From positions 1-64,000 of the forward strand of contig OX638318.1 in NCBI GenBank assembly GCA_951812585.1: a stretch of 64,000 nucleotides of DNA, written 5' to 3'. Source of the DNA: Rhodothermales bacterium (GTDB lineage: Bacteria; Bacteroidota; Rhodothermia; Rhodothermales; Bin80). Positions 1-64,000 of this stretch are shown here, piece by piece (position 1 is the stretch's first letter; each line of letters begins with the position of its first letter). Under the pieces are notes generated by a model that saw only the letters and a program-made list of their open reading frames with translations, did no database searches and had not been told where the DNA came from. The position numbers and the translations under genes are program-made.

Positions 1-566
1 ATGATAGAAACGGCACCCTGGAGCACAACCGAATCGGGTGCCAGCTGCCACGGGTCAAACAGCGAGTAGGACGTTGCCGGGCGGATCTGCACTCTTGAAC
101 GTACCGGGACCTTCCGGGCTATGCGCCGCTCCCGCGCCAAGGTGATGTGTGGGCTGTCAAACCGTGCTTCAACGCCTGGGGGCCAGTCCACTGCTCCGCT
201 GGATTCCACCTGGTCCAAAGACGCATCTATGGTATAAGCAGGCGGGCTGTACTTCAGTTTGAAGAGCGTCAGGATATCCCCCTTCGCACTGGCCATCACA
301 CTACTGGCAGGCAGTTGCGCAAACGCCATATCCTCTGGCTGATTCGCAATAACCGTGGGGAGCTCGAGGCGGATTTCTCCAGGGTCATCCAAGCTGAGCA
401 GCACCCACAGGCAAACAGCGGTCAGCATGCAGATCGAGATCACGGTGCCGCGATTGCGGCCGTGGTCGTCGCGCCTGAATACGCTGCTGGATTGATAGAT
501 AGGTGCCTGGTGGACGCCGCGCACCAGCGTCCGGAATATGGAGGCCCGTTGAGAATTCTGAGCCAC
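1..566 (-). CDS. YbbR-domain membrane protein, 3' part cut off by the window edge
   Basis: The frame is open from a GTG at 566 to base 1, giving about 188 codons with no stop, so the C-terminal part lies outside. Residues 41-59 form one membrane segment (ending CLWVLLSL). After it comes beta-rich sequence (EIRLELPTV, then TLFKLKYSPP) typical of YbbR domains, which sit outside the cytoplasmic membrane behind a single anchor. The best-known member, CdaR, regulates the cyclic-di-AMP synthase CdaA; no cdaA is visible here. The GTG lies two codons after an in-frame stop and 6 bases after the stop of the upstream shell gene, so it is probably co-transcribed with it. A GTG at 443 (residue 42) is an alternative start. 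The family call is by pattern only and the role with the shell genes is unknown. Confidence 0.65.
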   Translation of the reverse strand, partial: MAQNSQRASIFRTLVRGVHQAPIYQSSSVFRRDDHGRNRGTVISICMLTAVCLWVLLSLDDPGEIRLELPTVIANQPEDMAFAQLPASSVMASAKGDILTLFKLKYSPPAYTIDASLDQVESSGAVDWPPGVEARFDSPHITLARERRIARKVPVRSRVQIRPATSYSLFDPWQLAPDSVVLQGAVSI

Positions 567-572
567 GGCGCA

Positions 573-1013
573 TCACGCGTGTTTTTGCAGCAGCGCCACG
601 AGTTCACCTTTCGTGGCACTTGCAATGGCCCGTCCCCGCAGCGGAAAGCCTACTACTTGCCGGGCTCGGCTGCGTAGCTCTTGCACGGTCATGCCCGCAT
701 ACGACGCTGCTGGCGGCGGCTTCGGCCGCGCGTCAAGCACCCAGGCGACACGCACTTCTTCGGCCGGGCGCGGAATCACATGGGAGGCAACGAGGTGGCC
801 CACGCGTTTTGCCGCGTGCGCCCCGACCTCTACGGCGGCCTGCACGGCCGCGACCTCGCCGACGACTTGCACAGTCACCAGGGCGGCCTGGGTTATCTCC
901 GTGCGTATGATACGCACAGGTGCACCCTTGACCATGGCATCGGCTGCCTCGATAGCTCCAACGAGCCCGCGCGTTTCTACGAGTCCGAGAGCAGACTCTG
1001 CAACTGTTGCCAT
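573..1013 (-). CDS. Microcompartment shell protein (BMC domain) with C-terminal Rho_N/SAP-like tail
   Basis: Residues 1-90 are one BMC (PF00936) domain: [20 protein letters not shown] near the start and SHVIPRP near residue 80, aligning without gaps to the BMC-H encoded just upstream. The residues that form the central pore in BMC-H hexamers (41-44) are TQAA instead of the neighbour's IGGG, so the pore should be narrower or different in chemistry. A proline-rich linker (94-103) leads to a 40-residue helical tail (TVQELRSRARQV, then TKGELVALLQKHA) resembling Rho N-terminal or SAP three-helix nucleic-acid-binding modules. The ATG at 1013 is preferred over a GTG at 1025: it has AGGTGG 8 bases upstream, and it gives the same N-terminal length as the neighbour. 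EutK is the known precedent for a shell protein fused to a nucleic-acid-binding-like domain. Confidence 0.88.
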   Translation of the reverse strand: MATVAESALGLVETRGLVGAIEAADAMVKGAPVRIIRTEITQAALVTVQVVGEVAAVQAAVEVGAHAAKRVGHLVASHVIPRPAEEVRVAWVLDARPKPPPAASYAGMTVQELRSRARQVVGFPLRGRAIASATKGELVALLQKHA

Positions 1014-1025
1014 GCCTGGTGCCAC

Positions 1026-1310
1026 CTAGGCACCAGGCAGAATTTCCTCTACATCCTGGTGCGGCCGCGGGATTACGTGAACCGAAACCAGGTCGCCCAC
1101 GCGTTCAGCGGCCGCAGCGCCGCTGTCGGTGGCAGCCTTGACAGCGCCGACATCTCCGCGCACCATCACGGTGACGTACCCGCCGCCGATTTTCTCTTTG
1201 CCAATGAGCTTGACCCGTGCAGCTTTGACCATGGCATCGGCCGCTTCTATCGCGCCTACCAGGCCGCGGGTTTCAACCATGCCCAAGGCTATTCCGTAAT
1301 CGTCTGCCAT
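1026..1310 (-). CDS. BMC-H microcompartment shell hexamer protein (PduA/EutM type)
   Basis: A 94-residue single BMC-domain protein, the usual length of hexamer-forming shell proteins that tile the facets of bacterial microcompartments. It has the canonical [20 protein letters not shown], a KIGGG pore loop at residues 40-44, [20 protein letters not shown] and the closing SVHVIPRP. It is the first gene of a minus-strand operon; its TAG stop is part of the Shine-Dalgarno of the next gene, so translation is probably coupled. A strong promoter-like sequence lies 54-82 bases upstream of the start codon. No cargo enzyme, aldehyde dehydrogenase or pentameric vertex gene is found in this window. Confidence 0.95.
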
Positions 1311-1363
1311 CGCTGATTGTCCGATAAGTCCAGATAGCGTGAATGCACGGCCTGCTGCCAGTC

Positions 1364-1392
1364 AATATAGGCGCAGCCTGTGCAATTGTCAA
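1364..1392 (-). promoter_or_regulatory. Sigma70-like promoter of the shell-protein operon
   Basis: On the minus strand TTGACA (1392-1387) is followed by exactly 17 bases and TATATT (1369-1364), then G. The -35 is perfect and the -10 has one mismatch to TATAAT. TATATTG also approaches the Bacteroidota -7 motif TAnnTTTG. Predicted transcription starts near 1357, leaving a leader of about 47 bases to the ATG at 1310. Confidence 0.6.
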
Positions 1393-1630
1393 CCAGAGGC
1401 GCCCCCCACGGCAACAGCCGCGCGGCCCCGCCCTTCAGTCCAAGCGCTCTGCAACACAGTTCAGGCCATTTTGTGCCACCTCAGGCCAAGCGAAAAGGTC
1501 CCTGCAGCACATGGCACATAAGAATTTCGTCAGTGTTCACAGGTGCCAACGCACCGTGCGCTTCGTCGGCATTTGCGGCAGGCACGCACTCGGCCTAACC
1601 CTTCGTTCGGCGCGTTTGCCCGCGCGAAAT

Positions 1631-1656
1631 CAATGTCAAGGGTATCAATATCAAGG
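1631..1656. repeat. Two 11-bp direct repeats between divergent operons
   Basis: CAATGTCAAGG (1631-1641) and CAATATCAAGG (1646-1656) differ at one base and start 15 bases apart. They lie in the 457-base gap between the shell operon (minus) and wecB (plus), about 110 bases before wecB. They could be paired binding sites of a regulator. Apart from these repeats and the promoter at 1364-1392 I see nothing else in 1311-1767. Confidence 0.3.
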
Positions 1657-1767
1657 TTCGTTGAATTAACTCGCGTACGCACAGGCCTGTCCAGGGTAGG
1701 GCAAGCATCCTGATCCTATTCCTTACTTTGCGCTGCTGTCTGAAGTCTGACCTGTAATTCAGTCCCG

Positions 1768-2832
1768 ATGCGCATATGTACGGTTGTAGGTGCACGCCCG
1801 CAATTTGTTAAGGCTGCCGCGGTCAGCCCGGCGCTGCGCGCGGCTGGCATCGAGGAAATCATCGTACATACCGGGCAGCACTACGATGCCGCGCTGAGTC
1901 AGGTCTTCTTTGATGAGCTAGGTATCCCGCCGCCCTACCAAAATCTCACGGTGGGTTCAGGTTCGCATGCGCGGCAGACCGGCCTCATCATGGAACGGCT
2001 GGAAGCGTTTCTGAACGAAGAACCAGACTTTGACGCGGTACTGCTCTACGGAGACACCAACAGCACGCTGGCCGGCGCACTGGTTGCGGCAAAAAAGTGG
2101 ATACCGATCGCACATGTCGAAGCCGGCATACGAAGCTTCAACAGAACGATGCCAGAGGAAGTAAACCGCGTTGTGGCGGACTGCCTGTCGCGATGGCTGC
2201 TGGCACCCACGCAAGTTGCGGTTGACAACCTTGCGGCGGAGGGTTTGGAGCGTGGAACAACGCTGGTCGGAGACGTCATGCTGGACGCCACCCGCATGTT
2301 TGCCGAGCGAGCGCAGCAGCAGTCCCCATTGCGAAGTGTAACCGCACATGCGCCCGACACCTACGGCCTCTGCACCGTGCACCGGCCCTCAAACACGGAT
2401 GTCCCAGGGTGCCTGGAAAGCATCTTTTCTGCGCTTGGGCAGCTCCCGTGGCCGATTGTGCTGCCCATGCATCCGCGCACACGGGCACGCATGGGACCTG
2501 TACAAGTGCCTGGCAACGTTGAAATCGTAGCACCCGTGCCCTATCTGACCATGTTGACGCTCATTAGTGGTGCCCGCTGTGTCCTGACGGACAGCGGCGG
2601 TCTGCAGAAGGAAGCCTATTGGCTGGGCGTACCATGCGTGACACTCCGCATTGACACGGAATGGCCCCAAACGTTAGCGCACGGATGGAACCGCCTGGCA
2701 GGCGCAGACCGCAAGGCCATCGTTCGCGCGGCATTGTCCGCTCCTAGTGGCGCGCGGCGGCCCCTGGGCGAAGCGCCGGGCGGCGGCACAGCTTCCGAGT
2801 CCATCGCGAACGTGCTCTTGCAATCCAAATAG
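1768..2832 (+). CDS. wecB: UDP-N-acetylglucosamine 2-epimerase (non-hydrolysing)
   Basis: Cytoplasmic enzyme interconverting UDP-GlcNAc and UDP-ManNAc, the entry to ManNAc-derived sugars of surface polysaccharides. The 354-residue length fits the family. Visible signatures are GARPQFVKAA at the N-terminus, HTGQHYD, LLYGDTNSTLAGA, HVEAGIRSFNRTMPEEVNR (the acidic active-site region), and near the C-terminus TDSGGLQKEAYWLGVPC with TEWPQT, the nucleotide-binding half of this GT-B-like fold. It starts a plus-strand pair with a glycosyltransferase 32 bases downstream. The start ATG is followed at once by the first beta strand (RICTVVGARPQ), so no extension is needed. Confidence 0.95.
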   Translation: MRICTVVGARPQFVKAAAVSPALRAAGIEEIIVHTGQHYDAALSQVFFDELGIPPPYQNLTVGSGSHARQTGLIMERLEAFLNEEPDFDAVLLYGDTNSTLAGALVAAKKWIPIAHVEAGIRSFNRTMPEEVNRVVADCLSRWLLAPTQVAVDNLAAEGLERGTTLVGDVMLDATRMFAERAQQQSPLRSVTAHAPDTYGLCTVHRPSNTDVPGCLESIFSALGQLPWPIVLPMHPRTRARMGPVQVPGNVEIVAPVPYLTMLTLISGARCVLTDSGGLQKEAYWLGVPCVTLRIDTEWPQTLAHGWNRLAGADRKAIVRAALSAPSGARRPLGEAPGGGTASESIANVLLQSK

Positions 2833-2864
2833 CAAGAGCGCGCTCGAGAGACCACAAATCCAGC

Positions 2865-4073
2865 ATGGGCGCACGACCATTTCGCATTCTGATGGTGCTG
2901 GACAAGCCGTTTCCCCCGGATATTCGTGTGCTCAATGAAGCGCTGTCGCTCATCGCGGACGGATTTGAAGTGACGGTTTTGTCTGTTGGGCCAGACGACC
3001 GTCCGCGACGCGACGCGTTCCGGGGGATCCAGATCATCCGGCACAAGATCTCCAACAAGCTGCGCAATCGAATGCGCGGACTGGCAGGCTCTGTGCCCTT
3101 GCTCACCGCCTACCTGGACCGGCTCATCCCGCAGGTATTTGCAGAGGGACTTTTTGACGCCTTGCACATGCACGACCTATATCTGGTGGGCGGTGGCCTT
3201 CGGGCAGGCAGGCGGCTTCACGTGCCCGTTGTTGCCGATTTGCATGAAAACTGGGTGCAGGCATTATCCGGGTACGCGTGGAGTACGCGGCTTCCCGGCA
3301 AGCTCTTTGTAAACCTGGCGAGGTGGCAGCGGCTGGAGCGGCGCTGGCTGCACGCTGCTGATCGGGTTATTGTCGTGGTCGAAGAAGCAAGAACCAGAGT
3401 GATGCAGTTGGGCATACCACACTCCAAGATCACGGCCGTCCCCAACACCATCTACATCGATGATTTTGAGCAGTTTGCCATCGAGGAGAGTGTGGTAGCG
3501 GCAACGCGCGCCCCCTTCAGCATTGTGTATACGGGTGGCCTCGACACGCATCGTGGACTGGACACACTCATTGCGGCCTTGCCGCACGTTATAGCAGCTG
3601 GCCCCGCCCACCTGACCATTGTGGGCGAGGGCCGCATCAGGCCCGAATTGGAGGCCCTTGCCTTGGCGCTTGGCGTGGCTGACCATATCACTTTCACCGG
3701 ATGGCAGCTGCAGCCGCGCATCAAGAGCTATATCCAGGGCAGCGATGTATGTGTGGTGCCGCATATCAGGACCGGGCATACCGATGCTACGCTGCCACAC
3801 AAGCTTTTTCACTTCATGTACATGACGCGTCCTGTGGTCGTGACAGACTGCAAGCCGATTGCCCGTATTGTCAGAGAGACAAGCTGTGGACTAGTCTGCC
3901 GGGCAGGAGACGCAATCAGTATGAGCGAAGCGCTGGTGCGGCTTTCCAGGAGCCCCGAGGAGCGCAGACAAATGGGCGAGAATGGCCATCGCGCGGTCGT
4001 AGAGAAGTACAATTGGGCGCATACTGTGCAGCCCATGCTAACCATGTATCGCGCGCTTGCTGCGACCCGATAG
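2865..4073 (+). CDS. Glycosyltransferase family 4
   Basis: A 402-residue GT-B protein. The N-terminal acceptor domain opens with FRILMVLDKPFPPDIRV and includes DALHMHDLYLV and VADLHENW. The C-terminal donor domain has FSIVYTGGLDTHRGLDTLI, LTIVGEGRIRPELEAL and SDVCVVPHI followed by LPHKLFHFMYMTRPVVVTDC. That last stretch replaces the usual EX7E motif region, as in a known subgroup of GT4 enzymes. It presumably adds a sugar to a lipid-linked surface glycan in the cytoplasm. With wecB just upstream, ManNAc-type sugars are plausible in the same product, but donor and acceptor cannot be read from sequence. Confidence 0.9.
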   Translation: MGARPFRILMVLDKPFPPDIRVLNEALSLIADGFEVTVLSVGPDDRPRRDAFRGIQIIRHKISNKLRNRMRGLAGSVPLLTAYLDRLIPQVFAEGLFDALHMHDLYLVGGGLRAGRRLHVPVVADLHENWVQALSGYAWSTRLPGKLFVNLARWQRLERRWLHAADRVIVVVEEARTRVMQLGIPHSKITAVPNTIYIDDFEQFAIEESVVAATRAPFSIVYTGGLDTHRGLDTLIAALPHVIAAGPAHLTIVGEGRIRPELEALALALGVADHITFTGWQLQPRIKSYIQGSDVCVVPHIRTGHTDATLPHKLFHFMYMTRPVVVTDCKPIARIVRETSCGLVCRAGDAISMSEALVRLSRSPEERRQMGENGHRAVVEKYNWAHTVQPMLTMYRALAATR

Positions 4074-4170
4074 TGTGTGCGCGGAATGCCGCGCGCGGCC
4101 GAGGCGGCTGGCGGCTTTGGCTTCAATTCCCATGAGCTCTTCGGCCCGCACCACTCTGAATTCTATGAGG

Positions 4171-4190
4171 CCAAGGTGTTATGACCTTGG
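4171..4190. terminator. Inverted repeat between convergent genes, possible terminator
   Basis: CCAAGGT (4171-4177) and ACCTTGG (4184-4190) are perfect arms around a 6-base loop. The repeat lies about 100 bases after the glycosyltransferase and 6 bases beyond the stop of the transposase remnant on the other strand. There is no T-run. It could be a terminator or part of the end of the old insertion. Confidence 0.35.
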
Positions 4191-4195
4191 AGTGT

Positions 4196-4490
4196 TCAGG
4201 CGACCCTAAGTTTGAGGGTTTTGTTGTCGAGCCAGGGTATGGGTTGTTGCAGTCGGTGGTAGTTGGCATGCATGAGGGAGGGATCGTGATGCTTGGCCTT
4301 AGCAAGAAAATCCACAATCATATCCTGGTCGCCGCCTTCGTGCTGCACGTGGGGGCGCAGAATGAATTGGTGCTGATCCTCCAGAACGCACACCGGCACG
4401 CCCAAGGCGGCTATCCCGCCCCGACTTCCCTTTGTTAATCCAGCGCGTGTGGGGCTCATGCACGGAGAACGGTCGGAATATCGTCTCTGG
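4196..4490 (-). pseudogene. Remnant of a DDE transposase (ISNCY-like), frameshifted
   Basis: Two overlapping minus-strand frames must be joined to read a transposase-like stretch. One encodes FSVHEPHTRWINKGKSG (from about 4481), the other continues with ALGVPVCVLEDQHQFILRP and ends with DNKTLKLRVA at the stop at 4196. I recognise this as the central part of ISNCY-type transposases, which read roughly FSIFEPHTRWISKGKAG, then VELGVPVCVLEDQHQFIL. The N-terminal half and the C-terminus are missing and I find no terminal inverted repeats. Bases 4491-4831 upstream hold no recognisable coding sequence and may be further decayed element DNA. The family name is from memory of the motif. Confidence 0.6.
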
Positions 4491-4831
4491 ACCGAGGATC
4501 CAACGTGATCTCTCCAATGGGCGCATGCCAAGCGAAAACGGTGGCTCGAAGATCGCGCGCATAGCAATATAACGGGCGAATGCCGGGGCAGAAGCGTACG
4601 AATCCCGCCAATAACAGGCCCAAGACCAGAAAACGGTGCAGCATTTGCTAAAACAACGTAGGCCGCCGTTGGGCGGAAACGGCCCCGAAAACAGTCGCTC
4701 CACACCCCCAAATACCCAGATCTTTCGCCGCTTGCACCCGTGTATCCGTCTTATGCGCCCACAACTGCTGGTCTGCAGGGCCAATCAGGCATTTTTGGAC
4801 AAGTACTAGCTAATTCCTCAGGGACTTCGAC

Positions 4832-5119
4832 ATGATCGCGATCAACATTGGCATACTGATTGTAGCAATCGTTGGGATTCGCATAATTCCTGTGCCGAAC
4901 CCAACTATTTACTGGCTTACTGCTGCTGCAGGGCTGCTATTATTCGTGGTGTCCGGTTTTTTAGGTGTGCTGGGAGGCCCCAACGGTCTGGTCTTACCAG
5001 TAGCCATGGGACTATCCATATTTGGTATAGGTGGCGTACTGCGTCGCGCTCTAAATAGCGCTCGCCACCCCTCTCCACCTGGGCCTCCATCAGCCGCTGC
5101 GTTCCAACAGAACAACTAG
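4832..5119 (+). CDS. Small hypothetical membrane protein
   Basis: 95 codons with two or three hydrophobic segments: residues 3-21 (INIGILIVAIVGIRIIPV), about 28-48 (YWLTAAAGLLLFVVSGFL) and 52-70 (NGLVLPVAMGLSIFGIGG). A polar, proline-rich tail (HPSPPGPPSAAAF) follows. I do not recognise a family. There is no clear Shine-Dalgarno before the ATG. It sits alone between two pseudogenes, so it may be a passenger of the old insertion or a chance reading frame, though the clean membrane pattern argues for a real gene. Confidence 0.4.
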   Translation: MIAINIGILIVAIVGIRIIPVPNPTIYWLTAAAGLLLFVVSGFLGVLGGPNGLVLPVAMGLSIFGIGGVLRRALNSARHPSPPGPPSAAAFQQNN

Positions 5120-5297
5120 TACTGGCCCTGTAGCCCACTACGGCGGCCAGAACAGTGCTACTTAGCACTTTGACTAGTACCCCGTGGAAGAAGCGGTTGG
5201 TCAGCGAGCCGGTTGTACAAACAGCTAAGGGGAGCACGAGCGTAGTGTTTTCGGTCTCATGCACTCGCTCTCAGGGCCTCGCATTCCGCGACGGCGG

Positions 5298-5970
5298 TCA
5301 AGGCGTCTGTCGGAACGTAGCAGCTTCGGAGTGTTGACGGAGAAGCTTCAGAGATCGATCTCCGCGTCCCGGCCGAGGGCTCTCGCCGCCATCAGCCGGA
5401 TGCCCGAGAACCGCCGCGAGATCAAGCTCGCAGAACTGCTCGGAGACAGACCGTGCCCCGGACCAGTAGAGCCGCCAGCGGGCACCGTTCGTCAGGATGC
5501 CCTAGCGCACCCTGCCGGTGGTCACGTCGTCAGCGCGCCGGAGGTAGCGCAGCATCTGCGTCGAGGGTGCGGACTCCTCGCCCCGAACGACCATCGAGGG
5601 GCCGCATCCACCGCCTGGACTCGACGACGGCCAGACCGTGCCCGTAGCGCCTCCACTCGTCGGTGAAACGGTTGGCACCGTCCGCGAACAGCAAGCCATC
5701 CGAAACGTCCTGGCGGCCGACGGGCGACAGGTTCTGCTGCCTGAGATGGGCTGTCCACCCGAGCCGCTTCAACACCGGCCAGATCAGGTCCTCCTCGGTC
5801 TGACTCTCGTTGGGCGACTGATCCGTGGGGAAGCGGTCGAACCGGGCCTGCAACGCGGCTTCAAGGTCGTCGAGGGCCGACGCCGACATGTCGGCCCAAT
5901 CGGGAAGCTCCGTGATCGCTTCGCGAAGGAAGCCTTCGGCGAAGAGGCTCCCGTCAAAGGGTCGAAACAT
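5298..5970 (-). pseudogene. Broken 5' part of a type IIG restriction-modification gene
   Basis: From an ATG at 5970 the minus strand reads MFRPFDGSLFAEGFLREAI, then QSPNESQTEEDLIWPVLKRL, DVSDGLLFADGA and HGLAVVESRRWMRPLD, the N-terminal nuclease-like region of Eco57I-type fused restriction-methylase proteins. A shift near 5600 moves the reading to another frame (EESAPSTQMLRYLRRADD). There a TAG at about 5502 replaces the expected Trp before GILTNGARWRLYWSGARSV, and the similarity fades at about 5300. The methylase and target-recognition parts, normally another 700 or more residues, are absent. So it is a dead fragment with at least one frameshift, one nonsense codon and a 3' truncation. The family is inferred from motif memory. 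Confidence 0.7.
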
Positions 5971-6045
5971 CGCCCGCTCCCGCCACCGAGGCCGCGGGCA
6001 CCCGGACGCTCCTGCCCCGAGCGCGTTGCCTGTCGCCTCGGCCGC

Positions 6046-7437
6046 TTACGCTGCGTCGCCTGGGAGAACGTTCGCGACTGCCTGCCATGCGGCGCGGTCC
6101 GGGCATGGATTCGCTTGCTTCGACGCTGCACGCTGCGTAGGCGCAATCTCGTCAATGATGGCGGCCAGCTTGCCTGTCAGCGTACGGCGGTCGAAGGCGC
6201 GCAGCACATCCTTGTTTAGCGGCGGCGCCGGTTCATTGGCCCGCCAGCGCTGGATATGACCCGCAACAAACGCGCGGATGCCATCCTCATCGTCATAGTC
6301 AAATAGTGCACCACCGCCGGTTCTGCGAAGAATATCAGCCGCGTCCCCGTCTGGCGGCCCAATGCCAAGGACCGCCGTGCCAGTGGATAAATACTCCAGC
6401 AGCTTTCCTCCGATGAACCCCTTGTTCAGGCCGTCACGATGCCTTGAAACAACAAGCAGCAGCAGGTCGGCCGCTGCCATGTGCCGCATGGCTTCGCTGT
6501 GTGGCACATGCCCTACAGCCACAAGTGCGTCCCCTGCACCTGCACGCTGAAACTCCTCCATGACCGAGTCCGCTACAAGCCCCACAAGCCGTACTTCGAC
6601 CTCACCCGCAAGCTCGCCCATGACCTTTGCGAACGCCGCCGAATTTCGGTCCTCGGTAAAGGATCCTATATACCCTACAACAAATCGGGCACGGTCTGCC
6701 GATGGACGGCTACGCTGGGGCACATCGGCCGGATCGAAGCCATTGGGGATGGTCTGATACCGGCGTATGCGCGCCTTGGAACGCAATTTCGCACCCAATG
6801 CCTCGCTAATGGTTACCACCGCATCTGCGCGCGTAAGCACATGCCGCTCGAGCCGGCGATTGATGAAGCGCGCCGGCAACCACTGGTGAAGCCGGGCATT
6901 ATGGTGGTCGTCCGTCCACAGGTCGCGCAAGTCTGCTATCCACGGAATGCCCAGACGCGTTTTAAGGTAGCTTCCAACAAGGTGTGCCGATTGCGGCGGC
7001 CCCGTGGTTATCACGGCTGCAAACGGTCGGGCACGCAGCAACCGCCGTGCTGCAGCTATGGCAAACGGCACCCAGCCAACCCGTGCATCGGGCAGAAAAA
7101 TGTTGCCACGGACCCAGCGTGCAAGACCACCTACCCCGCTTCTTCGGCCCTCCCTGACAAAGCCCAGACCGGACACCTCTTCCTTCTTCAGGCCCTGCAG
7201 GCGTGCATACATTGCCAAAGGATCCCAGGAACGTGTCCGCTCAATGGATACCGCTTCTGGAAGCTGCTTAAGCAGCGCCGGGTCCATCGCACCATACGCT
7301 GCTGTGGCTGGATCCAACGTAAGCACCGTGGGCACATATCCGTAAAGCGGAAGGTATTTGGCGAACTTCAGCGCACGTTGCACGGACGTGCCTCCGCCAG
7401 GCGGAAAGTGATACGAAACCAGAAGCACACGCCTCAT
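6046..7437 (-). CDS. Glycosyltransferase family 4
   Basis: A 463-residue GT-B enzyme. The acceptor domain begins VLLVSYHFPPGGGTSVQRAL and includes TTGPPQSAHLVGSYLK and WIADLRDLWTDD. The donor domain has VVGYIGSFTEDRNSAAF, the LLLLVVSRHRDG region and GGKLLEYLSTGTAVLGIGP, whose glutamate marks the donor-sugar site of GT4 enzymes. The YHFPPGGG opening is typical of cytoplasmic exopolysaccharide glycosyltransferases. The last 25 residues (QRAASKQANPCP...) are low in predicted structure. It is the third gene of a minus-strand run gatC, yfhO-like, GT4; the spacing to the yfhO-like stop is 34 bases. Confidence 0.9.
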   Translation of the reverse strand: MRRVLLVSYHFPPGGGTSVQRALKFAKYLPLYGYVPTVLTLDPATAAYGAMDPALLKQLPEAVSIERTRSWDPLAMYARLQGLKKEEVSGLGFVREGRRSGVGGLARWVRGNIFLPDARVGWVPFAIAAARRLLRARPFAAVITTGPPQSAHLVGSYLKTRLGIPWIADLRDLWTDDHHNARLHQWLPARFINRRLERHVLTRADAVVTISEALGAKLRSKARIRRYQTIPNGFDPADVPQRSRPSADRARFVVGYIGSFTEDRNSAAFAKVMGELAGEVEVRLVGLVADSVMEEFQRAGAGDALVAVGHVPHSEAMRHMAAADLLLLVVSRHRDGLNKGFIGGKLLEYLSTGTAVLGIGPPDGDAADILRRTGGGALFDYDDEDGIRAFVAGHIQRWRANEPAPPLNKDVLRAFDRRTLTGKLAAIIDEIAPTQRAASKQANPCPDRAAWQAVANVLPGDAA

Positions 7438-7471
7438 CTCTTCACCTCATTCCTAGATGCGGCAGCGAAGA

Positions 7472-9952
7472 TCAATGCCGCCGGCGCCTTAGACCCCACG
7501 CTCTGACGCCAAGACCCAGGATAGACATGTACACCAAAAGCGTCGTCGCCACGCTGATCCAGCGGCCCGCAACAAAGCTGGTCGGATCGAAGCGAAGTAC
7601 GACCTGATGCGTTCCTTCCGGGACCGGCACGGCGCGCAGCAGATAATTCGCGCGGTAGATGGACGCAGGCAGATTGCTTACCGTAGCCTTCCAGCCCGCC
7701 GGATAGTACACTTCGCTGATCAGCAGCAGGCGCGGCGCATCAGTCGTCACTGTGAAGGCCATCTCGCGGGGCCCGTAGTAATCCATCGACACATCAGCAA
7801 CGCTGTTGGAATCCAGCGGAACAATCTCCTCGGCCAGGGGCGCACTCACGATGGCCGTGCGGTGCGGATCAAAGGCCGGCTCCCGCAATCGCGCCCAGGT
7901 AGCCTCCGCATCGCCGATCACCTCCGCGGTGCCAATAAGCGCGGCGCGCGATAGCGGATCCGGATTTTCGAGCACCATGAACGGACTGCTGAGGAACACT
8001 TCGCGCGTGCCGGGGATGCGGCCTTGGGCAATGATATACCGCGTGTTCATCATGTCCAAGGCGTTTTCTGCCGGGTAGCCCGTGGCGGGATCGGTGAGGA
8101 TGTGCTCCAGGAAGTCTTGGTACAGGCGCAGCTTGGCACCGCTATAGCCGCCGAGCGATTCATGGTGAAAGGACGGGCGCGCGTTCCTGGTCTGGTCAGG
8201 GCTTTCCAGTGAAAGCACCCGAAAGTGCCCCGGTCCCCCCGCCTCGGTTTTCTTCTGCAGAAGGAACTGATCAACATCCAGGGTCTGGATTCGCGCAGCG
8301 GGATCGCTGCGCGGACTCAGGTGGTCTTCGTTGAAGTAGCGCTTCGCCACGCCGCCGAGATCAAACGCCACGAGTGCGAGGATCAGGAGCTTCAGAAGCG
8401 TTGCGGGCATTCTCCCCTGCCTGAAGAGGACCAGCCCTCCAGCGGCTATCAGCAAGAGCAGCACCGTGCGCATAGCATCCGCTCTAAAGGCTTCGCGACG
8501 CGGGCCGATAAGGCGCTCCTCCAGGAACTGATCGGCAGCCTGGATGACGCCCGCATGGTCAGCAGGCAGCTGGGCCTGCTGCGCAGCGGCTGCCTCAATG
8601 CGCTGGCGTTCGCCGGGCCGCTCAAAGTCAAAAAGCGTGTCGCTGGCTGCAAAGAGCAGCAGCGTGATGCCCAGCGCAATGCCTGTGGCAAGATATATCG
8701 CATGGGTTTTGCGCTTTTCCTGCGCGTGTCCGCCTTCCCTTTTCGTAACGTATCCGAGCCCAAGTGCTGCCAGGATGGCCAGCGTAAGGGCAACAGCGAT
8801 CAGCCAGGTTTCCGGGGTCCGAAACGCGTCGAACAGCGGAAAGTGCTCGAACATGGGCCGGTTGAGCAGCGGAAAGTGACGTCCAAGTGAAAACAGCGTC
8901 ATCAGCACCGCAGCGCTGCCCAACGCCCAGGCCGTGCGCGTACGCAGTCGCCAGAAGGCCAGCACCGCCAGGAGTATTACGATGCCTCCAACATAGTGCG
9001 GGCCTCCGGTGAAGGTCTTCGGCCCCCAGTACAATGCGCTACCACCGTAGGCGTCGGCGAAGAGCAGCGTCGCGAGCTCCTTCGGCCCCTGGCTCCAGCC
9101 CATCGCGTAGGCCCAGTCCAACGCGCCTTCTCCGCCGCCGCTGGCCATGCCCCGGATAGTGAAGGCCTTGTATTCGTAGGTGGGCCAGTAGATCTCCGTC
9201 ACCATCACAACGCCGAGCGCAGCTCCCATCAATAGCCAGAGCGAGGACGACGCGAATTGCTTAACGGTATGTTGCCGTATGGCCCCGACAAGCTCCACCA
9301 CCCACCACACCAGTCCGATTATGGCAATGTAGTACGGGATCTGCACATGGCCTGCGCGCAGATTTATGGCAACGGCAACAGCGAACAAGAGGCTTGACAA
9401 CACACTGGGGCGGCGCAAGGCATATATAAACGCCAAAAGCAGCCACGGCGCGTATGCCAGCGCAATGAACTTCGAGTTGTGGCCGGCCACCAAGATGATG
9501 GGGAGATAGGTCGTCAGGCCATAGGAGGCCGCGGCCAAGAGGCCAAGGAGCTTGTCCTTGGTCAGGTACGATGCGAGAAGGTACGCGCCGAATAGCAGGA
9601 CCAGAACGTGGGACAACGGCCATGAAACCAGGCGGAAGCGCGCAAAGAGACGATCAATCTGAAACACCGGCGGCGGCGGGCTGATAACCAGCCCGGGCAT
9701 CCCGCTGAACACATTGGTGGCCCATAGGGGCTCCTCGCCCACTTCTTGGCGATGCTCGAGCATTGATGCGGCTGCGGATCGCCAGTGGATGGTGTCGCCG
9801 CCGATCAGGTGCTCCCCTGAAATGAGCGTCGGCCAGCAGAAATACAGCGCGATGGCAACCAGCGCCGCAGCACACACAAGATGCTGCTGCGTGTTGGAAC
9901 GCGCGTCCCACCAGGACGACCGCTGCACCGGACGCGGTTTCCTTCTTGTCAT
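7472..9952 (-). CDS. YfhO-family polytopic membrane protein
   Basis: About 826 residues with a large set of hydrophobic segments (residues 25-45, 105-130, then roughly ten more to about 425, two near 500-530 and one at the C-terminus), and a soluble extracytoplasmic part between about 540 and 790. The sequence around GDTIHWRSAAASML, VFSGMPGLVIS and LAGHNSKFIALAYAPW matches the YfhO family (PF09586), GT-C-like proteins linked to lipid-carried sugar transfer onto cell-wall polymers. The soluble end has the family's MMNTRYIIAQG and YYPAGWKA motifs. The ATG at 9952 follows a TTG at 9955 and lies 4 bases from the gatC stop, so the two are cotranscribed. Confidence 0.9.
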   Translation of the reverse strand: MTRRKPRPVQRSSWWDARSNTQQHLVCAAALVAIALYFCWPTLISGEHLIGGDTIHWRSAAASMLEHRQEVGEEPLWATNVFSGMPGLVISPPPPVFQIDRLFARFRLVSWPLSHVLVLLFGAYLLASYLTKDKLLGLLAAASYGLTTYLPIILVAGHNSKFIALAYAPWLLLAFIYALRRPSVLSSLLFAVAVAINLRAGHVQIPYYIAIIGLVWWVVELVGAIRQHTVKQFASSSLWLLMGAALGVVMVTEIYWPTYEYKAFTIRGMASGGGEGALDWAYAMGWSQGPKELATLLFADAYGGSALYWGPKTFTGGPHYVGGIVILLAVLAFWRLRTRTAWALGSAAVLMTLFSLGRHFPLLNRPMFEHFPLFDAFRTPETWLIAVALTLAILAALGLGYVTKREGGHAQEKRKTHAIYLATGIALGITLLLFAASDTLFDFERPGERQRIEAAAAQQAQLPADHAGVIQAADQFLEERLIGPRREAFRADAMRTVLLLLIAAGGLVLFRQGRMPATLLKLLILALVAFDLGGVAKRYFNEDHLSPRSDPAARIQTLDVDQFLLQKKTEAGGPGHFRVLSLESPDQTRNARPSFHHESLGGYSGAKLRLYQDFLEHILTDPATGYPAENALDMMNTRYIIAQGRIPGTREVFLSSPFMVLENPDPLSRAALIGTAEVIGDAEATWARLREPAFDPHRTAIVSAPLAEEIVPLDSNSVADVSMDYYGPREMAFTVTTDAPRLLLISEVYYPAGWKATVSNLPASIYRANYLLRAVPVPEGTHQVVLRFDPTSFVAGRWISVATTLLVYMSILGLGVRAWGLRRRRH

Positions 9953-9955
9953 CAA

Positions 9956-10243
9956 CTAGTCAATGACCTTTGGCACCCGGAAATAGTCGCCGCAGGAATC
10001 CGGCGCATTGCGCAGCGCCTCTTCTGCCGTTATGCTCGGCTGGACCACATCTTCCCGCACGACTCCTGCCAGATCCAATACGTGCGTCATAGGCATTACA
10101 TCGGATGTGTCCAGCTCATCCAGCGTCTGCATATACCCGAGGATTGCGCTCATCTCTTCCGCCAGTTCACGTTCTTCTTCAGGTGAAAACGCCAGCCGCG
10201 CCAGTCTGGCGATGTAGCGGACTTGTTCAACAGAAACAGTCAT
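9956..10243 (-). CDS. gatC: Asp-tRNA(Asn)/Glu-tRNA(Gln) amidotransferase subunit C
   Basis: A 95-residue protein matching GatC, the small subunit that holds GatA and GatB together in the transamidation of misacylated Glu-tRNA(Gln) or Asp-tRNA(Asn). Signatures: VSVEQVRYIARLARLAFSPE at the N-terminus, the ILGYMQTLDELDTSDVMPM middle and LRNAPDSCGDYFRVPKVI at the end. gatA and gatB are not in the window. It is the first gene of the minus-strand run with the YfhO-like and GT4 genes. Confidence 0.95.
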   Translation of the reverse strand: MTVSVEQVRYIARLARLAFSPEEERELAEEMSAILGYMQTLDELDTSDVMPMTHVLDLAGVVREDVVQPSITAEEALRNAPDSCGDYFRVPKVID

Positions 10244-10660
10244 TCGTACACCAGTTCCTGCGTGTCAACAACGCAGGCGGACCGCTGTTTCCTTTGGTGT
10301 CCTGAGCGTCCCGCGCATTATTGCCGCGTCGCGCCGCTATGGCTCTTGTGCTGGTTTCGACCCATGGACTGCGCTAATCGCTTTACCAGGTGCGCCACTG
10401 GTATGGATTGGGCATGCCCTGTGCCGCATAGCCAACTGTGCGTGGTCGTATGCCATTGGCATAGCCTTGTTGCGTGCTGCAGCGCATCCGCTTCGGGCGC
10501 GGCCAAGGCAGCGTGCGCAACCGTTTGCCCGGCAGCGATTCATTCCCATTGGTAGCGATCCGCTGAGCTCCAGAATGCAGGTAGAACGTCAGGTTGCGAC
10601 CCAAGCGAAACAGGCAGCATTGCTCAATCGTTTAGCAGTATACTCATCGACACCTTTGCC
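10244..10660. other. Intergenic region between divergent genes
   Basis: 417 bases between gatC (minus) and the beta-barrel gene (plus) with no credible gene. It contains a perfect palindrome TATGCCATTGGCATA at 10449-10463, and a TATACT hexamer at 10637-10642, 18 bases before the plus-strand ATG, without a good -35 partner. Nothing else is recognisable. Confidence 0.4.
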
Positions 10661-11302
10661 ATGTTGACACGCCTGCCGCTACTGATCATAGCGCTGATGC
10701 TTTGGTCCACGGCAGCGCTTGCGCAGCGCTGGGAAGGATCCATCAAGGTGGGAACAGCTTCCACCACTTTCCGAGGCGATCTTGCTGCCGGGGAAACAAC
10801 CTGGAACCGCCGCTTGGGCTTTGCTGCCGGCACTTCGCTGGGCTACAAGCTCCGCTACGGATTTACTCCGGCAGTGGAGTTCAGCTACGTTCGCATGGGC
10901 GCTAGCACCGCTGTGATTTTCCTGGATGTGCCGGCTACCCTCCAGAGCAATTTGACCTATCTGACTTCTTCGCTCTTGCTGCAGTATAGGCTCTATTCCG
11001 GCGGATATGTCTATCCGCGCATCTTTGCAGGACCCGTCCTCGCCAATACGCTGAATGCCCAGATCTCGGTGTCGTCGCGCGACGGCCTTGGCGTCATCAC
11101 GGAGCAAGATGATTCCATTGAGGAGTGGGACCAGGCCTTCGTTGTCGGCGGCGGGATTGATGCAGAAATAGCCAGCCAAGTCCTTACGCTCGAACTGCGG
11201 TACTACCTGGGCCAGCGAGATGTGACGAAGCCCAACCCGGAGCTCGGCGAGTCAGTGCTACAGAACGCAGGGGTTATCATCATGATCGGCATTCTATTCT
11301 AA
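10661..11302 (+). CDS. Outer-membrane beta-barrel protein (PorT/OMP_b-brl-like)
   Basis: 213 residues with a clear signal peptide (LPLLIIALMLWSTAALAQ, cleavage after AQ). Alternating amphipathic beta strands follow: WEGSIKVGTASTTFRG, GTSLGYKLRYGFTPAVEFSYV, SLLLQYRLYSGGYVYPRIFAGP, VVGGGIDAEI and VLTLELRYYLGQRDV. The protein ends IIMIGILF, with the terminal aromatic residue expected of a BAM substrate. This is the build of the eight-stranded small barrel proteins common in Bacteroidota; no specific substrate can be named. Its stop overlaps the end of the convergent lipoprotein gene by 9 bases. Confidence 0.8.
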   Translation: MLTRLPLLIIALMLWSTAALAQRWEGSIKVGTASTTFRGDLAAGETTWNRRLGFAAGTSLGYKLRYGFTPAVEFSYVRMGASTAVIFLDVPATLQSNLTYLTSSLLLQYRLYSGGYVYPRIFAGPVLANTLNAQISVSSRDGLGVITEQDDSIEEWDQAFVVGGGIDAEIASQVLTLELRYYLGQRDVTKPNPELGESVLQNAGVIIMIGILF

Positions 11303-12211
11303 CTTCGCCAACTGGCGAAGGAGCGCATCGGCTGCTTTGGCCAGCTGCGCTGCCGCCCCGGCAGCGTCTGGCAATGATTGATCTGCTGGGGACGGGTCCG
11401 GTGCCAGGACATGAAGCACGATGCCCTCAGCCCCGAGCATTGATTCCAAGGCTGACGTGTTGGGAGGGTCGAGGTAGATCAGCACCCGAGTCTTGGCTAA
11501 AGGCCACAGGGGCTGGCGCAGGTAAGCACGAAGTCCGGCATAGTCGGCATCTTGCCTGGCAAACGCCGCCACCATGATCGTTCGATCCGGCGCGAACCCA
11601 CGCACTACATCCATGCCGTAGTTACGCGCAATCTCCGCGAGAGCGGCCAGTCCCAGGCGGGGACTGGGCCCGTCCAGGCCGGTGCACACGATGATCAGTT
11701 CCGAAGCGTACACTGGGTGTGCGCCCGCAGCAAAAGCCATCACGTTGCGGCCCTCGATCAGACTTGCTTCGGCGCTGTCCTGTATCACAAAGTGCACCGC
11801 TGCGCTGGGCTTCAGCGCCGGCTGAAGCCCATGCACCTGTGCGACCAGATAGGCTGCTTCATCGGTAGGCAGTTCTGCCGCATCCGAGTCTCCAGGGTTT
11901 TGCAAAAACCGCAGATCTTCGAGGAGACGATTTTCATCCCAGGGCGACGACAAGTCAATTCCATGAACCAGATCTGCCTCCTCTTGCAGTGCATGGCAAC
12001 CTGCCCACAGCACCAGCGCACAAGAGATCAGAGCTACCGCACAGCTTCGGAGATGACGCAGTGCTGCGGCGCTGAAAACAAGAACCTCCGTTGCCCGCGG
12101 GCGGTATCCATCTTCGCCTGTGGCCAAGCATCCCGTCTTCCAACAGCCGCATCGAGGCTGCGGCGCACCTTGCTGCGCCATTATGAGTCTCAATACTTGT
12201 TCGAGTAGCAT
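11294..12211 (-). CDS. Degenerate M28-like peptidase lipoprotein, probably not catalytic
   Basis: From the ATG at 12211 the protein has a basic N-region, a hydrophobic stretch and a lipobox LWAGC near residue 72, so it should be lipid-anchored. The rest has the order of M28 zinc aminopeptidases: LLEDLRFLQNP, then EAAYLVAQVHGLQPALK, GRNVMAFAAGAHP, ELIIVCTGLDGP, LGLAALAEIARNYGMD and TIMVAAFARQDADYAGLRAYL. The zinc-binding positions of the family are lost: AHxDH reads CTGLDG, the DNASG motif is missing, and the EE pair reads RQ. An inactive, binding-only role is inferred. The open frame continues to 12493, but that part shows no signal peptide at its start and no family similarity. An ATG at 12181 is an alternative start. 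Confidence 0.55.
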   Translation of the reverse strand: MLLEQVLRLIMAQQGAPQPRCGCWKTGCLATGEDGYRPRATEVLVFSAAALRHLRSCAVALISCALVLWAGCHALQEEADLVHGIDLSSPWDENRLLEDLRFLQNPGDSDAAELPTDEAAYLVAQVHGLQPALKPSAAVHFVIQDSAEASLIEGRNVMAFAAGAHPVYASELIIVCTGLDGPSPRLGLAALAEIARNYGMDVVRGFAPDRTIMVAAFARQDADYAGLRAYLRQPLWPLAKTRVLIYLDPPNTSALESMLGAEGIVLHVLAPDPSPADQSLPDAAGAAAQLAKAADALLRQLAKLE

Positions 12212-12693
12212 GGGCTGCTTGCGTTCGCCAATTGTGCCGCCTGGCATAAACGTTTCAGCGCGCGCACCATTGCCTCCCTGATCTGCAGTGTCAAAGGCGT
12301 CATGATCAGCCTGGCAGCATTGCACGACCCATGCACGGCATCGCTGCATGGTGCAGGTGCAGGGCGCCACAAGCAATAATGGGGTCAGTGACTTTGGTGC
12401 GGCCGCGACGCACCTGTCGGCAACAGCCATCAGACCGAGCGCATCCAGACCGGACACATCGGCGGGCGCTTCGTGCCCAATGATACGTCTCAAACGCCGG
12501 ACCCGCGCAGTCCACAGTGCCTGCGGTAGCAGCGTCCCGTCGCTGGCATACGCCAGTCATAGCCCCTTTTGTAGCGGGGGCTGCGCGGGGGGCGTAACCG
12601 GTCAGAAACATGCGGAGGCCATGGCGCGCCACGCCATCAGAAACCGGTAGCTGCGGACAATGTAGAAATCGTGCGCCCAGAAGCCAGAAACAC
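12212..12693. other. Intergenic region between divergent genes
   Basis: 482 bases between the M28-like lipoprotein gene and the third glycosyltransferase. Open frames from both sides extend into it, but none shows recognisable protein features. I see no clear promoter pair or repeat. It presumably holds the two divergent promoters. Confidence 0.3.
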
Positions 12694-13827
12694 TTGAGCC
12701 GTACCAGGACGCTGGCACTCGTTGGTCCCATGTACCCGTACCGGGGCGGGATCGCGCACTTTTTGGAAACGATGTACCGGGGCTTGGAAGCCCGCGGACA
12801 CACGGTCAGTGCACTGACATTCACACGGCAGTACCCTGATTTTCTCTTTCCGGGTAAGACGCAGCTTGACCAAAACCCCATAGGCGCGCGGCCCGCAGCC
12901 CGCCGGGTCATAGATTCCATCGATCCTCGCAGCTGGTTCAAGGCCGCTCGCATCATCGCGCAATCAGGAGCGGACGCGGCTGTCTTCAAGTATTGGATGC
13001 CGTTTTTGGCTCCTGCAATCGGCACCATGGCGCGGAGCCTGGCCCGTCGCGGTGTGAAGGTAGTCATGGTGGTGCACAACGCCATCCCGCACGAGCGACA
13101 CTTCGGTGACGCCGCACTTTGTCGCTATGCGTTAGGCGCGGCTGATGGTTGTATTGTTTTGTCCGAATCCGTTGGCGCAGACCTGAGGAGGTTGGGGGTG
13201 GATGCGCCCCAACGCCTTGTTGCGCATCCCGTGTACAATATCTTTGGCGAAATCATAAGCGACCGCGCCGCACGGAGCACGCTTAACTTGCCTTATGATG
13301 CTCCAGTGCTTCTCTTCTTCGGCTTTGTTCGGCGATACAAGGGCCTCCATGTGCTCCTGGAGGCTATGCCCCGGATCGTACAGCAATTGCCCAATGTGCG
13401 CCTGGTCGTGGCAGGCGAGTGCTACGACGAAGAGCAACCCTATCGCGATTTGATCCGGCAGCACGGGTTGGAGAAGCACATCCGGCTGGACCTCTCCTAT
13501 ATACCCAACGCGACGGTGCCACAGTATTTCTCGGCCGCCGATGTGATTGTGCAGCCCTACGTTTCGGCAACGCAGAGTGGCATAGCCCAGATAGCCTTCA
13601 ATTTCGACACGCCTATCATTACGACAGATGTCGGTGGACTAGCAGAAGTTGTTCGCCACGAACAAGACGGACTCATCGTGCCTCCGCAGAGTCCGGAAGC
13701 GCTTGCCGCAGCTGTGATCCGATACTTTAGCGAGGGATTGCGGGACAGGCTCAGCGAGGGTGTGCGCCAAAGAAAGCAGGCCTTCGGGTGGGATGTCTTG
13801 TATGAGGCCTTGGAATCTTTGTTGTAG
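12694..13827 (+). CDS. Glycosyltransferase family 4
   Basis: GT-B glycosyltransferase of about 377 residues. The first beta strand and loop read LALVGPMYPYRGGIAHF, the usual N-terminus of a GT4 subgroup. The acceptor half has VVMVVHNAIPHERHF and DGCIVLSESVGADL; the donor half has VLLFFGFVRRYKGLHVLLEA, VRLVVAGECYDEE and SGIAQIAFNFDTPIITTDVGGLAEVV. I placed the start at the TTG at 12694, a few residues before the first strand. The frame also contains an ATG at 12610, whose extra 28 residues are Arg-rich and unlike the family, and an ATG at 12730 that would cut into the first strand. None has a good Shine-Dalgarno. Confidence 0.85.
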   Translation: MSRTRTLALVGPMYPYRGGIAHFLETMYRGLEARGHTVSALTFTRQYPDFLFPGKTQLDQNPIGARPAARRVIDSIDPRSWFKAARIIAQSGADAAVFKYWMPFLAPAIGTMARSLARRGVKVVMVVHNAIPHERHFGDAALCRYALGAADGCIVLSESVGADLRRLGVDAPQRLVAHPVYNIFGEIISDRAARSTLNLPYDAPVLLFFGFVRRYKGLHVLLEAMPRIVQQLPNVRLVVAGECYDEEQPYRDLIRQHGLEKHIRLDLSYIPNATVPQYFSAADVIVQPYVSATQSGIAQIAFNFDTPIITTDVGGLAEVVRHEQDGLIVPPQSPEALAAAVIRYFSEGLRDRLSEGVRQRKQAFGWDVLYEALESLL

Positions 13828-13975
13828 CCAGACCATGCATGCCGTGACTATGCTGACTATGCAGCGGGCAGTACGCGCTCGTACAGCATCCGTACTGGTA
13901 CATGGAGCAGTGCCATTTTGAAACCGCTCTGCGCACATTTCGTAGGCTTAAATAGGGACCATTGCAATAGAAGCC

Positions 13976-14431
13976 ATGATCAACAGGGACACCATGAAGG
14001 AGCGCTTCGATTCGTTGAAATCCGAGGGCAAGGAGCGCTTCGATGAATTCCGCTCCGAGGGCAAGGAGCGCTTCGATTCGTTGAAATCCGAGAGCAAAGA
14101 GCGGTTCAATGAATTCCGCTCCGAGAGCAAGGAGCGATTGGAAGAACTCAAGGTGGAAGGCGGTCAGCTCGCCGGCAAGGTGCGTGAGATCATTCAAGAA
14201 GGCAAGGCCCGCAAGATTATCATCAAGAAGGGGGAGCGGGTTCTGGCGGAGTTTCCGCTGATCGTAGGCGTGGGCGGCGCTACAGCGGCCGTCGTCCTCG
14301 CCTCTACCCTGGCGGCCGTCGCGGCCATCGGCGCACTTGTCTCCGATGTGTCTGTCGTAATCCATCGCCACGATTCTGATGCCAATGGTGAGGAGGTTCG
14401 CGAAGTGTCCTTCACCGAGATCGACGAGTAG
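13976..14431 (+). CDS. DUF4342 protein with N-terminal hendecad coiled coil
   Basis: 151 residues. Residues 8-62 are five 11-residue repeats (KERFDSLKSEG type alternating with KERFDEFRSEG type), predicted to form a right-handed hendecad coiled coil. Residues 62-130 match the DUF4342 pattern: GGQLAGKVREIIQEGKARKI, IIIKKGERVLAEFPLIVGVG, then a small-residue hydrophobic segment (AAVVLASTLAAVAAIGALV) and VSVVIHR. The biochemical role of DUF4342 is unknown; the family resembles a membrane-associated module. A second ATG at 13994, with AGGGA just upstream, would start exactly at the first repeat and is the better translational start. Its 3' end overlaps the frame of the next gene. Confidence 0.8.
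   Translation: MINRDTMKERFDSLKSEGKERFDEFRSEGKERFDSLKSESKERFNEFRSESKERLEELKVEGGQLAGKVREIIQEGKARKIIIKKGERVLAEFPLIVGVGGATAAVVLASTLAAVAAIGALVSDVSVVIHRHDSDANGEEVREVSFTEIDE
13997..14161 (+). repeat. Five 33-bp in-frame tandem repeats
   Basis: Units at 13997, 14030, 14063, 14096 and 14129, each 33 bases. Units 1 and 3 (encoding FDSLKSE) are nearly identical, as are units 2 and 4 (FDEFRSE or FNEFRSE), so the real period is 66 bases, which was duplicated. Unit 5 has diverged (LEELKVEG). The DNA identity is higher than protein constraint requires, which points to recent expansion by slippage or unequal crossing-over. Confidence 0.85.
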
Positions 14432-15434
14432 ACTTTTCGATGCGTCAATAGTAGTCGGCGGCCCGCCGCCATCGGTCGCCTTTGGTGATGTTGCTGCTGC
14501 AGCAAAACGGCTGCGGCACATAGCCCATCGTACGCCTGTTGCTACATCCCGCACGCTGAACAGCCGGGTGGGTGCCTCGGTATTCTGCAAGCTGGAAAGT
14601 TTTCAGCGCACGGGGTCCTTCAAGCTGCGCGGTGCCTACAATGCACTCAGCCAATTGGATGCCACCGCGTGCCCGCGCGGCATCCTGACCTACTCGTCAG
14701 GCAATCATGCCCAGGCCACTGCGCTTGCAGGAAATCTATTGGGCCTTAATGCGACTATCATCATGCCGCGAGATGCGCCGCGAATAAAGCTGCAAGCGAC
14801 ACGTGCATATGGTGCGACCATCGTTGAATACGACAGAAGTGAGGTGACGCGAGAAACGCTTGCCAGACGCTTGTCTGCGGAGCGGGGACTGCCCATCATT
14901 CCGCCGTACGATCATGCACACATCGTCGCGGGCCAGGGTACGGCCGCGCTAGAGCTCCTGCAAGACATCCACGGACTGGACTACGTCTTGGCTCCGTGCG
15001 GCGGCGGCGGACTGCTTTCCGGTTCGGCTTTGGCCGTTCGCGCCCTGCGGCCCCAGTGCCAGGTCGTGGGCGTTGAACCCGCCAATGCTGATGATGCCAC
15101 GCAAAGCTTTCGCACCGGCGTGTTGCATTCGATCACCAATCCAGACACGATAGCGGACGGCGCTCGGACGCCCTCGCTGGGAAAGGTCACCTTTCCGCTC
15201 ATCCAGGACCTTGTAGACGACATGGTGACCGTGACTGAGGCTGCCATCCTGCACGCCACGCAGTTTCTTTGGGAGCGCATGAAGCTAGTCGTGGAGCCGA
15301 CGGGCAGCCTGGCTGTAGCCGCACTGCTAAGCGGCGCATTCAGCCAGCCTGGCAAGCGCATCGGCGTTATCATTAGCGGCGGCAACGCAGACCTGGCATC
15401 ATTGGGCAAAATGGTTGCTGTAGGGCCAACCTGA
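14379..15434 (+). CDS. PLP-dependent threonine/serine dehydratase (no ACT domain)
   Basis: Fold-type II PLP enzyme that dehydrates threonine or serine to the 2-oxo acid; serine or hydroxyaspartate racemases share this build. The Schiff-base lysine lies in FQRTGSFKLRGAYNA, the cofactor phosphate loop is GGGGLLSGSA (CGGGG), and SSGNHAQATALAG and IISGGNADL are the other conserved blocks. With about 350 residues and no regulatory ACT domain it resembles the catabolic TdcB class. No start codon exists between the DUF4342 stop (14431) and the first conserved residues (SVAFGDV), so translation probably starts at ATG 14379 or 14385, overlapping the upstream gene by about 50 bases; a non-standard ATA at 14448 is the alternative. 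Confidence 0.88.
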   Translation: MPMVRRFAKCPSPRSTSRLFDASIVVGGPPPSVAFGDVAAAAKRLRHIAHRTPVATSRTLNSRVGASVFCKLESFQRTGSFKLRGAYNALSQLDATACPRGILTYSSGNHAQATALAGNLLGLNATIIMPRDAPRIKLQATRAYGATIVEYDRSEVTRETLARRLSAERGLPIIPPYDHAHIVAGQGTAALELLQDIHGLDYVLAPCGGGGLLSGSALAVRALRPQCQVVGVEPANADDATQSFRTGVLHSITNPDTIADGARTPSLGKVTFPLIQDLVDDMVTVTEAAILHATQFLWERMKLVVEPTGSLAVAALLSGAFSQPGKRIGVIISGGNADLASLGKMVAVGPT

Positions 15435-15765
15435 GCCGCGTCCGCCGACCCGGTTGCAAGCCATGGCTCCTGCAGCAGGTTTCGACTGGTACCGAAAGGC
15501 TGCGCCCTGCCCCGCGGCATAGACACGCCGGCTGCTGCAAGCAGGGGCACGCCAAGGCATTCCAAGCCTGACAGGGCAGACCGCAGACTGCGATCTGCGT
15601 ATTGGAATGCGTCAGCCGAACAACGATTTGGTCATGCCTTTGCGGCCTGGCGCAAGGCCTGTGGCGCAACAAGGGCCCCGCGCAGGTGCAGGAGCGCACA
15701 AGGACGGCATCCAGCACTCGTGCGGCTTGATGGGGCCCCGCGTAGGCAGGTGCAGAAGCGCGTCC
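15435..15765. other. Convergent intergenic region with an inverted repeat
   Basis: 331 bases between the dehydratase (plus) and surE (minus) without a credible gene. GCATTCCAA (15558-15566) and TTGGAATGC (15602-15610) are perfect 9-base arms. Inside them GCAGA and TCTGC form a second nested pair, so a two-step hairpin is possible. It may act as a bidirectional terminator, although there is no T-run. Confidence 0.4.
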
Positions 15766-16560
15766 CTACTCCGCAAATTCAGACCAGCGCCAGGTGCCAA
15801 GCACGGTCACGCACCCGTGTGCTGTAAGGTCATGCTGGATCGGACTGATAGAGACATAGCCGCGACTGACGGCGTATATATCGGTGTCCGTGCCCTCGTC
15901 AAGGTTGTAGAACTTCCCCCGGTAGAAATAGCACGGCTGATTGGACGCATCCACACCCTCCACAAATTGCTCCTCCCATCGCGCCCGCGCCAATCGCGTG
16001 ACGCGCATCCCCTGGATCGCTCCAAATGGAACGGGCGGCACATTGATGTTGAGAACGATGCCGCGCGGTAGTCGACTACGCAGCACCTTCCGCGCGATGA
16101 TCACAGCACATTGCGCGGAAGCATCATACTTCTGCCTGCCGCCTTCCACCAGCGATACGGCCAGCGAGTCAATCCCGCGAATAGACGACTCTGTAGCAGC
16201 ACTTACCGTACCCGAATACATGACGTTAATCGACATGTTGGACCCTCTGTTGATTCCACTGACGACGAGGTCCGGCCGCTTGTGAAGAATTGAGTTCATC
16301 GCCAGCTTTACGCAATCGGCAGGCGTACCGTCAATTGCAATAGCCTGGATCGAAGCCAGCGGTCCATCAAATGCATGCGGCAGTGCGCGCACGCTCCCGC
16401 GAATGGTGATCGCATGACCGACTGCACTCTGCTCTTCTCTGGGCGCAATGATGACGACATCGCCGAGGCCCGTCATGTGGGTAGCCAGCTCATAGAGTCC
16501 AGGCGCATCAATGCCATCGTCATTGGTTACCAGGATGAGTGGACGCCGTCGCTGAATCAT
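15766..16560 (-). CDS. surE: 5'/3'-nucleotidase SurE
   Basis: Metal-dependent nucleoside monophosphate phosphatase of the SurE family. The N-terminal LILVTNDDGIDAPGL holds the two metal-binding aspartates; further blocks are IIAPREEQSAVGHAITI, AIDGTPADCVKLA, DLVVSGINRGSNMS and YSGTVSAATES. About 264 residues, the normal length. The ATG at 16560 gives a short polar lead (MIQRRRP) before the first strand and is preferred to one at 16599. It is the last gene of the dxr-to-surE minus-strand run. Confidence 0.95.
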   Translation of the reverse strand: MIQRRRPLILVTNDDGIDAPGLYELATHMTGLGDVVIIAPREEQSAVGHAITIRGSVRALPHAFDGPLASIQAIAIDGTPADCVKLAMNSILHKRPDLVVSGINRGSNMSINVMYSGTVSAATESSIRGIDSLAVSLVEGGRQKYDASAQCAVIIARKVLRSRLPRGIVLNINVPPVPFGAIQGMRVTRLARARWEEQFVEGVDASNQPCYFYRGKFYNLDEGTDTDIYAVSRGYVSISPIQHDLTAHGCVTVLGTWRWSEFAE

Positions 16561-16606
16561 AGGGTTGCGGGGAACGCGCTGATACGGCGCGTTCTGCAAT
16601 CAATAA

Positions 16607-17410
16607 TCAATAACTCTCCTTCTGGCTCGGGAATCTGCGCGCCCGCACATCGCCAACATAGTGCTGCACGGCTTGCGTAACCGTGTCGGCCAGGGCCGCA
16701 TACCGGCGCACAAAGCGCGGACTAAAGTCCGTCGTCAAGCCGAGCGCATCGTGCGTAACCAGCACTTGTCCATCGCAAGCGGCTCCGGCGCCAATGCCAA
16801 TCGTGGGAATCTTGAGAAAACCCGTTACTTCCTCCGCAAGCGCCGCAGGGATCTTCTCGAAGACAATGCTGAAACACCCGGTGTTCTCCAGAAGCTTGGC
16901 GTCTTCTCGAAGCCGGTCTGCTTCCTCCGCCTCGCGGGCACGCACCTTGTAGGTCCCAAACCGATAGATGCTCTGCGGCGTCAACCCCAGATGTCCCATC
17001 ACCGGTATCCCGGCTTCCAGAATGCGCTCCGCAGCTTGGACGCCAGCATGCCCTCCTTCGATCTTCACGGCATGCGCCCCCGTTTCCTTCATGACGCGAA
17101 TAGCTGAATGCAGGGCTAGCTTGGAGTTGCCCTGGTAGGACCCAAACGGCAGGTCAACAATGACCAGCGCCCGCTTCACGGCACGCACCACGCAGGAAGC
17201 ATGATAGATCATGTGGTCCAACGTGATGGGCAAGGTTGTCTCATGGCCCGCCATCACATTGGAGGCCGAATCTCCCACCAGTATGACATCGACTCCGGCC
17301 GCGTCGATGTGCCGCGCAAGCGTATAATCGTACGCCGTCAGCATAGCGATCGGCGTACGACTCGCCTTCATCTGCTGCAGCGTCTGCGTGGTAACGCGCC
17401 TGACTGCCAT
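16607..17410 (-). CDS. panB: 3-methyl-2-oxobutanoate hydroxymethyltransferase
   Basis: First committed enzyme of pantothenate (hence CoA) synthesis: it transfers a hydroxymethyl group from methylene-tetrahydrofolate to 2-oxoisovalerate. The TIM-barrel signatures are [37 protein letters not shown], the [12 protein letters not shown] strand, [23 protein letters not shown] (with the catalytic region) and [18 protein letters not shown]. About 267 residues, the usual size. The ATG at 17410 ([10 protein letters not shown]) fits the family; the upstream in-frame part to 17467 is not conserved-looking. Confidence 0.95.
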
Positions 17411-17499
17411 ATTCCGCGCAGTTTGTAGAAGACCTGACGCGACTTGCACCCGCGACCTGCCGGACACGCAGTCCTGTACGCTAAAGCGACAGGAAGGGT

Positions 17500-18060
17500 T
17501 TAGTTGCCCTCAGCGGCGCTCACATCGATACCCAGCTCTCTGGCCACATCCAACGTTATATCGGTCGTACGGTCCGGATTGGCATACAGGATGATGGGCT
17601 GCGTTGGGCCGGCCTGGATACGAAGCACAAGGTCGAGCGCCCGCTCTTCCGAAATCTTCTTTATGGCCGCATCAACACGCTCAAAGATGGGACCCAGTAG
17701 CTCCGCCTCGCGCTGCGCCAAGTCACGTTCAGCATCTTGCGCCTTCTGCTGAAGCTCCTGCTGCAAGGTTTGAAGTTCGGCTTCCCGTTCGGCCCGACGC
17801 TCTTCAGACAAGAGCCCCTGCTGGGTCTGGTAACGCTCTAGCTTATTCTGAAACTCGTCGGCCATCGCCTGGAGGACATTCTGGGTACTCTCAAACTCGG
17901 ACTGCAGCGTCTGCTGTATCGTCTGGTATTCCGGCATGTTCGAGATGAGAATCTCATGATCTGTGTACCCGATCTTCAGGGCGGGCAGCTGCTGCGCTGC
18001 TGCCGGCAGGGCGAGGACTGCCAACAGACCCAAGGCAGCTAGACGTCGTAGCATGATCAA
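17500..18060 (-). CDS. OmpH/Skp-like periplasmic chaperone (copy 2)
   Basis: 186 residues: signal peptide ([17 protein letters not shown]), a short [17 protein letters not shown] strand-helix block and a long charged coiled coil (about residues 50-125, [18 protein letters not shown] then AQREAEL). The C-terminal strand block [18 protein letters not shown] closes the trimeric jellyfish-like Skp fold. Skp chaperones hold unfolded outer-membrane proteins on their way to BAM. A second, diverged Skp gene lies 30 bases upstream and bamA is next, which supports the role. An ATG at 18054 is an alternative start. Confidence 0.9.
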
Positions 18061-18090
18061 ATGTATATGGTAGAATGTTGTTAGATGGAC

Positions 18091-18690
18091 CTATTGGCCC
18101 GCACGTCCGCCAGAGCTCCTGGCCGGCTCGGAGGGACGGTTCAAACCGCCTGATACAGCCCCCGGCTGGACTTCGATGCCTAGCTCCTCCAAGACCAGGT
18201 CGCTGATATCGTGCCGCTCGTCCGCGAACAAAAAAACGAAGTCGCCGCTGCGATCAAAAACGTAGTCGTAGCCTTCGGCAATCGCCACCGCTTCAATGGC
18301 AATCAGCACCTTCTCTTGAATCGGCCGGAGCAGCTGCTCCTGCTGCCGGTACAACTCGCCCTCCGGCCCAAAATACTGCATCCGGCGGCTGTTGAGGTCC
18401 TCCTCTGCCAGCATGATGGCCTCCTGCTTGCGCTGCCGCTCTTCCTGCGTATACAGAAGTTCGCGCGCCTGATACTCCTGGAACTGTGCATCCACGTTGT
18501 CCTGACGCTCAAGGAGGTCCTGCGTCCACTGCTCTGTCTGACGATCAAGCGCCTGCTGCGCCGTAGCGAACTCCGGATAGAGGCTATAGATGTACTCTGA
18601 GTCCACATGCGCAACCTTGACCTGCGCGTGTGCAGATACGCTTGCAAAGACAAGCCATACCAACGATATAAGAAGTGAACGCACCCTCAT
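18091..18690 (-). CDS. OmpH/Skp-like periplasmic chaperone (copy 1)
   Basis: About 199 residues from the ATG at 18690: signal peptide (LLISLVWLVFASVSAHAQ), VKVAHVDSEYIYSLYPEF, a central coiled coil rich in Gln/Glu (TQEERQRKQEAIMLAEEDL), then VLIAIEAVAIAEGYDYVFDR and a Ser/Gly/Arg-rich tail after residue 185. It is the same family as the next gene but only weakly similar outside the fold, so this is an old duplication. It starts 22 bases after the bamA stop. The longer frame to 18834 overlaps bamA and lacks a signal peptide at its start. Confidence 0.9.
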   Translation of the reverse strand: MRVRSLLISLVWLVFASVSAHAQVKVAHVDSEYIYSLYPEFATAQQALDRQTEQWTQDLLERQDNVDAQFQEYQARELLYTQEERQRKQEAIMLAEEDLNSRRMQYFGPEGELYRQQEQLLRPIQEKVLIAIEAVAIAEGYDYVFDRSGDFVFLFADERHDISDLVLEELGIEVQPGAVSGGLNRPSEPARSSGGRAGQ

Positions 18691-18712
18691 GACCTGCCTC
18701 GTTTGACCCAAA

Positions 18713-21238
18713 CTAGTTGCCGAAGCCCTGTCCAAGCGTGAACTGGAACAGCCATTTTCTGCGTCCATCATGCTTGCTTTCCAGACCGGCGTACGGCACG
18801 AACTCATCAAAGTTGTATCCGTACGTAATCTCAATCATGCCCAGGATTGGCAGAAACAGCCGCGCACCGACACCGGCCGACCGGAATAGCTGTGTTGGGT
18901 TGTAGGTGGAAAAGTTGTCCCATGTGTTGGCGGCATCCATGAAGACGTACGGCGCCGCCGTGAGCTGAGGCGTCTGAACCGCCAGCAGACGGAGCTCCGA
19001 CGTGAACTTGTTCAGGATTCGCCCACCTACCGGCTCGTCGTTGCGGCGCGGACCCAGTACGCGCTCAGGATAGCCCCGCATGAATACGATGTCCTTACCG
19101 TAGTTGTTGAACGCCCCCTGGTAGTCGAACGGCGAGCCACCCACGATATAGCGCTCAAAAAGCACATCCTCTCCCGTCAAGGAGCCTATGTAGCCGAACT
19201 CGCTGTTCATGTTGACCGTCAGCTTGTTGATGATCGGCACATTCCAGGAGGAGTTCCATCGCCATTTGTGGTACTGTACAAAACTCCCAACAGGCACCGC
19301 AAGCGTAGCCGAAACCAGGAAGTTAGACCCTGCGGTCGGAAATATCGGATGATCCAGGGAACTGCGCGTCAGCGCCTGCCGAATGGTGACCTGCTCGCTG
19401 GTGCCCAGCGGCAGCACGCGCGTAAAGTCCCGGTTGATGAAATGCTGGTAGCCGAGCGATGTCGAGGTGCTGAACTTGTCATCGGGCCACTGCAGGCGCT
19501 GCTCATAAAACACCGTGGCCGATGTGCGCACGAAGTACTCCTTGGGATCCTCTGCTGGACTGGTGTAGCCATAGAACGAATACCCGAATCCACTGAAGCG
19601 CGAATGCGAAACGTTGAAGCCCACTGGTGTAGGCCGCCCTCTGAACCACGGCTCCGTAAAGCCTAGCTGATAACTCTGGTACGCCTTGCCACTGGTCTGG
19701 AGCGCCACCGAGAAACTCTGCCCGTCACCCGCGGGCAGTGGCTTCCACGACTCGCGCTTGAAGATGTCGCCAGCGGCAAAGTTGTTGAAAGCAAAACGCA
19801 GCATCAGGATAAGCCCGTACCGGTGGTACGACCCTGACAGCTCCAACTGGTCACTACCAACCTCTTCCAGGTTGTAGGTGAGATCAACCTTCTTGGCTTC
19901 GTTGTCAAGGTCTATGCTCGGCCCGGCACCCAGCTTTTCCTGATCAAAGTAGGTGAGCTGAGAAATCCGCCGTATGGTTTCCTGAATGTGTTCGCGGCTG
20001 AAAGTCTGGCCCGGTATGGTGTACAGCTCCCGGCGAATCACATGCTCCTTCGTCTTGGAGTTGCCCTTGATATGGATCTGGCCAAACTCAAAGATGTCGC
20101 CTTCGTAAATGTCGTAGTGCAGATCCAGTGAGTCGCCTTCAATGACGCGAACCTCGGGCTCTACGCGAAAGAGCATGTAGCCCCGGTTCATGTACAGGCT
20201 GGATACATCGCTCGTCTGCTTGTTGCCGTAGAGGTTCTGGCTCATCCGCTCGCCGTTGTAGGCATCTCCGCTTTCCACGCCCAGCGCACCGGACAGCAAT
20301 TCGTCCGGATAGACGGTGTTGCCCTCCCAGCTTACGTTCCGGATGTGGTACTGGGGACCTTCAGCGATATCCAGCGCAACCACCAGTCCCGCCTTCTTGC
20401 CCGTGGTGTCCAAGTAGACGGAGTCTCGCAAGATGCGGGCATCGTAATACCCTTTGGCTTGGTAATGCGTCAGGAGTCGGGTAAGATCTTCCTGGTACAA
20501 GGTGCGATCGTAGCGCGACTTGCGCCAGAAGAACAGTGGCTTGTACGTCTTCGTCTTCTTGAGTTTGCGCTTGACCTTGAGCGTAGAAACCTGCTCCGCT
20601 CCCGTGATCACGACTTCCTTGATCCGAACCTTTTGTCCAATGGTCACATCAAAGTTGACAACAACGGTGTTCTCTTCCTCGGAGAGGACGCGCGTCGGAT
20701 TGACTTCGGCCAGCATGTGGCCTTTTTCGCTGAAGTAGTCCTTGATAACCTGTGCCGAGCGCTCCAGGTCGCCCGGGCGCAGCCGACTGCCCTTGAACAG
20801 CGGCATCTCCTTTTCCAGGTCCTTCTGGTGGCGCTTCTTGATGCCCGAGAAGGTAAACTCAGCGAGCTGTGGCTCCTCCTTGACCTGAATCTTCAAGAAC
20901 ACCCCTGTGCCAGCCCTGCGCTCGTCCACGATCTTGATGTCCGAAAACACACGCAGCTTGTACAGCGACTTGATCGCGTCGGCGATCGCCTGATCAGCGG
21001 GCAGCGTGATGATCTGCCCTTCTGTGAGGCCGCTGCTCCGCAAGACGAAGTTGGTCATGCTCTCCGTCTCCACGCCTTCGACCGTGATGCCTAGGATTTC
21101 AAGCTCCTGCGGCGAGGTCACAAAGGGCGCGCTGTAGCCGTTGCCCGGTCCAGGGGATTGTGCATACAGCACCCAGGGAAGGGTGCACGCCGCCAGGCAG
21201 AGTATCCGCAGCAAGTGTATCCGCAGCATAAGCTCCAT
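18713..21238 (-). CDS. bamA: Outer-membrane protein assembly factor BamA
   Basis: Core of the BAM complex, which folds beta-barrels into the outer membrane. 841 residues: signal peptide (LCLAACTLPWVLYAQ), POTRA repeats between about residues 45 and 430 (for example VEGVETESMTNFVLR, FTFSGIKKRHQKDLEKEM, VVITGAEQVSTLKVKR, VSWEGNTVYPDELL, IHIKGNSKTKEHVIRREL), then the C-terminal 16-stranded barrel. The loop-6 motif reads FMRGYP in place of VRGF. It ends FTLGQGFGN. Two Skp-type chaperone genes follow immediately. It may start at 21238 or at the ATG at 21229. The 227-base gap before it suggests a promoter of its own. Confidence 0.95.
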   Translation of the reverse strand: MELMLRIHLLRILCLAACTLPWVLYAQSPGPGNGYSAPFVTSPQELEILGITVEGVETESMTNFVLRSSGLTEGQIITLPADQAIADAIKSLYKLRVFSDIKIVDERRAGTGVFLKIQVKEEPQLAEFTFSGIKKRHQKDLEKEMPLFKGSRLRPGDLERSAQVIKDYFSEKGHMLAEVNPTRVLSEEENTVVVNFDVTIGQKVRIKEVVITGAEQVSTLKVKRKLKKTKTYKPLFFWRKSRYDRTLYQEDLTRLLTHYQAKGYYDARILRDSVYLDTTGKKAGLVVALDIAEGPQYHIRNVSWEGNTVYPDELLSGALGVESGDAYNGERMSQNLYGNKQTSDVSSLYMNRGYMLFRVEPEVRVIEGDSLDLHYDIYEGDIFEFGQIHIKGNSKTKEHVIRRELYTIPGQTFSREHIQETIRRISQLTYFDQEKLGAGPSIDLDNEAKKVDLTYNLEEVGSDQLELSGSYHRYGLILMLRFAFNNFAAGDIFKRESWKPLPAGDGQSFSVALQTSGKAYQSYQLGFTEPWFRGRPTPVGFNVSHSRFSGFGYSFYGYTSPAEDPKEYFVRTSATVFYEQRLQWPDDKFSTSTSLGYQHFINRDFTRVLPLGTSEQVTIRQALTRSSLDHPIFPTAGSNFLVSATLAVPVGSFVQYHKWRWNSSWNVPIINKLTVNMNSEFGYIGSLTGEDVLFERYIVGGSPFDYQGAFNNYGKDIVFMRGYPERVLGPRRNDEPVGGRILNKFTSELRLLAVQTPQLTAAPYVFMDAANTWDNFSTYNPTQLFRSAGVGARLFLPILGMIEITYGYNFDEFVPYAGLESKHDGRRKWLFQFTLGQGFGN

Positions 21239-21465
21239 GCGTTAAACGCGATCTGTTGAACCCCGATAAAGCCAACCAGGTTTCCCTGGCATACCCTGCA
21301 AACGCAAACAACACGGGATTAGTACCCTACGCGCTGGCTTCACGCCGTGCTCCAGACCGCCGGCGCCCACTGCACACCCGCCCGTACTGCATACCGAACT
21401 GCATTCGCCTGCAACGCAAGTGCCTGTGGCATATCCAGCCTGGGCACAACCAGCAAGAAGCGCTG

Positions 21466-22812
21466 TTACTGCAAAAAGCGGAAAATTCGGTCCAGATCGT
21501 TGAAGACCAGAAACGCCATCAACACCAGGAGCAGCACCATGCCCACCTGCTGCGTAGCCATGCGCACCTTCAACGATGGTTCGCGACGCCGTATGCCTTC
21601 GTAGATCAAAAACACCAGATGTCCCCCATCCAGTACTGGCACGGGAAGAATATTGACGATCGCCAGCGTGATCGACAACAACGCCACCAGACGCCAGAAC
21701 TGCGCCGCACCGGCTTGGGCCGCTTCCGATGCAATCTTGGCCACCATCACGGGACCGCCAATACTTTCGCGCACGCTTTCGCGTCCGGTGGCGATGTTGC
21801 GCAGACTGGACAGGATTGCACCGGTAAACGTCCACGTATCCGCAATGCCCGCAACGATGGCCGACCCGGGACCATAGCGCTCGTGTGTCTGGGCCACTTG
21901 TATACCTACGCGGTACTGGCCATCCTCCATGCGTTCGGGCATCACGCCCCTGTTGAAGCGCTCGCCGGTTGCCGGGCGAATCCATGTGATCTCGAGCGCC
22001 GCGCCGTCTGCCGCCTGAATGCGGCTGGTCAGGTCAAGCCAAAGCACAACCGCTTCGCCATCCACGGCCACAACCCGGTCGCCGGGCCGCATCCCTGCAT
22101 CGTAGGCCACACCATCTTCCTGGACCTGGCCGAGCGTTGCCGGCCAGTTGTAGATTCCCAGTCCCAGCACGCCGCCGTCGCTCGCATCGGCAGACCTGGG
22201 AAAAATGTCCTTGGCTGTCGTCAACGTCAGCGATTCGCCCGCGCGTTCTACGTCCCAGGTGAAGGGATCCGAAAGCGCAGCCCAGTCCCGGGGGCTGCGC
22301 ACAGTGGCCAGCGACCGGCCGTCCACCGCTATGACCCGGTCCCCCGTCCTTAGTCCAATGTCCTGCGCAGCAATGGAACTGTCGGGGATAAACACCAGCC
22401 CATCGTCGGTGGCCAAAGGCCAGGCTTCGCCAGTCGTCATCTTGATGCCGGAGAAGATGACAGCGGCCAACAACATGTTGAAGGTCACACCCGCGCTGAT
22501 GACGATGATGCGCTTCCAGACGGGCTTGGACCTGAACTCCCATGGCTCCGGGTCTTTGCCGGCAAAGTCCGTGTCCATGCTCTCGTCCACCATGCCTGCG
22601 ATCTTGACATAGCCACCCAGCGGCGTGGCCCCTATCGCCCACTCCGTTTCCCCCACCTTCTTCTTGAAGATTGTGGGCGGGAACCCTATCGAAAAGCGAT
22701 CAATGCGCATCTTGAACAGACGCGCTGCCAGAAAATGCCCCATCTCGTGCACGAACACGAGGATGGTGATCGCCACAAGAACCCAAATTACCGACGAAGC
22801 AATAATACCCAA
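21466..22812 (-). CDS. rseP: Site-2 protease RseP (M50 family)
   Basis: Membrane zinc protease cutting transmembrane segments of anti-sigma factors and signal-peptide remnants. HEMGH (in LVFVHEMGHFLAARLF) is the catalytic motif in the first membrane helix. Two PDZ domains follow (around GLRTGDRVIAVDGRS and GMRPGDRVVAVDGEA), and NILPVPVLDGGHLV supplies the third zinc ligand near the C-terminus. I set the start at the TTG at 22812 because GGAGG sits 5 bases before it, and it gives 448 residues, close to the 450 of the E. coli enzyme. No ATG exists between the dxr stop and the first helix. Confidence 0.92.
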   Translation of the reverse strand: MGIIASSVIWVLVAITILVFVHEMGHFLAARLFKMRIDRFSIGFPPTIFKKKVGETEWAIGATPLGGYVKIAGMVDESMDTDFAGKDPEPWEFRSKPVWKRIIVISAGVTFNMLLAAVIFSGIKMTTGEAWPLATDDGLVFIPDSSIAAQDIGLRTGDRVIAVDGRSLATVRSPRDWAALSDPFTWDVERAGESLTLTTAKDIFPRSADASDGGVLGLGIYNWPATLGQVQEDGVAYDAGMRPGDRVVAVDGEAVVLWLDLTSRIQAADGAALEITWIRPATGERFNRGVMPERMEDGQYRVGIQVAQTHERYGPGSAIVAGIADTWTFTGAILSSLRNIATGRESVRESIGGPVMVAKIASEAAQAGAAQFWRLVALLSITLAIVNILPVPVLDGGHLVFLIYEGIRRREPSLKVRMATQQVGMVLLLVLMAFLVFNDLDRIFRFLQ

Positions 22813-22894
22813 TTCAACCTCCGAAATGCCAACGGTCGCAATCTCTCGCAAACGCAGAATCGGCGGAGCCGTTCCAAATAGCGCACCGATGGGT

Positions 22895-24049
22895 CTATGC
22901 CCGGGTACGGACGTAGCGCCGCGCAGCGGCGTCAACCGCAACAATCTCGTCCAGGGCGTACGCCTGGTGATGACCCAGCGACTCCAGCGCCCGGTAGACC
23001 GCCTGCGCGATGCCCGTAAAGGGGATCGCGCCACGCAAGAAGAGCGCCACGGCTTCCTCATTGGCGGCATTGAGCACCGCAGGTGCAGCCCCGCCTTGGT
23101 GCAGGGCGTCGCGCGCCAGTCCCAAGCAGGGAAAGCGCGCAGGGTCCGGCGGCAGGAACTCCATCGTTTGGCCAATGGACCAGTCCACGCGCCCATCTGG
23201 ACCGTCCCAGCGCGCCGGGTAGCTGAACGCATACTGGATCGGAATCCGCATGTCGGGCATGCTGAGCTGCGCCTTGGCAGATCCGTCCTGGAACACCACC
23301 ATGGAGTGTACGATGGACTGCGGATGAATCACCACGCCGACCTGCCTCGGCTCCACATCGAATAGCCAACGGGCCTCGATCATTTCCAGTCCCTTGTTCA
23401 TCATGGTGGCCGAATCAATTGTGATCTTGGGCCCCATCGACCAGTTCGGATGTTTCAGCGCTTCAGCGGGCGTGATGGCGGCAAAAGTGCCTGGATCGCG
23501 TCGCAGGAACGGGCCGCCGGAGGCTGTGAGCAAAAGGCGCTCAATGGGGACCGACGGCTCCAGACACTGAAAAATTGCGGAATGTTCGCTGTCCACGGGC
23601 AGTATGGTTGCTCCATGGGCTGCGGCCGTGTCCATAGCGAGTGGGCCCGCAGCAACCAGGGTTTCCTTGTTGGCCAAGGCGAGCTGCTTCCCCGCTTTGA
23701 GCGCAGACAACACCGGGCGCAGTCCGGCTGCGCCGCTTGCAGCACCGAGCACAATGTCCGCCTCCGGGTCTCTGGCAACCTGGCACACTCCTTCCATGCC
23801 GGCCAGAACCTCCACATCGCAGCCCGCCAAAAGTTGTCTGAGGTCGGGCACCAGAGTCTCATCCAGAAGCGCTACAAAGCGCGGCCTGAAGCGCCTTGCC
23901 TGCCTTGCCAGAAGATCTGCGCTGCTCTTGGCAGCCAACGCAAAAACGCGTAACCGCTCCGAATGCCGCTGCACCACCTCCAGCGCCTGCCGGCCAACGG
24001 ACCCGGTGGATCCCACAATCGTGAGCGTACGTAAGGGAGCGTCTGGCAA
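22895..24049 (-). CDS. dxr: 1-deoxy-D-xylulose 5-phosphate reductoisomerase
   Basis: Second step of the MEP pathway to isoprenoids: NADPH-dependent rearrangement of DXP to MEP. The nucleotide-binding loop is TIVGSTGSVGRQALEVV. LALANKETLVAAG, PVDSEHSAIFQ (metal-binding Asp and Glu), LTASGGPF, NWSMGPKITIDSATMMNKG and PIQYAFSYP are present. About 385 residues. I chose the TTG at 24049, as it lies just before the first strand and downstream of a TATAAT at 24097-24092; the longer frame to 24145 would begin upstream of that promoter element. It heads the run dxr, rseP, bamA, skp, skp, panB, surE. Confidence 0.93.
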   Translation of the reverse strand: MPDAPLRTLTIVGSTGSVGRQALEVVQRHSERLRVFALAAKSSADLLARQARRFRPRFVALLDETLVPDLRQLLAGCDVEVLAGMEGVCQVARDPEADIVLGAASGAAGLRPVLSALKAGKQLALANKETLVAAGPLAMDTAAAHGATILPVDSEHSAIFQCLEPSVPIERLLLTASGGPFLRRDPGTFAAITPAEALKHPNWSMGPKITIDSATMMNKGLEMIEARWLFDVEPRQVGVVIHPQSIVHSMVVFQDGSAKAQLSMPDMRIPIQYAFSYPARWDGPDGRVDWSIGQTMEFLPPDPARFPCLGLARDALHQGGAAPAVLNAANEEAVALFLRGAIPFTGIAQAVYRALESLGHHQAYALDEIVAVDAAARRYVRTRA

Positions 24050-24091
24050 ACGGACAGATTCTGTACAGTGTGAGCAGCATGAACATAGGGA

Positions 24092-24120
24092 ATTATATGC
24101 CCAGGATAGCAGATCGTGAT
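24092..24120 (-). promoter_or_regulatory. Candidate promoter of the dxr run
   Basis: A perfect TATAAT on the minus strand (24097-24092) lies about 43 bases before the dxr start. The hexamer 17 bases upstream (24120-24115, ATCACG) matches TTGACA at only three positions, so the -35 is weak. The predicted leader is about 36 bases. Confidence 0.4.
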
Positions 24121-24344
24121 TAGCGGAGCCAGCTGCGTCGGGCAAGCCCCGCGCTCAGACATTGTGCAGGATCAAATGTGTGCAGGATTACATGAAGGGC
24201 AAGGCCCCGGGCGTGGTGCGGTGTCTCGGGCATGGTGCCTGCCTCGGGCGCGTCGTTCGGTGCAACAGACACGAAAACTACATGGAAGACGAAACATGAT
24301 GGTATCATGGGCAATAAGACGAGCGGCTTGACATTCATCCTGAC

Positions 24345-26228
24345 ATGCGCTGCCTCCTGCTGCTTACGACCATACTCATGGCCCTGCCGGCTGCGGCCCA
24401 ACGGCCCCGGTCCGTGCTGCCACTGACCAGGGAAACGCTGTCTCCGGCGGACAGCGCCCGCGCAACGCGCTTCGCGCTTGCGCAGTCCTTCTTGAATGCG
24501 GCCCAGATTGAGCGCGCCATCGTAATCCTGGAAGACCTCATCGCCGAGAAGCCGAACGACCATGCCTACTACGAAGCCCTCAAGGAAGCCTACGAATCAG
24601 TAAAGCAATACGAGAACGCTATCGGGCTTGTCAATGAACGGCTGGATCTCAACCGGCCGGGAACGGCCCCCCTGCTCATGGTGGAACGGGCGCGCCTCCG
24701 CTACCTGAACGGGGACGAAGCAGGAGCGCTTGACTCGTGGGACGCGGTTCTGGTGTCCGCGGGGGATCAGGAACGCCTCTACCGCCTGGTCTATGAAAGC
24801 ATGATGCAGGTCCGGCTGATCGACCGCGCCATCATCGTGCTCGAGCGTGGTCGGGCCAGCACCAAGCGGCCGGAGCTGTTTCAGACGGAGTTGGCGTACC
24901 TCCATGGCCTGGTCGGCGCGCATGACTTGGCCATGGCAGAATATTTGGCACTCCTCAAGGCGAACGCGCGCCAGATCAACTATGTGCGAAGCCGGTTGAG
25001 CCAAGCACTGCAGCAGGAAGGTGCAATGGAAGCATCTTTGCCCATCGTCCGGACGCATGTGGCGCAGCAGCCCAGCAATAGAAGCTTTCGTGAGCTTTAT
25101 GCGTGGATGCTCACAGAAAACGGTGACTACGAAGCGGCCTTGGCGGAGTACAGGACCCTGAGTCAGGAAGAAGCCCAGGCGGGCCACATCCTGTTCGACT
25201 TTGCAACGCAGGCTGCAGACCTGGGCGCGTTCGACGTTGCCGCTGGTGCCTTTGATGAAGTGCTGACCAGGCATCCTGAAACCCCTGTGGCCGCCGAAGC
25301 GCAGCTGGGCCTGGCGGGGATGCATCGCCGCCAGGCAGACAGACTCAGCGCATCCCTAGGCGAAGAAGAGGCCCGGCCCCACTACGAATCGGCCCTTGCG
25401 GCCTACCGGAGATTTCTGGACGCCTACCCCACCCATGCGGAAAGCCCCGAAACCTTGCGCCGCATCGGAGAGCTGCAACACACCGTGCTGCACCGGTATG
25501 AAGATGCGGAACTCACGCTCCTGGAAGTCGTGCAGCGCTACACCAACACCCGTGCTGCGCTGCAGGCGCGATTCGACCTGGGCCGGCTGGCCATAGACCG
25601 CAACCGACTCGAAGAAGGGCGCATAATCTTTGAACGCCTGGAGGCCAGCCTCGGCCATAGCGGTGCCCTGGCCGAACGCGCGCGCTTTGAGCGCGCACTG
25701 ATTCAGTTCTACCAGGGCGATCTGGAAACAGCGGGGGCGCTGGTGACAACGCTTAACCAGAATGCCTCCACAGACATAGCCAATGATGCCATTGCGTTGC
25801 GCGTGCTGCTGCTCGAAAATCCTGGCCCCGACTCCGCCAACGCGGCCGTGCAGCACTTCGCGGCGGCAAAGCTGCTATACCGGCAGCGGCAGCTGGAGGC
25901 AACGATCGACGCTGCCGAGCAGCTCCTGAGCTACTGGGGGCAGCATCCGATCGCGGATGACGCACGTTTCTTGCGCGGGCAGGCCCTCTTGGACGCCGGG
26001 CGGCTGCCTGAAGCGCTCCTGGCCTTCGGAGAGCTTGCGCTGATCCACCCGGAAAGCCCGCTGGCAGACCGAAGCCTGTTCAACTACGCCACCATCCTGG
26101 ACATCAGGATGCAACAGGTTAGCGAAGCCCGGGCGGCCTATGCGGACTTTCTGCTGCGGTATCCCTCCTCACTGCTTGTGCCTGAAGTACGCGCCCGCCT
26201 GCGCGCGCTCAGGGAAGCGGGGGTTTAA
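24345..26228 (+). CDS. Secreted tetratricopeptide-repeat protein
   Basis: 627 residues with a signal peptide (LLLLTTILMALPAAAQ). Helical TPR-like repeats run from about residue 35 to the end, for example FALAQSFLNAAQIERAIVIL, YYEALKEAYESVKQYENAI, YAWMLTENGDYEAALAEYRT, ELQHTVLHRYEDAELTLLEV, ARFLRGQALLDAGRLPEALL and LFNYATILDIRMQQVSEARA. Such periplasmic TPR proteins scaffold envelope complexes; the partner is not evident. It overlaps nothing upstream, and its TAA lies 4 bases before the next gene, so the two are one transcription unit. Confidence 0.85.
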   Translation: MRCLLLLTTILMALPAAAQRPRSVLPLTRETLSPADSARATRFALAQSFLNAAQIERAIVILEDLIAEKPNDHAYYEALKEAYESVKQYENAIGLVNERLDLNRPGTAPLLMVERARLRYLNGDEAGALDSWDAVLVSAGDQERLYRLVYESMMQVRLIDRAIIVLERGRASTKRPELFQTELAYLHGLVGAHDLAMAEYLALLKANARQINYVRSRLSQALQQEGAMEASLPIVRTHVAQQPSNRSFRELYAWMLTENGDYEAALAEYRTLSQEEAQAGHILFDFATQAADLGAFDVAAGAFDEVLTRHPETPVAAEAQLGLAGMHRRQADRLSASLGEEEARPHYESALAAYRRFLDAYPTHAESPETLRRIGELQHTVLHRYEDAELTLLEVVQRYTNTRAALQARFDLGRLAIDRNRLEEGRIIFERLEASLGHSGALAERARFERALIQFYQGDLETAGALVTTLNQNASTDIANDAIALRVLLLENPGPDSANAAVQHFAAAKLLYRQRQLEATIDAAEQLLSYWGQHPIADDARFLRGQALLDAGRLPEALLAFGELALIHPESPLADRSLFNYATILDIRMQQVSEARAAYADFLLRYPSSLLVPEVRARLRALREAGV

Positions 26229-26232
26229 CAAC

Positions 26233-27492
26233 ATGGGACGCACAGCAGCGCTCTTGATCTTTCTGGGATGCGTCGGCAACGCGCCCGCCCAGGAAGTGCT
26301 CATTCCCATGGACACGCAGCAGTCCAATCACCTCAAAGCCTATGGCGTGGCCTATTGGGTATTGCAGCAAGGAGTGTCAATAGACTGGCTGTTGAACTAC
26401 CGGGGCGGCTCGTTCCTCCTGCAATCGTTCCCTGCCCTGGAAGGCGAGCTTGCGCTGCGCGGCGTAGCATATCAGCAGCTGAGCGGGAGCGAAGCCGCCG
26501 TGATTATCGCCGAGGTGGAAAGTGAGCGTGCCAACACCGCGGTCGTGCGCCTTGACAAGCCGCCCCGCATTGCGGTGTACGCGCCGGACCAGACGCTCCC
26601 GTGGGATGACACGGTGCTGCTCGCGCTGACCTACGCAGAGGTGCCGTATGAGATGATCTACGATGATGACGTGCTCAGCGGCAGTCTGCAATACTTCGAC
26701 TGGCTTCATCTGCACCACGAAGACTTCACCGGGCAGTACGGAAAGTTCTACCAGTACCGCAATATGCCGTGGTACATCGAGCAGCAGCGCGAAGCCGAAA
26801 GCGCTGCGCGCCGTCACGGCTTCCGCAAAGTGAGCGAGCTCAAGCTCCTCGTGGCGCAGACGATCCGGCAGTATGTGCTGGAGGGGGGCTTCCTGTTCGC
26901 TATGTGTTCAGGCACCGACACGTATGATATCGCGCTGGCGGCGCTCAGTACCGACATCGTGCCGTCGGAATATGACGGAGACCCCGTGGATCCTGGCGCG
27001 CTGGGGAAGCTGGCCTTTGAAGAAACCTTCGCATTTACGGGGTTCCGGCCAAGCTTCAATGCGTCAGAGTACGAACACTCGGATATCGATACGGGACCGC
27101 CCCCGCCGCAGCTCCAGAATCCCGCGCTGGACTATTTCACGCTGTTCGAGTTCAGCGCCAAGTGGGACCCGGTGCCCACGATGCTTACGCAGAATCATGT
27201 AGCGACGATCAAGGGCTTCATCGGGCAGACCACCGCGTTTCGCAAGCAGTTTGTAAAGCCCGGCGTGGTCGCGCTGGCGGAGGCGCCCTTGCGGAACGAG
27301 GTCAAGTACCTGCACGGATCTTTCGGGCAGGGCACATTCACCTACTACGCAGGGCATGACCCAGAAGACTACCAGCACTTTGTGGGCGATCCCCCGACGG
27401 ATCTGAATCTGCACAAGAATTCGCCCGGGTATCGGCTCATCCTGAACAATATTCTTTTTCCGGCCGCCAGGAAGAAGAAGCAGAAGACGTGA
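26233..27492 (+). CDS. Exported protein of the family often labelled asparagine synthetase B
   Basis: About 419 residues with a signal peptide (AALLIFLGCVGNAPAQ). Then comes EVLIPMDTQQSNHLKAYGVA and LLNYRGGSFLLQSFP, the hallmark of a Bacteroidota family that databases often name asparagine synthetase B. I see neither the N-terminal Cys nucleophile glutaminase nor the synthetase ATP-binding motif, so that name is not supported here. Later blocks: RIAVYAPDQTLPWDDTVLLA, DWLHLHHEDFTGQYGKFY, LEGGFLFAMCSGTDTYDIAL and HGSFGQGTFTYYAGHDPEDY. These suggest a GATase1/ThuA-like alpha-beta fold. It starts 4 bases after the TPR gene, so a joint periplasmic role is likely. The function is unknown. Confidence 0.75.
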   Translation: MGRTAALLIFLGCVGNAPAQEVLIPMDTQQSNHLKAYGVAYWVLQQGVSIDWLLNYRGGSFLLQSFPALEGELALRGVAYQQLSGSEAAVIIAEVESERANTAVVRLDKPPRIAVYAPDQTLPWDDTVLLALTYAEVPYEMIYDDDVLSGSLQYFDWLHLHHEDFTGQYGKFYQYRNMPWYIEQQREAESAARRHGFRKVSELKLLVAQTIRQYVLEGGFLFAMCSGTDTYDIALAALSTDIVPSEYDGDPVDPGALGKLAFEETFAFTGFRPSFNASEYEHSDIDTGPPPPQLQNPALDYFTLFEFSAKWDPVPTMLTQNHVATIKGFIGQTTAFRKQFVKPGVVALAEAPLRNEVKYLHGSFGQGTFTYYAGHDPEDYQHFVGDPPTDLNLHKNSPGYRLILNNILFPAARKKKQKT

Positions 27493-27522
27493 GCACGGTC
27501 GGGAGATGAACAGGTGCATGTC

Positions 27523-28068
27523 ATGAGCGCGCCCAGGCAATCCAAAACCGTGCGGCAGTCCCGCACGCAAACGACTGAACTCGTGCTGCCGAACGACACG
27601 AATCCCCACGGCACCATGTTCGGCGGCAGTCTGCTTTCAATTATGGACAAGTGTGCCAGCATCTGCGCACGGCGGCATGCGGGTCGGGTGAGTGTGACGA
27701 CAGCCATTGATTCTGTTGAGTTTCATGAGCCGCTCCGTATCGGGGATGTGCTTCTAGTGGAGGCCTGGGTCAACCGTGCATTCCGCTCCTCCATGGAGGT
27801 CGAAGTCACCGTAAGCACCGAAGACCCCGACAGTCGCGAGCAGCACATGGCTAATCACGCTTTCTTTACCTTTGTTGCCATAGACCGCAACGGGCGGCCC
27901 GTTGCGGTTCCTGCGGTGATGCCTGAAAGCAAGGACGAGAAGCGGCGCTACCGTCAGGCGGGGCTGCGCCGTGAGGTGCGCTTGTATCTGTCTGGGAGGC
28001 TCAAACTCACAGATGCTCCCCTGGTTAAGGATGAACTGATCGCAACGCTGCAGTCCAAGGATTTATAG
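27523..28068 (+). CDS. Acyl-CoA thioesterase, hotdog fold (YciA/BACH type)
   Basis: Hydrolyses acyl-CoA to free acid and CoA. Hotdog-fold signatures: TELVLPNDTNPHGTMFGGS, with the aspartate and the GTMFGG helix start of the active site, then LLSIMDKCASICARRHAG, VTTAIDSVEFHEPLRIGDVL and HMANHAFFTFVAIDRNGRPV. One hotdog domain (about residues 12-130) is followed by a basic C-terminal extension (YRQAGLRREVRLYL). 181 residues from the ATG at 27523; a GTG at 27514 is possible. It sits 30 bases after the previous gene in the same direction. Confidence 0.92.
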   Translation: MSAPRQSKTVRQSRTQTTELVLPNDTNPHGTMFGGSLLSIMDKCASICARRHAGRVSVTTAIDSVEFHEPLRIGDVLLVEAWVNRAFRSSMEVEVTVSTEDPDSREQHMANHAFFTFVAIDRNGRPVAVPAVMPESKDEKRRYRQAGLRREVRLYLSGRLKLTDAPLVKDELIATLQSKDL

Positions 28069-28090
28069 CGGCTGCGCGCTGCAACGGGTT

Positions 28091-29014
28091 ATGTACCAGC
28101 GAATTCTCGTGACGGGCGCCAACGGGCTCTTGGGCCAGGCGCTGGTGGCGCGCCTTTCGGCGTCTGTGATGTATGACGTGCTGGCAACAGGCAACAACCC
28201 TGCGCCGCGCTTTTCGGGCCTTTCGTGCGGCTTTGTCCCTATGGACATATGCGACCGGGAGGCCGTTTCCCGGGTCTTTGAGGATTTTGCACCCTCCATC
28301 GTGATCAACTGCGCTGCCATGACCGATGTGGATGGCTGCGAAGAGCGTCGCAACGCCTGCTGGCGGATAAACGCCACCAGCGTGGAGCGGCTGGCTAGGG
28401 AATGTCATGCCATCGGCGCATGGCTCATCCAGCTTTCTACGGACTTTGTCTTTGACGGAAAGGCCGGCCCGTACACAGAGGAAGGCCGGCCGAATCCGGT
28501 TAACTATTACGGCAAGGCCAAGCTGGCGGGCGAAAACGCCGCCCGCCAGGCGGGCATCGGCAAATGGACAGTGGTGCGCACCAATGTGGTGTATGGCACG
28601 GGACGCAGCCTGCCGCGGAGCAATTTTATGACATGGGTGCGTCGCACCCTCCGAAGCGGTACCTCAATTCGCGTATTCACCGATCAGATACGGACCCCAA
28701 CCTATGTGCACGACCTGTCCGACGGTATTGGGCGCATCGTCCGCCATGGCAAGCGCGGCGTGTACAACCTGTCGGGTCCTGAGCTTCTGAGCATGTACGA
28801 CTTCGCACTGCAGATTGCTGCAGCGTATCGACTGGATGTTTCGCTGGTGAATCCGACTACTGCCAGCGCCATGGCGCAGCGGGCTCTGCGCCCGCGCACT
28901 ACCGGACTGATCATCCTCAAGGCTGCGTCCGAGCTCGACTACAGCCCGCGTTCGATCACTCAGGCGCTAGCACATCTGAAGCACCGCACCGCCCGCGACC
29001 TATGCTTGAACTGA
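28091..29014 (+). CDS. RmlD-like NAD(P)-dependent sugar nucleotide reductase
   Basis: Extended short-chain dehydrogenase of 307 residues, closest in pattern to dTDP-4-dehydrorhamnose reductase. It has the N-terminal GANGLLGQAL nucleotide loop, DFAPSIVINCAAMTDVDGCE, STDFVFDGKAGPYTEE with the active-site Thr, and the catalytic YGKAK (YxxxK). TYVHDLSDGIGRIV and GVYNLSGPELLSM support the sugar-nucleotide branch. The other rml genes are absent from the window, so its product could be another deoxysugar. Its last 13 bases overlap the start of serS, suggesting translational coupling. Confidence 0.88.
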   Translation: MYQRILVTGANGLLGQALVARLSASVMYDVLATGNNPAPRFSGLSCGFVPMDICDREAVSRVFEDFAPSIVINCAAMTDVDGCEERRNACWRINATSVERLARECHAIGAWLIQLSTDFVFDGKAGPYTEEGRPNPVNYYGKAKLAGENAARQAGIGKWTVVRTNVVYGTGRSLPRSNFMTWVRRTLRSGTSIRVFTDQIRTPTYVHDLSDGIGRIVRHGKRGVYNLSGPELLSMYDFALQIAAAYRLDVSLVNPTTASAMAQRALRPRTTGLIILKAASELDYSPRSITQALAHLKHRTARDLCLN

Positions 29015-30315
29015 AGCGGCTTCGCGACGCGCCGGCCCTGGTCAAGGACGCACTTCTAAGGCGCGGATGGCAGGATACACGCGTGGTGGACGAGGTGCTG
29101 GCGCTGGACAAGCAGCACCGCGCGCACTTGACTGCGCGGCAATCGCTTCAGGCCCGCCAAAACCGTGCGGCCCAAGCCATTGGCCGGCTCATGCGTCAGA
29201 AGGACACGAACGCCGCCCAGGCGCATATTCGTGAGCAATCCAGGCTCAAGCAGGAGATCAAGGCTGCTGATGCTGATCTGGACCGCATGCAAGCGGCACT
29301 CGATGCACTGCTCTTGTCCATCCCGAATGTCCCTGATGCATCCGTGCCGGCTGGACGCGCCGCCAAGGACAACGTGGTAGTGCATGAGCGCGGCCACAGG
29401 CCTCAGTTTGCCTTCAAGCCGCAGCCGCACTGGGTGCTTACGCAAACGCATCAGCTGGTGGACTTCGCGCGGGGTGCTAAGGTTGCGGGGGCGGGGTTTC
29501 CGTTCTTTGTCGGCGACGGTGCACGCCTGCAGCGCGCACTCGTGCAGTATTTTCTGGCTTCGGCACAGTCCGCTGGCTACCTGGAAGTGCAACCGCCCCT
29601 TGTGGTGGGTGAAGCAAGCGCGCACGGCACGGGGCAGCTGCCCGACAAGGAGGGCCAGATGTACCGTCTGCTGGAGGACAATCTCTACCTGATCCCAACG
29701 GCCGAGGTGCCGCTGACCAACCTGTATCGCGGCGAGATCCTGGCCGAGACCCGGCTGCCGATCAGGCTCTGCGGTTATACGCCCTGTTTTCGGCGCGAAG
29801 CTGGCTCTTACGGCAAAGATGTACGCGGACTCAACCGCCTGCACCAGTTCGACAAGGTGGAAATCGTTCAGATCACCAGGCCGGAGGATAGCGGCACCGT
29901 GCTGGAGCAGATGGTGCAGCACGCCGAAGTGCTTCTTGAACAGCTTGAACTCCCCTACCGCAGACTGCTGATGTGCACTGGAGAGATGGGATTCAATCAA
30001 ACAAAACAGTACGATCTCGAGGTCTGGAGCGGGGGACAGGCGCGTTGGCTGGAGGTGTCTTCCGTGTCGAACTTCAAAGCGTTCCAGGCCCATCGGCTTC
30101 GGCTTCGGTATCGTCCCGCAAGCGGCGGCAAGCCGCGCCTGGCGCATACGCTCAACGGGAGCGCGCTCGCATTGCCGCGCATCGTGGCGGCGCTCCTAGA
30201 AAACAACCAGCGCGCTGACGGGACAATTCAGCTGCCGTCCATCCTGAGTCGCCACGCGGGCATAGACGGGGACTGGGTCATCGGAGCACAGGCGGCCAGG
30301 GACAGACGGATTTGA
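29002..30315 (+). CDS. serS: Seryl-tRNA synthetase
   Basis: Class II aminoacyl-tRNA synthetase charging tRNA(Ser), and tRNA(Sec) if present. It has the N-terminal antiparallel coiled-coil arm (about residues 25-105, with ARQSLQARQNRAAQAI), IPNVPDASVP, then motif 2 (PCFRREAGSYGKDVRGLNRL) and motif 3 (LNGSALALPRIVAALLENNQ). VSSVSNFKAFQAHRL is also typical. 437 residues, the normal length. The start ATG lies inside the 3' end of the RmlD-like gene. Confidence 0.97.
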   Translation: MLELKRLRDAPALVKDALLRRGWQDTRVVDEVLALDKQHRAHLTARQSLQARQNRAAQAIGRLMRQKDTNAAQAHIREQSRLKQEIKAADADLDRMQAALDALLLSIPNVPDASVPAGRAAKDNVVVHERGHRPQFAFKPQPHWVLTQTHQLVDFARGAKVAGAGFPFFVGDGARLQRALVQYFLASAQSAGYLEVQPPLVVGEASAHGTGQLPDKEGQMYRLLEDNLYLIPTAEVPLTNLYRGEILAETRLPIRLCGYTPCFRREAGSYGKDVRGLNRLHQFDKVEIVQITRPEDSGTVLEQMVQHAEVLLEQLELPYRRLLMCTGEMGFNQTKQYDLEVWSGGQARWLEVSSVSNFKAFQAHRLRLRYRPASGGKPRLAHTLNGSALALPRIVAALLENNQRADGTIQLPSILSRHAGIDGDWVIGAQAARDRRI

Positions 30316-30438
30316 AGCCATCAGCAGCCTTGCTGCGCGCCGCCATACCGCGGCACAGACTGCAACCATGGCACGGCGTTACCGTTAAAACAGAGCGATT
30401 CTGCCCTGTGCACATTAGCCAGCGCGTACAGTTTCTCT

Positions 30439-32703
30439 TTGCGGTACTTGTACCTTTTTGGAATGCTTTGCTTTGTCAGCCAGGTCGGGCTGGCGCAGCA
30501 GGGCGTCTCGATCAGCGGTTTTGTTACGGACGCGGAGACGGGCGAATCCCTTATCGCTGCCAACGTCTTCATTGAGGATATCCTCCGCGGCGCATCCACC
30601 AACGCGTCCGGGTATTATGCGATCCCGGGCCTTTCTGCAGGCCAGTATCGGCTGCGCTGCACCTATGTCGGGTACCAGACCATGCACCGCGTGGTGACCC
30701 TGACCGACGGAGAACTGCTGCGGCTCAACATTGCGTTAGAACCCACGACCACGGCTTTTGACGAGGTAGTTGTCACCGGCGAGCAGACGCTCGAAGACGA
30801 GGCACGCAACCTGGGTGTGGCTGCCCTCAATACCGAAACAGTCAAGCTCTTGCCTGCGGTCTTCGAACCCGACGTGTTCCGCATCTTGCAGCTGTTGCCG
30901 GGCGTAACGGCGGCATCGGATTACTCCAGCGGCTTGTACGTGCGGGGCGGCAACCCCGGCCAGACCAACATACTTCTGGATCGCACCAAGATCTACAATC
31001 CAAGCCATGTCTTTGGCTTCTTTTCCACCTTCAACCCGGATGCAATCAAGGATGTCAGGCTGTTCAAGGGCGGGTTTCCCGCGAGCTACGGCGGCAGCCT
31101 GGGATCGGTTCTGGACGTCACCAATAAGGATGGCAACCGCAGAGAGCGGCATGGCGGGCTTAGCCTCGGCATGCTTGCTTCGCGCGCCATCATCGAGGGT
31201 CCGCATCCCAAGGGTTCTTATATGTTCGCTGTGCGGCGATCCACGCTGGAGCCGCTTTTGAATGTGCTTGGAGATCGGGAGGGCATCCCGGACCGGTTTT
31301 ACTTCTACGACCTCAACGCCAAGGTCAATCTGGACCTTACGCAGGACGACATCCTGACTGTTTCGGCTTACCGGGGCGCAGACCTCTTGGAGCTGGGCAT
31401 TCTGGGCGACGCTGAGCTTGATCTGCGCTACGGCAACGCCACCTTCACAGGGAACTGGACGCACCTGTTCTCCGAGAAGCTGCTGTCGGTTTTCACGATC
31501 ACCAATGCACGGTATTTTTCCACGCCGACGGCTGTCTTTGCCGGGACGGAGATCCGGCAGGAGAATCGCATTTACGACACCTCTATTCGGGCTGATCTGC
31601 AGTACTACTCTGGTGCCAGAAACGACTGGGAGCTGGGCCTTTGGGCCGGGCAGTTCATAGCGCCGCTGCGCACCTTCTTCGACAAGACGCAGGCCTTTTC
31701 CTGGCGGCGCAAGATCCGCTACGCCTCGGTTTACGTACAGGATACCTTCAAGCCCTCGCACAACTGGCAGGTCAAAGCCGGGGTCAGGGCCAGCTTCTTG
31801 CAGGAGGGCCGTCATTACCGCATCGAGCCGCGGCTTTCAGTGGAGCATCATCCATGGGAACGCGTGCGCCTGCAGGCTGCCGTGGGGCGATACTACCAGT
31901 ATCTGACGTTGGTGACCAATGAGACCTTTTCCGGTTTTGACTTCTGGCTGACCAGTGCGGAGGGTGTAGCGCCTGCGTATGGAGATCAGTTTATCCTCGG
32001 CGCCAAGCTGACGCTGGCTCCAGGCCTGACACTCGATTCCGAGGTGTACTACCGTACGATGCGGGACCTGTTTGAGCCTGATCCTTTCCTCAGCGATGCT
32101 GCTGGATTTGAGTATGCGGATCTGTTCCTGTTCGGCAAGGGATGGGCGCGCGGCTTCGAGGTACTGCTGCAGCGCAACCAGGGCCGCCTGTTCGGCTTTG
32201 TGGCCTATACGCTCGGCAAGACTGAACGGACGTTTCCGACGATCAACACCAACAACGAAGGCATTGCCGCCGGATACCCGCCCAAGTATGACCGGCTGCA
32301 TGATGTGAACGCAGTCGTAAGCTACGATCTGGGCAGGCGATGGGAGGTAAGCGCCATCTTTTCGTATGCCACCGGTCAGGCCCTTACCGAGCCCACTGCG
32401 CGGTACCATCTGTATCTGACCGACCTGACTATTGGTGAAGTTGAAACTGCGGTATTGGTGTCACCCAGCCTCAACAACGGCCGATTGCCTGCATACCACC
32501 GCCTGGACGTTGGCGTACGGAAGGGCGGGCGTTTCTTCGGCATTGCGGATTATCAGCTAAGCCTCCAGGCGATCAACGCCTACAGCCGCCGCAACATCTG
32601 GTTCATCGTTTACGATGTAGAAGAGGATGGCCGCATAGACAAGACCGTGGTGCCCCAGATTCCCATACCCTTGCCCAACCTTTCGTTCACGTTAACCTTT
32701 TGA
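30439..32703 (+). CDS. TonB-dependent receptor with CarboxypepD_reg-like N-terminal domain
   Basis: Outer-membrane active transporter energised by TonB-ExbBD. The TTG at 30439 gives a good signal peptide (RYLYLFGMLCFVSQVGLAQ). Residues 23-105 form a beta-sandwich regulatory domain (VSISGFVTDAETGESLIAAN, then YYAIPGLSAGQYRLRC). The plug covers about 110-230 (FDEVVVTGEQTLEDEAR, GLYVRGGNPGQTNILLDRT, VRLFKGGFPASYGGSLGSVL), followed by a 22-stranded barrel ending in a terminal Phe (NLSFTLTF). 754 residues. The next gene, a DUF4249 lipoprotein, overlaps its stop by one base, the standard pair of Bacteroidota. The substrate is unknown. Confidence 0.93.
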   Translation: MRYLYLFGMLCFVSQVGLAQQGVSISGFVTDAETGESLIAANVFIEDILRGASTNASGYYAIPGLSAGQYRLRCTYVGYQTMHRVVTLTDGELLRLNIALEPTTTAFDEVVVTGEQTLEDEARNLGVAALNTETVKLLPAVFEPDVFRILQLLPGVTAASDYSSGLYVRGGNPGQTNILLDRTKIYNPSHVFGFFSTFNPDAIKDVRLFKGGFPASYGGSLGSVLDVTNKDGNRRERHGGLSLGMLASRAIIEGPHPKGSYMFAVRRSTLEPLLNVLGDREGIPDRFYFYDLNAKVNLDLTQDDILTVSAYRGADLLELGILGDAELDLRYGNATFTGNWTHLFSEKLLSVFTITNARYFSTPTAVFAGTEIRQENRIYDTSIRADLQYYSGARNDWELGLWAGQFIAPLRTFFDKTQAFSWRRKIRYASVYVQDTFKPSHNWQVKAGVRASFLQEGRHYRIEPRLSVEHHPWERVRLQAAVGRYYQYLTLVTNETFSGFDFWLTSAEGVAPAYGDQFILGAKLTLAPGLTLDSEVYYRTMRDLFEPDPFLSDAAGFEYADLFLFGKGWARGFEVLLQRNQGRLFGFVAYTLGKTERTFPTINTNNEGIAAGYPPKYDRLHDVNAVVSYDLGRRWEVSAIFSYATGQALTEPTARYHLYLTDLTIGEVETAVLVSPSLNNGRLPAYHRLDVGVRKGGRFFGIADYQLSLQAINAYSRRNIWFIVYDVEEDGRIDKTVVPQIPIPLPNLSFTLTF

Positions 32704-33599
32704 TGCGAATCCTGCGCCTCCAGCTTCTGGCTGTGCTTGCCATAATCACCGCAGCCTGCGATACAACGTCCAGCAGTGACCTGGAATTCAATTATGTGGT
32801 GGAGTCCGTGCTGGCCGCCGGGCAGTCCATGCCGCCGCTGCTCCTCAGCACGACTGGCGATCTTGAAGAAGAGTTCCTCTTTGAATCGCATGCTGTTTCC
32901 GGGGCAACGGTTTCTGTGCGCGTCACGGGTCCCCAGGAGGACGCGCTGATTCTTTACGAAGAGCTTGATGAGTTCAAGGGCGGGTATGTGCCGGTGGAAT
33001 ACGACAAGCCGGTGCTGCCGCTGCATCGTTACGATCTTGAGATCCTGCCCGAGGGAACGCCCCATCGCATCACCGCCTCGACCGTGGTACCGGACACTTT
33101 CAGCATACTGAGCACGCCGCAGGCGGAGCTGATCTACCAGGGCAGCGAGCAGCTTGAGATGCGGCTCACACGCAGCGACTACCCTGGCCGGGATCAGAGC
33201 TACTATATTTTTGTTACGGAGTCGCTGGACCCACTGGAATCCAACCTGGTGCCGATCGCGGAGGCACTCTTCGATGATGGCGAGGGCGAGTCTTTGGAGG
33301 AACTGCGCGTCAACGGCTCACCCATCGTCAACGAGGACAACTACGATGTCAGTGACGACGGCTCGTTGTTCTTGCGCTACCCTTGGATTGGCATCTACTT
33401 CTATGGGGCCAATATCGTCCACATCAATGCGCTGGACGACAACCTGTACGATTTTGAGCGCTCACGCGCCATCCAGGAAGGCGGTTCCACCTTTGCCCCT
33501 GGGGAGATTCCCAATCCCCTGTCCCATGTCCGCGGCGCGCATGGCGTCTTTGCCAGTTACGCGCATGTCTCGGTGCGACTCAACGTCTTGCAGCAATAG
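32703..33599 (+). CDS. DUF4249 lipoprotein, partner of the upstream TonB receptor
   Basis: 298 residues with a lipoprotein signal (LLAVLAIITAAC, Cys as lipidation site), then the DUF4249 pattern: EFNYVVESVLAAGQSMPPLL, SGATVSVRVTG, YVPVEYDKPVLPLHRYDLEI, PHRITASTVVPDTFSI and the late IHINALDDNLYDFERS. Proteins of this family are surface-exposed companions of TonB receptors, by analogy with SusD-type partners. The ATG at 32703 overlaps the TGA of the receptor gene (TGATG), so translation is coupled. Confidence 0.88.
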   Translation: MRILRLQLLAVLAIITAACDTTSSSDLEFNYVVESVLAAGQSMPPLLLSTTGDLEEEFLFESHAVSGATVSVRVTGPQEDALILYEELDEFKGGYVPVEYDKPVLPLHRYDLEILPEGTPHRITASTVVPDTFSILSTPQAELIYQGSEQLEMRLTRSDYPGRDQSYYIFVTESLDPLESNLVPIAEALFDDGEGESLEELRVNGSPIVNEDNYDVSDDGSLFLRYPWIGIYFYGANIVHINALDDNLYDFERSRAIQEGGSTFAPGEIPNPLSHVRGAHGVFASYAHVSVRLNVLQQ

Positions 33600-33936
33600 G
33601 CAGGCGTGCTGTTTCGGCCTGCATCCTGCGCGTATCCCCATCGACCCTGATCCGTAGCTGAAGTCGGCTTCTGCCTGAAGAACGCACCGCCAGGATCCGC
33701 TTACAAAGAAGCCAGGCCGGTGCCTCCCGCCTTCGGCCACGAATGCCTATGCCCTGCGTCCCTCGTCCCTGAAGTGATCGCCGTACTCTCGGGTAATCCC
33801 GGGCGACGAATCCATCGTGTTGAAGCCCAATAGCCCTTGCCAAAAGGGTGCGAAAGCATCGACGCTGGCAATTCGACGGCGTCGGGAGTGCCGCGCTGAT
33901 TTCGAAGACTGACGCTGAACCGATCGACCACGCACG
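33600..33936. other. Intergenic DNA upstream of a broken lipoprotein gene
   Basis: 337 bases after the DUF4249 gene. Minus-strand frames stay open through 33747-34034 (ending GDHFRDEGRRA), but I recognise no family and see no start signal. No repeat or promoter stands out. It may be decayed coding sequence. Confidence 0.3.
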
Positions 33937-34435
33937 GTGGTGCTCGCGGCGCTGGTGCTCGCAGGCTGCGGCACAATTTCACCGGCGTTGAACACCGTGT
34001 CTGCCACCAGCGAACCGGCCGGTGCTGAAGTCAATATAGACGGACAAAACGAAGGTGCGACACCTACCGAGCTTACGCTGCCGCCGAAATGAGGTCAGCC
34101 ACATCAACCTGGTCCACGAGGGATGTCCGGACGGGTTGTGCGTAGTGCGCCCTGCGCTGCGGCGTGTGGTGCTGGTGCTTGACTCACCCCTCAGTGCCGT
34201 GCCCTTGATCATCGACTTTGCCACAGGACACCTGTACAAGATGGACCGCGTGTCATGCCAGATCAGCCTGGTCGCTGAACAGCAGCGCCGAAGACCAAGC
34301 ACAGGCACTCTTCGCTTCCGCGATTACTGCCCGAATGATTTTGGCCTGCGGGGCTGCGCTGCGCTTCAAGCACAGTCGCGCTTTCGGTCTGTCAGGCGCA
34401 AAGTCAACAAGCAAATCTCCAAAGCCGCCCGATAG
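33937..34435 (+). pseudogene. PEGA-domain lipoprotein gene with a frameshift
   Basis: A GTG at 33937 (or 33940) opens a 51-codon frame with a lipobox (ALVLAGC) and a PEGA-type repeat (SEPAGAEVNIDGQNEGATPT, then ELTLPPK), stopped by TGA at 34090-34092. The neighbouring frame continues the family directly with EVSHINLVHEGCPDG, VVLVLDSPLSAVPLIIDFAT and GHLYKMD, a sequence typical of the C-terminal half of such lipoproteins (a membrane-proximal segment followed by DxxTGxLYxL). A single frame change near 34085-34092 thus separates two halves of one protein. The downstream frame stays open to 34435 with less convincing sequence. A sequencing error would explain it equally well. Confidence 0.6.
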
Positions 34436-34589
34436 CGGTGGCTGCAGCTGATCCCATTGCACAGCTGACCCCATTGCGCGATTGCAAGATTCGTTATGAC
34501 CCGGTCATGGCGTGATATCTGCTACAGTATGCCCAAGCGCTGCCCTATCGGCCATGGACGAGGCCTATGCCAGGGTAACAATTTCCGCT

Positions 34590-35762
34590 TCATCGCGCAG
34601 GTGGCATGGCGTCCACTGCGACTTGAGATGAAACGCCTGCCAGTGTCTCCTTGATAAGCATGTCCACGACGCCCTTGATCGCTTCGCCCTCGGAGGCTCC
34701 CGCCGCGATCGCGTCATTGTAGGCTTGGCGCTGCCAGTGCGCGCTGGTCCCGCGTCGCAGAATCGTCCGCGCATGGTTGACCTCCGCCAGGCAATCAAGG
34801 TGTTTTGCATCTTCAGTCAGAAGCGCCAACAACTCCTCGACCAGTTGCGGGTACGGCACCATCCGGCCGCGACCAAAATCCACGAGCGTGCCATCAATGC
34901 CGTACCGCTGCGCGCGCCAGCGGTTTTCGTAAATCAGCATGTTCGCGTAAGAACGCCAGCGCTGGTTGGAACGCCTGAGACGCCAGAGCATACGCAGCCA
35001 ACAGAGATACAGGGCCGCAATGCAAACCGCATCCTCCAAACGCGTGCATATGTCTGACACGCGCATCTCCAACGTCGGAAAGCGCGCACTCGGCCTGATA
35101 TCCCACCAGATCTTGGTGCTGTCCTCAATGACCTCAGCCTCGACGAGGATGTCCACATGCCGCTGGTACTCAGCATAACTGTCGAACGACTCCGGCAGCC
35201 CTGTGCGCGGTAACTCGTTCCAAACTGCGATACGATAGGACATCAAGCCCGTATCCGTGCCTTCCCAGAACGGCGACGAAGTGCTAAGCGCCAGCAGGTG
35301 CGGCAAGACATAGGTCGTCTGGTTCATCAGGTCGATGCGCAGATCGTCGTCTTCTATGGCAACATGGACATGCATGCCGCTGATGACCATGCGGCGAGCG
35401 ACCACCTGCATGTTTTGCGCTAGTATCTCGTAGCGGTCGCGATTCGTGTGCCGCTGCGTGACATAGGAGGCATTCGGATGCGTGGAAGCTGCTATGATCG
35501 CGAGCCCATACTCATTGGCAACCCCCGCCACCGCGCGCCGCAGCCGGATCAACTCCTTGCGCGCCTCCTGCACCGTGTGACACACGCGTGTGCCAACCTC
35601 TATCTGCGACTGAAAAAACTCCGGCGCAACCTGCCCTTCGATGATAACCTCCACTTCCTTGAGCAGGGTGTCTGGCGCCTCGCTGATGAGACGCCCGGTG
35701 TCCTGCTCAACCAGCAGGTACTCCTCCTCAATGCCAACCGTGAAGCTTGGTTCTCTGATCAT
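34590..35762 (-). CDS. Carboxylate-amine ligase, GCS2 family (YbdK-like)
   Basis: 390 residues matching the glutamate-cysteine ligase type 2 family: FTVGIEEEYLLVEQDTGRL at the N-terminus, EFFQSQIEVGTRVC, the metal-binding MVISGMHVHVAIEDDD, LLALSTSSPFWEGTDTGLMSYR and WWDIRPSARFPTLEMRV. Family members form gamma-glutamyl or related peptide bonds using ATP; E. coli YbdK has weak glutamate-cysteine ligase activity. No gshB gene follows, so glutathione synthesis is not established. It lies 35 bases after the exported PLP enzyme, on the same strand. Confidence 0.92.
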   Translation of the reverse strand: MIREPSFTVGIEEEYLLVEQDTGRLISEAPDTLLKEVEVIIEGQVAPEFFQSQIEVGTRVCHTVQEARKELIRLRRAVAGVANEYGLAIIAASTHPNASYVTQRHTNRDRYEILAQNMQVVARRMVISGMHVHVAIEDDDLRIDLMNQTTYVLPHLLALSTSSPFWEGTDTGLMSYRIAVWNELPRTGLPESFDSYAEYQRHVDILVEAEVIEDSTKIWWDIRPSARFPTLEMRVSDICTRLEDAVCIAALYLCWLRMLWRLRRSNQRWRSYANMLIYENRWRAQRYGIDGTLVDFGRGRMVPYPQLVEELLALLTEDAKHLDCLAEVNHARTILRRGTSAHWQRQAYNDAIAAGASEGEAIKGVVDMLIKETLAGVSSQVAVDAMPPAR

Positions 35763-35797
35763 GCCGTTAGCGGCCTGCAGGTTTACAACAAGATATG

Positions 35798-37057
35798 CTA
35801 AACGATGCCGGCAAGCACCTCAATCACCCGCTCAACCTCTTCCATCGTATTGTACACATGGGGGCATAGCCGCAAATGATCACCGCCGATGAGCGCGCCG
35901 CCGATGCTGTGCTGCTGGTACAACGATTCAAAGGCCTTTTCGTGGTCTACGCCCGGCAGGGCAAATACCACCATGCCACCGCTCAGCGCTGCCTGCGGTG
36001 GTGTCTTGAAGGTGGCCCCGCTGATGGTGTCCCGAATGCCTTGCTTCAGGGCCACTGCCAGCGCACGCGTGCGCGCTTCCGCAACGTCGCGGCCGATGAT
36101 GTCCAAGAACTCCACCGTACGCAAAAGCCCTACGATCATCGCGTCATCGCGCTGGCCGAGCGTTTCTAGCTTTTGGGCATCGTCAAACGCATCGTCCCAT
36201 CCAACTCCTACCACCGCCGGCCACAGCTGCTTAGCGGACGCTTGCCGCACATATAGAATTCCGCCCTCCTTCGGGCCCATGAACCACTTGTGCGCGCTGC
36301 CCGTGAAAAAGTCGCAGCCCATCGCGTCAAGGTCTAGTGCGTGCGCCCCAAAGGTCTGTGCGCCGTCCACAAGCGTCAGGATGCCAAGCGTGCGTGCGCG
36401 TGCGCAAAGCGCCTTTGCAGGTAGCGCCACTCCTGTGATATTGGAGACATGCGAAAACGCCAACACGCGGGTCCGCTCCGTCAGGCGCTCTACAAACGGC
36501 ACTATCAGATCAGGCGGGTCCGTGGGGGCCTCTGGCGTGCTTACGCGATGCACGGTGAAGCCACGCCTCTTCGCGCTTACATCCCACGCCACAGCGCAGG
36601 ACGGATGATTCTGATCCCAGATCACCACCTCGTCGCCCGGGCCCAGGTCCAGCCCAGTGATTACTTGGTTGTTGCCCTCGGTGGTGTTGCGAACGATGGC
36701 AATCTCGCTTGGCCGGGCACCCACATACCGCGCCAATGCGGCTCTGGCTTCGGCTGCCAAGCCCTTGAACTTTTCGCGGTTCTGCATAGACGCATCGGTG
36801 TCTATGTCGCGCGTATGCGCGACCACCGCCTCGCTTACGCTGTACGGCGACGGACACAGGTTGCCCGCATTCATGAGCGTGAAGCCACGTCGAATCGGAA
36901 ACTGATCCCGCACCAGCCGCCAGTATGCCTCTTCATCGTCGCGAGCAGCCGCGCTATAAGGTGGAAGCATCGCAGCGGCGGCCATGCCCAACGTAGCGCG
37001 CTGCAGGAAACGCCGTCGAGACAGCGCGTGGGGTACCTGTCGTACGCTTAAAGACAT
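35798..37057 (-). CDS. Tat-exported class V aminotransferase-fold PLP enzyme
   Basis: 419 residues. The N-terminus has a twin-arginine signal (SRRRFLQRATLGMAAAAML), so the folded, cofactor-loaded protein should be exported. The rest is a fold-type I, class V enzyme: FTLMNAGNLCPSP, IVRNTTEGNNQVITGLDL, VVIWDQNHPSCAVAW, SHVSNITGVALP, VDGAQTFGAHALDLDAMGCD and FFTGSAHKWFMGPKEGGILY, where the HK lysine binds PLP. Isopenicillin-N epimerase and cysteine-desulfurase-like proteins share this pattern, and the substrate cannot be told. Exported PLP enzymes of this class are found in several Bacteroidota but remain poorly studied. Confidence 0.9.
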   Translation of the reverse strand: MSLSVRQVPHALSRRRFLQRATLGMAAAAMLPPYSAAARDDEEAYWRLVRDQFPIRRGFTLMNAGNLCPSPYSVSEAVVAHTRDIDTDASMQNREKFKGLAAEARAALARYVGARPSEIAIVRNTTEGNNQVITGLDLGPGDEVVIWDQNHPSCAVAWDVSAKRRGFTVHRVSTPEAPTDPPDLIVPFVERLTERTRVLAFSHVSNITGVALPAKALCARARTLGILTLVDGAQTFGAHALDLDAMGCDFFTGSAHKWFMGPKEGGILYVRQASAKQLWPAVVGVGWDDAFDDAQKLETLGQRDDAMIVGLLRTVEFLDIIGRDVAEARTRALAVALKQGIRDTISGATFKTPPQAALSGGMVVFALPGVDHEKAFESLYQQHSIGGALIGGDHLRLCPHVYNTMEEVERVIEVLAGIV

Positions 37058-37126
37058 AGCTTATGTCGTTTGATTGCTATAATCTACAATGCGGCGATGT
37101 TGCGCGGGTGGACTTGAACACCATGT

Positions 37127-37155
37127 GACTGGCGTACCTTCCCTGCGCGCCAGTC
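37127..37155. promoter_or_regulatory. Inverted repeat in the pyrF upstream region
   Basis: GACTGGCG (37127-37134) and CGCCAGTC (37148-37155) are perfect 8-base arms around 13 bases, 22 bases before the pyrF ATG. A plus-strand TATAAT occurs at 37078-37083, so the repeat would lie in the leader if that is the -10; the -35 is not recognisable. It may be an operator or a leader hairpin. Confidence 0.35.
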
Positions 37156-37176
37156 TAATTGTAATTAATTTGTGGC

Positions 37177-38001
37177 ATGACCCGATTCAGCGAGCGGCTC
37201 CTCGAGGCGCAGCGCGCCAGGAAATCTGTCCTGTGCGTAGGGCTTGATCCGGATGTGCAGCAGATGCCGAAGCACCTGCAAGCATCGCAGTCCCCAGCGA
37301 AAAGCATCAAGCACTTTAACGAAGGTATTATCCAGGCCACAGCACCCTTTGCGTGCGCCTTCAAGCTGAATTTTGCATTCTACGAAGCGTTGGGGGCGGG
37401 CGGCCATGAAGTGCTTCGGCATACCCTGGACTGCATACCGGAGGGCCTGATCACGATTGCGGACGCCAAGCGCGGAGACATAGGCAACTCCGCACGCCAG
37501 TATGCGCACGCGATCCTGGGCGAATTGGGCTTTGATGCCTGCACGGTTGCGCCCTACATGGGGCATGATGCCGTTCTGCCGTTCTTGCAATACGAAGGCA
37601 GGGCCGCCTTTGTGCTGACACGTACGTCCAACGCGAGTGCGAAGGATTTTCAGGAGGTGCCCTACCAGTCGGAGCCACTGTTTCATCTGGTAGCCCGTCA
37701 CGTCAACAGGTGGAACGAGGCCAGTGCAGGGACTGCAGGCCTTGTGGTGGGTGCCACCAGTCCTTCAGCGCTGCGATCACTGCGCGAACTCTGTCCTACG
37801 CTACCGTTCCTCATCCCAGGCATCGGCGCACAGGGCGGTGCACCGGGCGACATCGCACCGGCAGCCATGGGACCTGTAATTGTCAGCAGCAGCCGCGCCA
37901 TACTCTACGCCTCGAATGGAACAGACTTTGCCGACCGCGCGGCCCAGGCTGCGCGCCATACGCGCAACCTTTTGACTTCGTACGTATCCGCTACATGCTG
38001 A
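37177..38001 (+). CDS. pyrF: Orotidine 5'-phosphate decarboxylase
   Basis: Last step of UMP synthesis, decarboxylating OMP. 274 residues, the longer type 2 form. The catalytic block is ITIADAKRGDIGNSARQYA (Asp-Lys-Asp cluster). SVLCVGLDPDVQQMP, CAFKLNFAFYEALG and DACTVAPYMGHDAVLPFL precede or follow it, and LIPGIGAQGGAPGDI is the phosphate-binding end. Its TGA overlaps the ATG of the ABM-domain gene by three bases. Confidence 0.95.
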   Translation: MTRFSERLLEAQRARKSVLCVGLDPDVQQMPKHLQASQSPAKSIKHFNEGIIQATAPFACAFKLNFAFYEALGAGGHEVLRHTLDCIPEGLITIADAKRGDIGNSARQYAHAILGELGFDACTVAPYMGHDAVLPFLQYEGRAAFVLTRTSNASAKDFQEVPYQSEPLFHLVARHVNRWNEASAGTAGLVVGATSPSALRSLRELCPTLPFLIPGIGAQGGAPGDIAPAAMGPVIVSSSRAILYASNGTDFADRAAQAARHTRNLLTSYVSATC

Positions 38002-38336
38002 TTCGCGTTGTTCGGATAACGCTTCGGCCCGATGCCGTAGACGCATTCAAGACACTCTTTGATGCGGTCAGCGGGCAGATACGAGGCTTTCAGGGCTGTC
38101 AGCATCTGGAGCTTTGGCAGGATCTCGACGCTCCACATATCATCACCTCGTACAGTCACTGGGAGAGCGCGCGGGCGCTTGCTGACTACCGCCAGAGCGA
38201 TCTCTTCAAAGAGACCTGGGACAAGGTCAAGCCGCTTTTTGGCGCACCCGCGAAAGCGTTCAGTGCCGCACGCACCCGAGTCGCGAAAGCCCCTGGGCCG
38301 CCCAGCGGCAGCGCACCGCCGCGTCAGATATCATAG
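37995..38336 (+). CDS. ABM-domain (antibiotic biosynthesis monooxygenase-like) protein
   Basis: 113 residues, one dimeric alpha-beta barrel domain: MLIRVVRITLRPDAVDAFKT, then RGFQGCQHLELWQDLDAP and HIITSYSHWESARALADYRQ, DLFKETWDKVKPLF. This is the ABM (PF03992) pattern shared by small monooxygenases, haem-degrading enzymes and proteins of unknown role. The tail after residue 85 (ARTRVAKAPGPPSGSAPP) is disordered. The ATG at 37995 lies within the last codons of pyrF, so it is translationally coupled to it. Confidence 0.8.
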   Translation: MLIRVVRITLRPDAVDAFKTLFDAVSGQIRGFQGCQHLELWQDLDAPHIITSYSHWESARALADYRQSDLFKETWDKVKPLFGAPAKAFSAARTRVAKAPGPPSGSAPPRQIS

Positions 38337-38387
38337 CAGCGGCCATGGCTGGGAAGCGGCTGATGTTCAAATGCTGACTGCTGAGTA

Positions 38388-39218
38388 ATGCACCAACTGA
38401 AGCGAATTGCACCGGCCACAAACGGCGAGGCACTGGACCAGTACTTCACCAAGCCGGCGATCGTGCGCCGTTGCCTTGAAAATCTGGGCAGCCTGCACCG
38501 CTTTGATCTCGTCATTGAACCGTCCGCAGGAGGTGGAGCATTTCTGGAAGCAATCGATCACAAAAACAAAATTGGGCTTGATATAGACCCGAAGCACGCG
38601 GATGTCATTAAGGCTGACTGGTTCACGTATGAAGTGTCGGACGCGTTCAGCAACGTGCTCGTCGTAGGCAATCCGCCGTATGGACAGTATCACAAACTGT
38701 CGTCTGCCTTCATTCGCAGGGCGATGTCATTCGACAACGTCCAGACGGTTGCCTTCATACTCCCGAACGTATACCGCAAGCACACGCGGCAGCACATCAT
38801 CCCACGTTATTGGCGCATTGCGTCTATCACAGACTTGGGGCGCGATGGCTTCACGCTGAACGGCCAGGACTACCATGTTCCGACGAGTTTCTTTGTGCTG
38901 GATAGATCGCCTGGCACGGACTTGCGTGCACGACCACCAGCCAAGATCACGGGCACGCGTGATTTCGACTTTGCCAAACCAGACGATTTTGATGTGTTCG
39001 TATTCGGGGCGTCGCCGAAGCGGATAATCACGAATCCCACGCCAAACAACAGGGGGCACTACCTGAAAGCCAAGGTGCCCGTTTCCACATTGGTTGAACG
39101 GATCAAAAGCGTGGTTTGGAAGGGTAATTCGTGCGCGAATGGAGGTGTATACTGGTTGACAAAGTTTGAATTCGTCGAACAATATCGCGCGCACCATGAG
39201 AATTCTATCGGTGCATAG
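38388..39218 (+). CDS. Orphan adenine-specific DNA methyltransferase
   Basis: 276 residues with DQYFTKPAIVRRCLENLG, an S-adenosylmethionine-binding motif I (VIEPSAGGGAFLEAI), LDIDPKHADVIKADWF and the catalytic NPPYG (VVGNPPYGQYHKLSSAFIRR). These are the marks of N6-adenine methylases, or exocyclic-amino methylases in general. A target-recognition part probably lies after residue 150. No restriction endonuclease is adjacent, so it acts alone or is the remnant of a system. Sampled lines are 45-58 % GC, below the neighbouring housekeeping genes, which suggests transfer. Its recognition site is unknown. Confidence 0.87.
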   Translation: MHQLKRIAPATNGEALDQYFTKPAIVRRCLENLGSLHRFDLVIEPSAGGGAFLEAIDHKNKIGLDIDPKHADVIKADWFTYEVSDAFSNVLVVGNPPYGQYHKLSSAFIRRAMSFDNVQTVAFILPNVYRKHTRQHIIPRYWRIASITDLGRDGFTLNGQDYHVPTSFFVLDRSPGTDLRARPPAKITGTRDFDFAKPDDFDVFVFGASPKRIITNPTPNNRGHYLKAKVPVSTLVERIKSVVWKGNSCANGGVYWLTKFEFVEQYRAHHENSIGA

Positions 39219-39224
39219 CGTCTT

Positions 39225-39251
39225 CGAGACACATTTTCGTCGAGACACATT
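39225..39251. repeat. Two 11-bp direct repeats after the methyltransferase
   Basis: CGAGACACATT occurs at 39225-39235 and 39241-39251, perfectly repeated with a 16-base period, directly after the methyltransferase stop. It could be a duplication left by an insertion or a regulator site. Confidence 0.4.
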
Positions 39252-39299
39252 CTTGAGTTCCCAGGATGCACCTTGGGTCAACCTGAATCGCGTCGTCCC

Positions 39300-39336
39300 G
39301 GCTTATAGCAGCGCACAGCGAGGGGTGCTATAAGCC
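39300..39336. terminator. Strong hairpin between convergent genes, likely bidirectional terminator
   Basis: GGCTTATAGCA (39300-39310) and TGCTATAAGCC (39326-39336) are perfect 11-base arms around a 15-base loop. The repeat stands between the methyltransferase (plus) and the TonB receptor (minus), which fits a shared terminator. No T-run follows on either strand. Confidence 0.55.
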
Positions 39337-39407
39337 ATCAATAGGCTGCCAAGCGTTAAAGTACGTCAGTACTGCGCTGTGCATGGCACCAGCGCCGCGG
39401 GTGCTGC

Positions 39408-41453
39408 CTAGAAGGATACCTGCATGCCGGCATGAAACTCTCGACCCGGCCCCGGCAGGCCGAGCTGCGGCAGCGTCACGGTGTCAGTGGCGTTATTGAC
39501 GCGCGCAAAAGCCTCCGCTGCCCACCGGTCAAGAATAAACAGATAGCCTACCCGTGCATTCATGACGTTGGATCTCGGTAGAGGTGTCAGCGCACCCGAA
39601 TCCAGCATGCCGTAGGCCGTACCTGTCAGCACATACTCCAAAAGGAGAGAAAACCCCACAGGACTCGTGTAGCTGGAAGCACACTGGCCGAGCACAGAAG
39701 GCTTCTCGGTAAGGCGCGTCGACCGCCCATTCAAGGTGCGGGCACGCGCATGCAACGTCATGATGTTGCACCGCAGCGAAATGCCCGCAGCCGGCCGCGT
39801 GGCAACCGTAGACTCCAGCCCAATCACACTGCTTCCCTGGAGGTTGACGCGCTGCCGGCGCGGCTTGTCCTCCCCCGCCCGGTGCACCAGACGCTGATCA
39901 ATGGTGTCATAGGTGCGATTGAAAAACCCTACGACCTCAGCCGTAATCGCCTCGCGCTCCACCTCCACACCCGCTTCGGCCAGCAGCGCATGTTCCGGGC
40001 CCAGGTCGGGATTGACCAGAAAACGGCCCAGCGCCTCCCCAAAAAGCTCCCGCATCGTCGGAAACCGCACCTTGCGCCCAACCGCCACACGTGCCCGGAC
40101 GCCCGGACGGGCCTCGGTCGATACGCCCGACACAATGCTGTAGGCCAGATTGGGCGGCTGGGACGGCTTGTCACCCGTCTCCGGCGTAGCCACGCCATCC
40201 AGACTGGCACCCAACGTGATGGCCACGCGGCCGGACCAGGCATACTCCGCACCCGCACTGAATACCTGCTGTCGAAACGCGCGCTCCAGTTGCACGTCGC
40301 TGCTTTCCTCAAAAGCTTTGTCAAGCTGCTTATGCCTTGACGACAACGCGCTGAGCGCAGCCGTGATGGCCCCCGGGCCTATCGGCACATACAGCGATAA
40401 CCGCGTGCCCTGCGTGAAGTCGTCGTCCTCCTGCGTTTCGCCGAGCGTAGCGTATTCGATGCTCTTATACTGATTGATCGTCTGATCAAAGAGGCTGGTC
40501 CATAGTGCGCCGCGCAGCGTCGCGCCGCGCCGCCCCAAGGGCAGAAGGCCACTCACAATGAAGCTGGACGCGTGCCACGCCGGGTAGCGCCAGTACCGCA
40601 CACGGGCCGTCTCAGGATCATGATGCCCCTCTGGAGCGATGCCCTTCTCGCCGGAGAGGATCAGGGCCGACAGCCCTATGCGCGCTCCCGCTGCTGAGTG
40701 GAAGGAAACCTGTCCGTAATTGGAGAAGATCCGGCGGTGCGTATTGGTACGCCTCGTTTCGTCCTCTTGACCGAACGGCAACGCAGTCCCCGCAGGCATG
40801 CCGATGCCATCGCGCTTCGAATACCCGCTGAAGAGCGCAAAGCCCAGCCGCTCGCTGCGCCGCAAGTAATAGGCGCGCACCTGCGCCGCGCCATAGGATC
40901 CACCTACGGCGGCCGCATGCGCGTATCGGCCCGGGCGATCCAGCTGGCGCGAGGTCAAATTAAGCGCGCCGCCTATCACGTTGGTACCGTACACCACAGG
41001 CGGCGGTCCTTTGACTACCGTAATCTCGCCGACCATCTCGGCGGGCACCAGGCTCAGGTCAATGCGGTTGTCCCAAGGAACGTTCAAAAGCGCGCCATCA
41101 AAGAAGACAGCCACTTGGCGCTCACCCGCGCCCCGCAAATAAACCAGGGTCTCTCCGCGCGAATTGGTCTGGAGATGCGCCCCGGGCACATGGCGCAATA
41201 CGCGGTCAATAGAGGCCGCATCCGATTGTGCAATCGCGGCCAGACCCACGCGCTGTATCGTCGCGGCGTTGCGCCTCTGCGACTGCACCGAGTCGGGACC
41301 CACCACGATCTCGCCCAGTTCGTAATGCGCCAGGGAGTCCTGGGTTTGCGCCCAGCTCAATCCTGCTACATTGCCAAGCAATAGCGCACAGAGCCCCAAA
41401 AGACGTCCTGTTGATCGCGCCCTGCGCCCGGTGCGGCAGCACCATAAAATCAC
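39408..41453 (-). CDS. TonB-dependent receptor (BtuB/CirA-like)
   Basis: 681 residues: signal peptide (LLGLCALLLGNVAGLSWAQ), a TonB-box-like YELGEIVVG, plug domain (AAIAQSDAASIDRVLRHVPG, LVYLRGAGERQVAVFFDGAL, VGEITVVKGPPPVVYGTNVI, GGALNLTSRQLDR) and a barrel ending in REFHAGMQVSF with terminal Phe. It lacks the N-terminal regulatory domain of the other TonB receptor in this window. The start is GTG at 41453, overlapping the TAG of the upstream lipoprotein gene (TAGTG). Several family members carry vitamin B12 or iron complexes; the substrate here is unknown. Confidence 0.92.
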   Translation of the reverse strand: MILWCCRTGRRARSTGRLLGLCALLLGNVAGLSWAQTQDSLAHYELGEIVVGPDSVQSQRRNAATIQRVGLAAIAQSDAASIDRVLRHVPGAHLQTNSRGETLVYLRGAGERQVAVFFDGALLNVPWDNRIDLSLVPAEMVGEITVVKGPPPVVYGTNVIGGALNLTSRQLDRPGRYAHAAAVGGSYGAAQVRAYYLRRSERLGFALFSGYSKRDGIGMPAGTALPFGQEDETRRTNTHRRIFSNYGQVSFHSAAGARIGLSALILSGEKGIAPEGHHDPETARVRYWRYPAWHASSFIVSGLLPLGRRGATLRGALWTSLFDQTINQYKSIEYATLGETQEDDDFTQGTRLSLYVPIGPGAITAALSALSSRHKQLDKAFEESSDVQLERAFRQQVFSAGAEYAWSGRVAITLGASLDGVATPETGDKPSQPPNLAYSIVSGVSTEARPGVRARVAVGRKVRFPTMRELFGEALGRFLVNPDLGPEHALLAEAGVEVEREAITAEVVGFFNRTYDTIDQRLVHRAGEDKPRRQRVNLQGSSVIGLESTVATRPAAGISLRCNIMTLHARARTLNGRSTRLTEKPSVLGQCASSYTSPVGFSLLLEYVLTGTAYGMLDSGALTPLPRSNVMNARVGYLFILDRWAAEAFARVNNATDTVTLPQLGLPGPGREFHAGMQVSF

Positions 41454-42019
41454 TATGACTCGGCTCCGATGTTGGCCAGAATGTCACTCAGTTCCTGGTG
41501 CTGCGCGTCGTACTCGAGCTGACGATAGTATGGAGGCACAACCTGGTAACGGCCCCTCCCTTGCGGGACTGCCAAAGATGCGCCATTGACGAAGGCTTGC
41601 AGATCGCTTCGCAAGGATTCATAGCGGGCCATCAGCACACCCCGCTCCGCAACCATGGCACCATATTCGCGATGCAGACTGCGATAGCGGTCGCTCCCGA
41701 TCCATCGGATCAGCACATTGTTGCGCAAAAAGCCGCTTCCCTCCTGGGCCGCTGCGGCCCGATCCGCGTGCATAGTCGCCATGACATCATAGTCGTTTGC
41801 CAAAGCGACCAGCCGCTCGGCAAACGGAGCCAGGGCCTCGTCCTCGGATGCCAGGACATCCAGCGCGGCGGCGCTATTCTGCACGCCATCGCGCACGGCT
41901 GCCAGCGCCGCCGCCTCCTGCACAATACTGGCTTCCAACGCCTGCACGCTGGCGTCGTTGCCGTACATACGGCATCCCGCTGCCGCAAGCAGCAGCGCAA
42001 CTATGGCATAAACTCTCAT
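41453..42019 (-). CDS. Hypothetical lipoprotein coupled to the TonB receptor
   Basis: 188 residues from the ATG at 42019: lipoprotein signal (VYAIVALLLAAAGC), then a mostly helical protein (VQALEASIVQEAAALAAVRD, FAERLVALANDYDVMATMHA, RYESLRSDLQAFVNGASLA) with a late YYRQLEYDAQHQELSDI. I do not recognise a family. It precedes the TonB receptor with a one-base stop-start overlap, which implies a stable stoichiometry and a role at the same outer-membrane transporter. The frame to 42055 includes a lead that would spoil the signal peptide. Confidence 0.75.
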   Translation of the reverse strand: MRVYAIVALLLAAAGCRMYGNDASVQALEASIVQEAAALAAVRDGVQNSAAALDVLASEDEALAPFAERLVALANDYDVMATMHADRAAAAQEGSGFLRNNVLIRWIGSDRYRSLHREYGAMVAERGVLMARYESLRSDLQAFVNGASLAVPQGRGRYQVVPPYYRQLEYDAQHQELSDILANIGAES

Positions 42020-42084
42020 CAGCTCTTGGAGATTAAGCGCAGCACTCCACCGCAAAACTACTGCGAAAACCGTGCCAACGCTGT

Positions 42085-43344
42085 CTATATGATGGTGCCT
42101 GCGGGTATGGCAACGTTTTTGGGGACTACGACGATGCCATCGCGAATATAGTAGCCCTCGCCATCCATATTCTGGACACCGCGTGTGTTCTTGATCACAC
42201 TGCCTTTACCGATGCGCACGTTCTTGTCCACAATCGCGCCTTCGATGATGGCTTGGTCGCCGATGCCCGGCTCCGACGGTCCGTCTATGTGCAAGCGCGT
42301 GTCGTGGGAATGCAGTGGATAGTCATCGGCGCCCATGATGATCGAGCGCCTGATCCGAGTGCCACTGCCTATGAGGGAGCGGATGCCGATAATGGAATCG
42401 GCGATGTGGCTGTGGCCGACGATGCTCCCCTCAGAAACCAGCGACCGGGTTACATGCGCGTCTTCGATCACGGCAGGTGCCAGCATGCGCGCATTGGTGT
42501 AAAGCGGCATAGCCACATTGCGCAGATCAAACTGCGGCGTCGCTCCTGTCAGCATGAGATTGGCATCAAAAAAGGAGCGAATCGTTCCAATATCGCTCCA
42601 GTAGTCGGTGAAGGGGTAGCTCACCACGTTCAGGCGCCCGATCGCATCAGGGATGATCTGCTTGCCAAAGTCATGGTCGTTCGGCCTGCTGTCCAGCGTG
42701 CTGCGCAAGCGTTGGCTGTCGAAGACGTAGATCCCCATGGACGCCAGGTACGTGCGCCCGGCCTCGGCCATGGCCTTCGGTACGGGGCTTTCCTTGCCCG
42801 CAAGGTCCTGAGGCTTTTCGTGGAACTCCGTGATGCGGTTCTTATCGTCGGTCTTGAGAATGCCGAACTGGGGCGCTTCCGCTCTGGAGACCGGAATTGT
42901 CGCCACTGTCACCGCCGCGCTATGCGCCCGGTGGTGCGCCATCAGCTTCCGATAATCCATCGTGTAGAGCTGATCGCCGGACAGGATCAGCACATGCTCG
43001 TGGCGGTACACCGAAAAATGCGGTATGCTCTGGCGCACCGCATCCGCTGTACCCTGGAACCACTCTGATGACGTCCGTGTCTGCTCTGCTGCCATCACCG
43101 TGACGAAGCCGCGCCGATACCGGTCAAAGCGGTACGTGGCCATGTGACTGTTGAGACTGGCGGAGTTGAACTGCGTCAGTACGAAGATCTTGTCGACTCC
43201 GGAATTAATGCAGTTGGACACCGGCACATCTATCAGGCGGTACTTTCCCGCCAGCGGGACCGCAGGCTTGGCGCGCACCTGCGTCAGCGGAAAGAGGCGT
43301 GAACCGACCCCTCCGCCCAGGATCAAAGCGATGCAATCGTCCAT
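42085..43344 (-). CDS. glgC: Glucose-1-phosphate adenylyltransferase
   Basis: Makes ADP-glucose for glycogen synthesis. 419 residues: CIALILGGGVGSRLFPLTQV (nucleotide loop), KPAVPLAGKYRLIDVPVSNC, INSGVDKIFVLTQFNSASL, FQGTADAVRQ, LILSGDQLYTMDY and a left-handed beta-helix C-terminus (VIEDAHVTRSLVSEGSIVG, RSIIMGADDYP). NCINSG and LTQFNSASLNSH are nearer to the plant and cyanobacterial enzymes than to the E. coli form. Other glycogen genes are not in this window. The ATG at 43344 is preferred to 43404; the intervening sequence is not conserved-looking. Confidence 0.94.
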   Translation of the reverse strand: MDDCIALILGGGVGSRLFPLTQVRAKPAVPLAGKYRLIDVPVSNCINSGVDKIFVLTQFNSASLNSHMATYRFDRYRRGFVTVMAAEQTRTSSEWFQGTADAVRQSIPHFSVYRHEHVLILSGDQLYTMDYRKLMAHHRAHSAAVTVATIPVSRAEAPQFGILKTDDKNRITEFHEKPQDLAGKESPVPKAMAEAGRTYLASMGIYVFDSQRLRSTLDSRPNDHDFGKQIIPDAIGRLNVVSYPFTDYWSDIGTIRSFFDANLMLTGATPQFDLRNVAMPLYTNARMLAPAVIEDAHVTRSLVSEGSIVGHSHIADSIIGIRSLIGSGTRIRRSIIMGADDYPLHSHDTRLHIDGPSEPGIGDQAIIEGAIVDKNVRIGKGSVIKNTRGVQNMDGEGYYIRDGIVVVPKNVAIPAGTII

Positions 43345-43484
43345 GCAACCAGGTCGTGCATGCAACAGGTCGTGTGATGCACGCAAGATACAGACTGCAC
43401 GCACCCTTATGTTCGTTCTCTTGTTAGTTCTCTGTGATAGTACGGTGCAGAAACCGATGCGCCCCGGTTGCTGTTCACTTCCTT

Positions 43485-46400
43485 ATGAGTGACGAATCCC
43501 GCGCACTGCTCGCCCACCTGAAGGGCCGGCTTCAGCGCACCGCGCGCCGCATGACCGTGGCACATCTGGCCTACGGTCTGCTGCTCACTACGGGCCTCTG
43601 CTGCGCGCTGCTCCTTCTTATGGTAGGGGTCGAAGCGCTGTTCTGGGTTGCGGTTCCCTGGCGAAGCCTGCTCTTCTGGGTGCTGATGCTGACAGGATGC
43701 GCACTGATCGCCACCCTCTTGGCACGTCCGCTCCTGCGCCTTGCGGGCATGCTTCCCGGACCCCCGCACCGATCCACCGCTGAGCGTATCAGCGCACGGT
43801 ATCCTGAACTCGAAGACCGCCTGGTGAACCTCCTGGACCTTGGCGAAGGTCGCGCCAGCCAAGCGCCGGCACCGCTCGTCGATGGGGCCCTCAAGATGCT
43901 CCATGACACTGTGCACGACATGCCGCTAGAGCATGCCGCCTCCTTTGCACCGGCGCGACGCATGGGACGCCTGGCCTCAGTACCGGTGGCAGGACTTCTG
44001 GTGTTCATGGCGGCCGCGCCCGCGACCTTTATGGACGCATCGCAGCGGCTCTTCTCTCCCGGGGTGCGTTTTGTGCGCCCCGCGCCGTTCACGCTTGGCG
44101 TCGTGCCCGGCAATGCGACCATCGTGCGCGGCGAAACGCTCCAGATTACGGCGACCGCCACAGGCACCGATGTGCCGGCCTCGGCTACGCTCCTGTTTGA
44201 TCGGGCCCAGCCGGTAGCGCTGGCAGCGGCGCCTGGCGGCACGTTTGCGTACGAAATCGTTAATGTGCGCGAAGACTTTCGGTACCGGATCCAGGCCGGC
44301 ACCGTGCTTACGGACTGGTATGCGATTGAGGTCATCGAGCGCCCCGTCGTGCGGAGCCTGCAGGTAACGCTCGTTGCCCCCGTCTACACAGGACTGCCGA
44401 CGCAGGTTTTGCCGCCGGGCACTGGCGATATCCTGGCACTTCCCGGCACCAAGGCAAAGCTCTCTGTTCGCGGTGGAGCGGCGCAGGCACTTCTGGTCTT
44501 TGGCAGCGGCCGTGTAGATACGCTGGCACCCGGCCCTGTTGCAGAAGGCTCATTCACGATTCGCAGCAAGGATACCTACCACATTCGCCTAGAGAATGCG
44601 GCAGGAATACGCAATCATGATCCCATAACCTACCAGGTGACGCCGCTGACCGACCTGTCGCCCACCATCGTCATACACGAACCTGGACCGGACGCCATGC
44701 TGGACCTCGCCCTCCAGATCGACGTCTTGCTCCAGCTGCGCGACGATTTCGGGTTCCATGACCTGCGCCTGTGGTGGCGCCTGGCGGAAAGCCGGTTCAA
44801 CGAAGTCATGGCCGAACCGGTGCCGATTGCGCTCGCCCTGACGGCGCCCCAGGCACCCGATCAGCAGGTGGCATACCCGTGGTTTGTCGTACAGTCCACC
44901 GGGCTGGATATCGTGCCCGGCGATGTCATCGAGTACTTCGCAGAGGTACGCGACAATGATGCTGTGAGCGGATTCAAGGCGGCCCGGAGCGCTTTGCATC
45001 GACTACGCCTACCCTCGGCTGCCGAGCGCTACGACGCGCTGAGCGATGCGCAGCTGGACACCGAGAACGAAATGCAGGCGCTTTTGGAGGACAGCGAGCG
45101 GATCCGTGAGCAGTTTGAAGAGGTGCGCGATGAGCTTAGACGCAAGCAGCATGGCGACTGGAATGATCAGCGGCAGCTTGAACGGCTGGCTGATGCGCAA
45201 GAGGCGCTCGAAGCGCGCGTGGACGAGCTGGTCGCTTCCATGGCCGACACAGCGAACGATATGGAGGGCCTCGTCAGTGAGGAGACACGCGAGATGTTCG
45301 ATGAGCTGCGCCAGGTCACCGAAGAAATCAACGCGCCCGAACTCCTGGAGGCCATGCAGCAGCTCCAGGAAGCGGTGGAGGCACTCGACCCGCGGAATAT
45401 GCAGGATGCGTTGGATCGAATTGGACTTAACGAGGAGATGCTCCGCGACCGCCTGGAGCGCGCCTTGGAGCTGTTCAAGAATTTCCAGGTGCAGCAGAAG
45501 CTGGAAGAGGCTGCGGATCGCACGGAGAAGCTGAGCGCGGTACAGGAGCAGTTGTCCGACAAGATTGCCGAGGATCCGGAGGGCGCCCACGAGGACCGGG
45601 AAACCTTGGTGGCAGAGCAAATGCTGAGCAAGGAAGAGATGGAGCAGCTGGAGTCGACGATGGAGGACATTGCACGCCGCATGGAAGAGCTTCGCAATGC
45701 GCCACAGGAAGCCATGGCACAGCTGAGCGAAGAAACCCGTGCGCAAGCGCTGCCTGAACAGATGCAGGAGAATGCCCAAAAGATGCAGGAAGGCCAGATG
45801 CAGGCGGCCAGGCAGCAGCAGCAGAACATGCAACAGAGCCTGCAGCAGCTTCAAGAGAACCTGCAGAGCATGCTCAGCGGCATGCAGGGCAACCAGCTTC
45901 AGATCAGTTTCGCCGCACTCCAGCGCCTGCTCAGCGATGTGCTGATTCTATCGCATGACCAAGAGGCACTGCGGCGCGAGGTTGATGTCGCCGCGCCGGA
46001 CAGCCCGCTCCTCAGGGACTTTGCGCTGCAGCAGCATGCCATGCTGGATGGGCTTGGCACCGTAACCGACTCGCTGCAAACCTTGGCGCGCCAGATCCCG
46101 CAGATGACGCGTGCGGTGCAAGAGCGCAGCGGCACAGCCATACTAGCGATGGAGCGGGCGGTCACCGCCATGGTGGCCCGCAACAGCACGGTCGCTTCGA
46201 ATGAGCAGCGGGCTGCCATGACAAGCCTCAACGAGCTCGCGCTACTCCTCAGCAACCTGATGGATCAGCTGATGAACTCCCCGAATAATAATTCGTCCGG
46301 GGGCATGTCCATGAGTCAGATGATCCAGCAGCTGCAGCAGATGGCGTCCGAGCAGCAGCAGCTCAACAGGCAGATTCAGGAAATGCTGGGCCAGTTGCAG

Positions 46401-46847
46401 GGGCAGCGGCTGACGCAGGATATGCAGGCGAGGATGCAGCAACTGGCTGCGCAGCAGCAGGCAATGCAGCGGCAACTGGAAGAGATGAGTCGCCAAAGCG
46501 ATGTGGCGCAGCGGCTGGCGGGTGACCTCAACAAGATTGCGTCCCAGATGGAAGAAACCGTTGAGCAGCTCGGAGCCTTCAGTACAAGCCGCGAGCTTCA
46601 GGAGCGGCAGCAGCAGATTCTGACGCGGCTTTTGGACGCATCACGCGCGCTTCAGGAGCGCGGCAGGCATCGGCAGCGCGAGGGGCGCACCGGCGAAGCC
46701 GTTGCACGCGATAGCCCAGGCGCGCCCGATGCTTCCCACCCGGATGAGCAATTGCGGCGCGCCTTGCTAGATGCCTTGGAAAGCGGATATACGCCGGATT
46801 ATCAAGAACTTATCCGTCGCTACTTCGAGCTGCTTCAGCGGCAGTAG
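43485..46847 (+). CDS. Giant DUF4175 membrane-anchored coiled-coil protein
   Basis: 1120 residues. Three membrane segments (about 27-50, 58-80 and 155-173) are followed by a large extracytoplasmic beta-rich part with immunoglobulin-like sections (ARPVVRSLQVTLVAPVYTGL, VAEGSFTIRSKDTYHIRL). From about 520 to 1090 runs a very long Gln/Glu/Met-rich coiled coil (for instance QQQQNMQQSLQQLQENLQ and MSQMIQQLQQMASEQQQL). The order of parts matches DUF4175, a Bacteroidota/proteobacterial family of unknown role. The last 38 bases overlap the convergent DUF393 gene. The ATG at 43485 is chosen because the upstream in-frame residues to 43434 are Cys/Arg-rich and do not continue the protein. Confidence 0.85.
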   Translation: MSDESRALLAHLKGRLQRTARRMTVAHLAYGLLLTTGLCCALLLLMVGVEALFWVAVPWRSLLFWVLMLTGCALIATLLARPLLRLAGMLPGPPHRSTAERISARYPELEDRLVNLLDLGEGRASQAPAPLVDGALKMLHDTVHDMPLEHAASFAPARRMGRLASVPVAGLLVFMAAAPATFMDASQRLFSPGVRFVRPAPFTLGVVPGNATIVRGETLQITATATGTDVPASATLLFDRAQPVALAAAPGGTFAYEIVNVREDFRYRIQAGTVLTDWYAIEVIERPVVRSLQVTLVAPVYTGLPTQVLPPGTGDILALPGTKAKLSVRGGAAQALLVFGSGRVDTLAPGPVAEGSFTIRSKDTYHIRLENAAGIRNHDPITYQVTPLTDLSPTIVIHEPGPDAMLDLALQIDVLLQLRDDFGFHDLRLWWRLAESRFNEVMAEPVPIALALTAPQAPDQQVAYPWFVVQSTGLDIVPGDVIEYFAEVRDNDAVSGFKAARSALHRLRLPSAAERYDALSDAQLDTENEMQALLEDSERIREQFEEVRDELRRKQHGDWNDQRQLERLADAQEALEARVDELVASMADTANDMEGLVSEETREMFDELRQVTEEINAPELLEAMQQLQEAVEALDPRNMQDALDRIGLNEEMLRDRLERALELFKNFQVQQKLEEAADRTEKLSAVQEQLSDKIAEDPEGAHEDRETLVAEQMLSKEEMEQLESTMEDIARRMEELRNAPQEAMAQLSEETRAQALPEQMQENAQKMQEGQMQAARQQQQNMQQSLQQLQENLQSMLSGMQGNQLQISFAALQRLLSDVLILSHDQEALRREVDVAAPDSPLLRDFALQQHAMLDGLGTVTDSLQTLARQIPQMTRAVQERSGTAILAMERAVTAMVARNSTVASNEQRAAMTSLNELALLLSNLMDQLMNSPNNNSSGGMSMSQMIQQLQQMASEQQQLNRQIQEMLGQLQGQRLTQDMQARMQQLAAQQQAMQRQLEEMSRQSDVAQRLAGDLNKIASQMEETVEQLGAFSTSRELQERQQQILTRLLDASRALQERGRHRQREGRTGEAVARDSPGAPDASHPDEQLRRALLDALESGYTPDYQELIRRYFELLQRQ

Positions 46848-47169
46848 CAGGACAATGAGAATTGCAAGCATGGCGCCGCCGGGCTACCATGCCGTACGCG
46901 GCGTCGCGCCAAGGACGGGGCACCGCGCGAAGGAGCGCAACCAAGGGCCAGGCACCCGGGAGATGCCGGAAGATCCGCAGGACCGCTTCGGAAGCCCGCC
47001 AGGTGCCGTTTGCATCGGCCAGCACGATGCCACCCTGCTCATGCCATGCGGACCCCTGGATAGGCCGCATGACCAGGCGCCCCTTCCGGTCGCACCGCTG
47101 CACCCACTGGACGCAGGACTGGCACAGCGTGCACGTTCCATCGAAGTAGACTGTTGGTTGCCCTGTCAC
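46810..47169 (-). CDS. DUF393 (DCC1-like) thiol-disulfide oxidoreductase family protein
   Basis: 119 residues with the DUF393 signature at the N-terminus (TVYFDGTCTLCQSCVQWVQR: DGxCxxCxxxV), then VMRPIQGSAWHEQ, VLADANGTWRASEAVLRIFR and VALLRAVPRPWRDAAYGMVA, which is the family's order. The two cysteines of CTLC suggest a redox-active thioredoxin-like site, but family function is not established. It overlaps the end of the DUF4175 gene by 38 bases in opposite orientation and lies back to back with chrA, only 11 bases apart. Confidence 0.88.
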   Translation of the reverse strand: MTGQPTVYFDGTCTLCQSCVQWVQRCDRKGRLVMRPIQGSAWHEQGGIVLADANGTWRASEAVLRIFRHLPGAWPLVALLRAVPRPWRDAAYGMVARRRHACNSHCPATAAEAARSSDG

Positions 47170-47180
47170 GGTAGTGCTGG

Positions 47181-48302
47181 ATGAAGGCGCTCAGTCCTCT
47201 TGTACGCCTTTTCTTGAAGCTTGGCTTCATTGGCTTCGGCGGGCCGGCGGCCGTGATCGCCATGATGGAGGATGAGCTTGTCACGCGAAGGCAGTGGATG
47301 ACGCGCGCGCACTACCTGGATCTGGTTGGGGCCACCAACCTGATTCCTGGGCCCAACTCCACGGAAGTGGCTATGCATGTCGGGTATGAACGCGCCGGAT
47401 TCAAGGGGCTGGTGACGGCCGGAAGCTGTTTCATCTTGCCCGCAGCGCTGATGACGGGCGCATTAGGCTGGCTGTATGTGCAGTATGGCACACTGCCCGA
47501 AGTCGGGCCCTTCCTGCTCGGCATCAAGCCGGCGGTCATCGCGATAATTCTGGGCGCCCTCTGGCGCTTGGGCAAGGCGGCGGTCAAGAGCATCACGATG
47601 ATTCCAATCGGCCTAGGCGTATTGGCCGCGCTCTTTATGGGCGTTGCGCCGATTATGGCGCTTCTGGCTGGAGCCATTATTGGAATGGCGTGGCTGTACC
47701 TTCGCACCAAGCCGCCATCTGTGAACATGGTGGCCGGCTTCCTCATTCCTTCCTGGCTTGGGCAGGTTGCCACACAGGAGGTTCCGCTCTGGAAGCTTGG
47801 CTTGTTTTTCCTGAAGGTGGGCGGCGTATTGTATGGCAGCGGCTACGTGCTGGTCGCCTTTCTGGAAGGCGACCTGGTCCAGCGTTACGGGTGGCTTACG
47901 GAGCAGCAGCTGCTCGACGCGATCGCCATCGGGCAATTCACGCCTGGCCCGGTGCTAACGACCGCAACCTTTATCGGCATGCTCTTGGGCGGCGCGCCGG
48001 GAGCCGCACTGGCTACGCTGGCGATCTTTCTGCCGTCGTTTGTATTCGTTACGATCCTCAACCCGATCATCCCTAAGCTCCGCCGGTCAGCGGTGATGGG
48101 CGCATTTCTGGATGCCATCAACGTGAGCGCCGTCGCACTAATGCTCTTTGTGACGCTGCGGCTGGGCGTGAGCGTCCTGATCGCGTGGCAGCCGTGGTTG
48201 GTGTTCGCATTGGCGGCGGTGGCAGTCTTCCGATTTCGGGTTAGCGCCGCATGGCTTGTCGCCGGGAGCTGTGCCCTAGGCTATGGGCTCAGCTTCCTGT
48301 AG
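47181..48302 (+). CDS. chrA: Chromate transporter family protein (ChrA, two CHR domains)
   Basis: 373 residues, the long-chain form with two CHR domains: FLKLGFIGFGGPAAVIAMME and GATNLIPGPNSTEVAMHVGY in the first half, LFFLKVGGVLYGSGYVLVAF and AIGQFTPGPVLTTATFIGML in the second. The FGGP and PGP motifs are conserved in both. It exports chromate in exchange for proton motive force in known members; native substrates may include sulfate. It has about ten membrane segments. The ATG starts 11 bases from the divergent DUF393 gene, so its promoter must lie inside that gene. Confidence 0.92.
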   Translation: MKALSPLVRLFLKLGFIGFGGPAAVIAMMEDELVTRRQWMTRAHYLDLVGATNLIPGPNSTEVAMHVGYERAGFKGLVTAGSCFILPAALMTGALGWLYVQYGTLPEVGPFLLGIKPAVIAIILGALWRLGKAAVKSITMIPIGLGVLAALFMGVAPIMALLAGAIIGMAWLYLRTKPPSVNMVAGFLIPSWLGQVATQEVPLWKLGLFFLKVGGVLYGSGYVLVAFLEGDLVQRYGWLTEQQLLDAIAIGQFTPGPVLTTATFIGMLLGGAPGAALATLAIFLPSFVFVTILNPIIPKLRRSAVMGAFLDAINVSAVALMLFVTLRLGVSVLIAWQPWLVFALAAVAVFRFRVSAAWLVAGSCALGYGLSFL

Positions 48303-48367
48303 CGCCATCCGGCCTGCAGTCGGCGCGGCCCGCAGTGCGGCGTGCACACTGCCCGGACTCAAGTCGT

Positions 48368-48387
48368 GGATCTATGACCTCAGATCC
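48368..48387. terminator. Hairpin between convergent chrA and metallophosphoesterase genes
   Basis: GGATCT (48368-48373) and AGATCC (48382-48387) form a 6-base stem with an 8-base loop in the 114-base convergent gap. It is short and has no T-run, so the terminator call is weak. Confidence 0.3.
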
Positions 48388-48416
48388 AACACCGCAGCCG
48401 TTATCAGCCTTGGGCG

Positions 48417-49241
48417 CTAGGCCGCTGACTGCGGTGCTTTTCGGGTAAAGGCGTGGGTCTGCGCGATGGCGAAGGCGTGCACCGCGGGGTTGTAGCGCCA
48501 CTCATGGACGGTGATCGCGCCGACATGGAGTTCCACCACATTAAAGGCATTACGACCCATCTGAGGCGCGCGGTAGCGGCGGCTGGCGGCCGTGCCGGCC
48601 AAGGCCACCACGATCCGCTGGTTGGAACAGGCGACTTCGTGCACCAGAGACCAGTGCCAATGCCCACACAGGATGATCTCCACGCCGGCGCGCGCCGCGG
48701 CTGAAAGCAGGCGGCTGGCATTCTGGGCGATCTCCCGCTTGTATGGGAACCCATCGGCCGTCAGGGGGTGGTGCACAGCCAGCACCTTCACATGGCCTGG
48801 AGGCTGCCCCTTGAAATACGCGCCCAGGCGGACTGCGTGTGCGGGCGTGCATCGCCCGCGCTCAATAGTCCATGGCGTGGCCGTGTTCAGACCCAGTACC
48901 GATACGCCGCGCCCCTCCCAGGACGGACTCAAGTCGCGCGTCACATAGTGCTTGTATCGCCCAAGAGGCACGGACACGCGCAGGACGGGGCGGTAGATCC
49001 ACGAATACAGATCATGGTTGCCCGGTACCACGAGTTGTGGCGACTTAAGCGCCTTCAGAAGTGCGGCGGCGCGGCGGTACTGAAGGCGGTGCGCCCGCTG
49101 CACAAGGTCACCCGTAACGACTACCAGGTCTGCATCAAGGCCATTGACGCTGCTGATAAGTGCTTCGTCGATGCCGCGATGCGCCCAGCAGCCTGCGTGG
49201 ATATCAGAAAGGTGCGCAATCCTGCAGTGCGGCGTGCCCAC
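48417..49241 (-). CDS. Calcineurin-like metallophosphoesterase
   Basis: 274 residues with the five metal-binding blocks of the family: RIAHLSDIHAG (DxH), DLVVVTGDLVQ (GD), LVVPGNHDLYSW (GNHD), VLAVHHPL and IILCGHWHWSL (GHxH). These proteins hydrolyse phosphomono- or diesters using two metal ions; the substrate is unknown. The GTG at 49241 begins 3 bases after the pdhC stop, so it is cotranscribed with the pyruvate dehydrogenase genes. The tail after residue 245 (FAIAQTHAFTRKAPQ) is not conserved-looking. Confidence 0.9.
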   Translation of the reverse strand: MGTPHCRIAHLSDIHAGCWAHRGIDEALISSVNGLDADLVVVTGDLVQRAHRLQYRRAAALLKALKSPQLVVPGNHDLYSWIYRPVLRVSVPLGRYKHYVTRDLSPSWEGRGVSVLGLNTATPWTIERGRCTPAHAVRLGAYFKGQPPGHVKVLAVHHPLTADGFPYKREIAQNASRLLSAAARAGVEIILCGHWHWSLVHEVACSNQRIVVALAGTAASRRYRAPQMGRNAFNVVELHVGAITVHEWRYNPAVHAFAIAQTHAFTRKAPQSAA

Positions 49242-49244
49242 CGA

Positions 49245-50483
49245 CTACATGAGCAGCGTCAGCGGCTCCTCAAGAAACCCGCGCAGCGTCGCCATAAAGC
49301 GCGCACCCAGGGCCCCGTCCACCGCGCGATGGTCGCAGGAGAGCGTGATCTTCATGCGCTTGCCGGGTACCACCTGCCCTCCTTTGACCACTGGCACGTC
49401 GCGAATAGCACCGATGGCGAGTATGCAGGCATTGGGCGTATTGATGATCGCCGTAAAATCTTCGATGCCGAACATGCCCAGGTTGCTCGTCGTAAAGGTT
49501 GAGCCTTCCATCTCCGCGGGTTGAAGCTTGCGATCCCGCGCGCGCTGCGCCAACGCGGCTGCTTCAGAGGCAATGTCCGTCAAGCCCTTCCGATCGACCC
49601 CCCGCACCACGGGCGTGACCAGGCCATCCTCGATGGCTACCGCAATGCCAATATCCACATAGTTGTACTGGCGAATCTCGTTTTCCTCGGCCACATAGGA
49701 GCTGTTGACTGCGGGATGCTGCACCAGTGCTGCAGCGCAGGCTTTGGTGACCAGGTCGTTGTAGGAAACCTTGACACCGCCGGTACGCTCGGCCTGGCTG
49801 TTCAGGCGCTGCCTTGAAGCCACCGCCTGTTCCATGTCCACATCGATGCTCAGATAGAAGTGCGGTGCCGTGAACTTGCTCTGCGACAAGCGCCGCGCAA
49901 TGGTCTTGCGCATCTGCGAGACGCGGACAGATTCGTAGCCATCCGGCTGGGTCACCGCCGCAGCCGGATGGGACAGATGCGCTTCCACATCGCGCCTTAT
50001 GATCCGCCCGTCTGGGCCCGACCCCGACCCGCGCAGCTGATACAGCGGCAGCCCGTGGTCCGCCGCCACGCGGCGCGCCAGCGGAGACGCTTTGATCCTC
50101 ACGGCGCGGTCAGCTCCTGCAGCAGCGGGCGCCAATGCGTCCTTCTGCGGTGTGGATACCTGCGGCGATGCTGGTGGCTTTTCCGTTGCAACGGGTGGCG
50201 GCTTGTGGTCTGCCTGCTGGGATAGAAATGCATCCACATCATCGCCGCGCGCACCGAGCACCGCGATCAGTGCGCCGATAGGCAGGGCATCGCCTTCGCC
50301 AGCCACCTTGCGCAGCAGGACGCCATCATCATACGCCTCCACATCCATGGTGGCTTTGTCGGTTTCGACCTGCGCGATGACATCTCCGGCTGCGATCTCG
50401 GCCCCTTCATCGACATTCCACTGGACCAAGACACCTTCCTCCATGGTGTCGGTCATCTTGGGCATCTCTACGGCTATGGGCAT
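49245..50483 (-). CDS. pdhC: Dihydrolipoyl acetyltransferase (E2) of pyruvate dehydrogenase
   Basis: 412 residues in three parts. The N-terminal lipoyl domain (1-75) carries the lipoylated Lys43 in VETDKATMDVEAYDDG. An Ala/Pro-rich linker leads to the E1/E3-binding domain (about 130-165, ASPLARRVAADHG and GPDGRIIRRDV). The catalytic domain has MRKTIARRLSQSKFTAPHFY and the active-site His385 and Asp389 in SCDHRAVDGALG. It transfers acetyl groups to CoA. It follows pdhB with 22 bases between. An acetyltransferase of another 2-oxoacid complex is the only rival call; the E1 genes match the pyruvate type best. Confidence 0.93.
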   Translation of the reverse strand: MPIAVEMPKMTDTMEEGVLVQWNVDEGAEIAAGDVIAQVETDKATMDVEAYDDGVLLRKVAGEGDALPIGALIAVLGARGDDVDAFLSQQADHKPPPVATEKPPASPQVSTPQKDALAPAAAGADRAVRIKASPLARRVAADHGLPLYQLRGSGSGPDGRIIRRDVEAHLSHPAAAVTQPDGYESVRVSQMRKTIARRLSQSKFTAPHFYLSIDVDMEQAVASRQRLNSQAERTGGVKVSYNDLVTKACAAALVQHPAVNSSYVAEENEIRQYNYVDIGIAVAIEDGLVTPVVRGVDRKGLTDIASEAAALAQRARDRKLQPAEMEGSTFTTSNLGMFGIEDFTAIINTPNACILAIGAIRDVPVVKGGQVVPGKRMKITLSCDHRAVDGALGARFMATLRGFLEEPLTLLM

Positions 50484-50505
50484 GCTGCTGCGCTCTGGAT
50501 GTGGT

Positions 50506-51489
50506 CTAGTCTAGGTACAATACGTCGCGGCAGGCCTGGTAGGTGTCCTCAGCGCTGGGCATATAGTACGTCATCAGATTCTTGGCATACGGCGCAGGCG
50601 TATCCTTGGCGGTGACACGGCGGATCGGGGCATCCAGATAGTCAAAGCAGCGCGACTGCACCTGAAAAGCGATCTCTGACGACACGCTCGCAAACGGATT
50701 GCTTTCGTCTACAACTACGAGGCGGTTGGTCTTCCTGACCGAGCGGGCGACGGTGCCCCAGTCGAAGGGTCGGATCGTGCGCGGGTCTATGACTTCGGCG
50801 TAGTACCCGTCGGCTTCCAGCATCTCTGCGGCCTCCATCGCGCGCCAGTAGCTCTTGTTATGTCCTACAATGGTTACAGCGTCGCCCTCGCGCGCAATAC
50901 GCGCTTTCCCGATCGGGATCAGGTAATCCGCTTCCTCGGACACTTCGCCGCGCATCCCGTACATGAACTCGCTCTCCAGAAACACCACCGGATCATTGTC
51001 CCGTATAGCGGACTTGAGCAGACCCTTCGCATCGTCCGGGTTGGAAATAGAAACCACCTTAAGTCCCGGAAAGCAGCTGAAGATAGACTCGACCGACGAG
51101 TTGTGCGTTGCCGCCAGCTGCCCGGCGGCTCCGTTCGGCCCCCGGAATACAATCGGAAAGCTGAACTGTCCGCCCGACATGTAGCGGATCTTTGCTGCGT
51201 TGTTGATGATCTGATCCATCGCCACAAAGGCGAAATTCCAGGTCATGAACTCGATGATCGGCCTGAGCCCGCACATCGCGGCCCCTAGCCCCAGTCCCGC
51301 AAAGCCGTTTTCGCTTATGGGCGTGTCAATGACACGGTTGGAGCCAAAGCGATCCTGCATCCCTTCGCTTACCTTGTAAGCCCCGTTGTATTCCGCTACT
51401 TCTTCTCCCATAAGGAACACATCGGTGTCGCGATCCATCTCCTCCACCATGGCTGCGCGGATCGCTTCACGAAGCTGCAACTGCGCCAT
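50506..51489 (-). CDS. pdhB: Pyruvate dehydrogenase E1 component, beta subunit
   Basis: About 327 residues from the ATG at 51489 (MAQLQLREAIRAAMVEEM). Transketolase pyrimidine-binding domain: MGEEVAEYNGAYKVSEGM, RVIDTPISENGFAGLGLGAA, QFSFPIVFRGPNGAAG. The C-terminal domain has VEVIDPRTIRPFD-like AEVIDPRTIRPFDWGTVA and a closing YAKNLMTYYMPSAED. The alpha subunit gene lies 19 bases upstream and E2 22 bases downstream. The frame extends to 51606 but that part overlaps pdhA and is Arg-rich. Confidence 0.95.
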   Translation of the reverse strand: MAQLQLREAIRAAMVEEMDRDTDVFLMGEEVAEYNGAYKVSEGMQDRFGSNRVIDTPISENGFAGLGLGAAMCGLRPIIEFMTWNFAFVAMDQIINNAAKIRYMSGGQFSFPIVFRGPNGAAGQLAATHNSSVESIFSCFPGLKVVSISNPDDAKGLLKSAIRDNDPVVFLESEFMYGMRGEVSEEADYLIPIGKARIAREGDAVTIVGHNKSYWRAMEAAEMLEADGYYAEVIDPRTIRPFDWGTVARSVRKTNRLVVVDESNPFASVSSEIAFQVQSRCFDYLDAPIRRVTAKDTPAPYAKNLMTYYMPSAEDTYQACRDVLYLD

Positions 51490-51508
51490 TACGTTATCCT
51501 GGTTGGTG

Positions 51509-52627
51509 CTATCGCAAAAAGGGAAATCCCTTCTCAGTATATACGTGGTCGTAGATCGCCTCCAGCGGCGGCAGCGGGCTGCTTTCGGCAAACGCAACGG
51601 ATTCATTCACCTCCTGCTTGACGGAGCGATCTATCGCATCCAGCGCCCCGTTGGCGGCCATCTCATTGTCCAGTAAGTACGACTTGAGGCGTATGATGAC
51701 ATCTTGGTTCTTCTGGTCTTCCAGCTCCTCTTTGGAACGATACTTCGCGGGGTCGCTCATAGAGTGGCCCCGATAGCGGTAGGTTCGGATCTCTACGACG
51801 GAAGGCTGATTGCTGCGCGCCATTGCTACATGATCCCGCATGGCGCGGGTTACGCTGAACACATCCATACCGTCCACCAGCGATCCGGGCATCGCATACC
51901 CTGCGCTCTGCTTGTAGAGGTCGGCATTGGCGGCAGCCCGCTGTACGGATGTACCCATCGCATATTGGTTGTTCTCCACCACATAGACGACCGGAAGCTT
52001 GTAGAGGCCCGCCAGGTTGAGCGACTCATGAAACGACCCTTGCCAAACCGCCCCGTCTCCGAGGTAGCACACGCAGACACCGCCATCGCCGCGATACTTG
52101 TGTGCAAAGCCTATGCCGGTCGCCAAGGGAATGTGGGCGCCCACGATGCCGTGGCCGCCAAAGAGTCGTTTATTCCGGCTGAAGAAGTGCATAGACCCGC
52201 CCTTGCCCTGGGAACAGCCATCCACGCGCCCAAAGAGCTCGGCCATACATTCATTCGCAGTCATGCCTAACGCCAGCGCGATGCCGTGGTCGCGATAGGC
52301 CGTGATCACCGTATCCAGCCCTACCTCCAAAGCCTGAACCGAACCGGTGGAGATGGCTTCTTGGCCGATGTAGAGGTGAAGGAATCCCGCAATCTTCTGC
52401 TTGCCGTACATCTGCGCCGAACGCTCCTCGAATCGGCGCTGCAGCAGCATGCTGCGATACATCTCCAATACCTCCTCGCGAGAGAACCCCAGATCCACAT
52501 GCGTGTAACGGCCGCCCCGATACGCGTTGAACGATACCGTGGAGGAAAGGCGCTCCACTGTGTTGTCATCGCGGCCGTTGGTTTGGCCTTCTATTGCCGC
52601 GGCAGTGCCGTAGACTTGTGGGCTCAT
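51509..52627 (-). CDS. pdhA: Pyruvate dehydrogenase E1 component, alpha subunit
   Basis: About 372 residues. Thiamine diphosphate enzyme that decarboxylates pyruvate and passes the hydroxyethyl group to the E2 lipoyl arm. Marks: MYRSMLLQRRFEERSAQMYG, HLYIGQEAISTGSVQAL, VITAYRDHGIALALG, GGSMHFFSRNKRLFGGHGIV and the cofactor motif YLGDGAVWQGSFHESLNLAG, ending at VVENNQYAMGT. Conserved TYRYRGHSMSDPAKYR contains the loop that is phosphorylated in mitochondrial enzymes. The ATG at 52627 is taken because the extension to 52672 is Cys/Arg-rich. It heads the minus-strand operon pdhA, pdhB, pdhC, metallophosphoesterase. Confidence 0.95.
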   Translation of the reverse strand: MSPQVYGTAAAIEGQTNGRDDNTVERLSSTVSFNAYRGGRYTHVDLGFSREEVLEMYRSMLLQRRFEERSAQMYGKQKIAGFLHLYIGQEAISTGSVQALEVGLDTVITAYRDHGIALALGMTANECMAELFGRVDGCSQGKGGSMHFFSRNKRLFGGHGIVGAHIPLATGIGFAHKYRGDGGVCVCYLGDGAVWQGSFHESLNLAGLYKLPVVYVVENNQYAMGTSVQRAAANADLYKQSAGYAMPGSLVDGMDVFSVTRAMRDHVAMARSNQPSVVEIRTYRYRGHSMSDPAKYRSKEELEDQKNQDVIIRLKSYLLDNEMAANGALDAIDRSVKQEVNESVAFAESSPLPPLEAIYDHVYTEKGFPFLR

Positions 52628-52981
52628 AACGGTGTGTTTGCGCCTGTTTGATGCACAACCGTAGTGTAACAACTGCGCGCCTCTTCTGATCCGCTTGGCA
52701 CGTAAAGGTACGACTGTCCGCGCGTTTGATCCAGTATGCTGTCATTCGATGGACCCGGACCGGGCGGGTGCACGAAAGTCAACAAAAGCCGTTCATCAGG
52801 CGTTCCAGTGGGTTATGATTCGCCGCATGACGCGCAGGCAGCACATTGGGATGTGTCCAGGCTTTGAGGCCGGTGACGGCCGATGCCTGCCTGCGCACGT
52901 AGATCCCACCTGGGCACGGCCCGCCGCAAGGTGCTTGTGCATGGATATGCACGGCCACATGTTGTCACTGCTTGAACTGAC
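52628..52981. promoter_or_regulatory. Divergent control region between pdhA and icd, with an inverted repeat
   Basis: 354 bases with no credible gene. GTGCAT (52937-52942) and ATGCAC (52947-52952) are perfect arms with a 4-base loop, 30 bases before the icd ATG, a plausible operator. On the minus strand a TACACT lies about 35-40 bases upstream of the pdhA leader, but with no good -35. The two central-carbon operons presumably share this region. Confidence 0.4.
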
Positions 52982-54247
<1,266 letters not shown>

Positions 54248-54283
54248 TCATAAGCGGCGCTAGAAGCACCGGCCGCGGTGAAA

Positions 54284-54352
54284 CTGAGCTTCCCAGTACT
54301 ATGAAGCTCAGGCGAGGGTGTGCGTTGCCATGGCGACGCTTTGGGCGTCGCC
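54284..54352. terminator. Two hairpins after icd
   Basis: CTGAGCTT (54284-54291) pairs with AAGCTCAG (54304-54311), and GGCGACGC (54332-54339) pairs with GCGTCGCC (54345-54352) with a 5-base loop. Both stems are perfect and lie in the 258-base convergent gap between icd and the MazG-like gene. No T-run follows; the second, GC-rich hairpin is the stronger terminator candidate. The rest of the gap shows nothing. Confidence 0.45.
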
Positions 54353-54505
54353 TCCGGGCCGCAGCGCACAGCGCCGAGATATCACATGCAAGCGGCTCAG
54401 CGCCGGTGTGAACGCCCCCTTAAGCAGCCCTGAAGCTTGCGTGGGCTTGCTTGGGGCTTGCACATGCCTGGTCGCGCGCGGCGTGCCACTCCGCAGTCCC
54501 CTGCC

Positions 54506-54955
54506 CTACTGGCCCTGCCTGGCAATCACGCCCAGAATGTCGGGCGGCGTCCAGTCCGGCGGCTTCATCCACTTGCCATCTTCGCGCACAAAGGAGCCTG
54601 GCCCGAACTTGCGCAGGTTGGCTTCGTCCACCGCTTTGAGCACCGGCTCGTCTTCGACCCCGAAGGCAATGAGCGTGCCAATGGTTACCACTGATATGTC
54701 CGCGCATCCATCGACCACGCCTTCCAAGTTGGCGTCGCCATCAACAGCGTAATCCAGCGGCGTCTGATGGCTGATCTTCTGGCCGGCCAGCTGCACCGTA
54801 ACGCCAAGCGCCGCTACGGTTTCCATGGCTTCCTCCAGAATCAGCTTCGCCCGCAAGAGTCGCGTCGGGCCGTCGGGACTCGTTACAGACGCGGGCGTGT
54901 CCTGTCCAGCACGCCGCATAAACTGCCGTACGCGCTCGTAGTGGGCCGTGGGCAT
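54506..54955 (-). CDS. MazG/PRA-PH-like nucleotide pyrophosphohydrolase
   Basis: 149 residues from the ATG at 54955. All-alpha NTP-pyrophosphatase pattern: VRQFMRRAGQDTPASV, then the metal-binding ExxE (KLILEEAMETVAALG) and DxxxD in VVDGCADISVVTIGTLIAFG, followed by EPVLKAVDEANLRKFGPGSF. It resembles phosphoribosyl-ATP pyrophosphohydrolase-like proteins that cleave nucleotides or modified nucleotides. It follows the GTDC1-like glycosyltransferase gene by 11 bases, so it belongs to that operon. The histidine-pathway role is unlikely because no his genes surround it. Confidence 0.85.
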   Translation of the reverse strand: MPTAHYERVRQFMRRAGQDTPASVTSPDGPTRLLRAKLILEEAMETVAALGVTVQLAGQKISHQTPLDYAVDGDANLEGVVDGCADISVVTIGTLIAFGVEDEPVLKAVDEANLRKFGPGSFVREDGKWMKPPDWTPPDILGVIARQGQ

Positions 54956-54966
54956 AAGCAATTCGT

Positions 54967-56103
54967 TCAGTTGGCCGCGGTGGATTCAAAAAGGGCATCG
55001 TACTGCTCGACATGCGTGGCCCAGTCCAGCTGCGACAGCATGGACTGCAGCACCACGCGCGGCAGCGGGTGCTCGTTGCCCTTCAAGAGGTCCGACATGA
55101 TGACGAAGAGCTCGTCGTAGTCCTCGTAGAGGATCGGCGCATGAAGCAACGGCCGGTGATGTCGCTCTGGAATAAGCTCCGGATAGCTGAGCCGATTAGG
55201 CAATACTGGATGACAACCGCAGTAGATTGCCTCCATCACGGCGATGCCAAAGAATTCGTGCAGCGCCGTCGAAATCACAATGTCGGCCCGCTGCAGCAGC
55301 CGGCTGTATTCCTCGAAGTCCTCGGCATAGCCGTAGTGCAGGATACGCTCGGCATAGCGCTCAAAGGCCTGCTCAAACTCGTAGGGCTGCTCCTCGAAGT
55401 GCTTCCCCGCCAGGATCAACCTGAACCGGAAACCCGCATCATCCAGGCGGCTCATCAGCCGAAAGAACGCCTCTGGATTCTTGTCGTATTCCCAACGCTG
55501 GTTCCAGAGCACGATGGGCGGTTCGTCTGGACCCAGGCTGAAGCCCTCATCGGATGATTCATACTGGTCGTGCGCCTTCAGATTGATTCCCAGGTGCAGC
55601 ACGCTGCTCTTGGCACGGATTTCTGAGACTGTGTGCAGGTGGGTGTAGTCCGGGAACACCTTCAACAGCCCGGGCAGCGCCCGCATGAACTCCTCGTAGT
55701 GAAATTCCGAGTTGAACACTATCCGGTCGGCTGCCAGGCATGACAGGTAGTTGATGTATGCGTAGGAAAGGTCTCGCTCTTCCTTGTCCGAAATAGGATA
55801 GGTGAGCTGGTTCTCGTGGAGATAATACACGACCGGCACGCGGCTTATTTGATGCCGCGTAAGCGACAAGAGGGCCGGTACATTCACCATGCTAGATGCT
55901 AGGATAACATCGGGCTGGAATCCGCCTTCCACGGCTTGAATGGCCTTGCGGGCGATGGTGACGGCACCCCCCTGCATACGCCACTTCCAGAACCGGGCCG
56001 GCATCGTAACACGCTGGATCACATGCCGGCTATGCCGGGCGAGGCCATCCAGGAAGTTGCGGTGAGAGCCCCCGTACCAGGGCTCAAGCGCAAGCACATT
56101 CAT
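54967..56103 (-). CDS. GTDC1-like glycosyltransferase (DUF3524, tRNA-queuosine mannosyltransferase family)
   Basis: 378 residues. The N-terminus has the diagnostic LALEPWYGGSHRNFLDGL and TMPARFWKWRMQGGAVTI of the DUF3524 domain, followed by VILASSMVNVPALLSLTR and VVYYLHENQLTYPIS. The second half is a GT4-type donor domain (PPIVLWNQRWEYDKNPEAF, RADIVISTALHEFFGIAVME, AIYCGCHPVLPNRLSYPELI). Vertebrate GTDC1 is the enzyme (QTMAN) that mannosylates queuosine in tRNA(Asp). Bacterial members are widespread, and whether they modify tRNA is not established to my knowledge. It is in an operon with a small unknown protein, an ABC ATPase and a MazG-like enzyme. No tgt or queA is in the window. Confidence 0.88.
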   Translation of the reverse strand: MNVLALEPWYGGSHRNFLDGLARHSRHVIQRVTMPARFWKWRMQGGAVTIARKAIQAVEGGFQPDVILASSMVNVPALLSLTRHQISRVPVVYYLHENQLTYPISDKEERDLSYAYINYLSCLAADRIVFNSEFHYEEFMRALPGLLKVFPDYTHLHTVSEIRAKSSVLHLGINLKAHDQYESSDEGFSLGPDEPPIVLWNQRWEYDKNPEAFFRLMSRLDDAGFRFRLILAGKHFEEQPYEFEQAFERYAERILHYGYAEDFEEYSRLLQRADIVISTALHEFFGIAVMEAIYCGCHPVLPNRLSYPELIPERHHRPLLHAPILYEDYDELFVIMSDLLKGNEHPLPRVVLQSMLSQLDWATHVEQYDALFESTAAN

Positions 56104-56117
56104 GGTATGGGTGCACA

Positions 56118-56357
56118 CTAGTTAGCGGAAGCGGCCAGTGTCTTGCGAAAGGCCACCTCTTCGGCCTCAGAAAGCGGACGGACAATGGCCAGGTCCCGCG
56201 TCTGAAGCAAATCACGAAGCGTGGGATCCATGACTTCTTCCCAGGTTATAGGGGTCGTTTCACCGGGCTCCAGGGTCAGCGTGCGCGTCTTGAGCGTCAC
56301 CGAACGTGGAAACGTGTCCGCGTTCTTGATCACCATGCCCTTGCGCTTGCGATGCAT
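56118..56357 (-). CDS. Small protein of unknown function
   Basis: 79 residues from the ATG at 56357: a basic N-terminus (HRKRKGMVIKNADTFPRSV), then short strand-like pieces (VTLKTRTLTLEPGETTPI, TWEEVMDPTLRDLLQTRDLA) and a helical end (LSEAEEVAFRKTLAASAN). I do not recognise it. It fits between the ABC ATPase gene (28 bases upstream) and the GTDC1-like gene (14 bases downstream), on the same strand, which supports it being real. The frame continues open to 56597, but that part overlaps the ABC gene. Confidence 0.65.
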   Translation of the reverse strand: MHRKRKGMVIKNADTFPRSVTLKTRTLTLEPGETTPITWEEVMDPTLRDLLQTRDLAIVRPLSEAEEVAFRKTLAASAN

Positions 56358-56385
56358 ATGCGATGGAATCTTCCTTGTTGCGTCT

Positions 56386-57063
56386 CTAAAGTAACGGTTC
56401 CGGGGGGACTGTGTCAAAGCCGCCGCCCTGCCCCTTGGGGCCATAGTCTTCAATAGCCACCACATGATCTGCTCCCTGGTAGTCCGCTGGCACATTCGAG
56501 GCAATGACCACAATGCAGCCCCGCACTTTGGCATCGGCCACAACATCGGCGCACAGCGCCTGTCCCTGCGCATCCATGTTGACCGTGGGCTCATCAAGGA
56601 TCAGTACGGGCGGATTTGTCAGGGTGGCCGCAGCGATCTTCATCCGCTGCTTCATGCCCGACGAGAACGTGCGCACGCGCTCTTGGGCGCGTGCGGCCAG
56701 CCCCACCGCTTGGAGCGCCTTCTGGATGCGCACTTCCGGAAGCGGTAGTCCCCGAGCTTGCGCGATGAACTGGAGGTTTTCCCAGCCTGTCAGATCTTCG
56801 TAAACATTCATGTACGGCGCTACAAAGCCGACCTGGAGCGGATGGGTCTCGGGCACTTCGATATGGCCGTTTACTTGCAGCGAAACGTGCCCGGTGGTCG
56901 GCCGGAGTACGCCCGCCAGAATCTTGAGCAACGTGGACTTGCCCACTCCATTGGCACCCGTAACCGCGAGCACTTCGCCGCCATGCACCTTGAGCGTCAT
57001 CCTGCGAAAGAGCACACGCTGCCCGAAGCGATGGCCCAGCCCCATTGCTTTCAGCGTGTGCAT
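56386..57063 (-). CDS. ABC transporter ATP-binding protein (CcmA-like)
   Basis: 225 residues, one ABC ATPase: Walker A TGANGVGKSTLLKIL, a Q-loop-equivalent region near VGFVAPYMNVYEDLTGWENL, signature FSSGMKQRMKIA (with FSSGM in place of LSGGQ), Walker B PVLILDEPTVNMD and the H-loop reduced to ASNVPAD. The pattern is near the haem exporter ATPase CcmA and other single-ATPase exporters. No permease gene is next to it. The H-loop histidine is replaced by Asn (IASNV), which may lower ATPase activity. The gene starts 2 bases after the GH53 stop. Confidence 0.85.
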   Translation of the reverse strand: MHTLKAMGLGHRFGQRVLFRRMTLKVHGGEVLAVTGANGVGKSTLLKILAGVLRPTTGHVSLQVNGHIEVPETHPLQVGFVAPYMNVYEDLTGWENLQFIAQARGLPLPEVRIQKALQAVGLAARAQERVRTFSSGMKQRMKIAAATLTNPPVLILDEPTVNMDAQGQALCADVVADAKVRGCIVVIASNVPADYQGADHVVAIEDYGPKGQGGGFDTVPPEPLL

Positions 57064-57065
57064 GG

Positions 57066-58523
57066 CTATCGTGGCGCAATCACAAGCGGTGCGGAATGCC
57101 GTCGCGCGCGGCTCTGGAGCGCAACCATGTAGAGTCCCGGCGCGAGCCCGTCAACGTGTAGCAACATAGACCCGGTGCTGCACCGCGGCGGCCCCGCCAG
57201 CACGACCCGGCCCAGCACATCAATCACGTCGATGTGGGCGCAATCACCCATCGGATCGTCGTATGCTACGCGTATCCAGTCGTCTGCGGGGTTGGGATAC
57301 ACATGCAGCGCAGCGTCCGGGGGGTGCTCCGATACTGTATGGGTGTTCAAGGTGCCGCCCAGCGCAGCCGCGCCAGGAAGCACCGCACCGCTGTCATCGA
57401 AGAGTGTAACATTTTCCCAGGGCGAACCCAGCCCAGCGGTGGAGACATAGGTTGGCTCCCAATAGCATGCGCCGAGACCTCCGGGGGTATCATGAACGAG
57501 CTGCATCACATCGCGAATAAAGTCCCGCTGCCCCTCCGGCGTGGCAGGATACCCCGGAAGCACATGGGCGGGCAACCCCACGATGTTGTGTACATCATCA
57601 AACCACTGCAACGTCCAGGGATAGGCGAATTCGGCCAGAATAATGGGCTTGCCGTACGCAGCGGCCACCGTGTCTAGCGTCGCTTCAAGGTCCGACAACG
57701 ACCCGTGCCACCAGGGATAGTAGGACAAGCCGATCACATCGAAGTCCACCTGATACGGCTGGAGGTTGTCGAAGAACCACCGCGCCCCGCCCAGGTCTCC
57801 GCCGCGGTCGAGATGCACCATGATCTGCATGGAATCTCCTGCTGCGGACCGTACGGCCTGCGCCGCGCGCGTGAGAAGTGCCGCCAGTTGATCCCATTGT
57901 ACGGGCGTATCGAACGGACCGCCGACGCGCCCGTCGTCCCATAAGATGCCGGCAGTGATCTCGTTGCCAATCTGCACCATTGCGGGCTGCAGGCCGCTGC
58001 CAAGCAAAGCGTTCAGCACCTGTGTGGTGTAGGCAAACACCGAATCCTGCAGTGCACTGAAGTCCAGCGGCAGCCACGCTGCAGGCTTGTGCTGCCTGCC
58101 AGGGTCAGCCCATGTATCGGAGTAGTGGAAGTCGAGTATCCAGGGCAGCGCGAGAGAATCCAGGCGGGCCGCCAGGTGCAGCACATCCGGCAACGCGTCG
58201 CGTAGGGCCATTGGGGTGTGAAAGAGGCGCAGCCGCGCGCTGTTAAGGCCTTTGCGCTTCAGAATCTCCACTGCGTCGCCGGGCATCCCGCCATCCGTAT
58301 AGACAGCACCGCCCGCGTCCAGCTCGTCCTGAAAGGATATGTCCGCGCAGCGCCACGCCAAATCCTGCGCGGACGCCGTGAGGGTTATCATAAGCAGCGC
58401 AGCGCTAACCTTCGCACGTAGCGTCTGGCAACTGCGGACAGCACCGTTTCGCGCGGAAAAGCAACCACGGCCCCAAAGCAGGCGCGGCCGTTTGTACGCC
58501 AAGCTAATGAGAACCCTCAGCAT
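57066..58523 (-). CDS. GH53 endo-beta-1,4-galactanase with a T9SS sorting tail
   Basis: About 485 residues. After a signal-like segment (KVSAALLMITLTASAQ, residues about 38-53) comes a (beta/alpha)8 glycosidase: LAWRCADISFQDELDAGG, LNSARLRLFHTPMALR, LDFHYSDTWADPGRQHKPAA and AMVQIGNEITAGILW with the acid/base Glu. DVIGLSYYPWWHG and ILAEFAYPWT with the nucleophile Glu follow. GH53 enzymes cut beta-1,4-galactan of pectin side chains. The end (LHVYPNPADDWIRV, then GLAPGLYMVALQ) is a type A type IX secretion sorting domain, so the enzyme should be exported by the T9SS and anchored or released outside. The start is uncertain; the ATG at 58523 is the best candidate. Confidence 0.88.
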   Translation of the reverse strand: MLRVLISLAYKRPRLLWGRGCFSARNGAVRSCQTLRAKVSAALLMITLTASAQDLAWRCADISFQDELDAGGAVYTDGGMPGDAVEILKRKGLNSARLRLFHTPMALRDALPDVLHLAARLDSLALPWILDFHYSDTWADPGRQHKPAAWLPLDFSALQDSVFAYTTQVLNALLGSGLQPAMVQIGNEITAGILWDDGRVGGPFDTPVQWDQLAALLTRAAQAVRSAAGDSMQIMVHLDRGGDLGGARWFFDNLQPYQVDFDVIGLSYYPWWHGSLSDLEATLDTVAAAYGKPIILAEFAYPWTLQWFDDVHNIVGLPAHVLPGYPATPEGQRDFIRDVMQLVHDTPGGLGACYWEPTYVSTAGLGSPWENVTLFDDSGAVLPGAAALGGTLNTHTVSEHPPDAALHVYPNPADDWIRVAYDDPMGDCAHIDVIDVLGRVVLAGPPRCSTGSMLLHVDGLAPGLYMVALQSRARRHSAPLVIAPR

Positions 58524-58981
58524 GACATAGCCAACGCAGTTCCTCTGACGCCTCCGTGCCAAGATAGCGCACATGGATGCGAAAAAAGCGCAGCAGCCGG
58601 AGCCAGACCAAGCGCATCCGCCAAGGAACATGTTTCGTCATGTATGCCCGCATGCTACCAGCATGTAGTCTGCTGATACGCCCGTAAAATCGGCTCACCC
58701 TTGGCCGACCGCGTCTCGGGCATCTTGCATTCGAGTCATCTGCGGATCGTAGCCCCGGCTCCGCCCCTTGCGCGATGGCAAAACTTCCATGGGCAAAGCA
58801 CGACATGCGCAGCCCTCCCCCCGGGGGATGGGTACCAGAATGCTTTCTTATACACAATGGACCATGCTTTTCGCGCCCAATGCGCATATTCCCACCCCGT
58901 GCTGGAGACGACAGCCACCGCCAAAAATCGTTATCATTGAGACCATTGGCAAATATCAGCATTGATCTAACGGCCCTGTAT
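58524..58981. other. Long leader or intergenic region upstream of the GH53 gene
   Basis: About 460 bases with no credible gene. A minus-strand frame stays open (58504-58962), but its end (MRLVWLRLLRFFRIHVRYL) gives no family match. If the promoter at 59000-59028 is used, this is the untranslated leader. I find no obvious riboswitch fold. Confidence 0.3.
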
Positions 58982-59028
58982 TTAAAGTGTTACTTTAATA
59001 TTATAGGCATCGATGCATGCTGTGACGA
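58982..59028 (-). promoter_or_regulatory. Candidate promoter with a palindromic operator over the start site
   Basis: On the minus strand TCGTCA (59028-59023, four of six bases of TTGACA) is followed by 17 bases and a perfect TATAAT (59005-59000). The predicted start is near 58993, inside the perfect palindrome TTAAAGTgttACTTTAA (58982-58998), which is well placed for a repressor. A second palindrome GCATCGATGC (59007-59016) lies in the spacer. The promoter points to the GH53 operon. The block is AT-rich compared with its surroundings. Confidence 0.5.
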
Positions 59029-59627
59029 AAAGCGTTCCAGCGTGCTCGCTGGCCGAATGTCGACTGCAAGTGCCGACGCGGAGGTCGGCCTTGCAAGTGA
59101 AGGACATCACTTCGGGCACCCCGTGATTTGGCATCCGCGCATGCGCTGCGCGCCTCCATATTCGTAGCGCAGCAGCGCATGTGGGGCCGGAAGTTCTCTG
59201 GGGCGCGCCAGGTTACTTGTGCCGCACGCGCTAGCATACTTGGCGAATGGACCGCGGAAGCGATGCGCGTACCTTGCCAGTGGGGCTCGTTTAATATGAG
59301 CCTGACCGGCTCTGGCATGTCGCCACAGGTTCCACGGCGAACCGCCTTCTAATCATCACGTTGTAATCATCCGCTCCAAAGAAGCCTTGAAGCAGAGTGC
59401 CTTGTTGCACCTGTGCATTCAAGTACGGCGCACTACTCATTACTTTTGGTGCTAGCACTTTTGCTTCGGCGGATACCCTGGGTCAAGACGCGGGCGGTCT
59501 CAACCCTATTGCCTGCGGCGGCCCACAGTCGGCCCGGTGCTATGCACCCCGTGTGGGTGCGATCAGCGACACTACCCCACACGACTTCAAGCGTTGCGTC
59601 GGCGCTTCCATCAACGCGGACCTTCAC
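59029..59627. other. Intergenic DNA, no gene seen
   Basis: 599 bases between the candidate promoter and the end of the TlpA-like gene. Several short open frames exist, including a plus-strand one with a hydrophobic lead (from 59397), but none has a family match or ribosome-binding site, and they overlap the 3' end of the convergent TlpA-like gene. I see no repeat or RNA gene. Confidence 0.3.
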
Positions 59628-60899
59628 CTACCGATCGGCTTCCGCATTCTCCTCGGCCTCCTCTTCCGCCTGTGTCTCCATCTTGGCTTGGAACTCGCGG
59701 GTCCGTTTCTCCGCGAGGAGCTGATCCACGGCGACGATGATGTCGGCCCCCCGCTTCCCTGTGTGCCGTACAACGCCCTCCTCATCAAGTATATAGATCA
59801 CCGGCCAGCTGTTCACATTCCAATCCGTCGCAATCGGCCCTTTGGTAGATCTGTCCCACCAGGTTCGATAGCGGAGCCGCTCCCGCTTTTTCGCCGCGCG
59901 GGCCGTGTCTAATTTGTCATCGGAGTTCACGCTGAGCAGAACCACGGCCTCGCCCATGTCCTCGTAGAGATCCATCATAGCGCGCTGATAGGGGTATTCC
60001 GCCCGGCACGGCACGCACCACTCCCCGGAGAAGTACAGAACCACGATGTTGCCACGGTAGGCCTCCAGCGCGAACTCGACCCCCTCCATATCCTTTCCGA
60101 CGATGTTCGGAGCCACCCTTCCGGGCAGGAGCTTGTCGACTAAACGCTGGTTTCGCTCAATCGCCTCCGCTATGTTTGGATGCTCCATTTTCAGCTTCTC
60201 GAAGTAGTCAACGAACCGGGCCGCCTGCTCGGGTGAAAGGGGTGGTCCTCGCTGGAGGAGCTTGGTAGCCTGCCACAAGAAAAAGGGCGCTTCCACCTCG
60301 AAGTTGTCGACCGTCTCAGGGATCTTCAGAATCTCATCGAGTCGGGTGAGTAGCCCATCCATCTGTGCGTCGTCTACGGCGCCGTCTACAGCTTCGTCAG
60401 CCGTTACGTAGTAGTCCTCGTCCAGCCTAAATCCCATGGAGAACGGCATAATGTTGCCCGCCCGCCCAGCAAATACCCTGGCATTATTGCTATTGTTTTC
60501 GATCATCGCGCGGTGGTCCGGATACTTCTCGGCGAGATTCGCCAAGTGGCTCAACACCCTCTCCTCCTGCTCCTCGGTGACCGCCGGACCGCCGAGACGG
60601 CGGGTGAAGTTCCATAAATGGAGGTCCGCCTCCCGCTCAAAGTCATCCAAACTCTCCGCAGCAATCAGCGCTTTGTCCAGCGCCGCCAGCAGCCTCTCGA
60701 AGTCTTCCTCGTCGAGCGGCTCGCGGTACTCACTGACCGGTGGAAACCACCGCTCCTTAGCGGCGACGGGAAGATCGGGCACCTGTTTCCCCACGGTCGG
60801 CTCACCCTGCAAGGACGGCCATCCGATCGCCGCGGACAGGAACCCGCCGAAAGTGACGGAGATGAAAATCGTAATGATGATCGTCAAAGGTCGTTTCAT
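59628..60899 (-). CDS. TlpA-like thioredoxin-fold protein, membrane-anchored
   Basis: 423 residues. An N-terminal membrane anchor or signal (TIIITIFISVTFGGFLSAAI) leads to a long helical region (about 60-250: EEDFERLLAALDKALIAAES, ERVLSHLANLAEKYPDHRAM). The thioredoxin domain is C-terminal (VLYFSGEWCVPCRAEYP with the redox pair Cys-Val-Pro-Cys, then VVLLSVNSDDKLDTARAAKK, NSWPVIYILDEEGVVRHTG). This puts a thiol-disulfide reductase outside the cytoplasmic membrane, linked to a helical binding domain. The C-terminus is Glu-rich (QAEEEAEENAEA). No cytochrome c biogenesis gene is adjacent, apart from the CcmA-like ATPase 2.5 kb away. Confidence 0.85.
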   Translation of the reverse strand: MKRPLTIIITIFISVTFGGFLSAAIGWPSLQGEPTVGKQVPDLPVAAKERWFPPVSEYREPLDEEDFERLLAALDKALIAAESLDDFEREADLHLWNFTRRLGGPAVTEEQEERVLSHLANLAEKYPDHRAMIENNSNNARVFAGRAGNIMPFSMGFRLDEDYYVTADEAVDGAVDDAQMDGLLTRLDEILKIPETVDNFEVEAPFFLWQATKLLQRGPPLSPEQAARFVDYFEKLKMEHPNIAEAIERNQRLVDKLLPGRVAPNIVGKDMEGVEFALEAYRGNIVVLYFSGEWCVPCRAEYPYQRAMMDLYEDMGEAVVLLSVNSDDKLDTARAAKKRERLRYRTWWDRSTKGPIATDWNVNSWPVIYILDEEGVVRHTGKRGADIIVAVDQLLAEKRTREFQAKMETQAEEEAEENAEADR

Positions 60900-61850
60900 G
60901 ATGGTCGCACCGTTTGTAAGTCGTCAGGCAGGTAGTCGTCAGCGTACCGATTTTTGCGGCAGGCACAGAACGGAATTCCCGTACAATATAGGGGGAGAGA
61001 TTTGATGTCAAGGTTGATTCTTCACAGAAAGTCTATTGGCGCGTGTGACCGTTCCGCTCCGTGCTTGGACGTCCGAAGCGGTCCCTCCCTACGTCTGTTG
61101 TGTCTTAAGGGAGGCTACGGGCCCTTGAAGGTGCCCGTCCAGGCAAAGCGTCAGATGAACGCCAGTGCCATCACGCACTGGACCTCTGCAACAAGCGCTT
61201 CGCTTACCCATGGGCAAAGTGTATACGCTACTTGCCCTCCTACGTACGCAGGTCCTCGCCCATGCAGGGCGCCAGTGGCAATATCTCTGGAGCTATCTTG
61301 AAGCGATTCGACTTCTGCATCGCAACCAGGTGTCCACCGAATGGACTTCCAGAATGCTTACGCCGCATGTCGTACGCGCATTCACCGCCAAAATCCCCTT
61401 CAGGCGTAGGCCCCGCTTTGAAACCGGGTGCCAACACTCGATGGGACAAGGCTTCGAACCCCGCGGGTTTACCTGAACAAGCTCGACCTAGCTGTTCGAA
61501 TACGATCGAACACTTGCGGGCATCAACCTCCAAAGCTGTTGTCAGAAGATCAGGCCAGACCACTTCAGACAATCTGGTTTCGGCGCTAAAGCGATCTTCT
61601 ATGGAACGGGCGCTATCGGCCATTGCTAGCACCATGGGTCGCGCTTGGCACCAACCGTCACTGTCTGAGCCTTCTAGCCGTGCCTCCTGCAGTCCGGCTT
61701 ATCAAAAAGCTGCACCGCTGCAGTTCACAGTTCAGTGTGGGGTTCATTTCCTACCCTTCCAAGTTAAATGGTTTCTTCGCCCGCTTGGTGGCATACGTAC
61801 CGCCATGCAATTGGGATGGCCCTGCCCGAACGGGCTCCGCGTGTGAACTT
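60900..61850. other. Long region with no recognised gene
   Basis: About 950 bases. Overlapping open frames on both strands (for example 61240-61635 minus and 61232-61846 plus) show no family match, Shine-Dalgarno or signal peptide. A hairpin ACGGGC (61117-61122) / GCCCGT (61133-61138) is present. Stretches such as FKAGPTPEGDFGGECAYDMR on the minus strand look protein-like but I cannot place them; a decayed gene or mobile element remnant is possible. Confidence 0.3.
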
Positions 61851-63818
61851 GTGATACAGCTACAAGGCATCTCCCTGGCGCTAGGCGGCCAGCCGATCCT
61901 GGACAGGCTCTCCTGGACCATCAAGCCGGGACAGCGTATTGGCCTGATTGGCAGCAATGGCGCGGGCAAGACAACCTTGCTGCGACTTGTCGCCGGGCAG
62001 CTTGAGGCCGACAGCGGTGCGGTGGCACGCAAAGGGATCACTGGATACCTGGCCCAGGATGTGCAAGCCATCGCGCCCAAGCGAACCGTACTCGAAGAGG
62101 CACTCAGGGCATTCAATGAGTTGGAGGAGCTCCTTGCAAGTGAGCAGGCGATCATGCGCGCGCTGGCGCAACATGCAGAGCCGCCCACCAAGCTCTTGCG
62201 CGAGCTGGAGCGCGTACAGACCCTGCTTTCGATGAGTGAAGCGCACATGGTGCGGCCACGTACGGAAACAGTACTTGCAGGCCTGGGATTTGATACCACG
62301 GATTTTGACCGGCCTATTGCAACGTTGTCCGGGGGCTACCGCATGCGCGTCGTTCTGGCGCAGATCTTGCTGAAGAAACCTGATGTTCTGCTTCTCGACG
62401 AACCGACCAACCACTTGGATATCGTCAGCATTGACTGGCTGGAACAGTATCTCAAAAGCTATGCAGGCACCGTGGTCCTGGTGTCGCATGATCGCTATTT
62501 CCTGAATCGCATGGTGACCTCAATCGCGCATCTGCGCATGGGACGAATCACCGCATATGCCGGCAATTACGACTACTTCCTGGCCGAGCGCAAAAAGCGC
62601 AGGGTCCTGGAGCAGGCAGCCTACAACAATCAGCAGCGGGAAATTGCGCAAGCGGAACGCTTTATTGCGCGCTTTCGCTACAAGAACACAAAGGCGCGTC
62701 AGGTGCAGAGTCGCATCAAGCAGCTGCAGAAGATGGAACGCCTCTTGCCGCCAGAAAGGGAGGAGGCGCGGATCAGACTGCGGTTTCCGGTCCAGCGCCA
62801 GTCTGGGCGCGTGGTCATGGCGCTGTCTCAGTTTTCCAAGGAGTACGCCGCGCCCGCGCGCGTGCAGGTCTTTAAGGATGCCGGACCGCTGACCATTGGG
62901 CGCGGAGACAAGATCGCGCTTATCGGCAAGAACGGTGCAGGCAAGTCCACATTGGCACGCATCCTGGGCGGCACCGAGGACTTTGACGGCACGCGCAAGG
63001 TTGGACACCATGTGGACGCTGGTTTCTTTGCGCAGCACCAGGCGGAAGCGCTTTGCCCGCAGCATACCGTGCTGGCGTCCTTACAGGAAGCGGCCACGCA
63101 GCAGACAGAAGGCGAGCTCCGCACGCTGCTCGGGTCTTTTCTGTTCACCGGCGACGATGTGTTCAAGCCTGTTGCGGTGTTGTCGGGCGGCGAAAGGAGC
63201 CGTTTGGCGCTGGCTCGCACCCTCGTGGCAGGCACGAATTTTCTTATTCTGGACGAGCCCACCAACCATCTGGACATCGCGTCTATCCAGGTGCTGATAG
63301 AGGCGCTCAAGCAGTACCAGGGCTCATTTGTGGTAGTAAGCCATGACCGACATTTCCTGGACCAGGTAGCCAACACCATCTGGCATGTTGGTGCCGGCCG
63401 CGTGCGCGTATATGGAGGGACTTATTCGGAGTATCAGTGGCACGTCACGCAGGGCAGTGGCGAGCCCATGCGTGGCGCCGATACAGCCCGGCTCACGCAG
63501 CAGCGTGCGGCCAGGCAGGTCACGAGGCGTTCCGGCGGCCCGAAGACCAAGGCCCAGAAGCGCCGTGAAGCCGAAGCCCGCAATGCCACGTATCGCAGCG
63601 GCCGTGCGAGCGACACTGTTCAGGCGCAGCTCACGCAGGCTGAAGAAGCCATCGCAGCCCTGGAGGCGCGCCGCGCGTCGGTTGAAGCGCTCCTGGGCGA
63701 CACTGCGTCGTATGACGATGCCGCGCGGGTGCGGGAGGCGAGCGCGGAATACGCAGACCTGCAAGCAGCGCTCCATGCACTGTATAAAGAGTGGGAATCG
63801 TTGGCGGATCAGGTATGA
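61851..63818 (+). CDS. ABC-F family ATPase (translation/ribosome-associated type)
   Basis: 655 residues from the GTG at 61851 with two ABC ATPase domains and no membrane part. Domain 1: IGLIGSNGAGKTTLLRLVAG (Walker A), LSGGYRMRVVLAQ (signature), DVLLLDEPTNHLDIVSIDWL (Walker B). Linker: the P-site tRNA-interaction motif region YNNQQREIAQAERFIARFRY, KNTKARQVQSRIKQLQKM. Domain 2: IALIGKNGAGKSTLARILGG, LSGGERSRLALARTLVAG, LILDEPTNHLDIASIQVLI. A long coiled-coil C-terminal extension follows (about 570-655, TKAQKRREAEARNAT, EEAIAALEARRASVEALL), like the Uup-type tail that binds nucleic acid. ABC-F proteins act on the ribosome. The frame is open further upstream to 61623 without conserved sequence. 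Confidence 0.93.
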   Translation: MIQLQGISLALGGQPILDRLSWTIKPGQRIGLIGSNGAGKTTLLRLVAGQLEADSGAVARKGITGYLAQDVQAIAPKRTVLEEALRAFNELEELLASEQAIMRALAQHAEPPTKLLRELERVQTLLSMSEAHMVRPRTETVLAGLGFDTTDFDRPIATLSGGYRMRVVLAQILLKKPDVLLLDEPTNHLDIVSIDWLEQYLKSYAGTVVLVSHDRYFLNRMVTSIAHLRMGRITAYAGNYDYFLAERKKRRVLEQAAYNNQQREIAQAERFIARFRYKNTKARQVQSRIKQLQKMERLLPPEREEARIRLRFPVQRQSGRVVMALSQFSKEYAAPARVQVFKDAGPLTIGRGDKIALIGKNGAGKSTLARILGGTEDFDGTRKVGHHVDAGFFAQHQAEALCPQHTVLASLQEAATQQTEGELRTLLGSFLFTGDDVFKPVAVLSGGERSRLALARTLVAGTNFLILDEPTNHLDIASIQVLIEALKQYQGSFVVVSHDRHFLDQVANTIWHVGAGRVRVYGGTYSEYQWHVTQGSGEPMRGADTARLTQQRAARQVTRRSGGPKTKAQKRREAEARNATYRSGRASDTVQAQLTQAEEAIAALEARRASVEALLGDTASYDDAARVREASAEYADLQAALHALYKEWESLADQV

Positions 63819-64000
63819 ACGGGCGCTGGATTGTGCTGGGGCTGGGCGTCGCTCTGCTGGCCTGCACCAGGCCGGCATCGGCTCAGATTGAGCGGCTGCC
63901 GCACGCCGATACCACCGCGGGCAACTTCTTTGGTGCTGCCGTGGCCATCGACGGACAGCAGGCGCTGGTGGGTGCCAGCGGCGAACACAGCTGTACCGAA
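63815..64000 (+). CDS. FG-GAP repeat surface protein, cut by the right window edge
   Basis: 62 codons are visible. A lipoprotein- or Sec-type signal (WIVLGLGVALLACTRPASAQ) is followed by IERLPHADTTAGNFFGAAVA, IDGQQALVGASGEHSC, the start of an FG-GAP (integrin alpha beta-propeller) repeat. Such proteins are secreted or surface-bound and often large. The ATG overlaps the TGA of the ABC-F gene (ATGA), implying coupling. Confidence 0.8.
   Translation, partial: MNGRWIVLGLGVALLACTRPASAQIERLPHADTTAGNFFGAAVAIDGQQALVGASGEHSCTE

What the first reader, a model, noticed from the sequence alone, without database searches (positions are those of the whole stretch)
54967..56103. Bacterial relative of the tRNA-queuosine mannosyltransferase
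LALEPWYGGSHRNFLDGL and PARFWKWRM are diagnostic of the DUF3524 family that includes vertebrate GTDC1 (QTMAN), which mannosylates queuosine in tRNA(Asp). A bacterial member next to a nucleotide pyrophosphohydrolase invites the hypothesis of a glycosylated Q-tRNA, or of another hypermodified base, in this organism.
Basis: partly seen in the sequence, partly recalled or inferred. Interest (0 to 1): 0.65.

Follow-up and report, generated by a model that had tools for sequence, protein, structure and literature searches.

The report
Bacterial tRNA-queuosine mannosyltransferase homologue
This gene encodes a bacterial relative of the animal enzyme that adds the sugar mannose to queuosine, a modified base in tRNA; the genome encodes the queuosine pathway it would need and the family is widespread in bacteria, so sugar-decorated queuosine may exist in bacteria, but nobody has measured it here.

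Summary
Window 54967-56103 (minus strand, 378 aa) is a complete two-domain GT4 glycosyltransferase. Its N-terminal domain matches Pfam QTMAN_N over all 168 positions (E 1.3e-60). The genome encodes TGT, QueA and QueG, so tRNA-queuosine is predicted, and a GDP-mannose pyrophosphorylase-like protein. The gene is not an oddity. Every genome listed from the same class (74, own included) has it. It also occurs in Saprospiria-type Bacteroidota, about 30% of sampled Marinimicrobia genomes, Desulfuromonadia, Opitutales and Calditrichota. It falls into two deep clades, and many Balneolaceae carry one copy of each. AlphaFold gives a confident GT-B fold of the BshA/MshA/PimB'/PimA type. The most likely role is transfer of a hexose, probably mannose, to queuosine-34 of one or more tRNAs. 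That role is inferred from homology, not shown: no queuosine gene lies near the gene in any of 113 neighbourhoods, and TGT/QueA are so common in these phyla that co-occurrence has no power. The adjacent pyrophosphohydrolase carries no evidence; the pairing was seen in one other genome only. I rate this a new member of a known family. Glycosylated queuosine has, as far as I could find, not been reported from bacteria, and LC-MS of tRNA would settle it.

The parts
54967..56103 (-). QTMAN-family GT4 glycosyltransferase, 378 aa (N-terminal QTMAN_N domain, residues 2-173; C-terminal GT1/GT4 domain, about 190-378)
   Evidence: Pfam PF12038 E 1.3e-60 and PF00534 E 1.4e-13; AlphaFold2 pLDDT 90.9, pTM 0.90; PDB fold matches to GT4 enzymes, Z about 25-31
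56118..56360 (-). small protein of about 70-90 aa just upstream, conserved before the glycosyltransferase in several Rhodothermales-type relatives; no Pfam match
   Evidence: cluster c7 next to QTMAN in L035, L040, L042, L046; no Pfam family
54506..54961 (-). PRA-PH/MazG-like nucleotide pyrophosphohydrolase directly downstream; probably cotranscribed, but pairing not conserved
   Evidence: PF01503 E 9.3e-8; phrog_671 E 2.7e-26; neighbour only in the window and L035; junction sequence
56386..57063 (-). ABC-transporter ATP-binding protein (CcmA-like) upstream on the same strand; also upstream in some relatives
   Evidence: PF00005 E 4.8e-29, TIGR01189 E 5.1e-39, cluster c3

Best explanation
The gene encodes a cytosolic, retaining GT-B (GT4) glycosyltransferase that transfers a hexose, most probably mannose from GDP-mannose, to a hydroxyl of the cyclopentene ring of queuosine-34 in one or more of tRNA-Asp, -Tyr, -His and -Asn after TGT, QueA and QueG have made Q. 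Shown here: family membership, predicted fold, presence of TGT/QueA/QueG and of a GDP-mannose pyrophosphorylase-like protein. Inferred: that Q-tRNA is the acceptor, that mannose is the sugar, and which tRNA is used.
For: QTMAN_N matches over its full length. In GT-B enzymes the N-terminal domain binds the acceptor (established knowledge), and between clades and within clade B it is better conserved than the donor domain: A against B, 43% N against 39% C; within B, 58% against 49% (within A the reverse, 56% against 64%). Human GTDC1 as recalled from memory (a lead, not a record) aligns over both domains and shares family-specific residues such as W200, R203-W204-E205, D207, F284-F285-G286, E291 and H96-E97-N98-Q99. 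The genome has TGT, QueA and QueG and a ManC-like protein, E 6e-100. All 78 QTMAN-positive genomes of the 296 sampled in the phylum have QueA. Of 8 QTMAN-positive MAGs without a TGT match, 5 have a full QueA, pointing to assembly gaps, and one more carries a QTMAN contig with Desulfuromonadales gene order, so probably misbinned. The fold matches are intracellular or membrane-associated GT4s and include the GDP-mannose enzymes PimB' and PimA. Immediate neighbours are not glycan clusters.
Against: No direct evidence of activity. No queuosine gene (queA, queC, queD, queE, queF, tgt, queG) within the flanks (mostly 5-7 kb) in 113 neighbourhoods. Presence of TGT/QueA cannot discriminate, because both are nearly universal in these phyla; in Marinimicrobia TGT is missing in 4/60 QTMAN-positive and 10/139 QTMAN-negative genomes, Fisher p = 1. 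Identity to the recalled vertebrate protein is only about 30-36%, enough for a change of acceptor or donor. The protein is not strongly basic (pI 5.6; N domain 7.9).
Confidence: 0.6

Rival explanations
1. It glycosylates queuosine, but with a different sugar or hydroxyl than the animal enzyme (for example glucose, galactose or GlcNAc), and the two deep bacterial clades differ in sugar or in the tRNA served.
For: Two clades with 98/98 and 99/96 support, both kept side by side in Balneolaceae genomes; they differ at the GT4 EX7E motif, HEFFG in clade A and mostly QDFFG in clade B. PDB neighbours use various NDP-sugars. In the mosquito Aedes aegypti manQ sits on tRNA-Tyr (PMC11705514), so tRNA choice varies in the family.
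Against: The donor cannot be read from sequence here; GDP-mannose synthesis looks present; the recalled human protein carries the clade-A type HEFFG motif.
Confidence: 0.2
2. It glycosylates a small cytosolic molecule (a thiol, pterin or sugar acid, as BshA, MshA or tetrahydrobiopterin glucosyltransferase do) and has nothing to do with tRNA.
For: Best fold matches include BshA, MshA and the tetrahydrobiopterin glucosyltransferase 9v0l, Z 25-29; no link to translation genes that holds across phyla.
Against: Those matches share only 14-17% identity and the general GT4 fold; TIGR03999 (BshA) scores 22 bits against a cut-off of 273.7. The specific N-terminal domain is that of the queuosine enzyme.
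Confidence: 0.14
3. It is one more surface- or exopolysaccharide glycosyltransferase.
For: Weak partial NCBIfam matches to EPS glycosyltransferases HpsP and EpsE, far below cut-off.
Against: No glycan cluster: among 131 immediate neighbours from the 80 genome loci, the 25 commonest Pfam families include no glycosyltransferase. Presence in all sampled genomes of the class looks like housekeeping.
Confidence: 0.06

Closest known systems
QTMAN / GTDC1 (tRNA-queuosine alpha-mannosyltransferase of animals; Pfam PF12038 QTMAN_N)
   Same: N-terminal family domain over its full length, GT4 C-terminal domain, shared family-specific motifs; queuosine pathway present in the organism
   Different: Bacterial, about 378 aa without the long insert between the domains seen in the recalled human protein; about 30-36% identical to that recalled sequence; the host makes queuosine de novo instead of salvaging queuine; activity unmeasured
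GluQ-RS, the enzyme that adds glutamate to queuosine of tRNA-Asp in proteobacteria (from own knowledge)
   Same: Would also decorate the cyclopentene ring of Q34 in bacteria
   Different: Unrelated fold and a different added group
BshA, MshA, PimB', PimA (GT4 glycosyltransferases)
   Same: GT-B fold, Z 25-29 over about 320-340 residues
   Different: 14-17% identity, other acceptors, not of the QTMAN_N family

Membership tests
QTMAN (PF12038) | QTMAN_N domain above Pfam's gathering score | tested here: met
   204.5 bits against 25, positions 1-168 of 168
QTMAN (PF12038) | GT4-type GT-B catalytic half with EX7E motif | tested here: met
   PF00534 E 1.4e-13; HEFFGIAVMEA motif; GT-B fold model pLDDT 90.9 and PDB GT4 matches
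QTMAN (PF12038) | Acceptor pathway present: TGT plus queuosine synthesis | tested here: met
   TGT E 5e-146, QueA E 4e-133, QueG E 4e-109; QueH absent
QTMAN (PF12038) | Donor GDP-mannose can be made | tested here: inconclusive
   ManC-like protein 334.6 bits, below the bifunctional model's cut-off of 372.95; phosphomannomutase not searched
QTMAN (PF12038) | Transfers mannose to Q34 of tRNA | not testable with these tools
   Needs tRNA LC-MS or an in vitro assay
BshA (TIGR03999) | Score above the equivalog cut-off | tested here: not met
   22.2 bits against 273.7

The most novel reading that the evidence does not exclude
Bacteria of several phyla make sugar-decorated queuosine in their tRNA with QTMAN homologues, and Balneolaceae with both deep clades decorate two different tRNAs or use two different sugars. 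If so, glycosyl-queuosine is not an animal invention and GTDC1 may descend from a bacterial enzyme.
Probability: 0.5. Interest if true: 0.65.

Novelty: new member of a known kind. Interest (0 to 1): 0.42.

Why it matters
Glycosylated queuosine is described from animal tRNA in the papers found here, and I found no report of it in bacteria. A housekeeping-like bacterial QTMAN in an organism that makes its own queuosine would turn an animal-only modification into a widespread one, provide simple culturable systems to study what the sugar does in decoding, and supply small enzymes for structure and assay work.

Tried and rejected
Co-occurrence of QTMAN with TGT or QueA: no power, both near universal in Bacteroidota (QueA 295/296), Marinimicrobia (TGT 185/199) and Verrucomicrobiota (TGT 374/384). 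Gene neighbourhoods for a queuosine link: none within the flanks in 113 loci. tRNA genes nearby: sporadic, no pattern. Viral contigs, plasmids and phages: no true relative; phage hits cover only the generic GT domain. PDB by sequence: no solved QTMAN, one weak GT4 hit with the profile. A solved QTMAN by fold: none listed. A Chloroflexi genome with QTMAN but no TGT (L141/G319) looked like a counterexample, but its contig has the Desulfuromonadales order ispG-QTMAN and is probably misbinned. Rfam: no match in 50000-62000. Pyrophosphohydrolase partnership: rejected as not conserved. The first QueG neighbour search used a wrong ORF and was repeated.

Full report
OBSERVATION. Pfam PF12038 QTMAN_N matches with E 1.3e-60 over 168 of 168 positions and PF00534 covers the C-terminal half. 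It is the only copy in the 3.2-Mb genome.

PATHWAY. The genome encodes TGT (1018421-1019491, E 5e-146), QueA (2985936-2986970, E 4e-133) and QueG (1720647-1721570, E 4e-109), and no QueH. From established pathway knowledge this predicts tRNA with queuosine at position 34. The TGT carries the stretches DECPP and GGLSVGE, which from own knowledge fit a bacterial, preQ1-inserting enzyme. A ManC-like mannose-1-phosphate guanylyltransferase is present (E 6e-100, below the bifunctional model's cut-off), so GDP-mannose is plausible.

DISTRIBUTION. In 296 genomes of the phylum 78 have the gene: 74 from the own class, the own genome included (every genome shown as of that class), and 4 from elsewhere in the phylum. 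In Marinimicrobia 60 of 199 genomes have it. No relative was found in viral contigs or plasmids, and in phages only the generic GT domain matched. The maximum-likelihood tree has two deep clades: A (own class) and B (all others plus a second copy in Balneolaceae), supports 98/98 and 99/96. Many genomes of that group have two copies, and in the genome traced in the tree (G143) there is one of each clade. The clades differ in the catalytic EX7E region, HEFFG or YEFFC against mostly QDFFG.

FOLD. AlphaFold2 with 40 family members gives pLDDT 90.9 and pTM 0.90. The close PDB matches are GT-B glycosyltransferases: sucrose-phosphate synthase, BshA, MshA, a methylmannose polysaccharide mannosyltransferase, PimB' with GDP-Man, PimA with GDP-Man. 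This supports an NDP-sugar transferase but does not name the acceptor. No solved QTMAN appeared.

ACCEPTOR. The argument for queuosine is homology. The domain that defines the family is the N-terminal, acceptor-side half. It is somewhat better conserved than the donor half between the clades (43 against 39%) and within clade B (58 against 49%), but not within clade A (56 against 64%). Human GTDC1 written from memory, to be treated as a lead only, aligns over both halves at about 30-36% identity and shares 69 columns that are at least 85% conserved in the bacterial set.

TESTS THAT DID NOT DISCRIMINATE. QueA and TGT are nearly universal in the phyla searched, so co-occurrence is required but weak; in Marinimicrobia there is no association (Fisher p = 1). 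The QTMAN-positive genomes without TGT are drafts: 5 of 8 have a full QueA, one has a probably misbinned QTMAN contig plus a QueA fragment, and two (1.1 and 1.2 Mb) have neither. Gene context changes from phylum to phylum: ABC ATPase and a small protein in the own order, mutL in Balneolaceae clade A, tyrS-smpB in Marinimicrobia, ispG and a class-II tRNA synthetase (ProRS by its sequence) in Desulfuromonadales, an alpha/beta hydrolase in Saprospiraceae. No queuosine gene lies within the flanks in 113 loci, and there is no glycan cluster. The neighbouring pyrophosphohydrolase is paired with the gene in one other mapped genome only and is not evidence for a modified base.

LITERATURE. The library holds papers on QTMAN/GTDC1 in animals (PMC12518689, PMC12313893, PMC11705514) and on manQ chemistry (PMC8654956), but none of those found describes a bacterial QTMAN or glycosylated queuosine in bacteria. 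Subscription papers, including the original identification (Zhao et al. 2023, Cell, cited in PMC12313893), are not held, so an existing remark on bacterial homologues there cannot be excluded.

VERDICT. A real, housekeeping-like gene of a known family, whose predicted product, glycosylated queuosine, has to my knowledge not been reported in bacteria. Probability that it glycosylates queuosine in tRNA is about 0.8 in all (0.6 for the mannose-like version, 0.2 for another sugar or hydroxyl).

Noticed in passing
L094, L106, L110, L117, L134 genomes (G299, G303, G304, G307, G315): Desulfuromonadales-type genomes with QTMAN have two TGT matches (two full-length genes in G299, G303, G304, G315; G307's second match is a fragment); the second may have another base or tRNA specificity.
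   Followed up: no
Balneolaceae genomes such as G143 (L058 and L059) and G026 (L049 and L050): Two QTMAN paralogues per genome, one of each deep clade; one next to mutL, the other in a different setting.
   Followed up: partly
L079, L091, L132, L138 (and L105, L149): In Marinimicrobia QTMAN lies beside smpB and tyrS, divergently; tyrosine tRNA is a queuosine tRNA.
   Followed up: partly
L141 (contig JADFVC010000241.1, filed as Chloroflexi): Contig with the Desulfuromonadales gene order ispG-QTMAN; probably misbinned.
   Followed up: yes
window 57066-58631: Family 53 glycoside hydrolase with a Por secretion tail, upstream of the ABC ATPase in the same run of minus-strand genes.
   Followed up: no
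phylum sample: Many Bacteroidota genomes carry two QueA paralogues; the role of the second is not obvious.
   Followed up: no
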